IMG/VR virus record: IMGVR_UViG_3300050020_000040
Location: 1 to 56,176 of that record
Direction: 5' to 3' (one strand)
Length of the DNA: 56,176 nucleotides
Source of the DNA: a virus
Part shown: piece after piece, positions 1 through 56,176 of the stretch
How the letters are laid out: each line of letters begins with the position of its first letter
Position numbering within the stretch: the stretch's first letter is position 1
Notes under the pieces: generated by a model
What the model was told of the DNA's origin: nothing
What the model saw: the letters and a program-made list of their open reading frames with translations, nothing else
The model's database searches: none
Made by a program: the position numbers and the translations under genes

Positions 1-201
1 GGCGGGTAATTCCCCGAGTAGTACAACAGAGCTCCATTCTTCATGATGTAAATGTTGCTCGCAGAAGTCGTCGAGCCGTATTTGACATACGTGGCAACCG
101 AGTAACGTCCAGCTAGCGTAACGGTGATCTTGGCCCCCGCCCCCGTAGTGGCCATCCCCAAGGGGTCATAACTCTTGGTGTCGAAGGCCAGGACCGCACT
201 G
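1..201. repeat. Terminal direct repeat, left copy
   Basis: Bases 1-201 are repeated at 55976-56176 with one difference (A at 74, G at 56049). The repeat lies inside one tail gene whose reading frame continues exactly across the join. This is what an assembler leaves when it closes a circular or circularly permuted genome. The unique genome is therefore about 55,975 bp. A true short terminal repeat cannot be excluded, but the position inside a coding sequence argues against it. Confidence 0.95.
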
Positions 202-638
202 CTAGTCCCTGGGTTGTACGGCGTGGTCAAGTAGAGCCTCGCGGCGATCAGCCCTGGACCGTTGGCGTGCCAAGCGGAGCCGTCCCACCACCACGTCACG
301 CCGTACTTGGTGTCGAAGATGCGGGCGCCGACATACGGTGTGCTAGTGGGGGGGCCGCCGTGGATCGTCCCACCGGGAGCCAGGGGACCGAGCACAACCC
401 GGGCCGACTGTGACGAGCCCTGCAAGCGAGCCACCATCACAGGGTCGTTCACTTGGGGGCCGTAGTCGGCGCTGTAGTGTAGCCCCGTGGTTAGTGACGT
501 CGAGCCGTCCAAGTAGACGTCCACGGTGTTGGCACCGTGGACGCCCACGGCCCCAATCTCGCCGAACTGGTACGGGCCGTCGATGTTCCAATCGGGGCGC
601 AGTTGCGTCAGCCCACGGGCGATGTCAATGGCGCTCAT
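1..638 (-). CDS. Tail fibre / C1q-like receptor-binding protein (5' part; continues at the right end)
   Basis: The start ATG at 638 overlaps the TGA of the upstream tail gene (ATGA). The frame is open to base 1 and, through the 201-bp terminal repeat, continues in frame to the stop at 55819, giving a protein of 264 residues. The N-terminal part looks like the attachment domain of a phage tail protein, with repeated 'LDGS...' and 'VARLQGSSQ' strands. The C-terminal half, starting near GMATTGAGAKITVTLAGRYS, is a glycine-rich beta-strand domain of the C1q/TNF-like jelly-roll kind often found at fibre tips. Its place directly after the tail-tip genes fits a role in host binding. The general call is fairly safe; the receptor is unknown. 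Confidence 0.7.
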   Translation of the reverse strand, partial: MSAIDIARGLTQLRPDWNIDGPYQFGEIGAVGVHGANTVDVYLDGSTSLTTGLHYSADYGPQVNDPVMVARLQGSSQSARVVLGPLAPGGTIHGGPPTSTPYVGARIFDTKYGVTWWWDGSAWHANGPGLIAARLYLTTPYNPGTSSAVLAFDTKSYDPLGMATTGAGAKITVTLAGRYSVATYVKYGSTTSASNIYIMKNGALLYYSGNYP

Positions 639-1921
639 GATCCTGCCACGATGACGCGCCCGGATAGCGTGGTGGTGTCAGCGTGGTGCAACCCCACACT
701 GAGGGTGTCCACGATGAACGGCTGCGCGTTGAGGGCAAGCCGTGGATCGGTGACGGCGACCACGTCGTCAATGTCGAACTGGGGTGCGGGGGGTAGGATC
801 ACCGTCAGCGTCCGCGAAGACGCCAGCGACACCGCGAGGTCGTACTGCGCCTCGACGCCCGCCTGCGTTGAACTAGTGATGAGGCTGTCCGAGACGAAGC
901 TGGGCACGTCCCCCATCCCGCCGAGAACATACGTTGGGCTCAGTGGGTTATTGTCGAACGCCTCAGCCTGCACCGGGGTGGTGGTGGTGGCATTGTTCGG
1001 CCCCGTCGCCGACACGAACACGTCGTTGGTGATACCGTTTCGGGTCATCGAGAGCGTTACGGCAGAGGGCGTGCTGTAGGGCGAGCCGGAGACCGGATGA
1101 AGTTCCCCCGTGCTGGCGGAGACTTCGGCCGGGTTGAGGTTCCAGTTTACCGACAGGCTACTCAGTAGTCCGCCTGCGGGACTGCCGGGTGTTGGCTTCA
1201 TGGTGAGCCGACCGTTCACGTCGAAGAACAGCTCATAGCCCGCGCTGGCGGCCATGTCGAGACACGCCTTCCATGGGTCCTGCCCTTGCTGGTACACCCC
1301 CGCTGGACACGCCCACGCGCTCGTGCCCGAGAAGGACGGGGCGCTGATCCATGCTGGAACGCTTGCCCCTCCCGCGCCGGGTCCGTTCGTGTTCCAGACG
1401 GAGGAGAGGAGCGCGATCACCTCGCCGCCTAGCGAGCCGTCAGCGTTGGGCACCGTGTAGTTTCCCTTGAGCGCCCACTGCGAGAACGGCCACGAGCGAT
1501 CGTAGAGTTCCAGCGTCACCGCGAAGTCCGCGCCGATGTCTCCCGCTGTCGTGGTGGCGATGGGGAACGTCCCGATGGGCACCCAACCGTTCTGGCCCTG
1601 CACCGCCTGTCCAATGTCGGGGCAGATGCAAGTGAGGGATATCTGCACCTCGTTGCCGAACGGTGCCAGTGGGTCCTGCGGGGTGAGGGGTAGTTGGTTG
1701 TATGCCGTCCCGTTGAGCGTCACCTGTTGCGGCGGGACGCTGGGAACGAACTCTACCGTCAGCGATCCGGTCCGCCGCTGTTCGGAGTTGCGATCAGCGG
1801 TGAACGATCCCGCGCTCACGGGCAGCGTGATGGTCGTCGGCGCGTTGTTGCTCCACAGCGTCAACTGTGCGGCCCAGAGGTTGGACCCCCAGCGCAGGGC
1901 GTCGATGAAACCGTTACTCAA
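635..1921 (-). CDS. Minor tail protein (tail tip/baseplate hub type)
   Basis: About 428 residues rich in beta strands. The C-terminal stretch (FDIDDVVAVTDPRLALNAQ followed by FIVDTLSVGL) resembles the end of siphophage minor tail proteins that sit between the tape measure and the fibres. The frame stays open upstream into the preceding gene, but that part has shadow-like composition, so the real start lies near the previous stop. A strong AGGAGG at 1938-1943 is followed by no ATG/GTG. The first usable codon is TTG at 1921, 16 bases away; an ACG at 1930 would be better spaced. The stop overlaps the start of the next gene (ATGA). Confidence 0.7.
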   Translation of the reverse strand: MSNGFIDALRWGSNLWAAQLTLWSNNAPTTITLPVSAGSFTADRNSEQRRTGSLTVEFVPSVPPQQVTLNGTAYNQLPLTPQDPLAPFGNEVQISLTCICPDIGQAVQGQNGWVPIGTFPIATTTAGDIGADFAVTLELYDRSWPFSQWALKGNYTVPNADGSLGGEVIALLSSVWNTNGPGAGGASVPAWISAPSFSGTSAWACPAGVYQQGQDPWKACLDMAASAGYELFFDVNGRLTMKPTPGSPAGGLLSSLSVNWNLNPAEVSASTGELHPVSGSPYSTPSAVTLSMTRNGITNDVFVSATGPNNATTTTPVQAEAFDNNPLSPTYVLGGMGDVPSFVSDSLITSSTQAGVEAQYDLAVSLASSRTLTVILPPAPQFDIDDVVAVTDPRLALNAQPFIVDTLSVGLHHADTTTLSGRVIVAGS

Positions 1922-1941
1922 CAGGAACGTGGTGCTTCCTC

Positions 1942-4900
1942 CTAGACCGCTGGTCTCGGCGCGCCGATGGCAGTCACGGCCACGGAACGCACTGGCGCAC
2001 CCGGAGCCGATGGGTACAGGTTCGTGCTGTGCGCGGTGTTGCCGCTGCCACCTCCGCCTCCACCCGGCTGGGGCGCGAGGTTGAAGTAGTACGGGCCTTC
2101 TCCGTAGGGCTGCGAGACGAACACGGTACGCTGCAACAGCGTCAGCGCCTTGAATGCGTTGTACGTGGCGTTGCTGAACGTCTCGAACGTGGCCGAGAAG
2201 TCCGGCTGCTGCACGGCGTATTGCACGAGGTTCATGGTCGTCTGCCCGAGCACGGGGTGGGCTGTGGACTGGATGATCTGCGAGGGGTTCCACCCCGTAG
2301 GCTGTGCGGGTGCGGCAGACGCGGCGGGGTTGAGCGGGTCGAACTCCCAGAATCCTAGGCCCGTCGCTATTCCGGCACTTGCGAGCGCACTGTACGCTGA
2401 CTGGACGGTGTTGCTGCCCTCCGTGGCCTGCACCAGCGCCTGATAGGCGAATCCCGTGCCCGGCACCACCTCGTAGTCGTTGACGGTCACGCTCTGTGTC
2501 GTGGTTGGGAGTGTCGTTGGGTTGGCGGGGGATGCGTTACGGACGTACACACCGTCCGAACGTAGAATCACGATGCCCGCGGTGCCGAGTAGTCCACCGA
2601 CAGTCCACGCCGTGCCCGAGCCAGGGAAAACCCCGACCTCGTCCACGTAGTGGACTTCGGCATTAGCCACGGAGACAACGGTGAGGACCACCTCGAAGTA
2701 GGCGGCGTTTGACGGGGACGTAGCGGTCACGCTCGTCTGAGTGAATACCCCAGACGTTGCCTCTGTCACGAGTGACCCCGTCGAGGTTGAGATGGACACG
2801 TCTCCCGAGGTGAACCAGTGCAGCCCGACCGTGACGCCTCGTGATGTAGTGCCGGGGATGAAACTAGCCACTGCGCTGTATTGCGTACTCGGTTGACAAG
2901 CGTAGTACGTCGAGGCCGCAGACATGGTTCCGGTGGTGCTGTTGGCCGTCATGCGAAGCGAGTAGGCGCCATCTAGGTACTTGGTGGCAGACTGTGCTAG
3001 GGCACAGACGGTCCCCGTGAATGAACCGATGCCTGTTTCGAAGGACGAGTCTACCGCCGACACCATGTTGAGCGCGGACTGCGCCACAAGTTGGATCATG
3101 GGAAGATAGAAGCTAGCCATCGCCCCGTCACCTGGCAGGGAGTTGATGTCCTGTGTGGCCGTCGCCGTGAGGGTTGGGCTAGCCGGGAGGTCCAATGTGA
3201 CTGTGTACCCACCGTAGGCGTTGAAGTTGTTGCTCTCGGAGCCCGTCTCGGTGATGTTCACGTAGCTGCGGCAGACCGTCGAGGGCGCTATCGTCGTGGC
3301 GATCTGGTAGGTCGTGTTCGCGTTCGCCACCACGCCCGAATCGTCCAGCGCCGCCGAGGTGGCGGGGTTGAACCCACCAGCGCCGTATTGGGCCGCCGTG
3401 AATGTCCGCACTTGGTACGCCTGCTGTGCGGCCCCAGAGGGCAACGTCGCAGACCATCCGACAATTGGCAGCTGCTGGGCGACGGTGCCCGTGGGCTCGG
3501 TGACGGTGACGGTGGGGGCAGCCTGTGCCACCACGGAGAAGTCGGCCGCGAAGCCACCCTGTCCCCCGGCGTCCTGCGTGGCGACAGACCACGAGTAGGT
3601 CGAGCCGTCCGTCCACGACGCTGCGGGGAAGGTGTACGACTGGCCCGCGCCCGCGTTCCAGTAGACAGACGGCCCCGCCTGCCAGGACAGGGTGCCCGCG
3701 TTCCAGTAGACGTAGGCGCCACCGCCGACACGCCGACGCATGGCCCAGTTCAACTGCCCGCCCGTCGCGTTGCTCGGGTTGTACGTCCACGAGAATGTCG
3801 GCGTGCCCGAGAGGTCCAGGTACGTGCCAGATGCGGGAGTGCCAAGCGTGGGGGCGTTCGGGGGGCCTTCGGAGATCAGCGTGAATGGCGTGGCGTATGC
3901 TCCCTTCCCGTTAGCGTCCTGGTTGGCACACGACCAGGTGAATGTTCCCGCCACTAGCGGAAGCGTGTTCCACTGGGCAGCCGTGATCGTCACTGAACCA
4001 GCCGAAGACGAAACCCACGTCTGCGTCGTGGTCCATGCGGAGCCCGTCCAATAGTACGCGGCGTAACCGGGTGGTGTAACTTGGAGCGAGTAGTCGAGCT
4101 GCCCGCCAGCCGCACCGCCAGTGCTGTATGTCCACGAGAACGTCACGCCACCCGTGACGCAGTTTTGCGCGTTGCCGTTCACTGGAGCGGTAAGGGTAGG
4201 GGCGTTGGGTAGACCGCTCGTTGTGAACGACTGCCATGATCCGTACGCGGTCCCGTTGCTACTCCACGCCGCCACTTGGTAGTAGTACGTGGTGCTTGCC
4301 GTCAGTCCGGTGACGTTGGCGTAGGGACTGGCGGAGCCGGTGAAACTGCTGGGCGTTGAGCCCACGGGCGTACCGCCTGATGGTGTAGTGGAGATGTTGA
4401 AGTCACAGGACGTCGAGGGACCACCCGCCGCGTATAGGCCATTGTCGCTGACTGACCCGTTAAGGGTGGCCGTGGTGCTGGTGATCGAGGTGGCCGCGTT
4501 TGTGCTCGCGCTGGGCGGTAATGCGGACGTGATGAAATATGAGGTTCCGCCCCCAACCTCTGCGACACTGTTTGCGGCTAGGACTTGCCAGTAGTAGGTG
4601 GTGTTCGGGATGAGGCCGACGAAGGTGCCATAGACTGGGACGTTGCCTGCGTTGTATTGTATATTGCCTGGTGTCAGACCAGAACCAAACGAGGGAGTGG
4701 TACCGTACTCAAACTGGTAACTGGTTGGAAGTCCACCTGGATTGACGTAGCTAGCGCACGAAGCAGTAGTGGCGGTTACGCCCTGGACATTCTCGCCAAA
4801 AACACTAGGGGAGCTTCCCCCTCCCCCGGGTGTATAGTTGATGTATGCACCGATGGCCCCGATGGCCGTGAGACCGCTGAGGGTGGACGGGCCGCTGACG

Positions 4901-5283
4901 TTCCCATCGAGGTAGCCAGTGCCACTGCCGTAGCTATAGAGCATGGAGCCGGTGGATGTCCGCCACCAGCCGATGTAGATTTGGGTGCCAGCGGCAAGGA
5001 ACATACCGGGGTCGAAGGTGGATGTCTGCCATGCCTGACCACCGACGCTTGCAGAGCCGGCGCCAAGGGAGAGCGTGGACCCCCCACCCAAGATGCCACC
5101 ACCGCTGTTCCAGACGATCCCCTGGAACGTGGTGGACCCAGAGTAGGAGTCGGCGTAGAACACGACGGACGTGACAGTGCCGTCCACCGGCATCGTGTAA
5201 ATAGGGGTGCAGACCTGAGAGTGGGTGTTAGAGCCCCACTCCGACCAACCCGTGAAGGATGGGTTGCTGCCTAGCGTCGCCAT
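1942..5283 (-). CDS. Large tail protein with fibronectin type III repeats
   Basis: 1113 residues. Roughly the first 155 form a Gly/Ser-rich beta domain, probably carbohydrate-binding. It is followed by several FnIII-like repeats recognisable by 'TTYYYQVAAW' and 'NTTYYWQVLAA' strands and by 'PNAPTL..P' linkers (about residues 160-680). A middle domain resembles a carbohydrate-binding module (about 740-900). The C-terminus has a poly-Gly linker and ends just upstream of the next tail gene's ribosome site. FnIII repeats are common in tail-tip proteins of phages of Gram-positive hosts and probably help bind the cell surface. The ATG at 5283 faces the divergent plus-strand gene at 5359. Confidence 0.82.
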   Translation of the reverse strand: MATLGSNPSFTGWSEWGSNTHSQVCTPIYTMPVDGTVTSVVFYADSYSGSTTFQGIVWNSGGGILGGGSTLSLGAGSASVGGQAWQTSTFDPGMFLAAGTQIYIGWWRTSTGSMLYSYGSGTGYLDGNVSGPSTLSGLTAIGAIGAYINYTPGGGGSSPSVFGENVQGVTATTASCASYVNPGGLPTSYQFEYGTTPSFGSGLTPGNIQYNAGNVPVYGTFVGLIPNTTYYWQVLAANSVAEVGGGTSYFITSALPPSASTNAATSITSTTATLNGSVSDNGLYAAGGPSTSCDFNISTTPSGGTPVGSTPSSFTGSASPYANVTGLTASTTYYYQVAAWSSNGTAYGSWQSFTTSGLPNAPTLTAPVNGNAQNCVTGGVTFSWTYSTGGAAGGQLDYSLQVTPPGYAAYYWTGSAWTTTQTWVSSSAGSVTITAAQWNTLPLVAGTFTWSCANQDANGKGAYATPFTLISEGPPNAPTLGTPASGTYLDLSGTPTFSWTYNPSNATGGQLNWAMRRRVGGGAYVYWNAGTLSWQAGPSVYWNAGAGQSYTFPAASWTDGSTYSWSVATQDAGGQGGFAADFSVVAQAAPTVTVTEPTGTVAQQLPIVGWSATLPSGAAQQAYQVRTFTAAQYGAGGFNPATSAALDDSGVVANANTTYQIATTIAPSTVCRSYVNITETGSESNNFNAYGGYTVTLDLPASPTLTATATQDINSLPGDGAMASFYLPMIQLVAQSALNMVSAVDSSFETGIGSFTGTVCALAQSATKYLDGAYSLRMTANSTTGTMSAASTYYACQPSTQYSAVASFIPGTTSRGVTVGLHWFTSGDVSISTSTGSLVTEATSGVFTQTSVTATSPSNAAYFEVVLTVVSVANAEVHYVDEVGVFPGSGTAWTVGGLLGTAGIVILRSDGVYVRNASPANPTTLPTTTQSVTVNDYEVVPGTGFAYQALVQATEGSNTVQSAYSALASAGIATGLGFWEFDPLNPAASAAPAQPTGWNPSQIIQSTAHPVLGQTTMNLVQYAVQQPDFSATFETFSNATYNAFKALTLLQRTVFVSQPYGEGPYYFNLAPQPGGGGGGSGNTAHSTNLYPSAPGAPVRSVAVTAIGAPRPAV

Positions 5284-5294
5284 TTACTATACCC

Positions 5295-5323
5295 TTGACA
5301 AATCACACCCCTACCCCCATACT
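5295..5323 (+). promoter_or_regulatory. Sigma70-like promoter for the surface-protein gene
   Basis: A perfect -35 box TTGACA (5295-5300), a 17-base spacer and a -10 box CATACT (5318-5323) lie just upstream of the plus-strand gene starting at 5359. It is the only clear -35/-10 promoter seen in this genome; the others are extended -10 type. This suggests the gene is expressed by itself, perhaps independently of the phage late programme. Confidence 0.75.
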
Positions 5324-5358
5324 CAGAAGCGTTCGGACAGGACACGGAGGACATGACC

Positions 5359-6225
5359 ATGAGGATGCGGAAACTCGGAGCGGCGGGGATCGTGGCGGCG
5401 GCGGTCGCGCTGGGCGCGTCAACCGTCGCTTTTGCGAACACGCCCGACCCCACCACGGCTCAGATTTCGGCGGTCGCCAATGCCGACTGCACCTACACCG
5501 TCACAGCCTACGTGACCGGGTGGACGGTTTCGGACCCCAACGAGATCGGGGTCGAGGTCGGTGAGGACGGCTCCGTGGTTCTCTCGGACACCGACCCTAA
5601 CGCCGACTACGGTGGCCCCGTCCCCCTGAGCCAACTCGATCCGAGCGACATCTGGAGCACCACCACGGCGACCTATGGGGATTGGTTCCGGGTCATGTTG
5701 TACGAGTGGCCCGGCCCGGCGGCGATCCCTGGGACCGTTACCCTGTACGTCCCAACCGGCTGTGTGGTGGCCACACCGACCCCAGTAGCGGCGACCGCCC
5801 CACCTACGGATACGCCCGCCGCACCACCTACCGATACTCCTGCGGGCGCTCCCGCTGCGACGTCAGCCCCCACAAGTGCGGCTACGGGTACCGTGACGCC
5901 ACAGGGCGCCCACACGGCCATCCCCGCTGGGACGGGCTCGCAGGGCGGGCCTAGCGGCTCTGGGGGCTCTCAGGGGTACACCGCGCCCGTGACGGGCTCG
6001 GCGTCCTCTACGGCCACACCAGCCGCCACAGCGATGGTCTCACCGTCTGCGACCGACACTCCCAGTGCAAGCCCGACCGCCACGGCTGACGCGGGCCTCG
6101 CCCCGACGTCCTCTCACACGGGTACAGGCGGGAACGGGTGGCTACTGCCCTTCGGGATTGTGCTGTTCTTTCTGATCTGCGGCGGGGCTGCCTTCGGGGG
6201 AGCCTACATTCGCCGCCGCGCCTAA
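5359..6225 (+). CDS. Predicted secreted, membrane-anchored surface protein with Pro/Thr/Ser-rich stalk
   Basis: The ATG at 5359 is chosen over 5353 because GGAGG at 5346-5350 then has 8-base spacing. The 288-residue product has a textbook Sec signal peptide (basic MRMRK, hydrophobic Ala-rich core, cleavage near AFA-NTP). A compact domain of about 110 residues with two Cys follows, then about 110 residues rich in Pro, Thr, Ser and Ala (repeated 'PTDTPA' units). The protein ends with a single membrane helix and a terminal RRRA stop-transfer signal. There is no LPXTG. This is the architecture of a cell-envelope protein, not a virion part. The gene has its own promoter and runs against the surrounding tail genes, like a moron gene that alters the host surface, for example to exclude other phages. 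Function is inferred from architecture only. Confidence 0.8.
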   Translation: MRMRKLGAAGIVAAAVALGASTVAFANTPDPTTAQISAVANADCTYTVTAYVTGWTVSDPNEIGVEVGEDGSVVLSDTDPNADYGGPVPLSQLDPSDIWSTTTATYGDWFRVMLYEWPGPAAIPGTVTLYVPTGCVVATPTPVAATAPPTDTPAAPPTDTPAGAPAATSAPTSAATGTVTPQGAHTAIPAGTGSQGGPSGSGGSQGYTAPVTGSASSTATPAATAMVSPSATDTPSASPTATADAGLAPTSSHTGTGGNGWLLPFGIVLFFLICGGAAFGGAYIRRRA

Positions 6226-6648
6226 CTTTCGCTTCCGGGTCTTGGAAGCCCTACCCTCTTCGGGGGGTGGGGCTTTCCCTTTGCGGGTAGCCTCGCGGAC
6301 CACCTGGGCGTGGAACTCGGGATCTAGCACCGACTGAGCGGCCTGTAGCCAGTCCAGTTGGGTGGACAGGAGCGAGAGTTGGTCGGGACGGCAGGAGGAC
6401 CCCCGCGTGTGAGCCTCTTGGCGCTCCGTCTCCACGGCACGGTCGATCGCCCATTGCCCCTCACCGAAGCCGAAGTCGTCCCTCGCTGGCTGGTAGGCCG
6501 CGTGCTCCCGAAGCTCCGCCACCCACCAGGACCGACGACACCGGGCGCAGAACCACGGGGCGCTGTCGGGGTCGAGCACGATCGGGTACAGCCCCATGTG
6601 GCAGCTCGGGCACTCCGGAGCGTAGTCTACTGGTTGGGTGGGGATCAT
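6142..6648 (-). CDS. Zinc-ribbon protein next to the tape measure gene
   Basis: 168 residues with an N-terminal zinc ribbon (CPSCHMG...WFCARCRRSW) followed by a charged helical region and a Lys/Arg-rich tail. The start overlaps the stop of the tape measure gene (ATGA), so it is translated with the late operon. Its last 84 bases overlap the end of the convergent surface-protein gene. The family was not recognised. It occupies the slot where siphophages often encode tail-assembly or distal tail proteins, but the zinc ribbon is unusual there. Confidence 0.6.
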   Translation of the reverse strand: MIPTQPVDYAPECPSCHMGLYPIVLDPDSAPWFCARCRRSWWVAELREHAAYQPARDDFGFGEGQWAIDRAVETERQEAHTRGSSCRPDQLSLLSTQLDWLQAAQSVLDPEFHAQVVREATRKGKAPPPEEGRASKTRKRKLGAAANVGSPEGSPAADQKEQHNPEGQ

Positions 6649-8792
6649 GGGTGGTACACCCCCGCTGAGAGTTGCCGCACAACCTGTGCCATGGCGGTCT
6701 GGACCGCGTTCTGGACGGCCGTGCCGACGCTCTGGGCCATCTGGGGGGTCGTCCCTGGCGGGACGGTCACAGGGATGCTCAGTTGCCCGATGGTGACACC
6801 CCCGCCCCCGCCAGAGCCCCCTGTGGTCGCAAGGGAGCGAACGGGCGCCTGCCCAGATAGGGCGGCGAGGGATTGGACGCTCGCCCGTCCAGACTTCAAC
6901 TGGCTCTCAGGGAGCACGTACTCCGTCTCAGTCTCACCTAGGAGGGCAAGGGTAGGCTTGGTCACGATGCCGCCCGTCGCCAGCCCGATGGCCGACAGCG
7001 CCCCGCCGATGACGGGAATGCTGTTCGCGGCCGACTTGACTTTGGCGAGGACGGCCGACACCATGGACCCGATGGCACCGGCGATCTTGCCGGGGAGGTC
7101 GATGAAGAAGTTGACGATCCCGCCGATGAACTTGGACACGTCGGAGGTGATCGTATTCCACACGCCCGACAGGAACCCGCCCACGGTGTTGTAGAGCCCC
7201 GCGATGGCGTTCAGGAGATTCCCGGGCAGCGCAGTGAAGAACCCGACGACCTTGCTGATCATCCCGGAGACGAACCCCACGATGGCGCCCACGGCATCCC
7301 CGACCGCTCCGCTGATTGCGTTCCACACAGTCTTGGCAACGTCTGCGACCTGGGTAAAGTGGGTGACCAGAAGAACGATGATGGCGATGAGCGCCACGAT
7401 GGCGAGCACTACGATGGCGATCGGGTTAGCGTCCATGATCGCGTTGAACACACCAACGGCCACCGACGCCACACCTGTTGCGGCGGCGGCGATTCCCGTC
7501 GCAACGCTCCATGCGGCCGTGGCCACCGTTACTGCTGCCGTGCCGACGGCCGACGCAGCGGTGACGACTGCAAAGGCCGTCAGGAGCGTGACGAGCCCGC
7601 CGATGACCACGGCGAGGACCAACGCGGCGGTGTGGTTCTTGTCGAAGAACGTCACCACGTTATCAACCGCGGTCACGACGTTCTTCAGCACGGGGATGAG
7701 GATTTGCCCGAGCTGCGTCAGCAGATCCTCGACGCCGCTCTCCAGGGTCTTGACAGACCCCTCCATGGTGTCGGCGTTCTTTGCGGCGGCGACATGTGCA
7801 GACCCGGCGGCACCAACCTGTGCCGTGTAGGCGGCAAGTACAGCGGGACCAGCTTGGATCGTCTCGGCCAGTTTGGACGATGCGGAGCCAAACCCTAGCG
7901 ACTTCAGGGTAGCGTCCGCCTGTGCGGCGCTCATCCCTGCGAGCTTAGGTTGAAGCTCGGTGAATATCTGGCTGAGAGGGTCGAGGCCGCCCGTCTTGGC
8001 GTTGATGAACGAGACGCCCATCGCCTGCTGTGCGGCCGTCACCGCAGCGGTGGGGGTGATGATCCCAGTGAACGCAGAGTTCAGCGCGGACATCGCTTGC
8101 CTGCCGGTCTCACCGTGCGCGGCCAGGTCCACCACCAAGCCCGAAAGGGCACTCAGGGGAGGGGCCGCAGCCCCCATCGAGGCCCGCGCCTTGTCGATGC
8201 TGGCGGAGAACGTGTCCACGCTCTGCCCGGTGTCCCGTGCGGCGTTGAACAGATCGTTCGTCGCGGCCGTGGCGCCCGAAAGCGGGATACCGAACGCCTG
8301 CATCGTCTTGGACAGGTCGGACGTAGCGGAGGCCAGAGAAGTCCCGGACGCCTCGGCCAAGTCCTGCGCCGTCTTCATGAACGTCAGTGCTTGCTGTGCC
8401 GTCAGCGCGTGCCCTGCCACGAGGTCCATCTGCCCAGCAACGGCGGCATACGCGGTCATCGTCTGCTGGGCGGAGAACGTCGTGGTGAACGCTTGCCCCA
8501 GGAAGGCGTTACCGATCTTCGTAGCCGCCGCTGAGGAGATGTCCGCGTTGGCCGCGAGGTTGGCCGTGGCCGACTGGTACTTCATCGCCAGGTCGACCGC
8601 GACCGCACCGATGGCAACCACCGCCGCGCCGACAACTAGCCCCGCCTTCGCCCATGCGTTGCCTGTCTCTTCGGCCGACGCCTCGGAGGATTCGGCGGTC
8701 TCTTCGCCCTTCGCCTGTACCTCAGTGAGCTTGGCGTTGTAATCGGTCGTATCCGCGAGGATTTGCTGGATCAGCGGGGGAAGCATGCCCAT
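6645..8792 (-). CDS. Tape measure protein
   Basis: 715 residues, Ala-rich and mostly helical. It has several hydrophobic segments in the middle (about residues 390-500, for example LVLAVVIGGLVTLLTAFAVV) and a repeated amphipathic pattern after them ('VWNAISGAVGDAVGAIVGFV', 'GKIAGAIGSMVSAVLAKVKS'). These are typical of siphophage tape measures, which set tail length and line the tube. By the usual rule of about 0.15 nm per residue, the tail would be near 105 nm. It follows the tail chaperone and tube genes, as expected. The C-terminus is Gly-rich and ends in YHP. Confidence 0.9.
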   Translation of the reverse strand: MGMLPPLIQQILADTTDYNAKLTEVQAKGEETAESSEASAEETGNAWAKAGLVVGAAVVAIGAVAVDLAMKYQSATANLAANADISSAAATKIGNAFLGQAFTTTFSAQQTMTAYAAVAGQMDLVAGHALTAQQALTFMKTAQDLAEASGTSLASATSDLSKTMQAFGIPLSGATAATNDLFNAARDTGQSVDTFSASIDKARASMGAAAPPLSALSGLVVDLAAHGETGRQAMSALNSAFTGIITPTAAVTAAQQAMGVSFINAKTGGLDPLSQIFTELQPKLAGMSAAQADATLKSLGFGSASSKLAETIQAGPAVLAAYTAQVGAAGSAHVAAAKNADTMEGSVKTLESGVEDLLTQLGQILIPVLKNVVTAVDNVVTFFDKNHTAALVLAVVIGGLVTLLTAFAVVTAASAVGTAAVTVATAAWSVATGIAAAATGVASVAVGVFNAIMDANPIAIVVLAIVALIAIIVLLVTHFTQVADVAKTVWNAISGAVGDAVGAIVGFVSGMISKVVGFFTALPGNLLNAIAGLYNTVGGFLSGVWNTITSDVSKFIGGIVNFFIDLPGKIAGAIGSMVSAVLAKVKSAANSIPVIGGALSAIGLATGGIVTKPTLALLGETETEYVLPESQLKSGRASVQSLAALSGQAPVRSLATTGGSGGGGGVTIGQLSIPVTVPPGTTPQMAQSVGTAVQNAVQTAMAQVVRQLSAGVYHP

Positions 8793-8795
8793 CTA

Positions 8796-9191
8796 TCAGC
8801 CCCCCAATGCAGCGCCAAACATGGCTTCGGCTAGGTTAGAGATGGGAACGGTCGCATCCTTGACGCCAGGGGCCAACGCGGGGTAGGGAATCTGGTGATA
8901 CGTTCGCCCGAGGCTGTCCGTCATGTTCATGTACCCGAGGTCCAACCGTCGGGAGTAGATCACCGACGGGCCAGATTCGGAGTAGACCACGCCTGGGCTC
9001 GCGTCCTTCGGGCCTTCGGTGTGGAAGGACCGAGCATAAGTCGAACTGCGGTTGATCGAACTGGGCCGTCCGCCATAGGCGTGTTTCTGCGAGAACGCCA
9101 CCACGAGGGCTCCCGCTTTACCCACGAACTGTACCGCAGCCTCACGAGATGCCTTGATCTGCACCTGAATGGCCGCGTCGAACTCGCTCAC
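8796..9191 (-). CDS. Small tail-morphogenesis protein between chaperone and tape measure
   Basis: 131 residues from a GTG start preceded by GAAGG. It has an N-terminal helix and a central Ser/Tyr-rich region ('YARSFHTEGPKDASPGVVYS') resembling HK97 gp10-like or tail-completion proteins. It sits four bases upstream of the tape measure start. The assignment rests on position and general look. Confidence 0.5.
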   Translation of the reverse strand: MSEFDAAIQVQIKASREAAVQFVGKAGALVVAFSQKHAYGGRPSSINRSSTYARSFHTEGPKDASPGVVYSESGPSVIYSRRLDLGYMNMTDSLGRTYHQIPYPALAPGVKDATVPISNLAEAMFGAALGG

Positions 9192-9204
9192 ACCTTCGAT
9201 GGAA

Positions 9205-9857
9205 TCACCCCCGCTTGTTCTTCTCGGCCTCCGCTTCCGCCTCGACCTGGGCGAATTTCAACGTCCAGTCCACGGTATCCAACGGCTCCTCTAGGTATTC
9301 CTCGTGCGTCAGATGGAGGAGCTTGCGGACGCGGAACTCGTCGTACCGCACCGACACCTCGGGGTCGATGTCCCCGCCAGAGCCTAGGAGCGCGTTGCGG
9401 AGCCGGCGCGCTTCCCAGTAGGGTTTCCGGGTTTGCTGATCGGACCCTCCTTCGGCGGCGCGAAGTCCACGCCGTTGACGATGTCCGCAGCCAATCCACG
9501 GGTCAGCTCCGCGAGCGCGTCGTACCTGTCGCCGTTCATCTCGCCCACGTCAGCGGACGTGACGGGCAACGGCTCGTCATACGACCACCCAGCAAGCTGC
9601 GCCCAGATGGCCGCCTCCTGCACCCGCTGGAGCGCGTCGGCCTCCTCTTCGCTGAGGTTCAGATCGTTCATGTCGATCTTTTCGAGGTCGGCCGCCGTCA
9701 GCGCCTTGCCGTCAGTCGGCAGGTTGCTCGGCAGTTTGCGGATCGCCTGCAAAGCATGGATGCTCGCTGAGTTGATGGCCCTGCGATGCTTGACGCGCAT
9801 GTCCGCCCTCTCGCGCAGGCTGACCCAACCACCATCTGGCATTGTCTCTTGGCGCAT
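9205..9857 (-). CDS. Tail assembly chaperone, long frameshift product (GT-like)
   Basis: Produced if ribosomes slip -1 at A AAC CCT (9426-9420): residues 1-146 come from the upstream frame, then 71 residues from the -1 frame starting YWEARRLRNALL and ending EKNKRG. The extension frame has no start codon of its own but keeps clear coding character, ending in an acidic/Lys-rich helix. This is the lambda G/GT arrangement conserved between tube and tape measure genes, where the long form binds the tape measure during tail assembly. Confidence 0.85.
9384..9857 (-). CDS. Tail assembly chaperone, short product (G-like)
   Basis: 157 residues, ATG at 9857, mostly helical with many acidic residues (for example LEKIDMNDLNLSEEEADALQ). 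It lies just downstream of the tail tube gene and ends shortly after the slippery site. The position between major tail protein and tape measure, together with the frameshift site, identifies it; the sequence itself is poorly conserved across phages. Confidence 0.85.
   Translation of the reverse strand: MRQETMPDGGWVSLRERADMRVKHRRAINSASIHALQAIRKLPSNLPTDGKALTAADLEKIDMNDLNLSEEEADALQRVQEAAIWAQLAGWSYDEPLPVTSADVGEMNGDRYDALAELTRGLAADIVNGVDFAPPKEGPISKPGNPTGKRAGSATRS
9420..9426 (-). promoter_or_regulatory. Programmed -1 frameshift site A AAC CCT
   Basis: Read on the minus strand the heptamer is A AAC CCT, an exact X XXY YYZ slippery site in the upstream frame (codons 145-146). Slippage puts the ribosome into the frame that continues for 71 codons; without it translation ends 11 codons later. 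Only one such heptamer lies in the overlap. Confidence 0.85.
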
Positions 9858-9881
9858 TGTCTCTCCCTTCCCGTCTGCGAT

Positions 9882-10847
9882 CTAGTACGTTGCGACTGAG
9901 TTGGTGATGGTCACGGTTCCCGGGGACAGCGCGCCGCCGCCACCAGTGACCACGTCGGTGCTGTTCGGAATGCCCCACCACTCCAGGTCCACTTCAATCC
10001 AGTCCTTGCCGGGGTTCTTCTTGCCGACCTTCCAGCCGACGGTGGAGAAGTGGAAGTCCACGGTGTTGGTACCAGGGTCGGTGAACTTCAGGTCCAGCGC
10101 CGTGCCCTTGGTGTTGTTGAGGAAGTAGTTCAGCTCGGCGTCCGTCTCCATGATGACGGTGAGCTTGCTTCCTGCGGTGTCCAGAGGACCGGCCCAGTTC
10201 TGGTAGTACGTCGCCGCTCCCATGATCGCCGGGATGGGCTTGGTGCCACGCTTGAAGTCGATCTCGCCGTCCACCAGTTTGGTGATCGCGCTACCAGCAA
10301 CCTTCACGACGCAGTTCCACCCCGCGACAGCCTCTAGGGCGGTCGGGGTGTTGGTTGCGGTGGTGATGATCGTCGCGGGGTTGCAGACGTAGGCTAGGCT
10401 CGCGGTGAGCAGTCCACCTGAATCGAACTTGACCGTGAGGCTGTCCACCTGCGAGGCAGCCATCTGCTGAATCTCCATGCCGTCGAAGTAGTCGAGCGTG
10501 TAGGATGGCGGCTGGCCGGTGCCGGTGTTGAGCAGGCCGAGAGTGTGCGTGTACGGCGCAGTGGTGCCAGTGACGGTGTCCGTCGAGCCCAAGACCCCCC
10601 GGACGAAGGAGCCGAAGCTGTCGGCGTAGACGTCGCAGTCGAAACCCATCTTGTCGTAGCGCAAACCAGCGATCTGGTCGTAGTTGACGCTCATCTGACC
10701 ACGGAGCCCGCTGTCGAGCATCTCGTTGATCTGGGGTTCCCATGCGGGGGACTTGACGGGGACGTAGTACAGAGCGGAAGCTGCGGTTCCTCGCGGGTTC
10801 TCGGCCGCGCTGATTCCGAGCCATTGCCTAGCGGCTGGGTAGGGCAT
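9882..10847 (-). CDS. Major tail protein (tail tube)
   Basis: 321 residues with a Gly/Thr-rich beta pattern: DYFDGMEIQQMAASQVDSLT, KLTVIMETDAELNYFLN and the end 'VTITNSVATY'. Tube proteins of actinophage siphoviruses have this size and texture. A strong AGGAGG overlaps the stop codon of the small basic gene upstream. It lies between head-tail completion genes and the chaperone pair, the standard tube position. Confidence 0.88.
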   Translation of the reverse strand: MPYPAARQWLGISAAENPRGTAASALYYVPVKSPAWEPQINEMLDSGLRGQMSVNYDQIAGLRYDKMGFDCDVYADSFGSFVRGVLGSTDTVTGTTAPYTHTLGLLNTGTGQPPSYTLDYFDGMEIQQMAASQVDSLTVKFDSGGLLTASLAYVCNPATIITTATNTPTALEAVAGWNCVVKVAGSAITKLVDGEIDFKRGTKPIPAIMGAATYYQNWAGPLDTAGSKLTVIMETDAELNYFLNNTKGTALDLKFTDPGTNTVDFHFSTVGWKVGKKNPGKDWIEVDLEWWGIPNSTDVVTGGGGALSPGTVTITNSVATY

Positions 10848-10858
10848 CGGGTGTCCTC

Positions 10859-10966
10859 CTATTTGGCGGCGGTGCGCCGGTCTTTGGTTGCGGTGGTGGC
10901 GCGCTTCGCCGTGGCCGCCTTCTTGATGCTGGCGGTCTTCTTCGCCGCCTTGGTTCGCAATGTCAT
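10859..10966 (-). CDS. Very small Lys/Ala-rich basic protein
   Basis: ATG at 10966 preceded by GAGGA gives 35 residues that are almost only Ala, Lys, Arg and Thr (MTLRTKAAKKTASIKKAATA...). The stop codon TAG forms part of the AGGAGG of the tail tube gene, so the two are translationally coupled. The composition resembles histone-tail-like or DNA-binding peptides. Such a peptide beside the tube gene is unusual; function unknown. Confidence 0.65.
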   Translation of the reverse strand: MTLRTKAAKKTASIKKAATAKRATTATKDRRTAAK

Positions 10967-10973
10967 GGCGTCC

Positions 10974-11492
10974 TCACGCTGCTATGTAGAGCCAGACTTC
11001 GCCGCGGATCACGGCGTCGATACACGACGTCTGGCCGTCTAGGACCAACTCATCCTGCTCGTAGGTGATCCCCGCCGAACCCTCGCCTGCCTGCCAGACG
11101 GTGGCGTTGGAGCCGTTGTAACTGGATGGTGTAGTACCAAACGTGCGGTCAGCCCGCCAGCGGGCGTAGATGGCATCTATGACCGCGTCCTGGTAGTCCT
11201 GTGCCACTTCGGCGTCGGGGTTCAGGCTCCGACAGAACACCTGGAGGGCTAGGTCGTACTTGGCGAACTTCTCGCCCGACGTGGCCCCGCCCACGGCAAT
11301 GCGGTTCTCTTTAGCCCCCGTCAGATGCACCACGACGATGCAGCCCGAGCCGTTCCCCGACGCGAGGTTGAAATCCTGCCCGTTGATGATTTTGGGCTTG
11401 GCGCGATGGATCGCCGCCATCCCGGGGATGTTCGCGGCGGTGAACCAGTTGACGATCACTGCACGGGCGACAGCCTGCCCGGGGTTGGTCAT
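10974..11492 (-). CDS. Tail terminator / head-tail completion protein
   Basis: 172 residues of mixed alpha/beta character (SGCIVVVHLTGAKENRIAVG, YDLALQVFCRSLNPDAEVAQ). Size and location between the connector and the tube gene match siphophage tail terminators (gpU-like), which cap the tube and join it to the head. It starts one base after the stop of the connector gene. Confidence 0.65.
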   Translation of the reverse strand: MTNPGQAVARAVIVNWFTAANIPGMAAIHRAKPKIINGQDFNLASGNGSGCIVVVHLTGAKENRIAVGGATSGEKFAKYDLALQVFCRSLNPDAEVAQDYQDAVIDAIYARWRADRTFGTTPSSYNGSNATVWQAGEGSAGITYEQDELVLDGQTSCIDAVIRGEVWLYIAA

Positions 11493-12386
11493 CTAGGCGA
11501 CCCGCTTGTAACGGTCGAGCAGGTCCACAGCCACCTGAAAATCTTCCAACCCGCCGCTCTCGATGAGCGCCTCTCGGCTCGGCGCTGCGCCAATGCTCTC
11601 TGCCACGATGGCGGCCGTCCCGCGCGTCTTGATGAGGCACGAGGTCAGGGAGAACACCGCCTGCCGGGCAGCGTCCTCCAGACCCGAGACACATGTGGAG
11701 TGAGGCAGGGTGACGTTCGCGTGAGCGTAGAGCGTCGGCGCGGTCAGGGGGAGCAAGGTGCCGCCCGTGAACGTGGCCGACACGGTCACCGCCTCGGTGT
11801 CCGCCCCGTCCCAGATGATGAGCGTCTGGTTGGCAGCGGCGGCGGGGAGCGTGGTGCTCAGCGGGAGGGACTGCACCGCAGCGCCGACGCTGGACAAAAG
11901 GGTGGCGTGTAGCCAACCGTTCCAGTAGGTCCACTGAGCGTAGACGCGACTGCCGGGCCAGGCTCCGCCAACGCCCCCCACCCGTGCCTCGATGACCGAC
12001 CGGCCCACAGGCCACATATCAGCGTCGTCCATGAGAGCGCCGAGCCTCGTCGGGCGGGTACCCACGGAGAGGCTGTCCACCTCCAGCACGGGCCAGAAGT
12101 CGCATACCAGCGAGATGAGCCCGTCCCCCTTCACCAGCACGGCGCCGGGGGTAGACTGCGTGTCTAGGGTCGCGGCGAGGATCTGGAAGCAGAGGTTGTC
12201 CGCCCACGACGATGCGCGCCGGATCACGTTGCCTAGCTCGACGAGGTTGGCTTGCGCTGTCCCGCCGGGGATAAGCTGCGACGTGTCCACCGAGGTCGGC
12301 GCGTTCGTGTAGTCGTCCACCGAGACGTAGGGCACCACGGTCGGGTGGCTTGTCGTATTGGGATTCGTGAAGATGGCGGGCGTCAC
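11493..12386 (-). CDS. Head-tail connector (adaptor) protein
   Basis: 297 residues from a GTG at 12386 whose bases overlap the stop of the glycosyltransferase-like gene (GTGA). Near the N-terminus it carries 'YVSVDDYTNAPTSVD' and 'NVIRRASSWADNLC', the helical pattern of gp6-like connector proteins that bind under the portal. The C-terminal 'LEDFQVAVDLLDRYKRVA' also fits that family. It is separated from the capsid gene by the sugar-enzyme block, which is not the usual order. Confidence 0.72.
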   Translation of the reverse strand: MTPAIFTNPNTTSHPTVVPYVSVDDYTNAPTSVDTSQLIPGGTAQANLVELGNVIRRASSWADNLCFQILAATLDTQSTPGAVLVKGDGLISLVCDFWPVLEVDSLSVGTRPTRLGALMDDADMWPVGRSVIEARVGGVGGAWPGSRVYAQWTYWNGWLHATLLSSVGAAVQSLPLSTTLPAAAANQTLIIWDGADTEAVTVSATFTGGTLLPLTAPTLYAHANVTLPHSTCVSGLEDAARQAVFSLTSCLIKTRGTAAIVAESIGAAPSREALIESGGLEDFQVAVDLLDRYKRVA

Positions 12387-12967
12387 GCAGTCTCCTTCAT
12401 GCGAGAGCCGCAGCACCCGTGGCTCGGCTGGGGTATCTCACCGTAGTCGCGATAGTGCCCAAGAGCGGGATGGTGGACGTGCTGGCGGTGACCCGTCAGG
12501 GGTAGCACTACCCGCTGGAGGAAGTGGTCGGTAGTACACCAGTGCTTTGGTGGATGGTTGCCGTTGCTCATGGCGCCGGCGCGGTCAAGCGCATCGGGAC
12601 ACGCTGCGATGATCTCAGCGCTGAACTTCACGCACGCCATCCCGGGGTACTCTCCGCCGAGGTAGGGAACTGGGAAGCCGCACCAGGGCTCGGGGCAGGC
12701 TTCTAACTCATCGAACGTGTCGGGCCGGACCAGGACATCATGCTCGACGACGACGAACGTCTCTCGCTCTGCCCAGAGGTCACGAAGGAGTGCCCAGTAT
12801 GCCTCGTCTGACCCCGAGACGTCGAACTCGTCCCAGGACCAACCCGTGGTCATCAGAGCATCCCGGACACCGGGGGCGATGTGGGTGTACGGAAGGACTA
12901 TGCGGATGGCCGCCAGACTTCGATCGTCCGATCGAGCCCCTCCGACAGACTGGTCCTCGGTTCCCAC
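12383..12967 (-). CDS. Glycosyltransferase-like protein, paralogue of the 15821-16453 gene
   Basis: Up to 194 residues. It contains TFVVVEHDVLVRPDTFDEL then ACPEPWCGFPVPY, a pattern shared with the gene at 15821-16453 (FMLIEHDIEIRAGV...ACPEPWCLFPFP). In both, EHD takes the place of the DXD metal site of GT-A enzymes. Several Cys and His residues cluster at the C-terminus. The listed GTG start overlaps the epimerase gene by 70 bases; by comparison with the paralogue, translation more likely begins near LAAIRIVLPYTHI, where no standard start codon is visible. It probably adds sugar to a virion or host component. Confidence 0.6.
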   Translation of the reverse strand: MGTEDQSVGGARSDDRSLAAIRIVLPYTHIAPGVRDALMTTGWSWDEFDVSGSDEAYWALLRDLWAERETFVVVEHDVLVRPDTFDELEACPEPWCGFPVPYLGGEYPGMACVKFSAEIIAACPDALDRAGAMSNGNHPPKHWCTTDHFLQRVVLPLTGHRQHVHHPALGHYRDYGEIPQPSHGCCGSRMKETA

Positions 12968-13827
12968 CCAAGATATTGCTTCAGTTTCGCCGCGTCCGAT
13001 TCCAGGTAGTAGATTTCACCCGGACGGCGAGGTTGGGTGTGCCATTCGATCTTGCCGTCCCAGCGGAGCTTCTCGCGGATAATGCCGGCCAGCTCGCGAA
13101 TCGTGATCGCGTTGCATGGTCCGGTGACGAAGGTCTGCCCGCGCACCTTGGATGGCTCTGCCACCATTAGCGCGTAGATGTCCACCAGATCGTCGATGTA
13201 GAGGAAGTTACGATAGGGCTCGGGGTCCCCCAACTTGCAGACTTCGGACGTTAGCATTTGGGTTACGATCCGCTCGACGATGAAGAAAGCGTTGTCCGTC
13301 CTGCCGTAGGCGTTGGTCTGCCTCAGGATGACGGACGGGAAACCGTAGGCGTACTCCATGTACCCCAGGTACTTCTCACAGGCCAGTTTGGCGACCGCGT
13401 ACGGAGCCATCGGGTACTGGGGCGTGTCCTCGGTGAATGGGCCGTCCTCTCTGCGGTGGTGCCCGTAGGTCTCCATCGTAGATGCCATGCAGAACAGTTC
13501 CAGGTTCGGATTGTGCTTCCGGTTGGCTTCGGCCAGGTTCACCGTCCCGACGTAGTTCACCTCCGACACTTGGACGTAATTGTCGAAGGATAGCGCCACC
13601 TCGCTTTTGGCGGCCAGGTGGATCACGACGTGGGGTTGAACCTCACGGATCACTTGCTCGATCGCGGCATGGTTGGTGAGGTTCACGACGTACTTGCGGT
13701 CGCCCACGTTCTTGACCGTCGAAGCGGCAGATTCGTACACCCCGTGGATCTCGTAGGTACCCGCAAACCGCTTGGCGAGGGCTTGCCCGATGAATCCCGA
13801 GATCCCAGTGATGAGCACTCGCTTCAC
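12898..13827 (-). CDS. NAD-dependent epimerase/dehydratase (extended SDR, nucleotide-sugar type)
   Basis: 309 residues. The N-terminal Rossmann motif GISGFIG (residues 8-14), the 'HLAAKS' strand, the catalytic Ser/Thr region 'MASTMETYG' and the YAVAK (YxxxK) motif are all present. A C-terminal sugar-nucleotide part carries 'YRNFLYIDDLVDIYALM'. This is the layout of UDP-glucose 4-epimerase or GDP-mannose 4,6-dehydratase enzymes; the exact substrate cannot be read from sequence. Flanked by glycosyltransferases, it most likely makes the activated sugar they use. Confidence 0.9.
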   Translation of the reverse strand: MKRVLITGISGFIGQALAKRFAGTYEIHGVYESAASTVKNVGDRKYVVNLTNHAAIEQVIREVQPHVVIHLAAKSEVALSFDNYVQVSEVNYVGTVNLAEANRKHNPNLELFCMASTMETYGHHRREDGPFTEDTPQYPMAPYAVAKLACEKYLGYMEYAYGFPSVILRQTNAYGRTDNAFFIVERIVTQMLTSEVCKLGDPEPYRNFLYIDDLVDIYALMVAEPSKVRGQTFVTGPCNAITIRELAGIIREKLRWDGKIEWHTQPRRPGEIYYLESDAAKLKQYLGWEPRTSLSEGLDRTIEVWRPSA

Positions 13828-14504
13828 ACCATCGCCCCCCTGAGTTGATCCACCTCGCGCGCCCGTTCGGCTGCGAAGGTGTCATAGAGGTCGTACTGGT
13901 TCTGGACCGATCGGCGTTCGTTGCCCAATCGGTAGGTGTCATCGATCTCCACCCCGAGGGAAGGTTTCGCCGGGTGAAGGTGCGTGGTCAGGAGTTCCGG
14001 TAGGTACACTCGCCGGTCAATAGCCTTAGCCACGTCGTTGAGCCAGGTATCGCACATGTCCGCCGCGAAGTACGGAGGAACGAACCTGCCCACCACGTCG
14101 GTCCAGTTGCGGTGGACGAAACCGTGCGAGCCATGTTCCCCGTTGCGGAACCCGTCCGTCCCATAGACGAACGCGATGCGGTCAGGCACAGCCTCGAACG
14201 CCCTGCGCACCATGCCGTCCCAGTCTGTGCTCTCGATGACTACATCGTCGCCCATCATGCCGAAGATGTCGCCGCTGGCCTCCCACCAGCAGGCGTTCCA
14301 ACAATCCGACAGGGTACGCTGTGGGCCTCGCACTATCTTGGCGTCAGCGTGGAAGTCGGCCATGCTCGCGTCGTCGTCGTCGACGTACAAAACCACTTCG
14401 TACTCGGCACTCGCATGGGCCACCACGCTGTCGAGCATCCTCACGACATTATCGGGGCGGCCGCGGGTGGGGCAGAGCAGGGAGATCACTTCAGGCGAGC
14501 CCAC
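13824..14504 (-). CDS. Glycosyltransferase, GT2-like
   Basis: 226 residues beginning VISLLCPTRGRPDNVVRMLD, the N-terminal strand of GT-A family 2 enzymes. It has LYVDDDDASM, which supplies the metal-binding DDD/DXD, and a later acidic motif 'MMGDDVVIE'. It overlaps both neighbours by a few bases within the five-gene sugar block, so it is co-translated with the epimerase. Confidence 0.8.
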   Translation of the reverse strand: MGSPEVISLLCPTRGRPDNVVRMLDSVVAHASAEYEVVLYVDDDDASMADFHADAKIVRGPQRTLSDCWNACWWEASGDIFGMMGDDVVIESTDWDGMVRRAFEAVPDRIAFVYGTDGFRNGEHGSHGFVHRNWTDVVGRFVPPYFAADMCDTWLNDVAKAIDRRVYLPELLTTHLHPAKPSLGVEIDDTYRLGNERRSVQNQYDLYDTFAAERAREVDQLRGAMV

Positions 14505-15159
14505 GTTCCTTCAGGTAGAGTGCCCAGGTGGACGACCCCGAGGCGTGGGCGATGTAGTACCGCTCTTCCTCCGTGGGATTGAGGGTGTCGGCATACCAGC
14601 TCATGTGCCGGGCCACGTAGGGCTTGCCGCAACGGAGGGCCGGCGCGAGGGCGAAGCGGGATGTGGGGCGGTAGAGGGCGAAACTCGTATCGATGGCGGC
14701 GTCGAACAGCCCCATGGCGACCTCGCGCTCTGGTGCCCAGTATGCGGTCTCGGCGGACTCCGAGACGTCCCACGTCAGGTTATGCGCGGGGATATCGTCG
14801 ATCTTCAGCCCCGGTCCGGCCTTGACCCGTCCGGGCCATCCCAGCATCGCCGCGTAGAGGTGCATCACGAGGTCTGGGGGGCACGTCTCAGCGGGGATGA
14901 TGTCGGGGTCCGTGTAGACGAACCACTCATCCGGGACGCGACCACTCTCCCATAGCGCCAGATGCCCGAGGTTGGCGCCGATCCGTACCACCTCGTGGGG
15001 AGTGCGGGCGTAGTAGTCGAGCAGTGGTTCCCATGTGGAATCGTTGTCGAGCAGGACGATCCGCTGATGCCCCGCGAGCTCCAACCAATCCACCAGGGCG
15101 GACAGGTCGGTAACGCGGTCGCGACAGTTGATGATGATCGGGATCAGGCGATAGTCCAC
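14491..15159 (-). CDS. Glycosyltransferase-like protein
   Basis: 222 residues from a GTG at 15159 preceded by GGGGAG. It starts 'LIPIIINCRDRVTDLSALVD', has 'VLLDNDST' and the acidic motif 'WFVYTDPDIIPA', all typical of the GT-A fold. The last residues are WALYLKERGLA. It overlaps the upstream gene by 16 bases. Confidence 0.75.
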   Translation of the reverse strand: MDYRLIPIIINCRDRVTDLSALVDWLELAGHQRIVLLDNDSTWEPLLDYYARTPHEVVRIGANLGHLALWESGRVPDEWFVYTDPDIIPAETCPPDLVMHLYAAMLGWPGRVKAGPGLKIDDIPAHNLTWDVSESAETAYWAPEREVAMGLFDAAIDTSFALYRPTSRFALAPALRCGKPYVARHMSWYADTLNPTEEERYYIAHASGSSTWALYLKERGLA

Positions 15160-15824
15160 GGGGTCTCCCCTCGTCTCATCCTGCGGTCGATGCACTCTTC
15201 GTGGTAGAGCTTGGCGTCCGTGGGGCTAAGTGGTACGGGGTGGAACAGGTACCCCGCAGACGTCAGGCGATCCCAAAAGAAGGCGTCCGCAAACCGCCAG
15301 ACCATCGCCCGGTCGTCCCAACCCCCCACCGCATCGAAGGCTCGACGAGTGTGCATGACGGAGTTCTGGTCTACCCGTGAGTTGGCGTTGGCCAGGACGG
15401 CAGAGGCGGGGCGAACCCCGAACAGCCTGCCGTCCTCCCACATCTCCTGCGCTCCGTACACCACGTCCTTGCCCGTCTCTAAGAGCGCCACCATGCGCTC
15501 CAGTCGGGAGGGGAGGTACCAGTCGTCGTCGCAGAGGTAGGTGATGTACTCGCCCGTCGTGTGTGCCGCGCCCCAGTTGATGAGGGTCGCGTACCTACAG
15601 GTGGCCTTCCTTTCGACGAGGGTTGGGCGGAAGACGTGGACGGTGATACGCTGGTCGCCCCACCGCTCTACATTCTGGAGGGTCTCCGCCGTGTTGTCGG
15701 AGCCGTCGTCCAAGATCAGGAGTTCCCAGTCGGTGAACGTCTGAGCGAGGACGGACTGGATGGCGCGGGACAGGTACTGCGGGCGGTTGTAGGACGTCAG
15801 CAGGACGGTAACGGCAGGAGTCAT
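15144..15824 (-). CDS. Glycosyltransferase family 2
   Basis: 226 residues from the ATG at 15824 (ATGA overlap with the preceding gene). Diagnostic strands are VTVLLTSYNRPQYLSRAIQS, 'LLILDDGSDN' and 'ITYLCDDDWYLP' (DDD/DXD metal site), plus a late 'WRFADAFFWDRL' acceptor-side segment. It is the most typical GT2 enzyme of the block and is confidently assigned to the family. The acceptor is unknown: tail or capsid protein, or host wall polymer. Confidence 0.9.
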   Translation of the reverse strand: MTPAVTVLLTSYNRPQYLSRAIQSVLAQTFTDWELLILDDGSDNTAETLQNVERWGDQRITVHVFRPTLVERKATCRYATLINWGAAHTTGEYITYLCDDDWYLPSRLERMVALLETGKDVVYGAQEMWEDGRLFGVRPASAVLANANSRVDQNSVMHTRRAFDAVGGWDDRAMVWRFADAFFWDRLTSAGYLFHPVPLSPTDAKLYHEECIDRRMRRGETPWTIA

Positions 15825-16453
15825 GGCCGCGTGACGTGCCACTCTGCGGGCGGTCGGCAGTCAGGATCGCCACAAGCGCATCCCTCGAAGGGGTACATGT
15901 GATGATGGATCACGGGGGGCGTGTGGACGTGAGGGTCAGGATACCCGCGCTCACGGAGTACCGACACCATCGTCACGTCGAGGCGGTGCCAGTCGCGGGT
16001 GCTCCCGCTGCGATGAACTTGGCAGCGTCCGTCCACGGCTCCCATGAGGTCAGGCTGCGCGGCGAGTAGTTCGGAGCGAAACCGAGTGCATCCCAGCGAG
16101 ATCGTCAGGAGGTTGCCACCCTCAGCGCTGAACCCTGGCCCGGGGAACGGGAACAGGCACCACGGCTCGGGGCAGGCGGCCAACTCCTCGACGACGCCCG
16201 CCCTGATCTCGATGTCGTGCTCAATGAGCATGAAGTCCTCGCCGCCACTCCACAGGGCAGCGACCGTGTCGAAATAGACGTCCTCACACTCCCGGTGGTG
16301 GCAGTGCCTACGCTGGTCGTTACAGTTGATGATCCCGCAGTCGGCGGGGAGATCACACCGTGCAACCTTGATGCGCTCGCATGTTGGAGCGTAGGTGTTG
16401 AGAGCGGCGTCTACCTGCGGGTAGATGCCCGTGAAGGGACAGACGACGCGCAA
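15821..16453 (-). CDS. Glycosyltransferase-like protein with EHD motif
   Basis: 210 residues when started at TTG 16453, preceded by GGGAGG at 6-base spacing. A longer GTG frame from 16501 would run through the terminator hairpin. Core motif FMLIEHDIEIRAGV, then ACPEPWCLFPFPGP. Cys/His-rich segments 'CHHRECED' and 'CACGDPDC' suggest bound zinc. It is a paralogue of 12383-12967, so the two bracket the sugar block. Confidence 0.6.
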   Translation of the reverse strand: MRVVCPFTGIYPQVDAALNTYAPTCERIKVARCDLPADCGIINCNDQRRHCHHRECEDVYFDTVAALWSGGEDFMLIEHDIEIRAGVVEELAACPEPWCLFPFPGPGFSAEGGNLLTISLGCTRFRSELLAAQPDLMGAVDGRCQVHRSGSTRDWHRLDVTMVSVLRERGYPDPHVHTPPVIHHHMYPFEGCACGDPDCRPPAEWHVTRP

Positions 16454-16474
16454 CGCTTCCCTCCCAGAAAGAGT

Positions 16475-16498
16475 GCCCCGATATTGACGCCTCGGGGC
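16475..16498 (-). terminator. Hairpin downstream of the capsid gene
   Basis: The minus strand reads GCCCCGA, a 10-base loop, then TCGGGGC (7 perfect pairs), followed by CACTCTTTCT. It lies about 50 bases after the capsid stop and could act as an attenuator limiting transcription from the capsid gene into the glycosyltransferase block. Confidence 0.55.
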
Positions 16499-16549
16499 CA
16501 CGGCGTTGTCCGGGCTAAAGGCCAGCGGCCCTCACCCGATCATTTCAGG

Positions 16550-18055
16550 TTATTCCGAAGCCGCGATGTTGGAGATCACGCCGCAGCTCAAGGGAGCGCG
16601 GTTGACCAGGGTCTCCAGGGACCGAATGCCCCAGATCTCACGCGGGCCGCTCGGGCCACTGGACGGCATGTCCGTCGCAGCGTAGGGGAACTCAGCGTAG
16701 TCCCGGTGGGTGCGGACTTCGAAGACGTTGCCGACATCCGAGCCGGGGACGTTCGTCAGGACATCGGACCTGGCGATGATGGTTCCCGGGGGAACGCTCG
16801 GGTGAACTTCGATCCGGATCGAAGCACCGCTCAGCGCCTTGTTGAGGTAGGTGCCGATGAAACCAGACGCGAAGATGTTGGAACGTCCATCACCGTTCGG
16901 CTGGAGGTAGAGGGTTGCGGCCGGGCTGGCCAGCAATCCACCACCGAGGTCCGACGCCTGCTGGGCGTTCATCATGTAGGCGGTCGGCGACTGCTTGATC
17001 GCGTTGTAAATCGAGAGGTTGAGCTGATCGAACAGCGCAACACTCGACCCGTTCACGCTCAGCGTGGCACCGTCTGCCGAGACCCAAGTCGCACCCGAGC
17101 CGGTCCCCTGTCCAGGAGTGACAACACCGGAAGGTCCGTAGTCACCGAGGATGGTGGCGAGCATCGAGTTGAAGACGAGGGTCGAGTACGAGGTGTCCAC
17201 GGTGCTCAGGGTCGGCACGACCGGGTAGAGGTCCGGGACCTCGTAGGTCGGGAGGGCCTGAGCAGTCGACGGGACGCTCGTGATCAAGACCGTGTTGGTC
17301 GTGGTCGTGGTGAAGTAGACCTGGTTCGCGCTGGACGAGCCGACGAACCAGTGGTAGCCGACAGCACCCTTGACGGCAGGCACGAAGGCGCCGACCGCGT
17401 TGGCGGAGCTGGTGCTACCAGTGGTCAAGGTGGCATTAGCCGAAGCGGGGCCAGAGCCGCCGTTGTAGTAGTTCCATCCCGAGATGGGCTGGCACTTCAC
17501 GTTGACGCTGGCGGCAGAGCCGATGGAGCCGCCCGTGGTCTTGCCGGAGATGCCGTTAGTTGCGGTGCCCGCGGAGACCACGACGGTCCCGATCGCAGGC
17601 AGAGCGTAGTTCTGGGCACCACAGCCGAGGGCGCGGTCCTCAAGGTTGAGCAGGTTTGTGAGAACCTGGGCGACCATGAGCGCGTGGGCGTCGGCGTAGC
17701 CATGGGCGATGTCGATCGAGTCCTGGGTGATCATGCCCTTCAGTTCGATCGGCACGTAGTTGGAGAAGCTGTCGATCTCATCGACAACCACCATGTTACC
17801 TGCCGTGTCGTAGCCGGGGAAGATCGAGGGCTGCGAGTTGAGGACGTTGAGGAGAGTACGCCAAACCGTGAACTTTGCGCCCTCGGTCGAGTTGACGCGG
17901 GGGAGCTGGTCACGCAGGGGCGTGAACTTCGGGAGCAGGGAGACCACGGGGCCGAGGTCATAGCCGACGACACCGAGGCCGGAAGTCCAGCCGGTGGTGC
18001 TCAGGGCCTTCTTGACCGAGCCGATGGTCTCTTCGCTGATGTTCTGGAGGTCCAT
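16550..18055 (-). CDS. Major capsid protein (HK97-like)
   Basis: 501 residues. The N-terminal 'SISEETIGSVKKAL'-like helix, the 'LRDQLPRVNSTEGAKFTVWR' strand, a 'QVLTNLLNLEDRAL' spine-type helix and the C-terminal 'EVRTHRDYAEF' P-domain region fit HK97-fold capsid proteins of actinophages. Residues about 160-290 are a Gly/Ser/Thr-rich insertion (GTVVVSAG...YHWFVGSSS) that looks like an added Ig-like surface domain. It follows the scaffold/protease genes directly. There is an upstream gap of about 36 bases containing its ribosome site. Confidence 0.9.
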   Translation of the reverse strand: MDLQNISEETIGSVKKALSTTGWTSGLGVVGYDLGPVVSLLPKFTPLRDQLPRVNSTEGAKFTVWRTLLNVLNSQPSIFPGYDTAGNMVVVDEIDSFSNYVPIELKGMITQDSIDIAHGYADAHALMVAQVLTNLLNLEDRALGCGAQNYALPAIGTVVVSAGTATNGISGKTTGGSIGSAASVNVKCQPISGWNYYNGGSGPASANATLTTGSTSSANAVGAFVPAVKGAVGYHWFVGSSSANQVYFTTTTTNTVLITSVPSTAQALPTYEVPDLYPVVPTLSTVDTSYSTLVFNSMLATILGDYGPSGVVTPGQGTGSGATWVSADGATLSVNGSSVALFDQLNLSIYNAIKQSPTAYMMNAQQASDLGGGLLASPAATLYLQPNGDGRSNIFASGFIGTYLNKALSGASIRIEVHPSVPPGTIIARSDVLTNVPGSDVGNVFEVRTHRDYAEFPYAATDMPSSGPSGPREIWGIRSLETLVNRAPLSCGVISNIAASE

Positions 18056-18091
18056 GTGGAAGTAGATTCCTTTAGGTGTGGGGCGGGAGGC

Positions 18092-19816
18092 TTACTGGTA
18101 GCGCGGCTTGAGGGTTTCGAGGAACGCGAGCCTCTGAAGTCGCGTCCGCTCTGAGGGGTCGGTGGCAACTGCAAGTTGCTTCTCCACCAACTCCAGCGCC
18201 GGGTTCGATCCGGCTCCCTGGTCGCGAAGATGTGCGCCACTCTCGGGTCCGCCGTGCGGGCGGTCACTCAGGAGCGGTCCACCGGGGGCAGGGCTGGTCT
18301 CCACCTTGACCAAACGATCCTCCAGCGACTTGACCACCTTCTGGTGGCCCTCTTCCGCTGCTTCGATCGCATCGGCCACGGCCTTACGGACCGTCTCTGC
18401 CATGTTGTCTAGTGCCTTGGCCACGGGGGCCACGGGTGCCGTAGGTGCCGCAGCGGCAGTCGCAGCGTTGGCCGCGGCCGCATCGGCCTCGTCAGGGGTC
18501 GGAGCCTGGGCACCATCGCCGTCAGCCGGCGCAGGAGCATCCGCAGTCTCAGCGGGCTTCCCCGCAGCCGTGGTGACGAGGTCGTCCGGGTCCACCACGC
18601 CGATCAGGTCGCCATTGGCGTTGTAACAGGCAACCATCGGGTCACCCTTGGCCTTGGTGACGCGTTCCTTGGCCTGGTCGAACGAGAGCATTTTGGATGC
18701 CACCGTCACGCCGATGGGAGCGTGCGAGAGGTCGTATGCCGCGATCAGCGGCTCATTGGGCGTCTGGGGCAAGGTGGGCACCTCCTGGGCCTTCACAACG
18801 GCGTCCTCGACGGGGGCCGCAGGTAGAGTGGCGAGTACGTTGGTAAGAGACGCGATGGCGTCCCGGATGGCCTGCTCGTTGGCGCCAGACAGGACGCGGC
18901 CGGCCTTCTTGACGGCAAACGCCCCCTCGACGGTTTCCAGAGCGGTCAGCGGGAAGGTCTGCATGGCCTTGATGACCCCGCCGTCAGCGGCAAGCTCAGC
19001 CTCGGTCGTCTCGCCAACGGCGAAGGACGCGAGCACCCCGATGGCGAAGTCAATCGCCGAGGAGGCGTCCTCCAGATCCCAGGCGTTGTCGGCAGCCTCG
19101 GATTCTCCGACGGCCACCTCCTGTCCCTCGCGATCGGCCAGATACTCTAGGGCGAGCTTGGCGCGTCCCAGGATGGCCGTCCACTTCTGGGCGGTGGCCG
19201 CATCGACGTTCTCCCAACTCTCCGAGCCGGGCGTGCCAGCGTCAACTGGGCTTCCGTCCTCGACCACGATGGTGCTAGCGTCCAGGTCGGGATCGCCGTC
19301 TGCCTTGGTAACGGGCTCCACGGGTGGCGCCAATGGCGCCTCAATGGGGTTGGCCATTAGCTTCTCCTGTGATTTCGACACGTCAATGCCGAACTTCTTG
19401 GCTGCCGACTTGATCTTCGGCATGGCCTTGTCTCCGAACGGGCTCTGCGGGGCACGGGCCAGGGCGTTCCGGGTGTGCGCCGCGTCATAGATGGGGAAGT
19501 GCCGCAGTGACCGCGGCGTGGTCTTGCCACTCTCGTCCTTCGTGCCGCCGGGCTCGATGTAGGCGAAGTCGCTGTCAGGGTGATCGTTCTGTGTTGCCGC
19601 CGAAGCTTCCGCCTTGGCGACGAGCGAGGGGTGCTGCGGGGGACGCTTCATCAGCGCGATGCTGAGTGGGTCCTGCGGGTCGTTGGACTTCATGATGGTG
19701 AAGAGCATCCCCGACGCCGGTCCTTTCACGAGATCCATGCGGGGGATGTCGGCGGCGAACATCTCCTTGAAGATCGGCTCCTCTTCCTCGTCGGTCAGGC
19801 CGAACTCGTCATCCAT
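18092..19816 (-). CDS. Scaffold-like protein with DUF6582-type N-terminal domain
   Basis: 574 residues. Around residues 85-145 it has 'FAYIEPGGTKDESGKTTPRS', 'HFPIYDAAHTRNALARAPQS' and 'KIKSAAKKFGI', a segment common in prohead-associated phage proteins. The rest is Ala/Glu/Pro-rich and largely helical, with a coiled-coil end (AVADAIEAAEEGHQKVVKSL) typical of scaffolding proteins removed during maturation. It lies between the protease-like gene and the capsid gene. Confidence 0.7.
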   Translation of the reverse strand: MDDEFGLTDEEEEPIFKEMFAADIPRMDLVKGPASGMLFTIMKSNDPQDPLSIALMKRPPQHPSLVAKAEASAATQNDHPDSDFAYIEPGGTKDESGKTTPRSLRHFPIYDAAHTRNALARAPQSPFGDKAMPKIKSAAKKFGIDVSKSQEKLMANPIEAPLAPPVEPVTKADGDPDLDASTIVVEDGSPVDAGTPGSESWENVDAATAQKWTAILGRAKLALEYLADREGQEVAVGESEAADNAWDLEDASSAIDFAIGVLASFAVGETTEAELAADGGVIKAMQTFPLTALETVEGAFAVKKAGRVLSGANEQAIRDAIASLTNVLATLPAAPVEDAVVKAQEVPTLPQTPNEPLIAAYDLSHAPIGVTVASKMLSFDQAKERVTKAKGDPMVACYNANGDLIGVVDPDDLVTTAAGKPAETADAPAPADGDGAQAPTPDEADAAAANAATAAAAPTAPVAPVAKALDNMAETVRKAVADAIEAAEEGHQKVVKSLEDRLVKVETSPAPGGPLLSDRPHGGPESGAHLRDQGAGSNPALELVEKQLAVATDPSERTRLQRLAFLETLKPRYQ

Positions 19817-20298
19817 CAGTTATCCCCAGTCGGCAAGCGCCGAATGCGTCTCTTGGCAACACCATCCATACTGAGCCCGTCCGCGTTCTCGCCGACGACT
19901 TGCTCAAAACCGATGCTGTCCAGTTCAATGCCCATCGTCCAATCGTTGGTCTTGATGACCTGGGAGTTGCCGTATATGTCGGTGGTTTCCCAGTCTGGGC
20001 CGCGCCAGATGCCCGTCTCCACGACCGTCCCGTGACCCATCGTCCCGTCCGCGTGATAGAAGCCGATCCGGCGACCCTTGCGGCAGAAGTCCCAAGCGGT
20101 CCGCTCCAGTTCGTCGGCACTCATCCATTCGTGGTGGCCGTCTGCGCGCTCAGAGGGATACGCGACACCCCAGACGTAGCGCTTAGGATTCTCGGGCACA
20201 GACAACCGCTTCGTGACGACAGCCTCGTCGGGGACGGGCTCAGGCTCAACGGCGGCCGCAATGACCGGCATCACCTGGCCGCAGAGAGAACAGAACAT
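19816..20298 (-). CDS. XkdF-like putative prohead protease
   Basis: 160 residues from the ATG at 20298 (AGGAG, 5-base spacing). An N-terminal CSLCG motif is followed by 'WGVAYPSERADGHHEWM', 'RRIGFYHADGTMGHGTVVE' and a C-terminal 'KTNDWTMGIELDSIGFEQV'. This is the conserved texture of the PBSX XkdF/phage serine-protease group found with MuF-portal systems. It is a likely maturation protease acting on the scaffold protein encoded next to it; catalytic residues were not assigned. Confidence 0.7.
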   Translation of the reverse strand: MFCSLCGQVMPVIAAAVEPEPVPDEAVVTKRLSVPENPKRYVWGVAYPSERADGHHEWMSADELERTAWDFCRKGRRIGFYHADGTMGHGTVVETGIWRGPDWETTDIYGNSQVIKTNDWTMGIELDSIGFEQVVGENADGLSMDGVAKRRIRRLPTGDN

Positions 20299-20306
20299 CG
20301 CGTCTC

Positions 20307-20483
20307 CTAGAGTGGCCTGTAACTGACCCAGAGGTCGGGCGGGAAGATGGCGACCTTCCGCTTGCCAATCCGCAGGATCAGCTTGCCGTTGACGTTCTCG
20401 ACGTCCGTAGCGGTGATGTGCTGGGTGAACTCGCACCCACCGTGGTCACGGCAGACGATCTCAAACCGGAACTCGGGCTTCAC
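20307..20483 (-). CDS. Small protein, unknown function
   Basis: 58 residues from a GTG overlapping the previous stop (GTGA); its stop TAG is part of the TAGGAG site of the protease gene. It contains FRFEIVCRDHGGCEFTQHIT and an 'LILRIGKRKVAIFPPDLW' strand pair. Tight coupling on both sides and GC-rich third positions support it as real. Confidence 0.7.
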   Translation of the reverse strand: MKPEFRFEIVCRDHGGCEFTQHITATDVENVNGKLILRIGKRKVAIFPPDLWVSYRPL

Positions 20484-20575
20484 GACTGGACGAGAATCCA
20501 GGGCAGTGGGTCGCTGGTCAGGACCCCCGAACGCATCTCGGTCATCTTGGCCACTCGGGCCGCTACGTCACTCAT
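20480..20575 (-). CDS. Tiny protein after the portal gene, unknown function
   Basis: 31 residues (MSDVAARVAKMTEMRSGVLT...). The ATG at 20575 overlaps the portal stop by eight bases and its stop overlaps the next start, so it fits exactly in a coupled chain. No family was recognised. Confidence 0.6.
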   Translation of the reverse strand: MSDVAARVAKMTEMRSGVLTSDPLPWILVQS

Positions 20576-23500
20576 TGTCCTCTCCCTGGTCTGTGTCATC
20601 GGTGGTGTCGTCGGAGGTGCCGCCAGTCAGCGATTCGATGTTCGGGCTCGATGCACACCGGCAGTTGTGTGTTATAATGCCATTGGCGGTGTACCACCCT
20701 GCCGCCGTTTGGAGGTTGTAGACTTGGCCCGTAAATTTGACCCGGACGACCCGGACAAGCTGATCACACGCTACGTCGCCGGAGAGAGCGAGAAGGCGCT
20801 CGCAGAATCCTGCGGCGTCAGCCGCACAGCCATCCGCCGTCTGCTCTTGGCGCGGGGCGTCGCCCCTAGGGGTCGTCGCGAGGGCATGGTGGTCCGCATG
20901 GCCAACACCAGCCCCGAGGAGCGTCAACGGCTCACCGATGCCGCCCACGCCGCCGTCCGAGGCTGCCACTGGAGCGACGAGGTTCGTCGGGCACGCGCTT
21001 TGGGCGTCGAGGCTCATCGCTCCAACACCTCGCCGGTCGAGGTCATCCTGTTCGAGATGCTCCGGGCTCGCGTGGTCGGGGATGCGATGGTCCCCCAACT
21101 GGCGATTGGCCCGTACAACGTGGACCTGGCTGTTGGTCCCATCGCCGTGGAAGTCCTCGGGGGCGGTTGGCATCGGTACAAGCACCACGGGAAGCGCCTG
21201 CGCTACCTGCTCGATCGTGGGTGGAACGTGATCTACATCTGGGTCACGGGACCCCGTCCACTCCAGGCCGGTGCTGCTGAGGACGTACTGGCCTACCTGG
21301 AGCGCACCCACCGCGACCCAACCTTCCGGGGTCGCTATCGGGTGATTCGGGGTGGCGGAGAGTTCGTGGCCGAGGGCGGTCTCGATGACGACGAGATCCC
21401 CGACAAAATCCCGCTCGGTGGACGCCTGCGGCGCAACCTCACCTCGGGGCGGTACTACTCTGACCCAGCCCGGTAGGCAGCGAGGATGCTCCGGCAGGTC
21501 CGGGAACGCGTCTACCGTGTACGGGCCACCGTCGGCGTTCGCCTGGCAGTCGTCACAGGGATCATCCGCCACGAGCCAGTCGAGCATCTCGATCCCGTTC
21601 GCGGCGTAGGTCTGCATACTCGCGGACTGAGCGGCACGAGCGCATTCGGTGTCAGCGATGGTGTAGGCTCGCGAGGCGTCACCGCCCACCGAATCCCGGA
21701 GCCCCATGGCGATAGAATCCATCGAGGCGCCAGAGGCGACCCCCTGGGCGATCTGGGAGCCGATCTGGTCGATGGTGGAGGATGCGATGCCCTTCAGGGT
21801 GAACCCGAGGCCCGAGAGCACCGCGTCTAGGCCAGGGTCGCTGATCGTGGCCGCCGCGCCAGCCCATCCGGGTGTCCATGCTCCCCAGTCGGTGTCAGCC
21901 ATGCTCGGAGGCAGGCTGCCTTGCTGGTTGGCGCTGAGGTTAGTCGGGCCAGCCTTGGTGACCTTCGCTGGAACCGTGGCCGCAGCGATCAGCGCCCCGC
22001 CAACCCAGGCGTCTGTCGCTGCTGTCGTGAGCACCGACTGTAGCTGCGAGAGGTCGAGGTCGGCGGGCGTCAGGTTCCCCTGGGCGAGCCGAGACTGTGA
22101 TGGCAACGCACTGGCAAGCGCCTGGCCAACCAGCGGGGCGTAGTGCCCCACGATCTGGTCAAGCAGGGCGTCGGTGGGGTGCTTGGCCTTCCTGACCGCT
22201 ACTGATCCCGGATAGGCTACTGCCGCAGTAGGGTTAGCCCGCGAGAAAGGGTTTGCGCTCTTGGCGGCCTCCGCGAAGGCGGCGTCCACCTGAGCCCGAG
22301 AGGCACAGCCGACCAGTGCCTTGGTGATGTGCTCTGACACATCGGCGGGGATCACCGTGGAGACGAAGGGCCGAATGGGCTTGCCAGTCTTGACGCGGTT
22401 GCGGGCGAAGTCGCGCCAGCGGCCGAGTTCCTTCTGGATTGCCACCCGGTCGTCCTCGTCGTCCTCATCGTCCAGTAGGTCCATGCCCACTAGGCCAGTC
22501 TCGGACGTGATGCCGGCAGTCTCGCTCTTGGCCACCGCTGCAATCGTGGTGGGTGCGGGAGTGGCCGCCAGCTCGTCCTGCGGGAACTGCGGCTCGTCCG
22601 GGTTGAACGTCGAGACCAGCGCGCCGGGAGTGTTGAGCGTCTTTCCGGGAGCCACGCCGGCGGCAGCCTCGAAGGGCTCCTTACCGGTGTCCACCAGCGG
22701 TGTCGTGTCCAGCGGCCCACCTGTGGCGGGGTTGATCGGGCCGGCGATGGCGAACAGGTTGGCCAGCGGGATCGGCCCCGCCCGAGAGGACATGATGAAC
22801 CGTGGCACGGGCCGGTCAGAATCGACATCCAGCCCGAACATCTCGGAGCGCCATTCGTCCACGGTCACAGCGCCGCCCTCGGTGCCGATCTTCCACACAT
22901 TGGCGTCAGCGACGCGATCCTCTTTCTCGGCCGAGTAGGAGGTCTGCATCTTCACCGGCAGCCCCAGGTCGTCCTGGAGGTAACTGGTGATGAGCCCGTC
23001 GAGATCCTCACACATCGGACGATCAGCGATCCGAGCCTGGACGTCTAGTTGCGTCTCTCCCGTAGCGCGGTTGACGTCCATCGTGACACCGAGGTCCTGC
23101 GGCACCACCCCGAAGGCGGCGCAACCCTTGCGGAATCCCCACAAATAGGCTTCCTCGTCGAACGCCTCGGCACGGATCGGGGTGAACTTCGTCCCCTGTG
23201 GCACGACGTGGGCCTGCACCTTCTTCTGCTGGTCGCCCATGAGCTTGGCGTTCAGCCTAGCCTGGAAGTCGTCCAGCTTGGCGGGGTCGTCCCAGGATTC
23301 CGGCGCCTCCAGCCAACCGGCGGGGAGGTTCGACGTGTTCCAGTATTCCAACAGGTGGAGCGTCATCCGCTCGTCGATGTTGGCGGTGGCGATCACGTCC
23401 TCGATGGGCGCCCAGCCGTAAGGCGAATCCTCCTGCGGGAAGTAGGGCGCATAGATGACGTCCCGGTCAGCCAGCCAGTCCCACGGCACGCCGTTGGCGA

Positions 23501-24125
23501 ACTGGAGGTAGGCCGGGGCGTCACCCACCGGCAGACGGCCGTAGTAGTCGAGCATCGGGGCGATCGTGGTCCCGTCGATGACCTCTAGCGCCATCACACG
23601 TCCGAGCATGTCCCGTCGCTTGTAGAGCGTCAGGGCGTCATAGCGGAGACGTGAGTTCAGCGCCTTGGCAAGCCACCGCTTGTAAGGCAGCCTACCGTCA
23701 GGCTTCTCGATCGCCTTGCGTCCAGTTTGCAGGGCGAGGTCGATGTCGACGTCGCCCTCTTCGCCGTCAGCGGGGACGATCGCCCAGTCGAACGAACGGA
23801 TCGAGTTGATGCGGTGGGCGATGCACATCCTGGCAACGTCCCAGGTCGTCGTGAAGGCCCGGAGCGTGTCGAACGAGATCCTGCCCGACCGAGGGCGGAC
23901 GGTGATGTTGGCGCCGGTCTGGTAGTCGAACTGCCGCGGCTCCGCGCCATAGCCGAAGTACGGGTAGAGCGGATGGCCTGGCGGGAACGGAAGCTGCCAG
24001 CCCATGCCCTGATTCTGTAGGGACTGCTCGATGTTCGGGGGCGCGTTCGTGCCGTTCACGGGCGACGGGATCGGATAGTCCGACGCCTTGTGGACGCGGC
24101 TGATCTCCATGGGGCCGATTCTCAC
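20568..24125 (-). CDS. Portal-MuF fusion protein precursor containing an intein
   Basis: 1185 residues from a GTG at 24125 that overlaps the terminase stop (GTGA) behind AAGGAGG. Residues about 1-480 are a SPP1-type portal (for example WDVARMCIAHRINSIRSFDW and 'DDPAKLDDFQARLNAKLMGD'). A Pro/Ala linker follows, then a MuF/SPP1 gp7-like minor head domain from about residue 700. The MuF signature HPxCRC is split: EHPR is followed by an intein (residues 883-1154), and CRCASSP resumes after it. Splicing would give EHPRCRCASSP and a mature protein of 913 residues. Portal-MuF fusions occur in phages of Gram-positive hosts; the product forms the DNA entry ring and is present in the head. Confidence 0.93.
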   Translation of the reverse strand: MRIGPMEISRVHKASDYPIPSPVNGTNAPPNIEQSLQNQGMGWQLPFPPGHPLYPYFGYGAEPRQFDYQTGANITVRPRSGRISFDTLRAFTTTWDVARMCIAHRINSIRSFDWAIVPADGEEGDVDIDLALQTGRKAIEKPDGRLPYKRWLAKALNSRLRYDALTLYKRRDMLGRVMALEVIDGTTIAPMLDYYGRLPVGDAPAYLQFANGVPWDWLADRDVIYAPYFPQEDSPYGWAPIEDVIATANIDERMTLHLLEYWNTSNLPAGWLEAPESWDDPAKLDDFQARLNAKLMGDQQKKVQAHVVPQGTKFTPIRAEAFDEEAYLWGFRKGCAAFGVVPQDLGVTMDVNRATGETQLDVQARIADRPMCEDLDGLITSYLQDDLGLPVKMQTSYSAEKEDRVADANVWKIGTEGGAVTVDEWRSEMFGLDVDSDRPVPRFIMSSRAGPIPLANLFAIAGPINPATGGPLDTTPLVDTGKEPFEAAAGVAPGKTLNTPGALVSTFNPDEPQFPQDELAATPAPTTIAAVAKSETAGITSETGLVGMDLLDDEDDEDDRVAIQKELGRWRDFARNRVKTGKPIRPFVSTVIPADVSEHITKALVGCASRAQVDAAFAEAAKSANPFSRANPTAAVAYPGSVAVRKAKHPTDALLDQIVGHYAPLVGQALASALPSQSRLAQGNLTPADLDLSQLQSVLTTAATDAWVGGALIAAATVPAKVTKAGPTNLSANQQGSLPPSMADTDWGAWTPGWAGAAATISDPGLDAVLSGLGFTLKGIASSTIDQIGSQIAQGVASGASMDSIAMGLRDSVGGDASRAYTIADTECARAAQSASMQTYAANGIEMLDWLVADDPCDDCQANADGGPYTVDAFPDLPEHPRCLPGWVRVVPPRGEVAPQASTERDFVGDLVVIETALGHELSATPNHPIATPEGWVAVGALQVGQYVLSSTGLEWTGSRDPDVDHVPPTIEQVAQALPVVLVPMPTAPEDFHGDGTNSQVHVVRANRQLGDHRIPDHASPEHLEQDDLDRRGVGAMSLDAQSACPTNLVAPVAASDGGVGGIGEPLTLLGAGVGHADHHALATTPRGDAPRQEQTADGCAADAAGFCERLLALSGDVACDQLVRVVRVKFTGQVYNLQTAAGWYTANGIITHNCRCASSPNIESLTGGTSDDTTDDTDQGEDNE
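20670..20678 (+). promoter_or_regulatory. Extended -10 promoter TGTTATAAT for the antisense endonuclease gene
   Basis: A perfect extended -10 element (TG-T-TATAAT) lies 46 bases upstream of the endonuclease's TTG start and 33 bases upstream of its GGAGG. On the minus strand the same bases encode part of GIITH, the invariant C-terminal intein motif. No good -35 is visible, as expected for extended -10 promoters. Confidence 0.7.
20724..21476 (+). CDS. Homing endonuclease, Vsr-like/EDxHD family, antisense inside the intein
   Basis: 250 residues from TTG 20724, with GGAGG at 20711-20715 (8-base spacing); the same frame is open upstream to 20418 but lacks a ribosome site there. Residues 12-45 form a helix-turn-helix (LAESCGVSRTAIRRLLLARG). 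About 60-100 is a NUMOD-like segment (RLTDAAHAAVRGCHWSDEVR). Residues 104-175 are the Vsr-type nuclease core: PVEVILFEML, 'QLAIGPYNVDLAVGPIAVEV' (D134, E143), GGGWH (H150) and 'LLDRGWNVIYIW'. This resembles the I-Bth0305I (EDxHD) homing endonucleases linked to phage inteins. The gene lies wholly inside the intein DNA on the other strand; its TAG stop is complementary to the intein's Leu2 codon. It would cut intein-less MuF genes and drive intein homing. Confidence 0.9.
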   Translation: MARKFDPDDPDKLITRYVAGESEKALAESCGVSRTAIRRLLLARGVAPRGRREGMVVRMANTSPEERQRLTDAAHAAVRGCHWSDEVRRARALGVEAHRSNTSPVEVILFEMLRARVVGDAMVPQLAIGPYNVDLAVGPIAVEVLGGGWHRYKHHGKRLRYLLDRGWNVIYIWVTGPRPLQAGAAEDVLAYLERTHRDPTFRGRYRVIRGGGEFVAEGGLDDDEIPDKIPLGGRLRRNLTSGRYYSDPAR

Positions 24126-25849
24126 GCTGCCTCCTTGCCACAGAGCATGCACACGCCGTTGCGCCGCCGATAGTGACTACACGCCGCCTCGGGTCCGCTG
24201 GGCACGGCGACGGTTGGCCTCTGGGCTGCCCGGCAGTGGACGCAGAAGCCGTCGTTCCAGAAGTGCCTGCCGTCATCACTCTGCGGGCATCCCTCGCCGG
24301 GAACGTCCGCCCACCCGCCAGCCACGACGGTGGGCGATGCGTCGAGTTCTCGCTGCCAGAGGTTGCCCATCTGAACCCCCAGCATCATCCGCTGGAGTGC
24401 TTGGCTCATGCCGTCCACCTGGTCATCGTGGGCAGCGGTCGGAAACCCGGCGGTCTCTTCCACGAACCCCCCTACGTCGAACAGCGCCACGTCCTTGGTC
24501 GGCAGGAACACGTTGCCCGCCTCGACGAAGGGTGAGACTGCCCGCGCTCGGCTGACCTTGGATTCCTTGGGGTTGACTGGGATGATGCCGCCTATCTCTT
24601 TCTTGAGGCTGTCGATCACCGCCGGCCCGTTGGCCTTGTCCTCGATCAGCTTGGCGGTCGCCTGCGGCCACTTCGCCGTCAGGGTCCGCACCGCCTTGAG
24701 CGTCTCGGTGAAGGTCATACGATCGCGTACCTGATCGACCAGCCACGCCTGAGCGCCTTTGTACGCCCACACTTGGCCTACCACGAAGTCGGTCCCCGTG
24801 GTGTCCTTGAACGTCATGTCCCAGGACTGGAGCAGGTTGCGCCCGTCCTCGATGCGGTAGGCCAAGCCATCGCGCGACCAGAGCGGCTCGCTGTAGCGAA
24901 CCCACCATGCGCGGTTGAACACGTCGCCCGCATCGGGAGAAGGGCGCCCCTGGTAGAGCGCACTCCAAATGCGAGGGGAGGTGGCGGCCTTGGTCGCCTC
25001 CCACTGGGCGTCGGTCCTGCCTCGGGCGCTCCGCAGGTACTCGCCAGGGGTCCGACCGAGCACGTCCGATTGCCCTTGCTCAGGGTGGTGGTCGGCCTGC
25101 GCGGGAATGTTCAACACGATCCAGCGGTCGTAGTGCGGAAGTCCAGCCTTGGCATCCTCGGCCTGTTGCGCCAAGAGCCTCCCGGCTAGGTCGTTCTCAT
25201 GCCATCTCGTCAGGACCACAATCACCGGGGCGTTCGGGGCGAGACGAGGTCGGGCGACCGACTGCCAGGTGTTCCACGCCTGCTCGCTCAGGAGTTCGCT
25301 GTCGGCAGCGCGGTAGTCCTTCACCGGGTCGTCTATCACCAGCAGATCAACGGGGCGACCCGTGATGGCCCCGTAGAGGCCAACGGCCGTCAGGCTACCC
25401 CTATGGGGCGGCGCTAGGGTCCAGCGTCCCGCAGCGCGGCTCTCCTGGCTGACACGTAATCCGAGGTCGATCGTTCCGTCCGTCCCGTCGAAGGTAACCA
25501 CGTCCCCTCGAACCTGAGACGCGAACACCCGAGCGATGTCGTCCCCGTAGGAGATCATCACCACTCGGCTGTTCGGGTTCCGCAGTAGCCACCACTCCAC
25601 CCCATACCGTGAGATCCGGGTGGACTTGCCCTCCTGGGGGGGCATCGAGATGATGAGGCGGTTGCAGCACCCTTCAGCGACGTCCACGAGGGCTGCGTCG
25701 ATCAGGTCGAGCGCCGGCGTCTGCACCGTCTCGGGGTCGAGCGCCTTGGCCAGCTCGCCAGGTGTCGCCCAGCGTCGCGGTGGAAGCGGCGGGACGAAGT
25801 GTCGAGCCGCGACAGTCCAGGGATTCGAGGGATGGTATACTTCAGGCAA
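24122..25849 (-). CDS. terL: Terminase large subunit with C-terminal zinc-ribbon extension
   Basis: 575 residues. ATPase part: Walker A MPPQEGKS (about residues 68-75), Walker B LLVIDDP, coupling motif VVLTRWHENDLAGRL. Nuclease part: SWDMTFKD, LIEDKANG and AAHDDQVDGMSQAL supply the acidic metal-binding residues. After the nuclease, the last about 70 residues carry two Cys/His clusters (CPQSDDGRHFWNDGFCVHC and CSHYRRRNGVCMLCGK), an uncommon addition. The start is TTG at 25849 in the divergent promoter region; no good ribosome site is visible, so the true start could be slightly inside. It packages DNA through the portal encoded next. Confidence 0.95.
   Translation of the reverse strand: MPEVYHPSNPWTVAARHFVPPLPPRRWATPGELAKALDPETVQTPALDLIDAALVDVAEGCCNRLIISMPPQEGKSTRISRYGVEWWLLRNPNSRVVMISYGDDIARVFASQVRGDVVTFDGTDGTIDLGLRVSQESRAAGRWTLAPPHRGSLTAVGLYGAITGRPVDLLVIDDPVKDYRAADSELLSEQAWNTWQSVARPRLAPNAPVIVVLTRWHENDLAGRLLAQQAEDAKAGLPHYDRWIVLNIPAQADHHPEQGQSDVLGRTPGEYLRSARGRTDAQWEATKAATSPRIWSALYQGRPSPDAGDVFNRAWWVRYSEPLWSRDGLAYRIEDGRNLLQSWDMTFKDTTGTDFVVGQVWAYKGAQAWLVDQVRDRMTFTETLKAVRTLTAKWPQATAKLIEDKANGPAVIDSLKKEIGGIIPVNPKESKVSRARAVSPFVEAGNVFLPTKDVALFDVGGFVEETAGFPTAAHDDQVDGMSQALQRMMLGVQMGNLWQRELDASPTVVAGGWADVPGEGCPQSDDGRHFWNDGFCVHCRAAQRPTVAVPSGPEAACSHYRRRNGVCMLCGKEAA
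25833..25841 (+). promoter_or_regulatory. Extended -10 promoter TGGTATACT, leaderless arrangement
   Basis: TGGTATACT followed by TCAGGCA and then the ATG at 25849: only 7 bases separate box and start codon, so the transcript would begin at or near the A of ATG. The block GGTATACTTCAG recurs at 26288-26299 before the next plus-strand gene. Confidence 0.75.
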
Positions 25850-26214
25850 TGTCCACGGCCCTCATCAACGTTTGCCAGGGCGATTGCTGCCGCGAGTTCT
25901 ACCTGCCCAAAGACTGGTACTGGAAACGCCGCACCTCGGGCCAGAAGCCGTATGAGGACGGGGATCAGATTCGCGAGATGGCCGTCCGCCTCAAGGGCCG
26001 CGCCCACACTTGCAAGCACTTCGCCGACAACCGGTGCGGGATCTATGCCCAGCGCCCGATGATGTGCCGGGCCTACCCCTACGGTCAAGTCTGCGACCTG
26101 AGCGACCACTGCTCTTACAGCATGGACGACTTCGGAACCGCCCGAGCCGTCCGGATGCTAGAGTGGCTGGTCAGGTTCCTGAACGGTGAGAGAGCCGTCC
26201 AGATGGATGCCTAG
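25849..26214 (+). CDS. YkgJ-like Cys-rich metal-binding protein
   Basis: 121 residues starting STALINVCQGDCCREFYL, then CKHFADNRCGIYAQRPMMCR, AYPYG and two further Cys. The spacing (GDCC ... C ... C.IY..RP..CR.YP) is that of the YkgJ zinc/iron-sulfur-type family (CxxxCxxCC-like). A leaderless promoter drives it away from the terminase gene. No ribosome binding site is needed or seen. Phage homologues of this family exist, but the role is unknown. It may be an early host-takeover protein. Confidence 0.75.
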   Translation: MSTALINVCQGDCCREFYLPKDWYWKRRTSGQKPYEDGDQIREMAVRLKGRAHTCKHFADNRCGIYAQRPMMCRAYPYGQVCDLSDHCSYSMDDFGTARAVRMLEWLVRFLNGERAVQMDA

Positions 26215-26285
26215 CGCTCGGTCCAGGGGTTCAAGGTCACAGTGTTGTAACGATCCCCCGTAGGGTACTCTTTCCACCGTGCCGG

Positions 26286-26294
26286 TGGTATACT
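26286..26294 (+). promoter_or_regulatory. Extended -10 promoter TGGTATACT, leaderless arrangement
   Basis: TGGTATACT with six bases (TCAGTC) to the ATG at 26301. Identical in box and following TCAG to the element at 25833-25841. Confidence 0.75.
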
Positions 26295-26300
26295 TCAGTC

Positions 26301-26678
26301 ATGGAGATCCCGATGACTAGCATCAAAGCCGTTGAGGGCCGACTGGGCGATCCCTCGGCAGACCGAAAGTCCCACGGGCGCGATCATGGAGACCGCCGCG
26401 GTGGAGACACGCGCTACATCGAGGTCTGTTGGATCTGCGCTGACGAGTGGTTGGCCCACGTCCTCGCACACCCCGATGAGCCCCACGCCACCGTATTGAT
26501 TGCCTTGAGGCCGCCACGACCCCTCCACCTACTCCGGCATGACACCGGTACTTGGTGGGTAGTGGATCGAAACGACCAGGACTACGATGGACCACACAAC
26601 ACGAAAGAAAGCGCACAGGAGTGCCTGGGAGACCTGCTGGAAGAGCTGCGTAGCGCTCCGCATCCAAGCGGTGCCTAG
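26301..26678 (+). CDS. Hypothetical protein with leaderless promoter
   Basis: 125 residues. It has 'YIEVCWICADEWLAHVLAHP' with a CxxC pair and a strand-rich middle 'TWWVVDRNDQDYDGPHNTKE', then a helical end. Not recognised. It forms, with the YkgJ-like gene, a small plus-strand pair inserted between the two terminase genes and is convergent with the small terminase gene. Confidence 0.7.
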   Translation: MEIPMTSIKAVEGRLGDPSADRKSHGRDHGDRRGGDTRYIEVCWICADEWLAHVLAHPDEPHATVLIALRPPRPLHLLRHDTGTWWVVDRNDQDYDGPHNTKESAQECLGDLLEELRSAPHPSGA

Positions 26679-26688
26679 CGCTCCGCAT
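26651..26688. repeat. 13-bp direct repeats between convergent genes
   Basis: TAGCGCTCCGCAT occurs at 26651-26663 and 26676-26688, the second copy starting with the stop codon of the plus-strand gene. A shortened relative (CCTAGCGGC) follows. There is no classical terminator; the repeats fill the gap between convergent genes. Confidence 0.6.
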
Positions 26689-26699
26689 ATGCCTAGCGG

Positions 26700-27281
26700 C
26701 TACGCACTCCCGGCGATCATCAACTGAGCCTCGACCACCTCGCGGACAGCCAACGGCTCCGGATCGACACCCAGCGCGATGAGGCATCCCCGGATCACTT
26801 GGGCGATCTGCGCTCCGTAGCGTTCGTCCAGCCGGGTGCGCCGCTCTTCCAACCCGAGCTTGGCCAGGTCGGTGGCGAACTTCTGCGTTCGATCGAGCGC
26901 CCGTTCGTACAGGGCGATCTCGGATCTCAACTGCTCGGCGCCCTTGGCGTCCTCGTAGCGGATCAGCGAGAGGCCGGCGACGATCTCCCGGAGCTGCCGC
27001 TGCCACTCTGCCGCCTCAGCGGTGAGGCTCAACAGGAGTTCAACGGGATCGCCCACGGGCTCCACGCCCTCTCGCCGGATCGCCAGCAGCGCCTTTCGCT
27101 CGACGTTCGCGCTCTCGGTTGCGGCCCTGAGGTTGGGGGACCTACCGCCATGAGTGGCGCAGATCCGGCGTCCGTCTTGGGTGGCGGTCAGTCCTCGGGT
27201 CTGTTTGCAAGGCTCTCCGCCGTGTGAGCGGTGGGCCGAGCATCCGTCTCCGTGGTCCTTGCCGCACTTCTGGCAGGCCAT
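26700..27281 (-). CDS. Putative terminase small subunit
   Basis: 193 residues from ATG 27281. An N-terminal zinc-binding segment (MACQKCGKDHGDGC, HRSHGGEPCKQTRG, 'RRICATHGGRSPN') is of the kind seen in actinophage small terminases. It is followed by helical segments (LLSLTAEAAEWQRQLREIVA and 'YERALDRTQKFATDLAKLGL'). It lies just upstream of the large terminase in the late strand, with the two plus-strand genes between. The assignment is by domain look and position. Confidence 0.65.
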   Translation of the reverse strand: MACQKCGKDHGDGCSAHRSHGGEPCKQTRGLTATQDGRRICATHGGRSPNLRAATESANVERKALLAIRREGVEPVGDPVELLLSLTAEAAEWQRQLREIVAGLSLIRYEDAKGAEQLRSEIALYERALDRTQKFATDLAKLGLEERRTRLDERYGAQIAQVIRGCLIALGVDPEPLAVREVVEAQLMIAGSA

Positions 27282-27286
27282 CTCAA

Positions 27287-27484
27287 CTACCCGGTCAAGT
27301 AGTAGTCGGGTGGGGTCCTCCGAGGATCGTCCCGAGCCCACCGCTTCCGGGTCGCCTTGGCTTGGGCTGCCGCATCACAGTCGGGGCAATCGAGGATCAT
27401 GAAGTCATCCTTGATCCCGCCGCCACCTCCACAGGTAGAGCATCGTGGGGGTAGCAAATCAACCATCGCGTTCAGGTCTGTCAA
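27287..27484 (-). CDS. Small zinc-finger protein (DnaJ-like CxxCxGxG)
   Basis: 65 residues from TTG 27484 (or ATG 27466, 59 residues). It has CSTCGGGGGI and ILDCPDCDAA, two CxxC pairs like a single DnaJ-type zinc finger. It ends five bases before the start of the putative small terminase. Confidence 0.6.
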   Translation of the reverse strand: MTDLNAMVDLLPPRCSTCGGGGGIKDDFMILDCPDCDAAAQAKATRKRWARDDPRRTPPDYYLTG

Positions 27485-27487
27485 GGT

Positions 27488-27500
27488 AGGTTGTCAACCT
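27488..27500. promoter_or_regulatory. Inverted repeat AGGTTG-t-CAACCT
   Basis: A perfect 6-bp inverted repeat around one base, between the tRNA 3' end and the zinc-finger gene. It could be an operator or part of tRNA processing; its function is not known. Confidence 0.4.
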
Positions 27501-27507
27501 CCGAGGG

Positions 27508-27577
27508 TGGCAGGCCGCGGATTCGAACCGCGCATGCCTGGGGTTATGAGCCCCGGCTAGGCCCAGCCTTGCCTGCT
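27508..27577 (-). tRNA. tRNA-Met (anticodon CAT)
   Basis: The minus strand folds as a cloverleaf. Acceptor GCAGGC/GCCTGC pairs 2-7, with an A/C mismatch at pair 1. D arm GGCT-loop-AGCC. Anticodon loop CTCATAA closed by GGGG/CCCC. T arm CGCGG-TTCGAAT-CCGCG. At about 70 bases it is short: the D loop is small and position 26 or one anticodon-stem pair is missing. CCA is not encoded. It probably supports translation of the phage genes or replaces a host tRNA that is cleaved. Confidence 0.75.
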
Positions 27578-27713
27578 ACGCTCAGTGCCCGTCCCGGCCA
27601 CCGGGGCGGCGCATCGGACCGTTTCTCCCTGGCGCTCCGACTGTCGGTCTTAGGGTGGATTCCGCTACGCCGTTCTCCCCGGCGGGTGGTCCGGTTCGTT
27701 TGGATGCCTGCCG

Positions 27714-28043
27714 CTACGCTTGCGGCGATGGGTCCTCCTGGGACGCTAGACGCGGATGGGCGTATCCCCAATGGTTGGCTTCGCTCCCGACCTCCACGTC
27801 ACAGTGAACTCGCACCGAGGCCAGCGCCGCGTCATCCCGCCAGGTGATGCCGACATAGGGCGCATAGGGCGCCTGACCACCTTCCCCGATCGTTCCCTGA
27901 CAACTGGCGAACGGGTAGACGCCGGGGAGCCTGGAGAGGGTGCGGACGCAATCGGCAATCCCGACGTCCACGGGCACTTTCACTTCCACGTCGACCGTAG
28001 GGTGCCCGTAGACCTTGCAGATATCCCGTGGTACGTCGCTCAC
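27714..28043 (-). CDS. Hypothetical protein
   Basis: 109 residues with ordered-looking beta segments (VDVEVKVPVDVGIADCVRTL, 'YVGITWRDDAALASVRVHCD'), GC-rich third positions and a stop-start overlap with the upstream gene. Not recognised. The 136 bases between it and the tRNA contain no convincing gene, only several CGTAGC-containing repeats. Confidence 0.6.
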   Translation of the reverse strand: MSDVPRDICKVYGHPTVDVEVKVPVDVGIADCVRTLSRLPGVYPFASCQGTIGEGGQAPYAPYVGITWRDDAALASVRVHCDVEVGSEANHWGYAHPRLASQEDPSPQA

Positions 28044-28366
28044 GTCTCTGTCTCCAGGGAGGCTAGAGCAGCGCGGAAAGTTTCCGCGGCTTCCATGGCG
28101 GCGGCGGCGCTCTTCGCACAGTCAGAAGAAGTGTACCAAGAGGCGCTCAAGGCTTCCGTGGTGGCCGCGTCATGCCGCTGCAACCATTCGGTGCCCGCCT
28201 CTACCACGTTCAGGAGCTTCGGGAGAGCGTTCACAGCAGCGGCAGCCAGTTCGTTATCGTCGTTCGCGCTGATGTGGGTATCGAGTTCGGGACACACGAA
28301 CGGGAGCCACGGTCTCGGCGTCCCCCTCGCCAGCAGTTCCCTCAGTCGGGATACGGTGTCAGGCAT
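28040..28366 (-). CDS. Ead/Ea22-like hypothetical protein
   Basis: 108 residues. The opening TVSRLRELLARGTPRPW followed by 'ANDDNELAAAAVNALPKLLN' is the pattern of the Ead/Ea22-like phage early proteins (a TPGPW-like motif, then an NDAELAAAA-like helix). It overlaps both neighbours. The molecular role of this family is poorly known. Confidence 0.65.
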   Translation of the reverse strand: MPDTVSRLRELLARGTPRPWLPFVCPELDTHISANDDNELAAAAVNALPKLLNVVEAGTEWLQRHDAATTEALSASWYTSSDCAKSAAAAMEAAETFRAALASLETET

Positions 28367-28784
28367 CGGCTTTCCCCCAGCGTGCCTTGGCGGCCTTCCG
28401 GGCAGATTCGCTCCGTTGCTCAGGGGACAGACGGGAGGCGCGAGACTGGCCTCCCTTGCGGCCGAGTTCGGCGGGAGGGGATGAGATGGGCGGCGAGAGT
28501 ACCAGCGTAAACGTACGCCCGCAGCTCTTGCAGAGCCCGTCGGCGTCGAGAATGTGGATCTCGGGGGGTGGTGCGGCCCGCAGTCCGAACGAGCCTACGG
28601 TGCCCGGGAAGTAGTCGGTCAGCGCCGAACCCGCGATCTCCTGTGCCTGCTCGCGGGTAACAATCCCACCAGTGGCGAGCCGCTTCGGGCACGTCGGGCG
28701 GTGGAGGGTCGTTCCGCGCGTCTCCTGTGCCCCGCACTCGGGGCATCCTTTCGGGGTTGGCTTGGGGAGGGCACGTTGTCTCAT
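28359..28784 (-). CDS. Zinc-finger protein with KGG-like C-terminal repeat
   Basis: 141 residues from ATG 28784 (ATGA overlap). A Cys pair CPECGAQ with HRPTCPKR, a second pair CKSCGRTF, and a basic tail with GRKGGQSRASRLSPEQRSES then ARKAAKARWGKA, which resembles 'KGG/ARWGK' DNA-binding-like repeats. Possibly binds nucleic acid. Confidence 0.6.
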   Translation of the reverse strand: MRQRALPKPTPKGCPECGAQETRGTTLHRPTCPKRLATGGIVTREQAQEIAGSALTDYFPGTVGSFGLRAAPPPEIHILDADGLCKSCGRTFTLVLSPPISSPPAELGRKGGQSRASRLSPEQRSESARKAAKARWGKADA

Positions 28785-28984
28785 GGGCGTCCCGTCTCTA
28801 CGAAGACCTCGTCGCCCTCTGCGAATGCCCGTTTGCCTGTGACCCACATAACCGCTTCGGCAGGCGTGAGCATCTCGGCGTCGGGGTACCGCTGCCGAAA
28901 CTCTGTTCGGGCAGCCCTAACCTCTGAGGGAACTACCCCTCTGAATGTGCGTACTGGTCCTTCGACCGCGATGGGTTGCCTCAT
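28781..28984 (-). CDS. Hypothetical protein, first gene of a small leaderless operon
   Basis: 67 residues (RTEFRQRYPDAEMLTPAEAV, then MWVTGKRAFAEGDEVFVE). An extended -10 box lies six bases upstream of the ATG, so this is probably the start of the transcript running through 28.98-27.29 kb. Confidence 0.65.
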   Translation of the reverse strand: MRQPIAVEGPVRTFRGVVPSEVRAARTEFRQRYPDAEMLTPAEAVMWVTGKRAFAEGDEVFVETGRP

Positions 28985-28990
28985 GCCCTC

Positions 28991-28999
28991 AGTCTACCA
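28991..28999 (-). promoter_or_regulatory. Extended -10 promoter TGGTAGACT
   Basis: On the minus strand TGGTAGACT is followed after six bases by the ATG at 28984, the same geometry as the promoters at 25833 and 26286. Confidence 0.7.
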
Positions 29000-29012
29000 C
29001 GGATGCGGACCG

Positions 29013-29219
29013 CTACGCAACTTCCCCCACCGGGATCGCCGAAGGGCTCCCACCCCCCGCCTCGAAATGAGCGGCGCAGGAGAGCACTTGCACCCCCCAG
29101 AGGGTGTGCTGGACGACGGCGGGAGACTTGCATCCACCGAGGATCAGGCCGGGGCCTACCCTCTGGCCGGAGCATCGGGCTCCTGTCGGGGGTGTGCGGT
29201 AGGTCGGCGAGGGGGTCAT
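29013..29219 (-). CDS. Possible small protein
   Basis: 68 residues from ATG 29219. The second half, with AVVQHTLWGVQVLSCAAHFE, has codon use like real genes here (mostly G/C in third positions), but the first half is Pro/Arg-rich. It stands alone between an operon promoter and the next gene, with no strong ribosome site. The remaining 29220-29388 shows short GCGGCTTT direct repeats and no gene. Confidence 0.35.
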   Translation of the reverse strand: MTPSPTYRTPPTGARCSGQRVGPGLILGGCKSPAVVQHTLWGVQVLSCAAHFEAGGGSPSAIPVGEVA

Positions 29220-29388
29220 GCCCGTACTCCGTGGAACTTCGGCGGGGCCTCGCGCCACGGCCTAGCAGCTTCGCGGCTTTGCGGCTTTGCGGCATCCCCC
29301 ACCGTGATGCGGTTGCCGGAGAAGGGCTCCGCGAACGTCGGCCCATGCGGTACTGTCTGGTGGCGCCAGGAGGAGCGACGGGTACGGC

Positions 29389-29616
29389 TCACTCGATCTC
29401 CCTAGCACACTCGACCGAGCAGAACTCCGACACCAGCGAGGCCGGCCGGGGGTAGGTCTTGCCGCACCCGTGGCACACCGTAGGCCGGGGAGCGTGAACC
29501 TTGGCGTAGCACGCTGCCGAGCAGATCGGTCTGGGCGTCATCCGCAGGACCGTTATCGGAGAGCCGCACTCCACACACCGACGCTCTATCCAGAGCCGCT
29601 CAGTGGGGGTAGGCAT
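29389..29616 (-). CDS. Small protein with two zinc-finger-like Cys clusters
   Basis: 75 residues: RRCVECGSPITVLRM with ICSAACYAK, then TVCHGCGKTYPRPA with FCSVECAREIE. Each half looks like a treble-clef zinc finger, suggesting internal duplication. Overlaps the upstream gene by 17 bases. Confidence 0.7.
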   Translation of the reverse strand: MPTPTERLWIERRCVECGSPITVLRMTPRPICSAACYAKVHAPRPTVCHGCGKTYPRPASLVSEFCSVECAREIE

Positions 29617-29803
29617 GCCCTAGTTTCTCCGACGATACCGCAGGCGGTGAACTCGACTGGCTCGGAATCGTAGGCGAAAGTAGGGAGCGCTTCTTGGCGA
29701 GCACCTTGCGGACGATCGCCTGGTGAGCGAGTTCGTCCTGGTATGCCTTGATCTGCTTGGCGCGCTCGATCTCGGCGGCGATGGCCTTGTCAATGCGGCT
29801 CAT
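29600..29803 (-). CDS. Small helical charged protein
   Basis: 67 residues from ATG 29803 (ATGA overlap). A long helix (RIDKAIAAEIERAKQIKAYQ...) is followed by a Ser/Pro-rich tail. Not recognised. Confidence 0.6.
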   Translation of the reverse strand: MSRIDKAIAAEIERAKQIKAYQDELAHQAIVRKVLAKKRSLLSPTIPSQSSSPPAVSSEKLGHAYPH

Positions 29804-30000
29804 AGGTCGTCCGGGACGTGGCACCAGCAGGTGCGATCATTGCAGTAGCACCAGTGGTCGCCCTTACACCGACAGGCGCAGGCGTCACCTTTATGCTGAT
29901 CCTTGTGCGGCGACAACCCTACAGGCCGAGCCCGATACCTGTTAGCTAGTTCGTTGATCCGCTGCCGCGCGAGATCGGACAGGCCCAGTGTGTCCGTCAT
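29800..30000 (-). CDS. Cys-rich small protein
   Basis: 66 residues. The N-terminal part is helical (LSDLARQRINELANRYRARP) and the C-terminal part packs seven Cys with His (CACRCKGDHWCYCNDRTCWC), probably binding zinc or an Fe-S cluster. Confidence 0.65.
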   Translation of the reverse strand: MTDTLGLSDLARQRINELANRYRARPVGLSPHKDQHKGDACACRCKGDHWCYCNDRTCWCHVPDDL

Positions 30001-30062
30001 GGCCCGTCGGCTCCTCCGAGCGCCCGTACCTCTGCCTGCGCGACTCGCTCTGCCTTGGTCAT
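29997..30062 (-). CDS. Micro-protein linking two coupled genes
   Basis: 21 residues (MTKAERVAQAEVRALGGADG...). Its ATG overlaps the stop of the upstream gene and its TGA overlaps the start of the downstream gene. Without it there would be a 58-base hole in an otherwise gapless chain. Confidence 0.4.
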   Translation of the reverse strand: MTKAERVAQAEVRALGGADGP

Positions 30063-30385
30063 CCCAACGCCGAGCCCCGGAGCACCCACGAGACAGCGGC
30101 GAATGCCGGGCACTTCCGGCTATGCGCGCCCGTTTCGAGTTGGTGGATCGAGCAGATACAGACGCACGGCTCAGGCTCCGGTTTCACGCCGCTACGAGCA
30201 AGGCAATCCTGCGCCTCGGTGATGAACCGCTGCATGTCCTCGGGGGTACCGATCTCCCAATCCTCACACTGGTGGGGCAGGTAGAAGTACGGCGGGTCGC
30301 CGGCATAGCAATCCCCACATTCCTCGGGGTCGTGCTCGCTGTCCCCGTGGGGGTGCCCGTACTCAAAGCCGAACGGTTCGGTCAC
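30059..30385 (-). CDS. Acidic Cys/His-rich hypothetical protein
   Basis: 108 residues. The start is rich in His, Asp and Glu (YGHPHGDSEHDPEECGDCYA), a later 'CVCICSIHQLETGAHSRKCP' cluster is probably metal-binding. Overlaps the upstream gene (TGA/ATG). Confidence 0.65.
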   Translation of the reverse strand: MTEPFGFEYGHPHGDSEHDPEECGDCYAGDPPYFYLPHQCEDWEIGTPEDMQRFITEAQDCLARSGVKPEPEPCVCICSIHQLETGAHSRKCPAFAAVSWVLRGSALG

Positions 30386-30660
30386 GGAACCACCTCGCCG
30401 GGATCACCGATGATCCCCAACGCCTCTGGGCACGTCGCCTTCACGATGGCTTCCCGGAGATAGCGTATTCGAATCTCCCTCGGGGTCAGGTAGTGAGGTA
30501 TCAACTCGTGGTCAGCCCGGTCTACGGCGTCCTCAGCCACGCAGACGAGCAACTCCACCTGAGCGTGGAATACAGGGTCCGCCTCAAAGCGGTGCCATTG
30601 CCGACGCTCCCAGATAGGCCGGTCATCGATGATCTCAAAGGGCTCAAGCGTTAGTGTCAT
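30382..30660 (-). CDS. Hypothetical protein
   Basis: 92 residues, helical (RRQWHRFEADPVFHAQVELL; YLTPREIRIRYLREAIVKAT). Coupled to both neighbours by overlaps. Not recognised. Confidence 0.65.
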   Translation of the reverse strand: MTLTLEPFEIIDDRPIWERRQWHRFEADPVFHAQVELLVCVAEDAVDRADHELIPHYLTPREIRIRYLREAIVKATCPEALGIIGDPGEVVP

Positions 30661-31003
30661 AGGGAAGTACCCTCAACTCGGCCCTAAGGCTAGCCCCCAT
30701 ACTCTGGCCCACCGATATACGATCTGACAGAGCCCTAATCCTGGCACGTAGCCAGCGTAACGTAGCCTCCGCGACGAGCGCCTCATCCTCGAACTCGGTG
30801 GAGGCGATCAGCGCGGCCCGCTTGCGCTCCTCGACTGGCCCCTTCACTTCCATGTAGGCTTGGGCCTCAGCGAGGTCCGCCGCGTGCCGCGTTCGCACCG
30901 CCGCCATCTCGGCCTCGCGGAGCGTGGTGACCGCTGCGTCCAGTTGCCGCCCCAACTCCATCAGGGAAAGTACGACAGCGTTCGGGGTGAGTTGCTCGCC
31001 CAT
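30644..31003 (-). CDS. Coiled-coil phage protein, unknown function
   Basis: 119 residues, nearly all helix: VVLSLMELGRQLDAAVTTLR, EAQAYMEVKGPVEERKRAAL, ATLRWLRARIRALSDRISVG followed by QSMGASLRAELR. Proteins with this 'DxxxAEARAYLxAxGxxxERKA' and 'VGQS' pattern are widespread in siphophage early regions; role not established. Confidence 0.7.
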   Translation of the reverse strand: MGEQLTPNAVVLSLMELGRQLDAAVTTLREAEMAAVRTRHAADLAEAQAYMEVKGPVEERKRAALIASTEFEDEALVAEATLRWLRARIRALSDRISVGQSMGASLRAELRVLPYDTNA

Positions 31004-31194
31004 CAGTCGTCAACCAACCGCAGCATCGCGGGCATCTTCCCAGCGTGGTAGGCTTCGCAGGCCCGGATCATGCCGTCCTTGCGTCTCAGGCGAGCTGCGA
31101 GAAGATCGGCGGCGATCACCGAGTGCGGGTCGGCCCAACGTCGGGGGCCATCCCCTAGCATCTCGTGCGCCACGGCATCTCGATCCGCGTCCAT
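31003..31194 (-). CDS. Small hypothetical protein, first gene of a leaderless operon
   Basis: 63 residues from the ATG at 31194 (an alternative ATG at 31200 lies only two bases from the -10 box). Helical and basic: 'IAADLLAARLRRKDGMIRAC'. Its stop meets the start of the coiled-coil gene. Confidence 0.6.
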   Translation of the reverse strand: MDADRDAVAHEMLGDGPRRWADPHSVIAADLLAARLRRKDGMIRACEAYHAGKMPAMLRLVDD

Positions 31195-31202
31195 TGGCAT
31201 CT

Positions 31203-31211
31203 AGTGTACCA
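31203..31211 (-). promoter_or_regulatory. Extended -10 promoter TGGTACACT
   Basis: The minus strand reads TGGTACACT, with 8 bases to the ATG at 31194. Same family as the other leaderless promoters. It should start the 31.19-29.39 kb operon. Confidence 0.65.
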
Positions 31212-31291
31212 CCAGACCAGCCGTTACTACCGTTGGACCCGGGGGGTCGTCCGTGGGGCCTTGGGACGGCTCTGCGTTGCCCGGACAGCGC

Positions 31292-31375
31292 CTACGAAGG
31301 CTCATCCATCTCCCTGCCGCTTACCCAGAGGGTCACCAGACACAGGGCCACGATCAGGTAGGGCAGCGCTTCCAC
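31292..31375 (-). CDS. Micro membrane protein
   Basis: 27 residues from GTG 31375 (GGAG 4 bases upstream), mostly one hydrophobic helix (ALPYLIVALCLVTLWVSG) with a charged REMDEPS end. It lies after the peptidase/holin-like genes and could be a lysis accessory. The short length leaves doubt. Confidence 0.4.
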   Translation of the reverse strand: MEALPYLIVALCLVTLWVSGREMDEPS

Positions 31376-31578
31376 GCCACTCCGTCCCGGAGGATGCCCC
31401 CGACGATGCTGGGGTCAGCCTCGATATCGCCCCACTGGCCGTTAGGTTGAACGTCCACAATGAGATCGCCGGGGAGATCAGGGCCCGTCGCCTGTAGCTC
31501 CGCCAGGTAGTGCGCGTCACGGGGGATCAGGCGGACCCTCAGAGCAGGGCACCGAAGTAACAAGCGAGCGCAACCCAC
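31354..31578 (-). CDS. Hypothetical protein
   Basis: Up to 74 residues; the convincing part begins near RLIPRDAHYLAELQATGPDL and continues GDLIVDVQPNGQWGDIEADP. The start is uncertain: GTG 31578 or TTG 31563, both overlapping the membrane-protein gene. Not recognised. Confidence 0.5.
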   Translation of the reverse strand: MGCARLLLRCPALRVRLIPRDAHYLAELQATGPDLPGDLIVDVQPNGQWGDIEADPSIVGGILRDGVAWKRCPT

Positions 31579-31682
31579 GGGAGGGCAGCGTCCACGTCCC
31601 CAGTCCAGCCGACGAAGATGCCCACCACATAGGCCAGCATCAGTGCCATGGCGGCGACGATGAGCGCAGTCTGCCGGGTCAT
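31539..31682 (-). CDS. Small two-helix membrane protein, holin candidate
   Basis: 47 residues with two membrane helices (TALIVAAMALMLAYVVGIFV; AALPWVALACYFGALL) separated by a short GWTGDVD turn. The ATG overlaps the stop of the peptidase gene. Size, topology and pairing with a peptidase suit a class II-type holin, but the basic tail typical of holins is absent. Confidence 0.55.
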   Translation of the reverse strand: MTRQTALIVAAMALMLAYVVGIFVGWTGDVDAALPWVALACYFGALL

Positions 31683-32506
31683 CGCCCGAACAACCGCAGG
31701 ATGTCCCCCCAGCAGCCGCTAGAGGGCACCGGCGTAGGCGTAGGCGTAGGTACGGGTGCGGGCGGCGTAACAGACGGCACGGTGCCGTGCAGCGCGGTCA
31801 GATCGGCGATCAGCGCCGGCCAGTTCACGCTCGGGTCGTTGGCGTCGAGGATGACCCAGGCGTCGGTCGGGTTGTTGGCCTGCCATGAGGGGGTCGCCCG
31901 CTGGAGCGCTCCCCACGTCACATACACGGAACCGCTCGGCTCCCAGCCAATGAACAGGATGTCGTGCCCGTCGTTCGGGTCGGGCGCCGGCGGGTTGTCC
32001 CACGGCAGGCCCTTCTCGAAGTTGGACTCCGCGTTGTCGCCCAGCAGGCATCCCACCAGGACCCCGCCAAACTCCACCGCAGCGGCCTTGACGTCGGCCA
32101 GGTCCACCTCGGCATACCCGGCGATGATACCGTTCTTCCACAGGAAGCCAAGCCAGGTCGCGTTGTCCACGCCCTCGTCAGGGTTCGGCCCCGGCTCGCC
32201 CTGCGCGATGCCGTAGGCGAAGTACGTCGCCACGGTGCCCGCGTACTTGGGCTCACCAAGGGTATCCTCCACCGAGACGTTCCCGACCTTCGCCATGTTG
32301 TAGTGGTCGGTAGCGGCGGCCCCGCAGTCGCCGTACTCGTCATTGCCTTCCATGCCCCACGCGGTGATGCCGTGGGTGCCGTCCCAACTGGCGGGCAGAG
32401 GTTCGGTGCGTACCGTCCGCTTGAAGCGCGAGAGGGCCAGTCGCGGCTCATGGGATTCACGGAGGCCACGCTTGCCAGCTACCCTCTTCGGGAAACTATC
32501 GGTCAT
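31679..32506 (-). CDS. C39/papain-like cysteine peptidase-type protein
   Basis: 275 residues. A likely catalytic Cys is in NDEYGDCGAAATDHYNMAKV, a likely His in DGHDILFIGW, and a following strand VYVTWGALQ ends in WG, an order typical of papain-like folds. The C-terminus has a Pro/Thr linker (PVPTPTPTPVPSSG) and a short amphipathic end, like a spacer to a surface or anchor. With the holin-like gene downstream it could be a lysis or cell-wall enzyme; a non-lytic role is also possible because it lies in the early arm. Confidence 0.6.
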   Translation of the reverse strand: MTDSFPKRVAGKRGLRESHEPRLALSRFKRTVRTEPLPASWDGTHGITAWGMEGNDEYGDCGAAATDHYNMAKVGNVSVEDTLGEPKYAGTVATYFAYGIAQGEPGPNPDEGVDNATWLGFLWKNGIIAGYAEVDLADVKAAAVEFGGVLVGCLLGDNAESNFEKGLPWDNPPAPDPNDGHDILFIGWEPSGSVYVTWGALQRATPSWQANNPTDAWVILDANDPSVNWPALIADLTALHGTVPSVTPPAPVPTPTPTPVPSSGCWGDILRLFGR

Positions 32507-32706
32507 CGCTCACCCTCCCGAAGTGCTGATCGCACCAGCAATTGTAGACAAGCAACCCGCGCTAGATAGTGGGTCCTAGCGTGGCTCTCGGTCGGCGGGA
32601 CGCCCGCATCAGCATCCATGGTCATCGCGCTCTCGGCTTCCATTAGCCAGAGATACCACCGGGCGTGCTCGACGTCGTGCATGAGGGTAACGTCCGTTTG
32701 CGGCAC
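32503..32706 (-). CDS. Hypothetical protein
   Basis: 67 residues from GTG 32706 (GGGGAG, 4-base spacing), chosen over an upstream ATG that overlaps the previous gene. Helical: TLMHDVEHARWYLWLMEAES and 'HYLARVACLQLLVRSALREG'. Confidence 0.6.
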   Translation of the reverse strand: MPQTDVTLMHDVEHARWYLWLMEAESAMTMDADAGVPPTESHARTHYLARVACLQLLVRSALREGER

Positions 32707-32734
32707 GGTTCTCCCCTCGTCCCACCCAAACACA

Positions 32735-32935
32735 TCACCCCCGCCCTTCCAGACATCGCAGGCCACGGGCATTGCACGCCTTGACGATCGCAACGCGCCG
32801 CCCTTCCCCCACCCCGACGGGTGTCATCTCCATCTCGATGCGAGCCTCCGAACGCGCAGCCGTCTTGTTCCTGGCGTACGCGCCAAGACGACGCTGCCCG
32901 TTAGGCTCCTTGATGAGAACGTGGTAGTGCTGCAT
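32735..32935 (-). CDS. Hypothetical basic protein
   Basis: 66 residues from ATG 32935 (GGGGAG upstream). 'YHVLIKEPNGQRRLGAYARN' then 'SEARIEMEMTPVGVGEGRRV' suggests a small alpha/beta domain. Not recognised. Confidence 0.6.
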   Translation of the reverse strand: MQHYHVLIKEPNGQRRLGAYARNKTAARSEARIEMEMTPVGVGEGRRVAIVKACNARGLRCLEGRG

Positions 32936-32946
32936 CAGGTCTCCCC

Positions 32947-33198
32947 TCAGAGCACCGTCCAAGTGACGCTGCTAGGCGGTGCCATCGTGGTGTTTGAATC
33001 GTAGGTGTACAACGGCCCCCACGGCAGCACCGGGTAGGGCTGAGCGTTGGGGACGATAGGCTGAGCTGGGCACGTCCACGTCCACTGGTAGAACGGTTGG
33101 GCGTCTCCCCTGCCGCACGTTGGGCAACGGCCACACGTGGGGCAAGGCTTGGGTGGCGTCGGCTCAGTCCCCGAGGGGATGCGCTCGGTCTCGGTCAT
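32947..33198 (-). CDS. Pro/Cys-rich small protein
   Basis: 83 residues with PCPTCGRCPTCGRG (two CxxC in tandem) near the N-terminus and a Pro/Tyr/Trp-rich remainder (FYQWTWTCPAQPIVPNAQPY). Probably binds zinc. Starts one base after the preceding stop. Confidence 0.6.
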   Translation of the reverse strand: MTETERIPSGTEPTPPKPCPTCGRCPTCGRGDAQPFYQWTWTCPAQPIVPNAQPYPVLPWGPLYTYDSNTTMAPPSSVTWTVL

Positions 33199-33199
33199 C

Positions 33200-33286
33200 T
33201 CAGTCAGGCCCCCACGCTTCCTGTTCGTCCTCGTCGTCCGGTTCGGGCGGCGGTTGGGTGATGATGGGGAGGTCCTCGTCGGTCAC
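33200..33286 (-). CDS. Acidic micro-protein
   Basis: 28 residues from GTG 33286 (GTGA overlap). Highly acidic: EDLPIITQPPPEPDDEDEQE followed by AWGPD. Such peptides can mimic DNA or block a host enzyme, but there is no direct evidence. Confidence 0.5.
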   Translation of the reverse strand: MTDEDLPIITQPPPEPDDEDEQEAWGPD

Positions 33287-33726
33287 CGAGCGGCACTCGC
33301 GTCGAACGGCAGACCACGCGGCGCAGCCCGACGCGCAACCGACGCAGTGAACAGCCCAGCGATCAGCGAGCCAACCAGCGCAGCACCCTGGAGCGCCACG
33401 GCGACCCACGGCGTCAGCGTCGGTGAGACGGTGCCGACGTACTGCACGATCATCCCACCCGCAGCCACCAGAGCCACGGCGACCCCATTGACCCACGTCA
33501 ACACACCGACCACACTCCCGGGGACGGTGATCGTCCAGTTGGCAAGTAGGGTGTGCCCGACGAACGCCACAAGCGCGACGAAACCGAGGATGGACCCCGC
33601 GATCACGTCAGCCTTGGAGTTGCCGAAACCCCGCACGAAAACGAGGATCGCCGCCTGCGCCCCCACAACCAGCGAGAGCAGGGCGTATACCGAGAACGTC
33701 TTGGCTAGAGCTGCGCGCACGGTCAT
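33283..33726 (-). CDS. Four-helix membrane protein
   Basis: 147 residues from ATG 33726. Hydrophobic segments at about 10-30 (VYALLSLVVGAQAAILVFV), 40-60 (DVIAGSILGFVALVAFVGHT), 72-95 (VVGVLTWVNGVAVALVAAGG) and 108-130 (PWVAVALQGAALVGSLIAGL). Starts at the ATGA overlap of the gene before. It could be a holin or a superinfection-exclusion protein. Confidence 0.65.
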   Translation of the reverse strand: MTVRAALAKTFSVYALLSLVVGAQAAILVFVRGFGNSKADVIAGSILGFVALVAFVGHTLLANWTITVPGSVVGVLTWVNGVAVALVAAGGMIVQYVGTVSPTLTPWVAVALQGAALVGSLIAGLFTASVARRAAPRGLPFDASAAR

Positions 33727-33869
33727 GCCTCCCACTGGCCCGCAGGGATGCGGGTCACGTCGTAACAGCGACCGAACCACATGCGCCAGATCGTGAACGT
33801 GCGCGAGCCGTCCATGTTGCCGTAGGTGGTCCAGAATGTCTTGGGCAGTAGTTTCCGAAGCTTACGCAT
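33723..33869 (-). CDS. Small basic protein
   Basis: 48 residues from ATG 33869 with a purine-rich upstream site. It starts MRKLRKLLPKTFWTTYGN and continues RTFTIWRMWFGRCYDVTRIP. It is coupled to the membrane-protein gene by ATGA. Confidence 0.55.
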   Translation of the reverse strand: MRKLRKLLPKTFWTTYGNMDGSRTFTIWRMWFGRCYDVTRIPAGQWEA

Positions 33870-33885
33870 GATAGTTATCCCTTCC

Positions 33886-34893
33886 CTATGCCAACCAAAT
33901 CTTGTACTGAGCCGTCACGCGGCCCTTGTCTCCGTCTACGAAGTGCAGCCGCTGGCTCGGGATGGCCGACGATGCCATGGTGTCACGTGCGTAGCGGTTG
34001 TCGCTCTCGGTTGAGCCCGTCTGATAGATCGCGCCCTCACCGTTGGCAAGGGGCCACTCAGCGTGGGTGTGATAGTGGAACGTGTAGGCGTCCCGGAAGT
34101 CCCAGCGATACGCCCCCGACCGGAGCCGGTTGATGTAGTTCACGATGGTGGAAGGAGCGGCGAATCCGTTGCGCCCGATCTCGTCGGAGTGCAGACAGAG
34201 CGCCCGATAGTTGCCGATCTCCACCCGTTGGATGTCCTCGGGGCAATCTTCCCAGCGGAGCCGCTTCTCGCCCGCCATCATGCGACGAGCGTGCTCGTAG
34301 CACATGCGGTCGAAGTTGTCGCCCTTGGGGATGGTGGAACGCTTGCTCCCTATCCGACCGTGGTTGCCCCACTCGGCCACCACTTGGACCCGCTCATAGA
34401 TGCGGAGCGCCTCGCGTACCGTGTCGATGAGAAGTTGGGAGACTGTGACAAACTGCCCAAACAGGGTGGCGTCGATCTCAAAGGGCTGCGTCGGGAACTG
34501 GAAAAGGCCCTCGACCATATCCCCGCCGAAGAGGATCGTGCAATCCTTCACGGGATGGTCGGCCCGTTGGATGTTAGTGATCTGCTCGGCCACCTTGGCG
34601 AAGCGCATCACGCGCTCGCGCATCACTTCGCTGTTGTAGCTGGTGGTGAGTTTGGCCCCTTGCCAATCACCCATGCACCACAGCGCCACCTCGGCACTCT
34701 TGCGCCGCATGTCCACCTTGGGCGTCACGACGGGCGGTTGAATCACCAGGGACGCGTATGCGTCGCGGGCACCCGCATAGCAGGCGGCTACCAGTTCGTC
34801 TAGGCGCGTCTGGGACTTGCGGAGGCGTCGCTCCAGGCTCCGGTTGCTGTTGCGGAGTTCCTCGATCTCGGAGAACTCAACGAGATCACCCAC
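33886..34893 (-). CDS. Metallophosphoesterase, copy 1
   Basis: 335 residues from GTG 34893 (overlapping the small gene before it). An N-terminal coiled coil (EIEELRNSNRSLERRLRKSQ) is followed by a calcineurin-like metallophosphoesterase core: MGDWQGAK, FGGDMVEG, EWGNHGRIG, CLHSDE and FHYHTH supply the D, GD, GNH, H and HxH metal ligands. A homologous enzyme lies at 54436-55485, with near-identical motifs and the same C-terminal 'DKGRVTAQY' end. Both are next to a small DNA-binding-like gene. A phosphodiesterase or nuclease (SbcD-like) activity is likely. Confidence 0.88.
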   Translation of the reverse strand: MGDLVEFSEIEELRNSNRSLERRLRKSQTRLDELVAACYAGARDAYASLVIQPPVVTPKVDMRRKSAEVALWCMGDWQGAKLTTSYNSEVMRERVMRFAKVAEQITNIQRADHPVKDCTILFGGDMVEGLFQFPTQPFEIDATLFGQFVTVSQLLIDTVREALRIYERVQVVAEWGNHGRIGSKRSTIPKGDNFDRMCYEHARRMMAGEKRLRWEDCPEDIQRVEIGNYRALCLHSDEIGRNGFAAPSTIVNYINRLRSGAYRWDFRDAYTFHYHTHAEWPLANGEGAIYQTGSTESDNRYARDTMASSAIPSQRLHFVDGDKGRVTAQYKIWLA

Positions 34894-35101
34894 GCTTGTG
34901 GTGCCCCTCCGAGAAGTGCCTGCCCAGCGTCTTGGTGCTGATCACCCCGTCCGAGAGGGTCCATCGGGAGATCAGCGCATAGGCTAGGCCCTTGGTCCTG
35001 CCTTCCTCGATCTCGGCCCGTCGGGGATCGAGGCAAACCTTGCAAGAGCCTGCCGAACGCTCGTAAACGTGTGTGGCGGCGAACTCAGCGAGGGTGCTCA
35101 T
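34886..35101 (-). CDS. Small Cys-containing DNA-binding-like protein, partner of metallophosphoesterase 1
   Basis: 71 residues: 'SCKVCLDPRRAEIEEGRTKG' then 'YALISRWTLSDGVISTKTLG' and RHFSEGHHKRG. The end has a helix-turn-helix look. The gene at 55475-55705 has the same place relative to the second metallophosphoesterase and a similar ending (SAINNHF). Confidence 0.55.
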   Translation of the reverse strand: MSTLAEFAATHVYERSAGSCKVCLDPRRAEIEEGRTKGLAYALISRWTLSDGVISTKTLGRHFSEGHHKRG

Positions 35102-35370
35102 CGAACCTTCCGGACCTTCACGACCACCGCCCGTGGGATCGACAGCGATTCAGCCAAACTCACGCCCCTCTCGGCGCCCCAGTCCACCGCCGTCTGGTAG
35201 ATCGCGATGGACTTCGGCCGGTCGTATAGCAGGTAGCCTACCGAGTGAATCGAGATGGCCTCGGCTCCGACCGCATCTTCAGTGTGCTCTTTCGGCGGGC
35301 CCCATCCGCTCTTGACTTGGCTGTCTAGCCACTCAACCTCGACCATGTCGCCAGGCTTCAGCACTGCCAC
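35098..35370 (-). CDS. Hypothetical protein
   Basis: 90 residues from GTG 35370 (GGAGG, 6-base spacing). 'VLKPGDMVEVEWLDSQVKSG' opens an SH3-like strand set; 'SIPRAVVVKVRKVR' ends it. Not recognised. Confidence 0.6.
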   Translation of the reverse strand: MAVLKPGDMVEVEWLDSQVKSGWGPPKEHTEDAVGAEAISIHSVGYLLYDRPKSIAIYQTAVDWGAERGVSLAESLSIPRAVVVKVRKVR

Positions 35371-35371
35371 G

Positions 35372-35554
35372 TCAACCCTCCCCGCGGTATGCCGGGTCCG
35401 CGAACGGCCCTCCGTCGCTGCGATGAGGTCCCTCAACCGTGGACAGATTGGCGTCGATCTCGGCGGTGGCGATCTCGTGGGTACAGTCCCGACAGTGAAC
35501 TCGGAGCGACGTGCCGTGCTCACAGAGGCCGTTCGACTGGGGAAAGGTGGTCAT
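35372..35554 (-). CDS. Small His/Cys protein
   Basis: 60 residues with NGLCEHGTSLRVHCRDCTHE, a compact zinc-binding pattern. Placed one base from the next gene. Confidence 0.55.
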   Translation of the reverse strand: MTTFPQSNGLCEHGTSLRVHCRDCTHEIATAEIDANLSTVEGPHRSDGGPFADPAYRGEG

Positions 35555-35999
35555 GGGGTCACCATGCGTGAAATTGGTAGCCAGAGCCGCGGAATCTTGG
35601 TAGTGGCCAGTGTGCGGCGGGTTGCAGGCCGTAAGGAGGTCCCTGTTCTCCCAACGACGCCCGCCGCACTGGGGGCCAAGAGAAAGCGGGCCGGGGTGTT
35701 GCCCACACGCTCACCCGGCCCTTGACGCCGCGTAATACCCCCGTCGCGATGTTGGCGCCCGTCAGCGGCGCAGGGGTGTGGCATAGTAAGCCCCAGCGAT
35801 GCGGCCGAAACCGGGGATCGTTCCGGGGTGTTAGAGAGGCGGGGGGAGGAAGAGGCCCCCAGGTGCATGGGGTCGCGGGGCCGGAGCGCCGCGTGTGCCG
35901 TCATTCCTCCACCGCCGCCCTGGTCGCCGTGCCGGAATGCTCGCCCTTTACGGGGATGGAGACTAACTTCACCGATTCGCGGCGACCAGGATTCGCGGC
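35555..35999. other. 445-bp stretch without a confident gene
   Basis: A minus-strand frame (35551-36003) is open and coupled to the upstream stop, but its product is Pro/Arg/Thr-rich with poor codon bias. A plus-strand frame (35562-35724) looks no better. Short GC-rich inverted elements are present. It may be regulatory or a decayed gene. Confidence 0.4.
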
Positions 36000-36311
36000 T
36001 CATCGAGAGCGCACCCGGCCGTCAAAGTCGATCCCACAGGGAATCTCGGTCTTAGCGCGCGTCTTCATCTGCCGCGCCGAAAGAACCACGCCAGATACCC
36101 GGCAGGCTTCGGCGTACCGTTCAGGGTACTCGGCCTCCATTCTGTCAAGAAATGCGTCCACTTCGCGCTCATGCGCCGCCAGTAGTCGCTCGGCCGAGAG
36201 CCAGCCACCACTGGTTCGGTCCCCCCCGTGGTACCAGTTGTTCTCCCCGTTGTCGGGGTCACAGTGGAAGCACCACCCCGGTTCACCGTGGCAGCAGACA
36301 TTGCGGCTCAT
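36000..36311 (-). CDS. Hypothetical protein with Cys/His cluster
   Basis: 103 residues: 'CCHGEPGWCFHCDPDNGENN' at the N-terminus (probable zinc site), then a helix 'AERLLAAHEREVDAFLDRME'. ATGA overlap with the upstream gene. Confidence 0.65.
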   Translation of the reverse strand: MSRNVCCHGEPGWCFHCDPDNGENNWYHGGDRTSGGWLSAERLLAAHEREVDAFLDRMEAEYPERYAEACRVSGVVLSARQMKTRAKTEIPCGIDFDGRVRSR

Positions 36312-36910
36312 ACTACCCCTTCACTGGGTATCGGTTCGAACTCCTTGACAATTTTGTGTAGCTTGTCGATGGCGTATTCGTACTGGACGAGGGCACGCTG
36401 GCCCGAGAGTGGCTTAGGGCTCACCTCCCCGCCGATCGCCCGCCAGTCCCACTCCGGACGGTTCACCCGGAGCCGAAGAACGTCAGCCTGTTGGGGGGTC
36501 ACCCGAGCCGCATCCAATACGTCCTGCGAATCCCGCCAGCCACGCGCCGCCAGCCGAGCTTGCCAGTCATTGCTAGGGGTGATCGGCGGGGGCACCCGGT
36601 CCTGCCAAGCAGCAACCGCAGCGACCCACTCGGGATCGTCCCATATCAAACTGTCCACCACAGCGGCGGCCAGGGCCACGTCGTCGGGCATCCCGCGATA
36701 GGCACGATCGGGTCCGACCGGAGACACGTGTGAAGCCTCGCCATGCCCATAGATGCCAAGCTTTGTACCGAAAACGTCCCACTCAGGATCGGGCGGACCG
36801 TAGGCGCTAAGTCCCACCCCCTCGGTGTCCCACGGCTCCCAACCGGACTCCTCGGCCCAAGCCTCATCCTCGCGGATGGCACGTTCCAGCACCCGCTGAG
36901 CGTCAGCCAC
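36308..36910 (-). CDS. Hypothetical protein with HTH-like C-terminus
   Basis: 200 residues from GTG 36910 (GGAAGGG, 6 bases). The middle resembles 'DRAYRGMPDDVALAAAVVDS'; the C-terminal 100 residues contain 'RVTPQQADVLRLRVNRPEWD' then 'WRAIGGEVSPKPLSGQRALV', like a sigma-factor region 4 or HTH that reads DNA. Could be an early transcription regulator. Confidence 0.6.
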   Translation of the reverse strand: MADAQRVLERAIREDEAWAEESGWEPWDTEGVGLSAYGPPDPEWDVFGTKLGIYGHGEASHVSPVGPDRAYRGMPDDVALAAAVVDSLIWDDPEWVAAVAAWQDRVPPPITPSNDWQARLAARGWRDSQDVLDAARVTPQQADVLRLRVNRPEWDWRAIGGEVSPKPLSGQRALVQYEYAIDKLHKIVKEFEPIPSEGVV

Positions 36911-36974
36911 CGGGCGCCCTTCCACCAGCGTAAGGGCTCAGACGGACGGTGTCTGGCCAGTGGGAGTCAGACAT
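36903..36974 (-). CDS. Micro-protein between coupled genes
   Basis: 23 residues (MSDSHWPDTVRLSPYAGG...). The ATG overlaps the RNA ligase stop and its TGA overlaps the next GTG start. It may be real or only a translational link. Confidence 0.4.
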   Translation of the reverse strand: MSDSHWPDTVRLSPYAGGRAPGG

Positions 36975-37911
36975 CGCCATCCTGATCGTCCCCGAACTCA
37001 CCCGTGGCAAGCGCACCCTTGAACCAGTCCACGGCTCCCCGAGAGGCCTCCCGCACGAAGTCGCCACGGAACAGAGACCAGAGCGCGTCCCGGATCGCCA
37101 CCTCTTCCTCATCCACCAAATCTTTGCCCACCTCGCGGATGAACGACCCGATGTCCTGGACGCGGCCGTGGAACTCGCCCCGCTCTCGTAGGTGCTGGAC
37201 TGCCTTGCGCCAGCGCGCCTCGGTTCGGTACGCCTCCATGAGCGGCTCAATCCCGCCCCTCGCCGTATTGGTCCGCGACCAACTGTCCTTGTGCGTCTCC
37301 TTGAACTTTTCCGAGACGTACTTGGCGGCCTTGACGTAGGCGGGAAGGCCCATCCACATCCATCCCTCAGGGATGAATCGCTTGATGACTACCCCCTCGA
37401 TCTTGGAACCCCCGAGGTAGGAATCTCGCTCTAGGAAACCGTTGAGCATCTCGACGCCGCCAGACCCGCGGAGGATGAGCGGTACCACGTCGAAGCCGAA
37501 GGCAGCAGCGTGCGCCGCTAGATCGTCATACCCTAGCCACGTGCCGTCTGATCGTCGTGCCCCGAACAAGGCGACGTGGCCACTCGGTACGCGCTCATAG
37601 GCGATGGTACTCTGTTTCGGCTTGTCGAGGCACTCCCCGTAGTAGAACCCCTCGGGGGGAAGGAGTGCGGCAACACTCTCGATCGCGTCCACGGCAGACC
37701 AGAACATCTTGTCATCGCAGACTACACCCTCGCGGGCATCGTGAATCACGCGGCCGTGGGAACGGACCACCAGCGTTCCGTCCACCATGCCGAAGCCGAT
37801 CTGCGACCCGTCGAGTTTCTCGGTTACCTCGACCTCGCCTTCCCAAATGTCGGCAACCCAGCGATCACCAAGCTGCAACACCTTGGGATATGCACCCGGC
37901 GCGGCGGTCAC
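36967..37911 (-). CDS. RNA ligase (Rnl2-like nucleotidyltransferase)
   Basis: 314 residues from GTG 37911 (overlapping the previous stop). Motif I VTEKLDGSQIGFG contains the adenylated Lys (KLDG). 'GFYYGECLDKP' fits motif III; 'SKIEGVVIKRF' gives motif IV (EGVVIK), and 'AAKYVSEKFKETH' gives motif V-like lysines. Such phage ligases reseal RNA, typically tRNAs cut by host defence nucleases. An in-frame upstream GTG (37989) would add residues that overlap two small genes. Confidence 0.88.
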   Translation of the reverse strand: MTAAPGAYPKVLQLGDRWVADIWEGEVEVTEKLDGSQIGFGMVDGTLVVRSHGRVIHDAREGVVCDDKMFWSAVDAIESVAALLPPEGFYYGECLDKPKQSTIAYERVPSGHVALFGARRSDGTWLGYDDLAAHAAAFGFDVVPLILRGSGGVEMLNGFLERDSYLGGSKIEGVVIKRFIPEGWMWMGLPAYVKAAKYVSEKFKETHKDSWSRTNTARGGIEPLMEAYRTEARWRKAVQHLRERGEFHGRVQDIGSFIREVGKDLVDEEEVAIRDALWSLFRGDFVREASRGAVDWFKGALATGEFGDDQDGDV

Positions 37912-38006
37912 GCCTTTGTGCTCGGCACGCGGTTGGCGAACAGCGACGGCACCAGGAGCACCAGGAGCACGATATCCAGGATCAGCCACGGGTGCCCGGG
38001 GAACAC
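37908..38006 (-). CDS. Micro membrane protein
   Basis: 32 residues from GTG 38006: FPGHPWLILDIVLLVLLVPS is one hydrophobic helix, then FANRVPSTKA. Its stop overlaps the RNA ligase start. Frame and hydrophobicity support a real gene. Confidence 0.5.
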   Translation of the reverse strand: MFPGHPWLILDIVLLVLLVPSLFANRVPSTKA

Positions 38007-38116
38007 AACTGGACGATCGCCCAGACGATGCCGAACACCTCCCCGACCGCGAGGGCCGTCATGAGGAGGCAGCACCCGCCAACGCCCGCTCCGATAGCCG
38101 CACCCTTGCCGCTCAT
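37982..38116 (-). CDS. Small membrane protein
   Basis: 44 residues from ATG 38116 (ATGA overlap): Gly/Ala-rich start, then CCLLMTALAVGEVFGIVWAI as a membrane helix. Not recognised. Confidence 0.5.
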   Translation of the reverse strand: MSGKGAAIGAGVGGCCLLMTALAVGEVFGIVWAIVQLCSPGTRG

Positions 38117-39228
38117 GCCTTGCCCTCCGGGTTCTCGTACTGAGTGCCCCATCGAAAGCGGTCGTCAAGCTCGGGCCGCGTCTCGGTGAACTCGATCAGC
38201 CCGAACAGTCCCCATGCGGCGTGGGCCAAGTGGTCCTCCCCGTCCTCCCCGGCGAGCCAGCGGTAGATATGCCGGAGGGCGTGGTTCGCCATCACTGAGT
38301 AGGGAATGCCTTTGCGGAAGTTGTGGTCGCTGTACTTAGCCGCGCCCTCAGCGTAGGTGGCAGCCAGACGCTCCATAGCCTGGGGGGAGATCAGGTCGTA
38401 CCTGGTCGCGTCGGCGTCGGAATCTCGCCTCGCACCGGATGGGAACTCTCGAATGCGTGGTTCCATCGCCTCTCCGTCTGGGGGTTCCCACGGGGGATCG
38501 TGCCTGCTCCGGCAACAGCACCGATCCTTGCCGCAGAGCGATCCGTGCGCCGGGCACCGCGATCCCTTAGTGTTCTTGGCTCCCCGCGCGTGGTCGAGCG
38601 GATCGACGGGGGGGTCAACCGGCAGTTTCGCGCCTGGAACATACGGCGGCAACGCGTCCAACTTGCGCTGCCACTCCGCCAGTGTCGCCTCAGCTTCGGG
38701 AGATGGGGGCTCTACCCAGGTGGTTCCGTTCCAGTGGGTACGTCCGGAATCAACCGGGATGCGGATAGCTAGTCCCGAAAGGTCCACGCCCTCAATCCAA
38801 GGACTCGCAGCACCCGGAGCGGCCAGAATTTCCAAGCCGCACGCCGTCGCCACGTCAAGCTCTCGGGTCGCCCCGTCGCTGTCCTCCCACCCGGCGAGTA
38901 GATAGATCGCATCAGAGTGGGAGATCGCCTCAAAGTCCCATTTGTGCATCGCCGCCAACATCTCGCCGTCAGGCGGTGGGCCGCTCGGGTCAAAGCCGAC
39001 GCTCCGATCGTGTTCGGCGGGAGAGCACACAGCCCAACCCTCAGCGCGCAGTTGCGTGGCAGCCTCATCGAAGGCGGGGAAGCCGTAGTGCTCACGTCCG
39101 GACATCGGGCCTGCAATATACAGAGACCGCTTGGGCACGCGCTTACCTCCAGTGGGGTGGTGGGGTGCGGGAACCGCCCCATCGCTGGGGGGACGTTTGG
39201 CGCGCTTCGGGGCGGCTCCCGTACTCAC
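38113..39228 (-). CDS. Fusion of DUF4406-like and dATP/dGTP diphosphohydrolase-like domains
   Basis: 371 residues from GTG 39228. Residues about 35-135: SLYIAGPMSGREHYGFPAFD and HSDAIYLLAGWEDSDGATRE, a DUF4406/nucleoside deoxyribosyltransferase-like fold. Residues about 200-260 carry a Cys cluster 'CPAHGSLCGKDRCCCRSRHD'. Residues 265-365: 'GARRDSDADATRYDLISPQA', 'YAEGAAKYSDHNFRKGIPYS', 'HALRHIYRWLAGEDGEDHLA', the DUF5664 (MazG-like) dATP/dGTP diphosphohydrolase pattern with the His/Glu/Asp metal ligands. The fusion would reshape purine deoxynucleotide pools. First gene of the minus early operon, transcribed from a leaderless promoter. Confidence 0.82.
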   Translation of the reverse strand: MSTGAAPKRAKRPPSDGAVPAPHHPTGGKRVPKRSLYIAGPMSGREHYGFPAFDEAATQLRAEGWAVCSPAEHDRSVGFDPSGPPPDGEMLAAMHKWDFEAISHSDAIYLLAGWEDSDGATRELDVATACGLEILAAPGAASPWIEGVDLSGLAIRIPVDSGRTHWNGTTWVEPPSPEAEATLAEWQRKLDALPPYVPGAKLPVDPPVDPLDHARGAKNTKGSRCPAHGSLCGKDRCCCRSRHDPPWEPPDGEAMEPRIREFPSGARRDSDADATRYDLISPQAMERLAATYAEGAAKYSDHNFRKGIPYSVMANHALRHIYRWLAGEDGEDHLAHAAWGLFGLIEFTETRPELDDRFRWGTQYENPEGKA

Positions 39229-39234
39229 ACCCGC

Positions 39235-39243
39235 ATCCTACCA
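39235..39243 (-). promoter_or_regulatory. Extended -10 promoter TGGTAGGAT
   Basis: On the minus strand TGGTAGGAT is six bases upstream of the GTG at 39228, giving another leaderless start. It drives the leftward early genes. Confidence 0.65.
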
Positions 39244-39280
39244 CGTCCCGAACACCCGTGCAACCCATCCCCGCACAATT

Positions 39281-39292
39281 CCCCGCGCGGGG
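39281..39292. promoter_or_regulatory. Perfect palindrome CCCCGCGCGGGG (operator candidate)
   Basis: A 12-bp perfect palindrome directly abuts the rightward extended -10 box (39293). Its place between two divergent promoters makes it a candidate binding site for a regulator of both arms. Confidence 0.5.
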
Positions 39293-39301
39293 TGCTAGAC
39301 T
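39293..39301 (+). promoter_or_regulatory. Extended -10 promoter TGCTAGACT (rightward)
   Basis: TGCTAGACT lies about 30 bases before the ATG at 39332, which has its own GGAGGG site, so this transcript has a short leader, unlike the others. It should drive the replication arm. Confidence 0.6.
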
Positions 39302-39331
39302 ACCCTCAGAGCCGACCAGATGGAGGGAGCC

Positions 39332-39500
39332 ATGTTCGGGAAGCAGAACGCACAGAGGGCCGCCACAGCCGCCATCTGGTCCACGTACTCCATGGGGTCA
39401 CACACCTACCCCCGCCCAGCTCGGGGCCATCCTGAACGTCCCGGAGAGGGTGGCACGGCGACGTCTGGACCTCGCCCACAAGCTGGGGCTCTACTCGTGA
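39332..39500 (+). pseudogene. Small HTH-like protein gene with an apparent +1 frame break
   Basis: ATG 39332 (GGAGGG, 4 bases) opens FGKQNAQRAATAAIWSTYSM in the methyltransferase's frame. The sensible continuation, HTPTPAQLGAILNVPERVAR then RRLDLAHKLGLYS, is in the +1 frame and ends at a TGA overlapping the methyltransferase GTG. That second part has no start codon of its own and looks like a helix-turn-helix. A missing or extra base near 39393-39400, or a real +1 frameshift, is needed to join them. Confidence 0.5.
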
Positions 39501-40183
39501 GCAAGCCGCGCCTCTTGGATTTGTTCTGTGGTGCCGGCGGGGCGGCGATGGGCTACTCCCGCGCGGGCTTCGAGGTCGTCGGCGTGGACATCAAGCCCCA
39601 GCCTCACTACTGCGGGGACGAGTTTCACCAGGCGGACTGGCGGGAGTGGGCGAGTGGCACGATGACGTTCGACGTCCTCCACGCCTCGCCACCGTGCCCG
39701 CGGTACAGTTCGATCTCTCGGGTCCACGGGACCGCCGCCAACCACCCCGATCTTGTCGGCCAGGTCCGCGAGGTATTGATCGCGAGCGGGCTCCCCTACG
39801 TCATCGAGAACGTGGGCGGCGCCCCCCTCCGCGACCCGGTCATGCTCTGCGGCTCGATGTTTGGCCTCGGGGTCACCTGTGATGACGGCCAGTGGCGACA
39901 GCTACGCCGGCACCGACTGTTCGAGACTCCCGTCCTGATGCTCACTCCCAACTGTCAGCACGACGGCGAGCCCATCGGCGTCTATGGCCACGGGGGCGGC
40001 CAGGTCAAGACGGCGCGCTCCGGGCTGGGCACAAACCGCGGCTACATGGGACGGGTCCACGAGCGCGGTCCCGCGATGGGGATTGACTGGATGACTGTCA
40101 CCGAACTCTCGCAAGCTATTCCCCCAGCGTATACAGAGTGGATCGGCCGTCAGTTGATGGCGCAACTGGAGACGAACCCATGA
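39497..40183 (+). CDS. DNA cytosine-C5 methyltransferase
   Basis: 228 residues from GTG 39497. Motif I LLDLFCGAGGAAMGYSRAGF (SAM site), motif IV ASPPCPRYS with the catalytic Cys, motif VI VIENVGG, motif VIII-like QWRQLRRHRLFET and the C-terminal 'IPPAYTEWIGRQL' (IX/X). It is short for the family (usual 330-420), with a reduced target-recognition part, as in compact phage enzymes. It probably protects phage DNA from host restriction. Confidence 0.92.
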   Translation: MSKPRLLDLFCGAGGAAMGYSRAGFEVVGVDIKPQPHYCGDEFHQADWREWASGTMTFDVLHASPPCPRYSSISRVHGTAANHPDLVGQVREVLIASGLPYVIENVGGAPLRDPVMLCGSMFGLGVTCDDGQWRQLRRHRLFETPVLMLTPNCQHDGEPIGVYGHGGGQVKTARSGLGTNRGYMGRVHERGPAMGIDWMTVTELSQAIPPAYTEWIGRQLMAQLETNP

Positions 40184-40539
40184 GCCGTGAATCTCCCCAC
40201 CGCTGCGAAACCTGCCCCACCATGATCCCCGAAGGTCGAGCGCGCTTCTGCCCTCCCTGTCGGCATCGGGTGGCCTCCGAAGCAGCCACGCGGCAGCAGA
40301 CGGGCTACCGCCGGTTACGCAACGCCCTCCCCGCCAGTTGGCACCGCTGCGCTCTCTGTGGGATGCGCCACCAACTGAATGAGATGCGGCTGTGCTGGGT
40401 ATGCGAGTACGAACTGGCCCACCCCGGGCATACCGTCTGGGGGGAGTTCGTCCTCAGCGAGAGAACAGCGGACGAGGCCAGCACCCCCGCTACCCGTAGC
40501 TCGGCGGCGGGGTGGCTCTCCCTGTGGGGATCGGCATGA
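40180..40539 (+). CDS. Zinc-finger protein
   Basis: 119 residues from ATG 40180 (ATGA overlap). Four Cys pairs: RCETCP, FCPPCRHR, RCALCGMR and LCWVCEYE, suggesting two zinc ribbons. Function unknown; nucleic-acid binding is likely. Confidence 0.7.
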   Translation: MSRESPHRCETCPTMIPEGRARFCPPCRHRVASEAATRQQTGYRRLRNALPASWHRCALCGMRHQLNEMRLCWVCEYELAHPGHTVWGEFVLSERTADEASTPATRSSAAGWLSLWGSA

Positions 40540-40712
40540 GCGACGCCCCCTGTTTCTCCAGGAAGGTCCCCTATGCCGATAGCGAGGCAGCGAGACGCGC
40601 CACCATCGGCTCCCCACTGAGAAGGTATCGCTGTGCCGCTTGCGGCCTGTGGCACCTGTCGAGGGAGACGAAGGTGGAGTACCGCAGGCTCCGACGGAGG
40701 GCGATGGCCTAA
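40536..40712 (+). CDS. Small zinc-ribbon protein
   Basis: 58 residues from ATG 40536 (ATGA overlap): 'LRRYRCAACGLWHLSRETKV' and a basic Arg-rich tail. Resembles short phage proteins with a CxxCGxWH motif. The stop overlaps the next start (TAATG). Confidence 0.7.
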   Translation: MSDAPCFSRKVPYADSEAARRATIGSPLRRYRCAACGLWHLSRETKVEYRRLRRRAMA

Positions 40713-41527
40713 TGCCTCGCATCCGAAGCGTGAAGCCCGACCTGCCCCAGGACGAGCGCGTCGGCAGGGTGAGCCGTGAAGCCCGCCTGTGCTGGCTGCT
40801 GTGCTTCACGGTGGCCGACGACGCCGGCCGATTCCGCGCTCACCCCGCACTTCTCGCCGGGGTGCTCTACCCGTACGACGCCCTCACGCCTGAACCCGTC
40901 GAGGGGTGGCTCCGGGAGCTTGACGGAGCCGGGCTGCTTATCTGCTACCAGGACGGCAGCCAACAGTACGCCGAGATTCCCAACTGGCTAACCCACCAGC
41001 GCATCGACCATCCAGCGGAGACGCGCTTCCCCGATCCCGTTGATTGTTCTCGCACATTCTCGGACATTGTGACGAGAATATCCGAGGGCCCCCGAGTTTC
41101 TCGCCTATCGTGCGCGCGCGTAGGTGCGTTCCACTCCCATCCTAAAGAACATGTACTTAACACTGAGCGTACGAATACGGAGAGTACGCGCGAGGTTGCG
41201 AGATTTACGTCAATCTGGAACGAGAATTGTTCCCCGCTGCCAGGAATCCGCAAACCACCCACCCGCCGAGACCCCGTGAGGCTCGTACTTTCGGCATGGG
41301 GGGCGTTCGACGGCGACGAGGCTGAGCTGGGTGCGGCCATCCGGCGGTGTGCTCTGGACCCCCACTATCGGGAGGGTTCGTACGGGTTCGAGACGTTCTG
41401 CCGCCACCTAGACAGGTTCACGTCTGACCCCGTTGCCCCGCAGACCCAGCAGGAGCGGGACCGGGAGACGATTGCCCAGCGCTACGCAGGAGGTGGTATA
41501 GTCGTGGATATGGAGGGTACGACGTGA
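40712..41527 (+). CDS. Replication initiator-like protein (winged-helix N-terminus)
   Basis: 271 residues. It opens MPRIRSVKPDLPQDERVGRV, then 'VADDAGRFRAHPALLAGVLY' and 'IPNWLTHQRIDHPAETRFPD', a conserved start of phage replication/DnaD-like proteins. A polar linker about residues 105-170 is less GC-rich than the genome. The C-terminus 'GSYGFETFCRHLDRF' resembles the primosome-recruiting end. It lies upstream of the helicase-loader-like gene. Confidence 0.75.
   Translation: MPRIRSVKPDLPQDERVGRVSREARLCWLLCFTVADDAGRFRAHPALLAGVLYPYDALTPEPVEGWLRELDGAGLLICYQDGSQQYAEIPNWLTHQRIDHPAETRFPDPVDCSRTFSDIVTRISEGPRVSRLSCARVGAFHSHPKEHVLNTERTNTESTREVARFTSIWNENCSPLPGIRKPPTRRDPVRLVLSAWGAFDGDEAELGAAIRRCALDPHYREGSYGFETFCRHLDRFTSDPVAPQTQQERDRETIAQRYAGGGIVVDMEGTT
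41494..41502 (+). promoter_or_regulatory. Possible internal extended -10 promoter TGGTATAGT
   Basis: Lies at the 3' end of the replication gene, 21 bases before the GTG at 41524, which has GGAGG upstream. May add transcripts for the genes downstream. Confidence 0.45.
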
Positions 41528-41880
41528 GCGAGTTCCAACCTGGGGCCGTGGTGCGCTACCTGACGCCCGTAGTCGTCTTCGGGGCGGGGGTCTGCCCCGA
41601 TTGCCAAGGCCCCACACGGTGCGCCGGCTGCGGCAAAGAGGTGGAGGGATACGGGCTCATGGACGCCACCTCGGCGTGGTCGGATTGCAACCGGGCAGAC
41701 GGGCATCTCTTCCGCGTGGACGACATCACCAGTACCAACAACCCCGAGAGGGTGAGAATCGCCATCTACGTCCCCGCCGATCAGATGTCGGCGTTAGAGG
41801 ATGTGGGTTACGAGGATAGCGGGGCCAACCGTACGCCCGCGTTGCCAGGTTGCCCGACTTGTGGGACTGCGCCGAAGTGA
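41524..41880 (+). CDS. Cys-rich hypothetical protein
   Basis: 118 residues from GTG (GTGA overlap). 'VCPDCQGPTRCAGCGKEVEG' at residues 23-42 and a terminal CPTCGTAPK are probable zinc sites around a beta-rich middle. Confidence 0.65.
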   Translation: MSEFQPGAVVRYLTPVVVFGAGVCPDCQGPTRCAGCGKEVEGYGLMDATSAWSDCNRADGHLFRVDDITSTNNPERVRIAIYVPADQMSALEDVGYEDSGANRTPALPGCPTCGTAPK

Positions 41881-42032
41881 ACGCTCTAGCGGCTCTCGCC
41901 ATCCTGCTCATCGCTGCGGCCACGGTAGTGCTCATCCTGGCTCCGACTGCGCTTCTGGTGATAGCGGTGCTCGTGGGGGCGGCGGTGTTCATCGGGTTGG
42001 ATTGGGCAACCGAAGGCCACCCACATGGATGA
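41877..42032 (+). CDS. Small membrane protein
   Basis: 51 residues from GTG 41877: two adjoining hydrophobic helices (ALAALAILLIAAATVVLIL; LLVIAVLVGAAVFIGLDW). Coupled to its neighbours by overlaps. Confidence 0.6.
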   Translation: MNALAALAILLIAAATVVLILAPTALLVIAVLVGAAVFIGLDWATEGHPHG

Positions 42033-42645
42033 CGCCTCCTGGGCCGCGATGCTGACGGCGATGCGTGCTGCCTGGCCCCATGACCGCAGCGTCGTCGATC
42101 CCGCCGTGGACACGATGTACCGGCGCGCTCTGGGGCGCCACGACCCCGGGATGATGCAGGCCGCCATCGACACGCTCTCGATGAGTTCGCCGCGCTTCCC
42201 GAGCATCGCCCAGTTCGCGGAAGTCCTCCGAGGGTATGAGCATGACATGGCGCTGGAGAACCAAGCCCGCGCCCTCCTGCCCGGCCCGAAGATCCCCGAG
42301 ACGCGGGAGGACCGGCTGGCGGGACTGCGAGAGCAACGCGACGGCTGGGGGCCGTACCCGTGGGAACAGGGGAGGATGGCCGAGCTTGCCGTCACCGCCC
42401 GCCGGCAGGACTGGACGCCCGAGCATCTTGCCGCGAAGATGGCGGAGGCTGATCGGGTCGGCCCCGTGGTCCGCTGGCGGGAGATGAGCTTCGGAACCTT
42501 TACTAACGACGCGGCTAAGGCAAGGTTACGCGACAAGGTACTCTCGTCGCATCAGTGGTACGATAGCTTGGCGGACTTCGCCGCTGCGCTCAGAGGGGAG
42601 CACCGCGACTTGGTTACGCTGGCACCCAAGGGAGGCATCCTGTGA
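42025..42645 (+). CDS. Helicase-loader-like replication protein
   Basis: 206 residues, helical. The N-terminal 'HDPGMMQAAIDTLSMSSPRF' and 'PSIAQFAEVLRGYEHDM' recall phage helicase loaders of the G39P type (short helical repeat with an 'RFPSIAEI' motif). Its position after the initiator supports it, but similarity is modest. Confidence 0.5.
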   Translation: MDDASWAAMLTAMRAAWPHDRSVVDPAVDTMYRRALGRHDPGMMQAAIDTLSMSSPRFPSIAQFAEVLRGYEHDMALENQARALLPGPKIPETREDRLAGLREQRDGWGPYPWEQGRMAELAVTARRQDWTPEHLAAKMAEADRVGPVVRWREMSFGTFTNDAAKARLRDKVLSSHQWYDSLADFAAALRGEHRDLVTLAPKGGIL

Positions 42646-42881
42646 GCCAGTATCCGATCACCCGTCGCCCTCGCCACTGGGCGGGATGGCGCAAGCTGAC
42701 GCGCTGGGACGGAGCCACGTCCTGGGTACCGCCGACGTTCGGACGCCCCGACGAGGAGCGCGCCATGGCCGGGATGACGCCGCTCACGCTGCTGCTGTGT
42801 GTCCTCGCCGGAGCCGTGGGGTGGCTGGTGCTGTTCTTCGGCATCTGGTGGCTCGTCGCCCACCTCGGGGGGATGATGTGA
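42642..42881 (+). CDS. Small membrane protein
   Basis: 79 residues from GTG 42642 (GTGA). A polar Arg/Trp-rich first half is followed by a hydrophobic C-terminal helix (LTLLLCVLAGAVGWLVLFFG). Not recognised. Confidence 0.6.
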   Translation: MSQYPITRRPRHWAGWRKLTRWDGATSWVPPTFGRPDEERAMAGMTPLTLLLCVLAGAVGWLVLFFGIWWLVAHLGGMM

Positions 42882-43096
42882 TGCCCGACTTTGTATCCAT
42901 CATCGTTGAGATCCACCACTCGCCAGAGGATACGGCCGTCAAGGTCATGGAGCGCGTTCGGGCTGCCGTGGCCGCGGAGTATCGGGGATGCAGCGACGGG
43001 TTCCTGGATACGGGCGACGAGACGGAGATCAGCGAGCACACTGGGCCGTGTTCCGTGGACTTCTGCGGAACGGATCGTGCCCATTGGATGGCATAG
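42881..43096 (+). CDS. Hypothetical protein
   Basis: 71 residues from ATG 42881 (TGATG overlap): FVSIIVEIHHSPEDTAVKVM then 'DETEISEHTGPCSVDFCG'. A small alpha/beta protein, not recognised. Confidence 0.6.
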   Translation: MPDFVSIIVEIHHSPEDTAVKVMERVRAAVAAEYRGCSDGFLDTGDETEISEHTGPCSVDFCGTDRAHWMA

Positions 43097-43106
43097 GGGA
43101 GATGCT

Positions 43107-45278
43107 GTGATCGAGTACGGGAACTTCCTCTCTGCGAAAGAGGTCAAGCCGCCCGCGAGTGGGATCGAGGCGTCCGACATCCACCCCATGCTATATGGAT
43201 TCCAGTCCGCGATCACGCGCTGGGCCGTGGCTCGTGGGCGTGCGGCGATCTTTGCTGACTGCGGTCTGGGCAAGACGTTCATGCAAGTGGAATGGGCTCG
43301 GCAGATTGGAGGGCCGTCGCTGATCGTGTGCCCCTTGGCCGTGGCAGAGCAGACCATCTTCGAGGCTGCTAAGTTGGGTATCCCGGTGACCTCCGCTGAC
43401 GATGGGCGCACCGATGGCATCACCATCACGAACTATGAACGTCTGCATCGATTCTCGCCAGAGAACTACCGCGCCCTAGTGCTGGACGAAAGCTCCATCC
43501 TCAAGTCCGTGGGCGGTAAGACACGAACCAAACTGATCCGCGACTGGTCCGTGATCCCCTATCGGCTGTGCTGCACGGCGACCCCTGCCCCCAACGACAT
43601 AGCCGAACTGGCTAACCACGCGGAGTTCCTCGGCATAATGACGCGGGCCGAGATGCTCGCTACGTACTTCGTCCACGATGACCGAGAATGGCGGCTCAAA
43701 GGCCACGCCGAGGAAGCGTTCTGGCGTTGGCTCTCCGTGTGGTCGGTGTACGTGCGACGACCATCGGATATCGGTTACACGGACGAGAGTTTCGACCTTC
43801 CACCTCTGCACATTCGGGACCGCTCCGTGGCCGTGGATATCCTGCCCGATGGAGTATTGTTCCCCGCGCTAACGGCTGGCATCCAGGGGCGCTCCATCGC
43901 CCGCCGTGGTTCGTTGGAGCCCCGCATCGATGCGGTGGTAGACGAGATCAAGGCGAGTACGGAGCAATGGGTGGTCTGGTGTGGGCTGAACGCTGAGGCC
44001 ACCGGGCTAACGTCCCGGCTAAACGGGGAAGGCGTGACCGCCGTCAACATCGAGGGGGCTAACAGCGAGACAGACAAGGTGGACCGTGAGCACTCGTGGC
44101 GCTCCGGTAAGGTCCGCGTCCTGGTCACAAAGCAAGCCATATTCGGATGGGGGCTGAACTGGCAGCACTGTCACCGAATGGCTTTCCTAGGTCTGGGCGA
44201 CAGTTATGAGCAGTATTACCAAGCGATCCGCCGGTGCTGGCGGTTCGGCCAAAAGGAGCCGGTAGACGTGCTGATTGTTACTTCGGAGGCGGAGGGGGCC
44301 ATCGTCCAGAACGTGCGCCGCAAGGAGCAGGATGCCGAGGAAACGACACGGCGTGTTGTGGGGGCAATGCGCGAGCTGGAAACTGCCGCCGTGGCGGGAG
44401 CCGTGCGCGATACCAGCGACTACGCAACGGACGAGGCCAGTGGCGCCGGGTGGCAACTCATGCTCGGGGATAGCTGCGAGAGATTGAAGGAGATCGCGGA
44501 CGGGACGGTGGGGTTCTCTGTGTTCTCACCGCCGTTTGCATCGCTCTACACCTATAGCGCGTCAGACCGCGACCTAGGGAACAGCCGCAACTACGAGCAG
44601 TTCTTTGAGCACTTCGGTTACATCATCACGGAGCTGCTACGGGTGAGCATGCCTGGTCGCCGGTGCGCCGTCCACGTTCAACAAGTCACCACCACCAAGG
44701 CTACGCATGGTGTCATCGGTTGGCGCGACTTCCGGGCCGATACCGTCAAGGCGTTCACGGCTCAGGGATGGGTGTACGACGGCGAAGTGGTGATCGACAA
44801 GGACCCCCAAGCACAGGCGATTCGCACCAAGAGCAAGGCGCTGATGTTCGTCCAAAAGGAGCGCGATTCAGCGTGGCTGCGGCCAGCCATGGCCGACTAC
44901 ATTGTCCTGTTCCGCCACCCCGGAGACAACCCGCAGCCCATCCACGGCGACGTATCGAACGAGGATTGGATACTCTGGGCACGCCCGATCTGGTATGGCA
45001 TACGGGAAACCAAAACGCTACAGGCTGCCGCGGCCCGAACGGACAAGGACGAGAAACATATTGCCCCGTTGCAACTGGAGACGGTTGAGCGGTGCGTTCG
45101 GCTGTGGACCAACCGAGGCGACCTGGTGTGCTCGCCGTTCGCTGGGATCGGAACCGAGGGCTATGTGGCCTTGCAACAAGGGCGCCGGTTCGTCGGGATC
45201 GAGCTAAAGCGGGCGTATTGGGAACAGGCGCGTATCAACCTCAGCACGGCTCTGGCGCAGCAGGAGTTGTTTACATGA
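43107..45278 (+). CDS. SF2 helicase - DNA methyltransferase fusion
   Basis: 723 residues from GTG 43107 (GGGGAG, 5 bases). Residues about 1-430: SNF2-like helicase with Walker A ADCGLGKTF, DEAH-like VLDESSIL, motif III CCTATPAPND, and C-terminal motifs TKQAIFGWGLNWQHCHRMAF and QAIRRCWRFGQ. Residues about 450-720: methyltransferase with SVFSPPFASLYTYS (SPPF, N4-cytosine/N6-adenine class, motif IV) placed before PFAGIGTEGYVALQQGRRFV (motif I), the permuted beta-type order. Such fusions occur in phages; helicase movement may help find or expose sites. The two domains read as one uninterrupted frame. Confidence 0.92.
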   Translation: MIEYGNFLSAKEVKPPASGIEASDIHPMLYGFQSAITRWAVARGRAAIFADCGLGKTFMQVEWARQIGGPSLIVCPLAVAEQTIFEAAKLGIPVTSADDGRTDGITITNYERLHRFSPENYRALVLDESSILKSVGGKTRTKLIRDWSVIPYRLCCTATPAPNDIAELANHAEFLGIMTRAEMLATYFVHDDREWRLKGHAEEAFWRWLSVWSVYVRRPSDIGYTDESFDLPPLHIRDRSVAVDILPDGVLFPALTAGIQGRSIARRGSLEPRIDAVVDEIKASTEQWVVWCGLNAEATGLTSRLNGEGVTAVNIEGANSETDKVDREHSWRSGKVRVLVTKQAIFGWGLNWQHCHRMAFLGLGDSYEQYYQAIRRCWRFGQKEPVDVLIVTSEAEGAIVQNVRRKEQDAEETTRRVVGAMRELETAAVAGAVRDTSDYATDEASGAGWQLMLGDSCERLKEIADGTVGFSVFSPPFASLYTYSASDRDLGNSRNYEQFFEHFGYIITELLRVSMPGRRCAVHVQQVTTTKATHGVIGWRDFRADTVKAFTAQGWVYDGEVVIDKDPQAQAIRTKSKALMFVQKERDSAWLRPAMADYIVLFRHPGDNPQPIHGDVSNEDWILWARPIWYGIRETKTLQAAAARTDKDEKHIAPLQLETVERCVRLWTNRGDLVCSPFAGIGTEGYVALQQGRRFVGIELKRAYWEQARINLSTALAQQELFT

Positions 45279-45646
45279 CGTGGGCATTCACCGTCCCGCT
45301 CCCCGCCTCGCTGCCGTCACCAAATAGCAGAATCCACTGGGCAGAGCGAGCCCGACGGGTGAAACAGGCCCGCGAGATCGTGGCCCTCGCAGCTCGGAGC
45401 GAGCGCAACCGGCTCGACCTCGACAAAGCCGCCAAGCCCCGGACGGTACAGCTCACGCGCATCTACTCCGCCCGCCACAAGATCATGGACGCAGATAACG
45501 TTACCGCCTCGCTCAAGGGACCGATCGACGGGCTACGGGATGCAGGGTGGCTGGTGGACGATACCCCCGCTTGGCTGACGCTCCTGCCGATGGAGCAGGA
45601 GAAGGGACGGCTACCGGGGCTCCGGGTCGAGATCAACGAGCCGTGA
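45275..45646 (+). CDS. rusA: RusA-like Holliday junction resolvase
   Basis: 123 residues from ATG 45275 (ATGA overlap). '[15 protein letters not shown]' at the start and '[20 protein letters not shown]' plus AGWLVDDTP carry the conserved Asp residues (DxDN ... GxxxDD) of the RusA family. It resolves recombination and replication branches and is well placed with RecT and the helicase. Confidence 0.9.
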
Positions 45647-45688
45647 ACCGTAACCAACCTGTTACCGCACGGCATCCCCGGGGGAGTG

Positions 45689-45694
45689 TAATCT
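45689..45694 (+). promoter_or_regulatory. -10 box TAATCT, leaderless arrangement
   Basis: TGTAATCT with six bases to the ATG at 45701, similar in geometry to the other leaderless promoters, although TG directly abuts the box. Confidence 0.5.
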
Positions 45695-45700
45695 TCGGGC

Positions 45701-45778
45701 ATGGAGATCACCGCTCAGGAGACTGGAATGGTACAGGTCGAGGCAACTTGGGATCAGGCGCGGTGGGAACAGATATGA
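45701..45778 (+). CDS. Truncated small ORF (N-terminal part of an interrupted gene)
   Basis: 25 residues ending [10 protein letters not shown], stopping at a TGA that overlaps the pentapeptide gene start. The 22 bases at 45751-45772, coding for DQARWEQ, recur at 46625-46646 in the same relative frame and are there followed by 24 more codons. Removing the segment between the repeats rejoins an ORF of 48 residues. Confidence 0.6.
45751..45772 (+). repeat. 22-bp direct repeat flanking pentapeptide gene A, left copy
   Basis: An exact 22-base match with 46625-46646. The two copies bracket the inserted pentapeptide gene like a target duplication. Confidence 0.85.
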
Positions 45779-46605
45779 CACTATTCAAGATCACTGACGC
45801 GGACGGCCGAGCCACGAACGGCGGGACGCCGGCCTTTGCCTACCCGCTGCCCGGCAAGCGCCCCGGAGCATGGACGCCAGCGGTGGAGAAGCCTGTCGCC
45901 TGCTCGCGCGGCTACCACCTCACCACCCACCCGCTGAACTACGGCGGCTTGCGTGAGGGCTCCCGCATCTTCCTCGCGGAGCACCGTGGGGCGGTCCACG
46001 TCCAGGGCGACAAGGCCGCCTTCGAGAGCGTGCGGCTGGTGGCGGAGGTAACCCCCGAGTGGCCGTTGCTCCGCATGTGCCCCGAAGCTCTGGCCTGCCT
46101 GATGACGCGCTGGCGCCGTGAGAACGGACCGGACGCGCAGTGGCCGGCCTGGGCCAACCTCAGCGGGGCCGACCTCAGCGGGGCCGACCTCAGCGGGGCC
46201 GACCTCAGCGGGGCCGACCTCAGCTGGGCCAACCTCATCGGGGCCAACCTCAGCGGGGCCGACCTCAGCAGGGCCGACCTCTACGGGGCCTACCTCAGCG
46301 GGGCCTACCTCAGCTGGGCCAACCTCAGCTGGGCCAACCTCAGCGGGGCCTACCTCAGCGGGGCCAACCTCATCGGGGCCAACCTCAGCGGGGCCAACCT
46401 CAGCGGGGCCGACCTCAGCGGGGCCTACCTCAGCGGGGCCAACCTCAGCGGGGCCAACCTCAGCGGGGCCAACCTCAGCGGGGCCAACCTCAGCTGGGCC
46501 AACCTCATCGGGGCCTACCTCAGCGGGGCCTACGGCGACTACACGCTACCCGACACGTTCACGGTCGGTGAGGATGGTATCGTCGTGATGAAGGGGAAGG
46601 CATGA
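45775..46605 (+). CDS. Pentapeptide-repeat protein A with DUF7666-like N-terminal domain
   Basis: 276 residues. The first about 125 ([31 protein letters not shown], '[20 protein letters not shown]') resemble a phage-associated DUF7666-type domain. Then 25 perfect pentapeptides A(N/D/Y)L(S/I)(G/W/R) predict a right-handed quadrilateral beta-helix. It ends with a short tail '[16 protein letters not shown]'. Such helices can mimic DNA (for example MfpA/Qnr acting on gyrase), but many have other roles. N- and C-terminal parts are identical in sequence to gene B at 47517; the copies differ by eight repeats. Confidence 0.85.
46153..46527 (+). repeat. 25 tandem 15-bp repeats (pentapeptide array A)
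   Basis: Unit GCC-(A/G/T)AC-CTC-AGC-GGG with few variants (ATC, TAC, TGG, AGG). High nucleotide identity between units indicates recent expansion by slippage or unequal recombination. Confidence 0.95.
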
Positions 46606-46721
46606 CGCTCCCCGGCGGATTCTCGGATCAGGCGCGGTGGGAACAGGAGTTCGCGTGGGCCGCCACGGCCCCCACCCACCAGAGCCACCAGATGCAGGCG
46701 CGCGTGGTGCGGCCTCGATGA
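46602..46721 (+). CDS. Small chimeric ORF after pentapeptide gene A
   Basis: 39 residues from ATG 46602 (ATGA overlap, AAGGGGAAGG upstream). The first eight residues (MTLPGGFS) come from the duplicated unit, the rest ([11 protein letters not shown]...) from the interrupted small ORF. It is probably a by-product of the insertion. Confidence 0.5.
46625..46646 (+). repeat. 22-bp direct repeat flanking pentapeptide gene A, right copy
   Basis: Exact copy of 45751-45772. It is absent after pentapeptide gene B. Confidence 0.85.
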
Positions 46722-46993
46722 TGACCGCCCCATGCGGATGCCCGCGCTTTGCGACCCGCAAGGGCCACGATGCCTGCCTCGTCAGCCACACCCTCGCCTG
46801 CCTACGGGCACGGCGGGGAGGCAAGTCGCTCGACGAGGCCTACGGGCCAGGCGTCCCGAGTGTGGGGGTTTACACCGCGCTGGCGCGTTCCGGGAAGGTC
46901 GCGCAGTCCTCCCCCCTGCGGGACACGGAGATGAGCGACGAGGCTCACTTCGACGCCTATCTCACCGACCCGTTCACGGGTGACCTCGCATGA
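46718..46993 (+). CDS. Hypothetical protein
   Basis: 91 residues from ATG 46718 (overlap with previous stop). 'CGCPRFATRKGHDACLVSHT' and 'SLDEAYGPGVPSVGVYTALA' suggest a small helical protein with an N-terminal Cys pair. Not recognised. Confidence 0.6.
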   Translation: MMTAPCGCPRFATRKGHDACLVSHTLACLRARRGGKSLDEAYGPGVPSVGVYTALARSGKVAQSSPLRDTEMSDEAHFDAYLTDPFTGDLA

Positions 46994-47217
46994 ACGCGCC
47001 ACGGCACGTCTCGGGCGGAGGCTACGCGTGCTCGGGTACGGAGGGGACCACCTGCTGGTCGGTCCAGACCTTCAACACGGGTTGGGTGAGTATCGAGGTT
47101 AGCCCAGCGGGGCTGGGGGCCATGCGTGCTGAAATCAAAGTGCCCCGACAGGTGGGCATGGACATTGCCAGCGCCATCGCCCGATGCTATGCCGCTGAGC
47201 ACGCGGAGGATGCATGA
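46990..47217 (+). CDS. Hypothetical protein
   Basis: 75 residues (ATGA overlap): 'CWSVQTFNTGWVSIEVSPAG' then helix 'MDIASAIARCYAAEHAED'. Not recognised. Confidence 0.6.
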   Translation: MNAPRHVSGGGYACSGTEGTTCWSVQTFNTGWVSIEVSPAGLGAMRAEIKVPRQVGMDIASAIARCYAAEHAEDA

Positions 47218-47417
47218 TGGAACTGCTCGCACCGATCGACATTCTCAACGGAGGCGGGGACTACACGGGAACGTGGGCGCGTGACGAGAACATCTGGGTG
47301 GTCATCGCCGGTCGTCGCGTCATGGCCGCGCAGCGCAAGGAGAACGGCGTGATCGTCCAGCGCTGGCTGGAAGGGCGCGGAGACGTGGATGAGAACTACG
47401 TCTCGGAGGCGTCGTGA
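47214..47417 (+). CDS. Hypothetical protein
   Basis: 67 residues, beta-rich (DYTGTWARDENIWVVIAGRR; ENGVIVQRWLEGRGDVDENY). ATGA overlap. Not recognised. Confidence 0.6.
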   Translation: MMELLAPIDILNGGGDYTGTWARDENIWVVIAGRRVMAAQRKENGVIVQRWLEGRGDVDENYVSEAS

Positions 47418-47506
47418 TGCCCTGCTCTCGCGGGGAGGACATCTTCCGTTGGGTGCTCTGCGCTGCGCTGATCGGTGTTATCATCTGGCTCGCGCTTCAG
47501 GTATAA
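47417..47506 (+). CDS. Micro membrane protein
   Basis: 29 residues from ATG 47417: SRGEDIFRWVLCAALIGVII followed by WLALQV, one membrane helix. Its stop lies inside the TATAAT box of the next gene. Confidence 0.5.
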   Translation: MPCSRGEDIFRWVLCAALIGVIIWLALQV

Positions 47507-47507
47507 T
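47502..47507 (+). promoter_or_regulatory. -10 box TATAAT for pentapeptide gene B
   Basis: A perfect TATAAT 9 bases before the ATG at 47517; GGTGGGG may also act as ribosome site. It is preceded by AG instead of the TG of the extended family. Confidence 0.55.
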
Positions 47508-47516
47508 GGTGGGGAT

Positions 47517-48227
47517 ATGACACTATTCAAGATCACTGACGCGGACGGCCGAGCCACGAACGGCGGGACGCCGGCCTTTGCCTACCCGCTGCCCGGCAAG
47601 CGCCCCGGAGCATGGACGCCAGCGGTGGAGAAGCCTGTCGCCTGCTCGCGCGGCTACCACCTCACCACCCACCCGCTGAACTACGGCGGCTTGCGTGAGG
47701 GCTCCCGCATCTTCCTCGCGGAGCACCGTGGGGCGGTCCACGTCCAGGGCGACAAGGCCGCCTTCGAGAGCGTGCGGCTGGTGGCGGAGGTAACCCCCGA
47801 GTGGCCGTTGCTCCGCATGTGCCCCGAAGCTCTGGCCTGCCTGATGACGCGCTGGCGCCGTGAGAACGGACCGGACGCGCAGTGGCCGGCCTGGGCCGAC
47901 CTCAGCGGGGCTGACCTCAGCGGGGCCGACCTCAGCGGGGCCGACCTCAGCTGGGCCAACCTCATCGGGGCCAACCTCATCGGGGCCGACCTCAGCAGGG
48001 CCAACCTCAGCGGGGCCAACCTCATCGGGGCCTACCTCAGCTGGGCCAACCTCAGCGGGGCCAACCTCATCGGGGCCTACCTCAGCGGGGCCAACCTCAG
48101 CTGGGCCAACCTCAGCGGGGCCGACCTCAGCGGGGCCTACCTCAGCGGGGCCTACGGCGACTACACGCTACCCGACACGTTCACGGTCGGTGAGGATGGT
48201 ATCGTCGTGATGAAGGGGAAGGCATGA
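47517..48227 (+). CDS. Pentapeptide-repeat protein B with DUF7666-like N-terminal domain
   Basis: 236 residues: N-terminal domain and C-terminal tail identical to protein A, with 17 pentapeptides between. The order of variant repeats differs from A, so the arrays have been rearranged since duplication. Having two nearly identical genes within 2 kb suggests a dosage or diversification benefit. Confidence 0.85.
   Translation: MTLFKITDADGRATNGGTPAFAYPLPGKRPGAWTPAVEKPVACSRGYHLTTHPLNYGGLREGSRIFLAEHRGAVHVQGDKAAFESVRLVAEVTPEWPLLRMCPEALACLMTRWRRENGPDAQWPAWADLSGADLSGADLSGADLSWANLIGANLIGADLSRANLSGANLIGAYLSWANLSGANLIGAYLSGANLSWANLSGADLSGAYLSGAYGDYTLPDTFTVGEDGIVVMKGKA
47895..48149 (+). repeat. 17 tandem 15-bp repeats (pentapeptide array B)
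   Basis: Same 15-base unit as array A, 255 bases. Variant units (ATC for AGC, TGG or AGG for GGG) are interspersed. Confidence 0.95.
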
Positions 48228-48439
48228 CGCTCCCCGGCGGATTCTCGGCAAGCCGGACATGTCCGTGCTGCGGTGGTATCATGTGGGGGCACGGTGTCCA
48301 CGAGGATGACCGATGTTTCTGCCGGGGTGATCGGGATGAGAACGGCGACTGTGAGCGCCACCGTACAGAGGGAGAGGAGCGGTCGCCGGACAATCCGTAC
48401 ACAGACTGGTGCTGTGGCGTCGTCGTTGTTGAACGCTAG
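48224..48439 (+). CDS. Cys-rich protein after pentapeptide gene B
   Basis: 71 residues beginning MTLPGGFS, as in the ORF after gene A. 'SRTCPCCGGIMWGHGVHEDD' with CFCRGDRDENGDC and a terminal CC form probable zinc sites. This is likely the original 3' neighbour of the pentapeptide gene. Confidence 0.65.
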   Translation: MTLPGGFSASRTCPCCGGIMWGHGVHEDDRCFCRGDRDENGDCERHRTEGEERSPDNPYTDWCCGVVVVER

Positions 48440-48450
48440 GAGTAAGAGGC

Positions 48451-48966
48451 ATGACTGAGAAGCAGACCACGGACGGGCCGAATCCGAAGCGTGGGGCGCC
48501 GTGGACTGTGGAGTACCAGCGAGAGTACGACCGCAAATGGAAGGCGGCCCAGCGGGCGGACCCCGCGCGTCGAGACGCTTACAACGCCTACCAGCGTGAG
48601 TATAGGCGCACCCACCAGATTCCCAACTACCCCGAATGCGGGGAGCGTTACCGTAGGGCGCACCTCCCAATGTACGCTGCCAAGGAGGCCCGCCGGCGCG
48701 CCCATAAACGCGCGTCTGGCGGATCTTTCACTGAGCGGGACTGGCAACGCATTGTGCACCGCTATGGTGGGCTATGTGCCTACTGTGCGGAGCGCCCCGC
48801 CACCACGCGAGACCACGTCTTACCCGTCTGCCGTGGGGGCACAGGGTACATCGGCAACATCCTACCCGCCTGTGGACGGTGCAATTCCGCTAAACGCGGG
48901 CTCCTTTTGATCGAGTTTAAGCGGCGCTTAGGGTTTGCCCGAAGCCTCCTAGAGGAGACAGCATGA
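48451..48966 (+). CDS. HNH endonuclease
   Basis: 171 residues. The N-terminal half is basic with YQREYDRKWKAAQ and YQREYRRTH repeats. The C-terminal HNH domain has GLCAYCAERPATTRDHVLPV, CRGGTGYIGNILPACGRCNS and AKRG: zinc Cys pairs, catalytic DH, Asn and the second Cys pair. Could be a free-standing homing-type nuclease or act in DNA metabolism. Confidence 0.88.
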   Translation: MTEKQTTDGPNPKRGAPWTVEYQREYDRKWKAAQRADPARRDAYNAYQREYRRTHQIPNYPECGERYRRAHLPMYAAKEARRRAHKRASGGSFTERDWQRIVHRYGGLCAYCAERPATTRDHVLPVCRGGTGYIGNILPACGRCNSAKRGLLLIEFKRRLGFARSLLEETA

Positions 48967-50018
48967 CCGAGACTACCGCCGTAGCGGTCGTTCACCAGCA
49001 ATGGAACCGCGACCAGATTGACCTGCTGAAGGCGACGGTCGCGGAGGGGACCACAGACCTGGAGTTCCAGTTGTTCGCCCAGGTGTGCCAGCGGACAGGG
49101 CTTGACCCCTTCGCCCGGCAGATCTACGCGATCAAACGCAAGATGCAAAAGGATGGCCGGTGGGTGGAGCGCATGGTGCTCCAGACCGGCATCGACGGCT
49201 ACCGTGTGATCGCGGAGAGGACCGGCGAGTACGTCGGCGGGGATGAGCCCACCTACGGCGGCGAGTGCCCTTGCGGCAACAAGGCGCTCGGCAAGCACCC
49301 CGAGTGGGCGGCCGTGACGGTTCGCCGGCTGAAGTCGGGCCAGGGGTGGACGACCACCGCGAAGGCATACTTCGACGAGTACGCCCAGACCAAGGCTGAC
49401 GGGCACCCGAATGGCATGTGGGAGAAGATGCCCCGCAACCAGCTTGCAAAGTGTGCCGAAGCTCTAGCCCTGCGGCGTGCGTTCCCCGGGCTCTTTGAGG
49501 GCGTCTACACGTCCGAGGAGATGGGGCAGGCGGACAATGAGGCCCATGCCCCCGTAACGGCCCCCGCAGCCCCGCAGGATGGCAAGGTGGTCGTGGTGGA
49601 TGCCCCGAGAGGAGATGTCATCTGCCCCTGCCCGAAGTGCGGCGAACCTCTGGCCCAGCGCAAGAGCAAGAAGGGCGAGTTCGTGAGTTGCACGTCGTGG
49701 AAGAGCCGCGAGGCGCCGGGCTGCGGGTTCACCGCTGACGGGATGCTCGCAGACTTCGCCAAGGGCGAGGCCGAGTTGGGGGACGCGGAGATCGTGCCCG
49801 CCACGCCCGACCGCGGCGAGATGGTGGCGACGGGAGTGTGCCACGCCTGCCAGGCTCGGGGGCTGACCGCCAAGAGCGGCAAGGCAGTCACCTGGCACAC
49901 GCCGAGCACGGGAGGGCCGCCAGTGTGCACGGGATTCGACCCGGTGACCGATGAGTTCGTGCGCCACGCGATGACCGTGGAGGGGCAGGAGTCTGACGAA
50001 CTGCCTGTTCCGTTCTAG
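48963..50018 (+). CDS. recT: RecT/Bet-family single-strand annealing protein
   Basis: 351 residues. Core of the Bet group: 'DLEFQLFAQVCQRTGLDPFA', RQIYAIKR, 'MVLQTGIDGYRVIAERTGEY' and 'PRNQLAKCAEALALRRAFPG'. The C-terminus from about residue 215 adds zinc-ribbon-like Cys groups (CPCPKCGEPLAQR; CHACQARG). It pairs with the Gam-like gene downstream. No exonuclease (Exo/RecE) was recognised nearby. Confidence 0.92.
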   Translation: MTETTAVAVVHQQWNRDQIDLLKATVAEGTTDLEFQLFAQVCQRTGLDPFARQIYAIKRKMQKDGRWVERMVLQTGIDGYRVIAERTGEYVGGDEPTYGGECPCGNKALGKHPEWAAVTVRRLKSGQGWTTTAKAYFDEYAQTKADGHPNGMWEKMPRNQLAKCAEALALRRAFPGLFEGVYTSEEMGQADNEAHAPVTAPAAPQDGKVVVVDAPRGDVICPCPKCGEPLAQRKSKKGEFVSCTSWKSREAPGCGFTADGMLADFAKGEAELGDAEIVPATPDRGEMVATGVCHACQARGLTAKSGKAVTWHTPSTGGPPVCTGFDPVTDEFVRHAMTVEGQESDELPVPF

Positions 50019-50452
50019 TGGGCGCCGAGATCAAGGCCAGTGTCCAATGCTGTCTCTGCCTAGAAAGCCACGCCGTCTCTCCCGTGATCGTTCCGGAGGG
50101 TTGGGTCGTCGGGGAGTATGTCGAGATTGATCAGGAGGGGTTCTGCCCGGCCCATGCTGGCGTAGCCGCCTTCGAGGCCGATCAGTGCCCCGGGTGCGTA
50201 GGTGGGTGGGGCGACTGTGGGATGTGGGAGGCGTTTACCAATCGGTACAGGCGCACCGTCACCCCCGCCGACTACGCCTCGTTGGAGAGCGGTGTCTGCC
50301 CACGACGGGTAAACGGCACCATGGTAGTCAACAACGTCCCCGGCAAGCGCACCATCGAGAGTATCGACCTGAGTGCTCCCGCCGTTGAGGGCGGTCGAGC
50401 CTTTGCCCAGGCGATCCGCGAGTACATCGTGGAGTTCGGAGGTACAGATTGA
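50018..50452 (+). CDS. Cys-rich hypothetical protein
   Basis: 144 residues from a GTG start sharing one base with the RecT stop. 'QCCLCLESHAVSPVIVPEGW', 'FCPAHAG', 'CPGCVGGWGDCGMW' and CPRRVNG are probable metal-binding groups; the end is helical. Not recognised. Confidence 0.65.
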   Translation: MGAEIKASVQCCLCLESHAVSPVIVPEGWVVGEYVEIDQEGFCPAHAGVAAFEADQCPGCVGGWGDCGMWEAFTNRYRRTVTPADYASLESGVCPRRVNGTMVVNNVPGKRTIESIDLSAPAVEGGRAFAQAIREYIVEFGGTD

Positions 50453-50967
50453 TGCCCGCCCCCATCACCGCCGTCACGGACCTGGAATCCCTCGACCGTG
50501 CCCTCCAGCACATGGCCATGCTCCAGTCTCGGATCGCTGAGGTGAAGGCCACCGCAGCAGCACTCCACAAGCGAGCCACGGAGTACGAGGACGCCGAGAC
50601 AGAGGCGGATTCCTGCGAGCTGGCGGGGCTGACGACGCTGATAGAACCGTTCGCCAGGGAGCAGGCGGCGCGGCAGGCTGCGGCGGGTGGGCGCAAGGAG
50701 ATCCGAGTGCCGTTCGGTCGCGTCAAGGTCCGCGAACAGGCCCCCGAGATCTTCCGCGAGGATGAGCGGGCGCTCTCTGAATGGGCGGCACCGATGGGCT
50801 ATTACCGCTACCCGAAGGTCCCGGAGCCCGTCGTGGACTGGGCGCGGATCGTGAAGGAGGGGGAGCCCCGAGGGGATCGGCTGGTCATCCCGGCGACGGG
50901 AGAGATCGTGCCGGGCTGCGTGGTCCGGGAGCGGCCCGAGAGCGTGAGCATCGAGGTGGCACAATGA
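50452..50967 (+). CDS. Gam-like host-nuclease inhibitor
   Basis: 171 residues from ATG 50452. An N-terminal coiled coil ('LQSRIAEVKATAAALHKRAT'), then 'RKEIRVPFGRVKVREQAPEI' and the tail 'YRYPKVPEPVVDWARIVKEG', as in Mu Gam-type proteins that bind DNA ends and protect them from RecBCD/AddAB. It fits beside the annealing protein. Confidence 0.8.
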   Translation: MPAPITAVTDLESLDRALQHMAMLQSRIAEVKATAAALHKRATEYEDAETEADSCELAGLTTLIEPFAREQAARQAAAGGRKEIRVPFGRVKVREQAPEIFREDERALSEWAAPMGYYRYPKVPEPVVDWARIVKEGEPRGDRLVIPATGEIVPGCVVRERPESVSIEVAQ

Positions 50968-51221
50968 ACTACTGCCGCATCTACTGGGGCTCGCACGGCT
51001 GCGACCTGGAGCGTGGTCACGAGGGGAACCACCGTTGCGGCTGCGCTGACGACCCCCTTCTCCAGGGTCCGGGAAACGTCGGAGGCTACCCGTACTACGG
51101 GCGGTGGATGACATGGTTCTACGGTGAGGACGCGCCGCGTATCCAGTTCCGCCACTGGCTCTGGAGCCTCGCGCACCCGGAGTGGGTGAACTCGCTGCGC
51201 TTTCGCTGGAGGGCCCGATGA
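50964..51221 (+). CDS. Hypothetical protein
   Basis: 85 residues (ATGA overlap). 'CRIYWGSHGCDLERGHEGNH' with RCGC gives a likely zinc site (C..H-x-C...H-x3-H-x-C), similar to short phage 'GHxGxH' proteins; the rest is Trp/Tyr-rich. Confidence 0.6.
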   Translation: MNYCRIYWGSHGCDLERGHEGNHRCGCADDPLLQGPGNVGGYPYYGRWMTWFYGEDAPRIQFRHWLWSLAHPEWVNSLRFRWRAR

Positions 51222-51649
51222 GCCTCACGACCACTGGCCCGAGAGTACGTCGCTGGGGGCGCTGGCGTCGCCACGAACACGCCGTAGTCACCGAGCGAGC
51301 CACCGGCGCATGCGAGGGGTGCGGGGCGCATACGGTCGTGCTGGAGGTCGCGCACCTGGCCGGCCGGGGTAACACAGTGTCAGAGCCATGGGCAAGCTCG
51401 GCGGCGCTCACCACCGCGCTGTGCTGCGCCCGGACGTGGGGGTTCTCCATCGGATGTCATGGGGCGATTGACACCGGAAAGGACGACGCGCTCCGGGATC
51501 TGCTCCGCCAGAAGGCCATCAACCGCATGGCGAAGTGCTTGGACGTTGAGCCGGGGGACTACATGTTCCCCAACCCGCTGGACGGGATACGCACCCTGGT
51601 ACGCCTTGCGGATGAGCGAGGGATCACGCCACCCGGGTATACGCCCTAG
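51218..51649 (+). CDS. HNH-type nuclease-like protein
   Basis: 143 residues. 'CEGCGAHTVVLEVAHLAGRG' has a Cys pair followed by AH; 'SSAALTTALCCARTWGFSIG' with CHGAID gives the second Cys pair and His of an HNH/recombination-endonuclease-like fold. Last gene of the rightward arm. Confidence 0.6.
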   Translation: MSLTTTGPRVRRWGRWRRHEHAVVTERATGACEGCGAHTVVLEVAHLAGRGNTVSEPWASSAALTTALCCARTWGFSIGCHGAIDTGKDDALRDLLRQKAINRMAKCLDVEPGDYMFPNPLDGIRTLVRLADERGITPPGYTP

Positions 51650-51660
51650 AACGCAAAGAA

Positions 51661-51691
51661 CCCCCCGATCCCCACGTTGGGGACCAGGGGG
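51661..51691 (+). terminator. Strong GC hairpin ending the rightward arm
   Basis: CCCCC, inner TCCCC-ACGTT-GGGGA, then GGGGG: two stacked stems in 31 bases, 12 bases after the last stop codon. No T-run follows, but the stem is very stable and the position is right for transcription stop. Confidence 0.65.
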
Positions 51692-51727
51692 CCGGGGGAG
51701 GGAGGGCATCTTCACTGGAACGCCATA

Positions 51728-51822
51728 ATTCACTGTCGTTGTGAATATGACGATTGCTCGCTAACGCGGGCATAAGTGCCAGGATTGTGCGTGTTGTGTG
51801 CCAATGCCCACGATCGTGGGCA
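51728..51822. promoter_or_regulatory. Convergent intergenic region with inverted repeats
   Basis: ATTCAC-7-GTGAAT (51728-51746) and a perfect 18-bp palindrome TGCCCACGATCGTGGGCA (51805-51822). The DNA here is less GC-rich than elsewhere. The rest of 51692-51891 has no gene. It may be a protein-binding site or part of a replication origin. Confidence 0.5.
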
Positions 51823-51849
51823 AGGCTAGAGGCTAGAACTCGGGGGAAT

Positions 51850-51865
51850 CAAGCCTCGGGGCTTG
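51850..51865 (-). terminator. Hairpin after the late operon
   Basis: CAAGCC-4-GGCTTG, six perfect pairs with a tetraloop, 26 bases downstream of the last late-gene stop on the minus strand. A likely terminator facing the one at 51661. Confidence 0.55.
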
Positions 51866-51891
51866 CCGCGCCGGCGAGGTCAACCAGAGCA

Positions 51892-52389
51892 TCAGTGCGG
51901 TGGGATGCCGGAGGCGACGGTGGTCCAGATCACAGCCGTGATGAACGCGCCGACTGCGATGGGGATGGCCCAGCGACCGATCTTCCACCACCACGAGGCA
52001 GACCGAAGCCTGTAGCGGGCGGCGAGGTCATTCTGCCGTGCGATCCAAGGTAGCAGGATGGGCAATCCCGCGAGCAATTTCTGGAAGCCCTCCCCGTGTC
52101 CGTTGATCGAGAGTTCCTTGATCTGGGACTGGATCGCAGCGGTGGCGCTTTTGAGGGCGGTCACCTCGCTGTGGACCAGCACGTCCACATCGTGGGCCTT
52201 GGCCGCCGTGTCGGCCGCCTTCTCCGCAGCGGTCACGGCCAGGTGGGCGTCCTTGCTCGCCGCCCGCGCCTCGCTGGCGATGCCCTCCTGGCCCTCAGCG
52301 AGCTTCTGGAGGGCGGCCCCCGTGACCGCGTGGAAAGCGTTGACGCTCGTCTCCAGGGATGCGACACGCTCTCCGATGGGCTGCGTCAT
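51892..52389 (-). CDS. Coiled-coil protein with C-terminal membrane helix, holin candidate
   Basis: 165 residues from ATG 52389 (ATGA overlap). A long helical region (SLETSVNAFHAVTGAALQKL ... AAEKAADTAAKAHDVDVLVH) is followed by one membrane helix near the end (AIPIAVGAFITAVIWTTVAS). It is the last late gene, after the endolysin-like gene; a holin/lysis role is plausible, not proven. Confidence 0.55.
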   Translation of the reverse strand: MTQPIGERVASLETSVNAFHAVTGAALQKLAEGQEGIASEARAASKDAHLAVTAAEKAADTAAKAHDVDVLVHSEVTALKSATAAIQSQIKELSINGHGEGFQKLLAGLPILLPWIARQNDLAARYRLRSASWWWKIGRWAIPIAVGAFITAVIWTTVASGIPPH

Positions 52390-52838
52390 GGCTCTCGAAC
52401 CTTGACGGCCGACTGCTGCACCTCGACGGGAAGCACGCCGGCCTTGTGGGCGCGGACGACGTCCCAGTCTGCGGTGGGGATGCAATGAACCCCGAGGATG
52501 CCGACGTGGTGCGCCTGGCAGAGCGGTTCCAGGTTCCCCGGGATCTCGATCCACGCGGCTAGATCCTGGTCGGTGAGGTCAAGCCCGAGCGCATAGTCCA
52601 GCGCAATGACGTCCACGGCGTTGAGGTAAGCGAACTCTACGTGACTGTGATGAAGCTGGATGCCGCCGGAGCAGTCCTCATTGCCCACCGCACAGCGGAG
52701 CAACCCCTGCGCCTTCAGCCGTGCGCGGACGTGCTCAAACGCGGGGTAGTTTGGGTCGCCCGCCCGCGGCTCATGCTCCGGGTAGTGCCGCAGGAGGTGG
52801 ATTGTCCCGGTTTGCGTGTGTGCGGGGACGTCCGTCAT
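52386..52838 (-). CDS. HNH endonuclease in the lysis region
   Basis: 150 residues. 'PNYPAFEHVRARLKAQGLLR' precedes 'CAVGNEDCSGGIQLHHSHVE' (Cys pair and HH) and 'PGNLEPLCQAHHVGILGVHC', an HNH core with Asn and terminal His/Cys. Such genes occur near lysis or head genes of actinophages. Confidence 0.78.
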   Translation of the reverse strand: MTDVPAHTQTGTIHLLRHYPEHEPRAGDPNYPAFEHVRARLKAQGLLRCAVGNEDCSGGIQLHHSHVEFAYLNAVDVIALDYALGLDLTDQDLAAWIEIPGNLEPLCQAHHVGILGVHCIPTADWDVVRAHKAGVLPVEVQQSAVKVREP

Positions 52839-52840
52839 GC

Positions 52841-53764
52841 TCAGTGGAGGTCCGCGTCGACGTGGGTCTGAACGTCGGTCAGGGATGCCGCTTCGGCAGC
52901 GGTGAGGCCACCGGACGCGGCGGGGATCGCCTTGACGTCGGCGTCCACCTGGGCGACTTCGGCGGCGGTGGCGGGAGCGACGGGGGTGAAACTCGCCAAC
53001 ACTTGCGCGGCCGTGGGGAGAGAGTTCACCTCACCGAGCGACAGCCCGATATCGATCCAGCCGATCCCGTTGAAGGCGGTGACATCGGCGGGGGTCGCGA
53101 TCCCTTCCTTGAAGAGCCCAAACGGCCCCTCGTAGATCAGGAACAGACCCGAAGCTGTGGACGTTCCACCCGCTGCGATTCCAACTCGTGTGACTGCCAT
53201 GTCGTCGTCCTCCGGTGGATCAGGTGGGGGTGCGGGTGGGTCGAGGTTCACGAAGTAGCTGTCACAGGCGTCGAGGTCGAAGATGACGCCGTTGCTCGCG
53301 GTCTGCTGGCCGTACTGGACGGCCACTCGAGACGGAAGGGTCGCGGGTTTGGCCTGTCCATCCCACCACTGGGCGGTGAAGTGGGCGGCGAGCTTCGCAC
53401 ACGTCGCCTCGTGGGAGTAGACGCAGGCGGGCATCCCGTTCGCGGCCATGTAGTCCCCGAAGGACGCCGCCACGCTCAGGGTCCAAGCATCCTTCTCGAC
53501 GCCGGGCTCGATGTCCACGACCACGCCCTTCGCACCCACGGCGCGAGCGTAGGCGAGGGCTTGGGCCGGGTTGGCGCCAGGGAAGAACACGACCCATTTC
53601 GGCTGGGGCTGCGCTGCCGTCCACGCTTGCGGGGTCTGCCGTCCTGGCCCGCCATGCGCCCCAAAGCCGGGGCCGTAGGGGAAGAGGACCGCGAAGGATG
53701 CGAGCGTAGCGGCAGGCAGAGTGTCGAGCATCTCGGCGTCACCGCCAGCGAGCCAGGTGATCAT
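52841..53764 (-). CDS. Endolysin-like glycoside hydrolase (TIM-barrel type)
   Basis: 307 residues. Residues 1-190 look like a GH25/DUF1906-type barrel: KGVVVDIEPGVEKDAW (DxE acidic pair), 'GMPACVYSHEATC', 'FTAQWWDGQAKPA', 'RVAVQYGQQTASNGVIFDLD'. A Pro/Asp linker (PPAPPPDPPEDDD) leads to a C-terminal domain of about 110 residues with no clear relatives, perhaps wall-binding. The neighbours (membrane protein, tail genes) fit a lysis cassette. Confidence 0.72.
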   Translation of the reverse strand: MITWLAGGDAEMLDTLPAATLASFAVLFPYGPGFGAHGGPGRQTPQAWTAAQPQPKWVVFFPGANPAQALAYARAVGAKGVVVDIEPGVEKDAWTLSVAASFGDYMAANGMPACVYSHEATCAKLAAHFTAQWWDGQAKPATLPSRVAVQYGQQTASNGVIFDLDACDSYFVNLDPPAPPPDPPEDDDMAVTRVGIAAGGTSTASGLFLIYEGPFGLFKEGIATPADVTAFNGIGWIDIGLSLGEVNSLPTAAQVLASFTPVAPATAAEVAQVDADVKAIPAASGGLTAAEAASLTDVQTHVDADLH

Positions 53765-54335
53765 TTATAGAGCCCTTATGTAGTAGGCGACGCCCAGGTA
53801 CGGCGGCATGTTGGGCGTCCCGCTTCCGGCTGCGCCGATGGTGTCGGCACCGCTGCCGATGCTGTCGGCAGCGCTACTCGTGGCGCCTGTGCCAGCCGCT
53901 TGAATGTTGGCGGCGGCGCTAAGCGTGGAGTTGCTGCTCCCGACCACGCCGGAACCACTCCCCGGAATCCCAACGTATGTCGTGCCCGTCCCGTTGTAGA
54001 ACGTGGATGAGTGGGAGTGACCACTGTCAGAGTGGGTGTGCGATGGCCCTGAGTGGGTGTGCCCCGAAGCGGAGTGAGTGTGCCCCGAGGCGGAGTGGGT
54101 ATGGGACGGCATCTGGCCGTTGGCGCTGGACGCCCCCAGGGTGACGCCGTTGGCACCGGCCCCCATCGGGGCGAGGCCCTGCAGGTTCGGGAGCGTGGTG
54201 CTGCCAAGCGCCGCGTAGAGGGCCGGATAGGTCGTGCTGCTGAACGGGCGTTGGCGCAGGGGTGGGCTTCGGCGTCGGCTTGGGCCGGGTGAACCACGAC
54301 GCGATCAGTCGGAGGAGTTGAGCGATCCAGTTCAT
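53765..54335 (-). CDS. Tail-collar type protein with HTHS repeats, frame broken near the N-terminus
   Basis: ATG 54335 opens MNWIAQLLRLIASWFTRPKP and a PTPKPTPAPTP linker. The reading frame of the collar domain (FSSTTYPALYAALGSTTLPN, MGAGANGVTLGAS, then four HTHS/GHTHSA repeats and the end 'YLGVAYYIRAL') is +1 relative to it and has no ATG/GTG/TTG before an internal ATG (54166). One extra base near 54242-54265 (a C-rich stretch) or a +1 frameshift would join them. HTHS repeats occur in metal-centred collar/fibre tips. Total length if joined is about 189 residues. Confidence 0.65.
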
Positions 54336-54435
54336 GCCGTCAAGGGTGGCGAGGCGGGACGGCTGCCCATCACGACTCGTAGAACCGTCTGGGGGCGAGG
54401 TCCCGCCGGTCCTGCTTCAACGCCAAGCGGCGGCG

Positions 54436-55485
54436 TCAAGCGAGCGCCACCTGATAGGGGGCGGTCACCCGGCCCTTCTCGGGGTCCACGAACAGGAGCC
54501 ACTGAGCCGGGTCGCTCATGGCGGCGAGGTTCTCCTGGGCGTAGGTGTTGTAGCTCTCCAGGGAGCCGTTCACATAGACGTCCCGGGTGTTGAGCGGCAC
54601 CTTGGCCGACTGGTGGAAGTGCCCCATGAGGACGTCGCCGAAGGGCTCCCGGATCGCGCCGGCCGCCCACGAGTTGATCTTCTTCTGGAAGCCGTACCAG
54701 GGCATCCCGTACTGACCCCGGATCTGGTCGCCGTGGATCGCCAGGGCAGACCAGGCACCCTCGCGGATGATCGCGTACCAGTTCCGCTCGTGGGGACCGT
54801 CCGGCACCTCGAAGCTGATCCGCTTCTCCCCGGTGTCCTCGAAGTGGTAGGCGACCAGGCGCCCGAGCATCCGGTCGGCGTTCGTCTCCGGGTCGTAGAC
54901 GCCCTTGCGTCCGATCCGGCCGTGATTCCCGATCACCCAGGTCACCCGGACCCGGTCGAACTCCCCGAGGAGCCGCCGAAAGAAGTCGATCGAGATGCGC
55001 CGGCCACTTACGAGAATCTGGTCGTACAGGGTGGCGTCGATCAGATGGGCCTGGCCGGGGAAGATGTCCTCCCCCTCCACGATGTCGCCGAGCGCCGCGA
55101 CATGGCACTCCCGGACTGGGTGATCGTTCCTCTGGATGCCGACGAGCCGGGTGATCTTGTCGGCGTAGAGGTGCATGCGCTCCTCTGCGACCTCGGAGTT
55201 GTAGTCGGGGGTGATCTTGCCGAGTTGGAGGTCCGAGTAGAGCGGCACCGCGATCTCGGCGCCGCCTCGCCGACGATCCTTGATCGGCACGGGCACGGGC
55301 ACGATCTCAAGCCCTTGCGCCGCCTCCTTGGCCGCTCGATAGACCGCCTCGATCAACTCGGCCTTGCTCGCCTTGAGCTTTACGTTCTGTCGGAGAAGGC
55401 TCCGGATGGTGGCCTTCAACTCGTTGGTCTCTGCCGCCGCGGCCTCCTGCTTCTCGAAGTCGTCGGGGCTGACCTTAGCGGGCAC
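54436..55485 (-). CDS. Metallophosphoesterase, copy 2
   Basis: 349 residues from GTG 55485, overlapping the upstream stop by 11 bases. An N-terminal coiled coil (AAAETNELKATIRSLLRQNV) precedes the core with SDLQLGK, ALGDIVEG, GNHGRIG, AIHGDQ and MGHFHQ (D, GD, GNH, H, HxH metal ligands). Clearly homologous to 33886-34893 along the whole core ('TLYDQILVS' vs 'TLFGQFVTV'; 'PEKGRVTAPYQ' vs 'DKGRVTAQYK'). Its place in the late region, among tail genes, contrasts with the early copy. Confidence 0.88.
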   Translation of the reverse strand: MPAKVSPDDFEKQEAAAAETNELKATIRSLLRQNVKLKASKAELIEAVYRAAKEAAQGLEIVPVPVPIKDRRRGGAEIAVPLYSDLQLGKITPDYNSEVAEERMHLYADKITRLVGIQRNDHPVRECHVAALGDIVEGEDIFPGQAHLIDATLYDQILVSGRRISIDFFRRLLGEFDRVRVTWVIGNHGRIGRKGVYDPETNADRMLGRLVAYHFEDTGEKRISFEVPDGPHERNWYAIIREGAWSALAIHGDQIRGQYGMPWYGFQKKINSWAAGAIREPFGDVLMGHFHQSAKVPLNTRDVYVNGSLESYNTYAQENLAAMSDPAQWLLFVDPEKGRVTAPYQVALA

Positions 55486-55705
55486 AACCGCAGCTCCCGG
55501 CGAAGTGGTTGTTGATGGCCGATTCACTGGGCACCGCCAGGTCGGGGTAAGCGTCGCGCAGCCAGCGGACGATCTTCGGGGTGCTCCAATGCCTCTCGCC
55601 GCGACACCGGATGATCTCGACGTACCCCTCGTGCCGCGCGACCAGGCACTCGGTCGCGAGCTTGTGCTGGCGCTCCCAGTCCTCGGGACTGATCTGAGCA
55701 CTCAT
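55475..55705 (-). CDS. Small DNA-binding-like protein, partner of metallophosphoesterase 2
   Basis: 76 residues from ATG 55705 (GGAGGG, 7 bases). 'VEIIRCRGERHWSTPKIVRW', then 'LRDAYPDLAVPSESAINNHF' looks like a winged or helix-turn-helix element. Equivalent in place to 34886-35101. Confidence 0.6.
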   Translation of the reverse strand: MSAQISPEDWERQHKLATECLVARHEGYVEIIRCRGERHWSTPKIVRWLRDAYPDLAVPSESAINNHFAGSCGCAR

Positions 55706-55818
55706 TGGCGTTCCCTCCGCTGACGGGGACTGGCCCCGGTCTCGCGTCTCACGCCCCACACTCTGTCAGTGCTCAGCCCCTGCCCCGCGCCCCACTGGGT
55801 CGAGCATGACGGTGGTGG

Positions 55819-56176
55819 TCATGAGGAGACGAACGCCACCGTCAGGAATGGGATGCCCCCGACAACATCGACCTGCAGGTTTTGGCCTCCCGACGAAACA
55901 GTTACAGTTTGCAGATAGTCCCCAGCGTTCAGGAGTACGCCAGGATCGGATATTCCCACACCTGAATAGGCGATGGGCGGGTAATTCCCCGAGTAGTACA
56001 ACAGAGCTCCATTCTTCATGATGTAAATGTTGCTCGCAGAAGTCGTCGGGCCGTATTTGACATACGTGGCAACCGAGTAACGTCCAGCTAGCGTAACGGT
56101 GATCTTGGCCCCCGCCCCCGTAGTGGCCATCCCCAAGGGGTCATAACTCTTGGTGTCGAAGGCCAGGACCGCACTG
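55819..56176 (-). CDS. Tail fibre / C1q-like protein (3' part; starts at 638 across the circular join)
   Basis: The C-terminal end of the gene starting at 638. It includes NIYIMKNGALLYYSGNYPPI and VLLNAGDYLQTVTVSSGGQN, beta strands of a C1q/TNF-like tip, ending 'FLTVAFVSS'. The repeated 201 bases differ at one codon (Ser in the left copy, Pro in the right: GSTT/GPTT). The 113 bases upstream of the next gene (55706-55818) contain no gene. Confidence 0.7.
   Translation of the reverse strand, partial: SAVLAFDTKSYDPLGMATTGAGAKITVTLAGRYSVATYVKYGPTTSASNIYIMKNGALLYYSGNYPPIAYSGVGISDPGVLLNAGDYLQTVTVSSGGQNLQVDVVGGIPFLTVAFVSS
55976..56176. repeat. Terminal direct repeat, right copy
   Basis: Copy of bases 1-201 with a single A/G difference. 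Marks the circular overlap of the assembly. Confidence 0.95.

Follow-up and report, generated by a model that had tools for sequence, protein, structure and literature searches.

A phage intein sharing its DNA with a putative homing endonuclease gene on the complementary strand

The window analysed here, the whole 56,176 nt of the 56-kb virus record IMGVR_UViG_3300050020_000040, carries an intein in the minus-strand portal-MuF gene and, on the plus strand of the same 816 bases, a gene for a Vsr/DUF559-like endonuclease. We think it very probable that this locus is a homing intein with the gene for its mobility enzyme running antisense to it. According to this model, the minus strand would yield a self-splicing intein within the portal-MuF/minor head gene, the host protein being restored after translation, and the plus strand would yield, from the same DNA, a free protein made of a helix-turn-helix (HTH) and a Vsr/DUF559-like endonuclease. 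The homing endonuclease gene (HEG) would probably be transcribed from a -10 box formed by the complement of intein block G and translated from a Shine-Dalgarno sequence and start codon on the complement of block F, terminating opposite intein residue 2 or 9. Where phages co-infect a cell, MuF genes without the intein would be cleaved by this enzyme at their conserved HPxC(R)C codons, and repair would copy in the entire 0.8-1 kb element. Both the cleavage site and homing are inferred. The architecture can be read from the sequence itself:

20568-24152, minus: portal-MuF fusion ORF, containing the intein in frame (ORF list and Pfam)
21480-24152 and 20568-20663, minus: N-extein and C-extein of the portal-MuF gene
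20664-21479, minus: intein of 272 aa, C1 to N272, in the MuF part of portal-MuF
21270-21479, minus: N-terminal splicing domain of the intein (residues 1-70; AlphaFold2 pLDDT mostly >95; intein-frame selection)
21342-21353, minus: block B, T43-P-N-H46, within the N-terminal splicing domain
20664-20789, minus: C-terminal splicing domain of the intein (residues 231-272), with blocks F (VYNL) and G (NGIITHN)
20724-21476, plus: antisense HEG, 250 aa, TTG start and TAG stop, wholly inside the intein
20670-20678, plus: extended -10-like TGTTATAAT, antisense to block G (from sequence; promoter function inferred)
20711-20715, plus: Shine-Dalgarno GGAGG, antisense to N-L-Q of block F
20751-20852, plus: HTH helices of the HEG (aa 10-43; AlphaFold2 helices 10-18, 23-30 and 34-43; HTH Pfam matches)
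21033-21314, plus: putative Vsr/DUF559-like nuclease core (aa 104-197; E106, D134, E143, H150, R158)
21474-21476, plus: HEG stop TAG, opposite intein Leu2 (CTA), directly before the C1 codon

The intein ends are exact, 21479 being the end of the C1 codon and 20664 the start of the last Asn codon. HEG and intein frames are in exact codon register, with HEG residue h opposite intein residue 253-h and plus codon position 1 opposite minus codon position 3.

Identity and mobility of the endonuclease

Single-sequence searches of the window HEG against Pfam, NCBIfam and PHROGs were all weak, and relatives were needed to decide. The Pfam matches (HTH_58 at 0.0023, MTES_1575 at 0.016) lie below curated cut-offs, the score for DUF559/MTES_1575 being 15.7 bits against a cut-off of 38.2. 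Among the relatives, MTES_1575 matches 46/57 at E<=0.01 (best 1e-11). The family profile matches PDB 3hrl at 1.6e-6 and 4.8e-5, which on our reading of the alignment appears to be DUF559-like, and PDB 3r3p (“Mobile intron protein”) at 6e-4 and 1.9e-4, which we take to be the EDxHD homing endonuclease I-Bth0305I. The Vsr Pfam profile matches one of 23 members, at 0.002. AlphaFold2 predicts three N-terminal HTH helices followed by an alpha-beta-beta-beta-alpha-beta-alpha nuclease core, with a pLDDT of 92.9. Foldseek with the whole HEG model returned no match at E<=0.001; its comparison with Vsr (1vsr) gave a TM of 0.53 normalised by target but a non-significant E of 0.73.

Near-invariant residues of the family are E106, Y131, N132, D134, A141, E143 and R158. 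The active-site signature is E106-D134-E143-(WH150)-R158, in which D134, E143 and R158 are almost universal, E143 and R158 are DUF559-like, WH150 occurs in the window and many relatives, and no residue is assigned to the last D of EDxHD. Because the His is lost in several subfamilies, “Vsr/DUF559-like” would seem a safer name than strict EDxHD. The original prediction had described a 250-residue plus-strand protein wholly inside the intein, with its own ribosome site and start (now placed as GGAGG at 20711-20715 and TTG at 20724), an HTH and a Vsr/EDxHD core. The gene, the HTH and the nuclease family (3hrl, 3r3p, MTES_1575) all stand, but the EDxHD His is not universal; lack of any Vsr/EDxHD match, which would have overturned the proposal, is ruled out by the 3r3p match of the family profile at 1.9e-4. 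I-Bth0305I resembles the HEG in having a Vsr-like catalytic domain (putative in the HEG) and a separate DNA-binding region and in being phage-borne, whereas it is intron-associated and the HEG family has a His that is not universal and an N-terminal HTH as its DNA-binding part. The EDxHD homing endonuclease family has been described (PMC3943268).

Three loci (L015, L124 and L126) have HEGs with an additional tandem HTH of ~50 aa. Intein lengths cluster near 270 or 315-330, apparently set partly by the number of HTH units.

Relatives with and without the insertion are found in Guernseyvirinae, where many phages have an uninterrupted MuF gene (a single piece >330 aa) and others have exactly 816 extra bases, as in the Salmonella phages FSL SP-101 (empty) and nctD30 (816-base insertion). 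The inteins of E. coli phage Snoke and Salmonella phage nctD30 are 97.7% identical, and the flanking 200 nt are 72.5% and 82.5% identical. Since the inteins are far more alike than their flanks, the element moves horizontally. Between nctD30 and the empty allele, identity is 76% over 50 nt on each side and 88% over 600 nt of the farther left flank; the diverged flanks next to the intein are a possible co-conversion tract, the right side not being monotonic. HEG identity correlates only weakly with host N-extein identity (rho 0.29).

These observations bear on whether the element, though real, is relict or exapted, its HEG no longer homing and having another role, for instance in regulating its host gene or a competitor phage. 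The HTH could belong to a regulator and there is no direct evidence of cleavage, yet the active site is almost invariant in its residues, the element has moved recently between phages of E. coli and Salmonella, and presence is patchy with empty alleles. We consider loss of homing highly improbable, and retain a homing intein with an antisense mobility enzyme.

A free-standing, antisense HEG relative occurs in Acinetobacter phage IME285 (L019, MH853786; 455-1348 plus, 1342-2055 minus), immediately downstream of a MuF-like gene that lacks the intein and keeps an unbroken site (PMCKCR). Opposite this HEG there is no long minus frame. A plausible, inferred route of origin is a free-standing nuclease beside its target gene, followed by antisense capture by an intein at the target site.

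The intein on the minus strand

The host ORF has Pfam matches to a portal (PF04860, 7e-15) and to MuF (PF04233, 9e-7). The intein lies between LPEHPR and CRCASSP, exactly splitting the conserved HPxCxC motif, and the minus-strand frame is continuous throughout, with host gene and intein in one piece. The motifs C1, T43-P-N-H46, penultimate H, N272 and C+1 are present, together with block F (GQVYNLQ) and NGIITHN. Intein_splicing (Pfam) matches the window intein at 8.5e-6 and 44/44 aligned relatives (best 4e-12); T43, H46 and N272 are invariant across the 44 intein sequences, and C1 is invariant in the intein alignment (A4). The PI-MtuI/Mtu RecA intein is matched both by sequence profile (1.7e-10) and by fold comparison with Foldseek (2.4e-4). 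The predicted complete intein splitting HPxCRC (C1, TxxH, HN, C+1) is thereby borne out as to its motifs; that it splices itself out is an inference, there being no splicing data.

Some family inteins (L059, L066, L117 and L023) start with Ala rather than Cys (HPRGK/A, HPNGR/A, HPN/A), which suggests putative class 2-like splicing subgroups.

AlphaFold2 models residues 1-70 and 231-272 of the intein confidently (pLDDT mostly >95) and residues 126-220 with pLDDT <50. Given this contrast, the intein centre (about residues 126-220) is, on the model, disordered filler shaped by the nuclease gene that it faces, and antisense-HEG inteins have a long disordered middle because the two functions share DNA antiparallel. 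Both strands encode folded protein along some 30 codons of the C-domain end and as many as ~100 of the N-domain end. The earlier suggestion that intein and nuclease are physically locked together therefore applies to both dual-coded ends but not to the middle. At these ends, splicing and nuclease functions that share DNA in opposite directions each constrain change in the other, making the element a natural case for asking how complementary strands encode two unrelated folds.

The disordered middle could also be taken to mean that the minus-strand insert is not a working intein, that the HEG merely lies antisense in MuF and that the minus frame is open only to avoid truncating MuF. A same-strand precedent without splicing exists in the ShiLan insertion (PMC11855218). 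Against this, C1, TxxH, N272, C+1 and the VYNL block are conserved, the Hint halves are confidently predicted and match the Mtu RecA intein structurally, the N-domain evolves as an intein frame, and the insertion splits HPxCxC exactly. We find a non-splicing insert highly improbable, and continue with an intein that would splice.

Homing inteins are typically single polypeptides with splicing and nuclease domains, the nuclease being readily lost to leave a mini-intein; the present family offers a natural setting in which to ask if the decay of a selfish nuclease is slowed by antiparallel coding. Canonical homing inteins such as PI-SceI resemble it in their Hint splicing domain, in interrupting a conserved motif, in having empty alleles and in their linked endonuclease, but their endonuclease is in frame, whereas that of the window is a separate opposite-strand protein with signals of its own and a putative Vsr/DUF559-like fold. 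Dassa and colleagues reportedly described in 2009 fractured genes that contain split inteins together with genes for Vsr-like endonucleases. These also combine an intein and a Vsr-like free-standing endonuclease at one locus, but there the nuclease gene, as DNA of its own, separates the two halves of a split intein, in contrast to the continuous intein and shared DNA seen here. A split intein of this type was rejected because a single continuous frame runs through the intein. The ShiLan element is likewise inserted into a phage gene and conceals an endonuclease in a different frame; that enzyme is an out-of-frame HNH endonuclease on the same strand, without splicing (PMC11855218). A hidden HNH insertion of this type was rejected as well, as the window HEG is Vsr/DUF559-like and on the opposite strand, and a Hint domain, lacking in ShiLan, is present.

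Distribution of the family and conservation of both frames

A tblastn search with the plus-strand protein gave ~126 phage records at E<=1e-5. Among the matches listed, most lie under genes annotated MuF, minor capsid or head morphogenesis, and the phages include those of Gordonia, Salmonella, Escherichia, Klebsiella, Pantoea, Vibrio, Pseudomonas, Edwardsiella and Haemophilus, among others. In individually examined representatives the HEG is opposite in strand to the MuF/head gene, and in all of them but IME285, with its free-standing HEG, the two frames keep one codon register. The HEG profile search found 161 viral contigs and 16 bacterial contigs, the latter from Micromonospora, Gordonia, Microbacterium, Glycomyces, Chloroflexi, Firmicutes, Acidobacteria and others. 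Identifiable host genes encode MuF-type minor head proteins (Phage_Mu_F in 23/43, Phage_min_cap2 in 7 and VG15 in 2).

In a set comprising 80 of the 161 viral contigs and all 16 bacterial ones, 96/96 have zero stops in both frames across the match, in the same codon register and at GC 0.42-0.71; the two other antisense phases carry 2-24 stops. When intein members without a HEG were sought, the four candidates of the intein search, missed or only partly matched by the endonuclease-based search, all proved to carry divergent antisense HEGs, and no HEG-less mini-intein was found. The original prediction of an intein with its HEG on the opposite strand of the same 816 bases is thus confirmed, with exact coordinates, and it would have been undermined by loss of the HEG frame where the intein remains, which was not seen in any intein match checked. 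The layout is found again in well over a hundred phages and prophages and is thus a real kind of mobile element that has gone largely unrecognised.

In the GC-rich window long antisense ORFs are frequent, and an open plus frame in a single case is therefore weak evidence. Across non-redundant relatives, plus frames are open in 62/63, against 7.9 expected when the inteins are synonymously recoded with local codon usage. Substitutions in close pairs fall mainly on HEG third positions over the HTH, the linker and the two nuclease parts (126, 165, 149 and 123, against 57, 72, 81 and 81 at first positions), whereas opposite the intein N-domain it is the intein third position that changes most (137 vs 85). 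Second codon positions, which count for both proteins, are least changed at both ends. In random distant pairs, mean BLOSUM62 over HEG residues 1-192 is 1.08, 1.21, 2.20 and 1.44, against 0.09, -0.01, 0.67 and 0.36 under the recoding null. Conservation of the intein N-domain is likewise higher (2.16) than that imposed by the other strand (0.42), and the HEG opposite it keeps a smaller excess (0.86 vs 0.41). Judged by these patterns, the middle of the element evolves as an endonuclease and its N-terminal end as an intein.

Although the 1-3/2-2/3-1 register favours open frames and some motifs are shadows of the other strand (HEG YRVIRG opposite intein TPNHP; intein DFHGD opposite the AVEV strand of the nuclease), the idea that the plus-strand ORF is a by-product of GC-rich minus-strand coding, its similarity mirroring intein conservation, is refuted by the excess of open frames, which persists at GC 0.42-0.55, by HEG conservation far above the recoding null and its third-position substitutions, by independent homology to 3hrl, 3r3p and MTES_1575 and the confident HEG model, by the free-standing IME285 relative without a minus frame, and by codon bias at the HEG start, Shine-Dalgarno and stop.

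The literature searched contained no description of an antisense intein endonuclease; this search did not cover a 2025 preprint on actinobacteriophage inteins. That preprint, by Gosselin, Arsenault and Gogarten (10.1101/2025.01.02.630785), is said to concern inteins with “non-canonical architecture”. PMC11855218 cites it for overlapping reading frames in actinobacteriophages, and the Gordonia members, or part of the finding, may already be covered in the preprint. A 2019 paper (PMC6776784) reported the Snoke intein, in a Guernseyvirinae capsid morphogenesis protein, and noted that K1ind2 lacks it; the Guernseyvirinae/Snoke inteins are members of the window intein family, and the intein passages of that paper do not mention the antisense gene. 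Annotation pipelines overlook antisense genes even in well-studied groups such as Guernseyvirinae and Gordonia phages.

Two Salmonella phage records, LC507823 (L122) and PV360690 (L123), carry annotated hypothetical or nameless ORFs that overlap the intein, antisense ones among them. In most of the remaining records nothing is annotated there.

Gene signals within the splicing blocks

Beyond what was originally predicted, intein blocks also encode signals of the antisense gene: block G often a -10 box, block F the Shine-Dalgarno and start, and Leu2 or Ser9 the stop. The HEG start codon is exactly opposite the residue preceding VYNL in 56/64 non-redundant loci. In most cases it is a His, so that its CAT/CAC codon appears as ATG/GTG on the opposite strand; in the window it is Gln (CAA), giving the weak start TTG. 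The codons for N-L-(Q/E) form the Shine-Dalgarno GGAGG when read antisense, and a Shine-Dalgarno of at least 4 bases is found in 48/64 loci (18.9 under synonymous recoding), the Leu codon being CTC in 58/72 compared with 28% in exteins.

A full -35/-10 promoter scan of the window found none, and only the -10 box was tested, across relatives and against synonymous recoding. Upstream of the HEG, an exact TATAAT is present in 23/64 (1.9 expected, with a maximum of 6 in 1000 recodings), a 5/6 match in 45/64 (12.6 expected) and TGnTATAAT in 10/64 (0.5 expected). That the element carries its own antisense promoter is inferred from this enrichment, antisense transcription not having been shown.

The HEG stop is inside the intein in 72/74 loci, mostly facing Leu2 or Ser9. 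Intein ends set by regular expression failed or were doubtful for about a quarter of loci, and for this reason we ran the stop-codon test again after removing redundant loci, with a definition that does not depend on the stop. Leu2 was then CTA/TTA in 18/22, compared with 8.4% among the leucines of the exteins, and Ser9 was TCA in 10/19, compared with 9.6% among their serines, codon choices that serve the signals. The enrichment statistics carry no correction for remaining shared ancestry; the loci are divergent, often at 35-50% HEG identity.

We lean towards the broader view that the splicing blocks carry a complete antisense transcription unit (-10, Shine-Dalgarno, start and stop), and that the resulting mobile element, fully self-contained and coded on two strands, has spread among phages of several bacterial phyla by way of their minor head genes and is undescribed as a class.

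In eight loci (L040, L052, L077, L092, L094, L100, L110 and L115), TATAAT lies nearer the HEG start, facing another part of the intein (near LYI/HYT), as though the -10 box had been displaced.

Follow-up and report, generated by a model that had tools for sequence, protein, structure and literature searches.

The window, by which we mean the whole analyzed stretch of 56,176 nucleotides of viral DNA from an IMG/VR record, contains on its minus strand the gene of a portal-MuF fusion protein interrupted by a predicted intein, and on its plus strand, inside the intein-coding DNA, a gene for a putative nuclease. Nuclease residues are numbered from the TTG codon at 20724 and intein residues from Cys1 at 21477-21479. 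The features considered here are the following:

20568-24152, minus strand: ORF of the portal-MuF fusion protein, the extein hosting the intein (Pfam Phage_portal 7e-15 and Phage_Mu_F 3e-6; PHROG portal 7e-53)
20664-21479, minus strand: intein of 272 aa, Cys1 to Asn272 (Pfam Intein_splicing 1e-5; NCBIfam intein N- and C-terminal models)
20724-21476, plus strand: nuclease gene of 250 codons with a TTG start and a TAG stop, wholly within intein-coding DNA (profiles 3hrl 1e-6 and 3r3p 1e-6; AF2; VIA-align)
21474-21476, plus strand: nuclease stop TAG, complement of the intein Leu2 codon CTA (sequence)
21138-21161, both strands: dual-coded block flagged at the outset, nuclease PIAVEVLG (139-146) and intein PEDFHGDG (107-114) (codon-position rates, codon usage)
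21339-21353, both strands: second dual-coded block, pairing TPNHP of intein block B (43-47) with RVIRG (206-210) and similar residues of the nuclease (tally of 153 elements; position 1 outvaries position 3 in the nuclease C-terminal region)
20712-20726, both strands: intein block F QVYNL (252-256), opposite the Shine-Dalgarno sequence GAGGTT (GGAGGT at 20711-20716) and the TTG start (synonymous codon bias)
20673-20678, plus strand: TATAAT, -10-like, with TGT upstream (extended -10 shape), opposite the intein Ile-Ile codons ATT ATA of block G (sequence, bias)

Elsewhere in the window, a tRNA-Met gene (anticodon CAT) lies on the minus strand at 27505-27578.

The intein extends from Cys1 (21477-21479) to Asn272 (20664-20666), is flanked by HPR and CRC, and is inserted between HPR and C in the MuF domain. 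It carries the Hint motifs Cys1, TPNHP (block B), QVYNL (block F) and GIITHN followed by the extein C, which are kept across alignments A1 and A5. In its AF2 model, the Hint core has pLDDT values above 90 and the middle part (residues ~104-225) is mostly of low confidence, with the linker at about 50 or below; the best Foldseek matches of the model are inteins (RecA/DnaB mini-inteins, E 5e-4). By its motifs, its Hint fold and the empty alleles described below, the minus-strand element is classified as an intein, and protein splicing is predicted. An in-frame LAGLIDADG or HNH endonuclease domain in the linker was considered and rejected, as Pfam, PHROG and NCBIfam gave no endonuclease match there and the linker pLDDT is below 50. 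The central linker is predicted to be disordered, and its sequence is, to judge from the overlap, mostly dictated by the nuclease.

The nuclease gene is convergent to the intein host gene, and its predicted product combines an N-terminal HTH with a Vsr-like or I-Bth0305I-like nuclease domain. The AF2 model has a mean pLDDT of 91.2, and VIA-align placed residues ~100-218 closest to 1cw0 (Vsr, Z 10.3), 3hrl (NGO0050, 10.1), 1vsr (Vsr, 9.4) and 3r3p (I-Bth0305I, 9.3), which occupy the first four rows of its list, above all other structures; residues 1-47 resemble HTH domains (GcrA, Z 7.0). The nuclease family profile matched 3hrl and 3r3p at E ~1e-6 (1.3e-6 for 3r3p), and the Foldseek E-value of the model was only 0.037. 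In the nuclease alignment A4, the candidate active-site residues E106, D134, E143 and H150 show little or no variation, one locus (L059) having Asp at 143. Both products belong to real families, as seen from blocks and profiles for the intein and from the Vsr/I-Bth0305I fold and profile for the nuclease.

The two genes share one codon register, in which nuclease positions 1, 2 and 3 are intein positions 3, 2 and 1. PIAVEVLG was said to lie exactly opposite PEDFHGDG, and both segments indeed occupy 21138-21161 with coinciding codon boundaries; the pairing claimed between the TAG stop and the Leu2 codon is likewise correct. The overlap itself was correctly recognized in the earlier note, and the extent given for it (21030-21240) proved too small, with nearly the whole intein being double-coded. 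In all 169 distinct elements, the nuclease stop faces a Leu (96) or a Ser (73) codon, as the codon register demands, and the residue that faces it is found 1 to 33 residues past Cys1 (163 elements in which Cys1 was located by pattern).

That an antisense frame can be open by chance in GC-rich DNA, as had been pointed out, is illustrated within the window itself, which has 64% GC: a 645-aa plus-strand ORF (16217-18154) lies in register opposite a 501-aa minus-strand ORF, probably by chance. In DNA of this composition, the mere openness of an antisense frame in register counts for little, and the nuclease ORF might on that basis be taken for a chance shadow of the intein. We consider this hardly credible in view of the model confidence (pLDDT 91), the Vsr/I-Bth0305I fold, the profile E-value of ~1e-6, the presence of the pair in elements with 41-45% GC, and the bias at synonymous sites in the start codon, the ribosome site and the -10-like element, and we rejected it on conservation and fold. 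What is beyond chance, on this comparative evidence, is the conservation of a single register and of the two products across loci.

The tblastn searches with each of the two products returned 124 and 128 phage records. Among the 23 loci fetched first, which come from Gordonia, Salmonella, Escherichia, Pantoea, Vibrio, Pseudomonas, Klebsiella, Edwardsiella, Haemophilus/Aggregatibacter, Rhodococcus and Acinetobacter phages, from virus Rctr197k and from one IMG/VR contig, 22 contain the gene pair in this register. Relatives of the nuclease were confirmed in at least 457 IMG/VR contigs; in the best 80 of these (L024-L103), from which L030 was excluded for failing the motif pattern, the intein frame was open in that register in 79 of 79 loci examined. 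A further set (L151-L230) comprises the best 80 of at least 524 confirmed contigs. Altogether, 231 sources, contig repeats included, yielded 214 loci with both genes, seven with the intein alone, one with the nuclease alone and nine with neither; block G was located in 201 of the 214, of which 169 are distinct. The common register holds in 213 of the 214 loci, the exception (L120) being a frame-broken record marked 'UNVERIFIED'. Two loci, L117 and L118, were left out as other inteins, in terminase-like genes.

In bacterial genomes, a scan with an intein query located 29 loci, the nuclease being present in 27, and 18 of 396 further actinobacterial genomes had a match. The actinobacterial loci that match most of the intein (L239-L243, with further pieces in L257 and L258) have both genes in the same register, and just two matches came from plasmid records. 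The elements interrupt genes that include those of MuF proteins and portal-MuF fusions; the Rctr197k element (L015 616-2025) interrupts one for a dCMP/cytidine deaminase, whose 'head morphogenesis' annotation is probably due to the intein. At position 3656 of L097, a second nuclease-like motif (YSIDFALPKGKIALEV) was observed beside the antisense one. Among the phage records whose annotation tables were read, the antisense gene is annotated as a CDS solely in the free-standing case of Acinetobacter phage P1068, which makes it an annotation blind spot in phage records.

Dual coding had been expected to appear as reduced synonymous change on both strands, and this pattern was found at the VAVEV/DFHGD block, in support of the interpretation given in the note. 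Over 210 codons from 42 independent pairs, the difference rates of VAVEV at nuclease positions 1, 2 and 3 were 0.129, 0.010 and 0.029, compared with 0.214, 0.149 and 0.469 at the respective own positions of the single-coding N-extein (42 independent pairs, limited to extein identities of at least 50%). Only the first nuclease position varies here, through changes that are mostly silent in the intein and Val/Ile-neutral in the nuclease. Over most of the nuclease, position 3 is the most variable (p3/p1 of 1.2-2.0), so the nuclease leads there; from +51 to +75 past the Glu, position 1 outvaries position 3 (0.294 vs 0.204), and the intein therefore leads.

Codon usage points in the same direction. 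Across 164 elements, the third-place Val of the block is GTG in 143 of 144 cases (52 expected), the Ala is GCC in 154 of 157 (53.5 expected), the first-place Val is GTC in 117 of 120 (41.6 expected) and the Glu is GAA in 149 of 163 (58.1 expected). In addition, the codons TTA, CTA and TCA, which would stop the intein, never occur in the nuclease frame of 160 elements, against 704 expected from their own extein usage, a deficit that arises partly by construction because loci were retained only if both ORFs were found; in the 61 elements found by nuclease sequence alone, the count is again 0, with 251 expected. Both frames are, by these measures, under purifying selection, and at two blocks or more (DFHGD/VAVEV, TPNHP/RVIRG) it acts on them together.

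The near-identity of the 15 bp [GA]TC GCC GTG GA[AG] [GA]TC across very different phages could also reflect a signal at the DNA level, such as a binding site, in place of double coding. We regard this as highly improbable, since the variation tracks codons: it consists of Val/Ile exchanges at position 1 and of silent changes in the mini-inteins and in the P1068 locus, and one subgroup (that of L056) has lost the motif.

The natural losses of either partner bear directly on double coding. According to the earlier note, PEDFHGDG would be a mere shadow if it occurred only alongside the antisense gene; however, [DE]FHGD is kept in all three mini-inteins whose antisense nuclease is dead, with 5 stops in L105, 2 in L155 and 12 in L186. 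The Phe codon is TTT in all three, which turns the opposite Glu into Lys; the TTT of L105 is not independent evidence because this locus was found via the TTT pattern, and L155 and L186 were found without that bias. In L186, five of five base changes from the block consensus are silent for the intein. This locus (386-3388) seems to have two inteins in one MuF ORF, with a longer intein upstream of the FHGD mini-intein (2453-2968). The motif DFHGD or EFHGD was absent from all 14 matches to other inteins (two of them in one ORF) in the 396-genome actinobacterial sample. Being kept in three of three nuclease-dead mini-inteins and absent from these 14, it is therefore a motif of this intein lineage and not of inteins at large. 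Nor is it indispensable, because a subgroup with both genes (L056, L063, L087 and L096) has lost DFHGD, its nuclease block codons being free to vary. In four short inteins (L122, L152, L163 and L190), the nuclease ORF is truncated in its HTH part and [VI]AVE[VI] is kept; these genes are possibly decaying or HTH-less.

The converse loss is found in Acinetobacter phage P1068 (L018), whose intein-free MuF gene ends in CKCRAKLIIEIPDNLINQ and is followed directly downstream by a free-standing, convergent nuclease gene. This relative, annotated as a hypothetical CDS (L018 1309-2202), has 12 stops in its antisense frame and relaxed block codons (GTG GCG CTG GAA TTA). As far as the compared loci tell, decay has thus gone both ways, with mini-inteins whose nuclease is dead on one side and a single free-standing nuclease lacking an intein on the other.

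These losses also weigh on the idea that the block is constrained by the nuclease alone, DFHGD being a passive shadow in a free intein linker. In favour of this reading, VAVEV in this register permits only [DHNY][FL][DHNY][GSRC][DHNY] on the opposite strand, the motif falls in a stretch of the AF2 intein model with pLDDT around 50, and the other inteins lack it. As a full account it is nevertheless very unlikely, given that the nuclease shows hardly any synonymous variation where Asp, His, Gly and Asp are required in the intein, that the three mini-inteins have retained [DE]FHGD without a functional nuclease, the L186 changes being all silent, and that the block codons are relaxed in the intein-free P1068 locus; it was rejected on the mini-inteins and on codon choice. 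DFHGD is, on this evidence, now selected on the intein strand, and its origin as the nuclease's shadow is possible.

The start signals of the nuclease lie within conserved intein blocks as well. Among the 169 distinct elements, the distance from the 3' end of the intein to the nuclease start is exactly 60 nt in 138 of 168 cases, a constancy explained by the start codon complementing the block F His (or Gln) codon and by the Shine-Dalgarno sequence complementing the block F Asn-Leu codons. Compared with the extein of the same ORF, the block F Leu (Asn-16) is CTC in 117 of 148 cases (35.5 expected), the block F His (-20) is CAT in 60 of 84 (31.8 expected) and the Ile at Asn-3 is ATA in 49 of 98 (14.5 expected); the Tyr controls at -18 and -9 and the Asn codon at -17 have no clear bias. 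Of 169 elements, 135 have a TATAAT match of at least 5/6 no more than 55 nt from the intein end; among control windows, 57 of 664 have one. Because a generic sigma-70 scan of 20400-21700 gave no -35/-10 promoter pair, we claim the -10-like element alone. To judge from this codon bias, the intein accommodates the Shine-Dalgarno and -10-like sequences through its choice among synonymous codons in blocks F and G.

Evidence on mobility comes mainly from the Guernseyvirinae, for whose relatives empty alleles of the insertion site were found. A query with the joined Snoke MuF sequence matched 1,023 phage records, 862 of them over at least 80% in one piece, that is, with no intein between; among the 60 matches listed, the intein-free MuF of Escherichia phage SZH-1 is 97.5% identical. 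The joined extein of the window itself has only distant relatives, with single-piece matches covering at most 79% of the query. Intein identity exceeds N-extein identity in 20 of the 21 pairs formed by seven intein-bearing Guernseyvirinae (the L119 intein being offset by two codons in this comparison), as in Snoke and VSe101 (intein 95.7%, N-extein 68.5%, C-extein 81.0%); the remaining pair is reversed (80.4% vs 92.0%). The higher intein identity could partly reflect double constraint instead of transfer, but double constraint alone is insufficient because intein divergence differs so much at equal extein divergence, the Snoke/STP-1 intein identity being 78.3% at the same N-extein identity of 68.5%. 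In Kagunavirus fEg-Eco06 (L020 1117-2010), a divergent related element sits elsewhere in the MuF gene and the Snoke site is empty. The intein-free alleles and the incongruence between intein and extein fit homing.

Both genes could be real and the nuclease still serve another purpose, as a regulator, in the exclusion of competitor phages or in some service to the host phage, and its HTH N-terminus would suit such a role. We judge this unlikely, because the gene lies inside the intein in every element except the P1068 locus, the intein is patchily distributed with near-identical empty alleles, the catalytic fold is that of a known homing endonuclease, and PADLOC gave no match. The locus is very probably a mobile intein that has no homing endonuclease among its own domains and instead relies on one encoded by a separate complementary-strand gene, which is read in the codon register of the intein. 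From the observed anatomy and selection, we infer a course of transcription, cutting, homing and splicing in which antisense transcription from within the intein would yield the nuclease transcript, the HTH-Vsr nuclease would be translated and its HTH part would bind the intein-free MuF site, the Vsr-like domain would cut that allele, repair would copy the intein into it, and protein splicing would then restore the head protein. Since the two cores share bases, single mutations can affect both functions.

A more comprehensive reading, to which we assign about an even chance of holding in full, is that these elements form a widespread class of phage inteins with a complementary-strand endonuclease gene in exact register, in which the catalytic cores and even the start signals of two unrelated superfamilies would be fixed on shared bases (the nuclease C-terminal motif falling on block B, its Glu strand on DFHGD, the ribosome site and start on block F, and the -10-like element on block G), and in which DFHGD would be a former nuclease shadow that the intein has put to its own use and that persists after the nuclease is lost. 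In many phages, single bases serve the cores of two unrelated proteins, a self-splicing insert and a DNA-cutting enzyme that probably spreads it, since both are encoded in one register. Intein homing endonucleases decay easily, since their loss is harmless to the host protein; here a large part of the nuclease lies in bases required by the splicing element as well, and its decay may be slowed.

An endonuclease-bearing intein is a known kind of element, and its coding layout appears, as far as checked, to be without precedent: the open-access literature searched yielded no description of an antisense in-register endonuclease gene in an intein, and priority is uncertain because one relevant preprint on actinobacteriophage inteins lay outside that search. 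Inteins with an in-frame LAGLIDADG or HNH domain likewise unite a Hint domain in a conserved protein with an endonuclease on one element, whereas here the endonuclease is an opposite-strand gene and the linker has no endonuclease sense. With I-Bth0305I and the EDxHD (Vsr-like) homing endonucleases, the nuclease shares the fold of the catalytic domain and profile similarity (3r3p); it differs in its N-terminal region, which is an HTH here, and in being encoded antisense inside an intein, EDxHD homing endonucleases being known from an intron or from the gap between split genes. Some group I introns carry an antisense homing endonuclease gene, and there too a self-removing element contains an endonuclease gene on the strand opposite its host; the intron's own product is RNA, whereas here both strands code for protein in one register. 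The nearest case in the literature consulted is the ShiLan insertion, which also has a homing-type endonuclease in a frame overlapping an open host frame, namely a same-strand, out-of-frame HNH gene without a splicing element and with no ribosome site found (PMC11855218). In contrast, the present gene lies on the opposite strand of a true intein by its motifs, has its own Shine-Dalgarno and -10-like sequences, and shares bases with a second conserved core. The system offers, from nature and in replicate, two enzyme cores encoded sense and antisense in one register. The Rodin-Ohno hypothesis reportedly derives the two classes of tRNA synthetases from sense/antisense coding at remote origins, with catalytic cores likewise on complementary strands in codon register. 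In the present case, however, the pair exists today, and its paired losses, intein without nuclease and nuclease without intein, are built-in controls, so that ideas on overlapping genes and the Rodin-Ohno proposal become directly testable.
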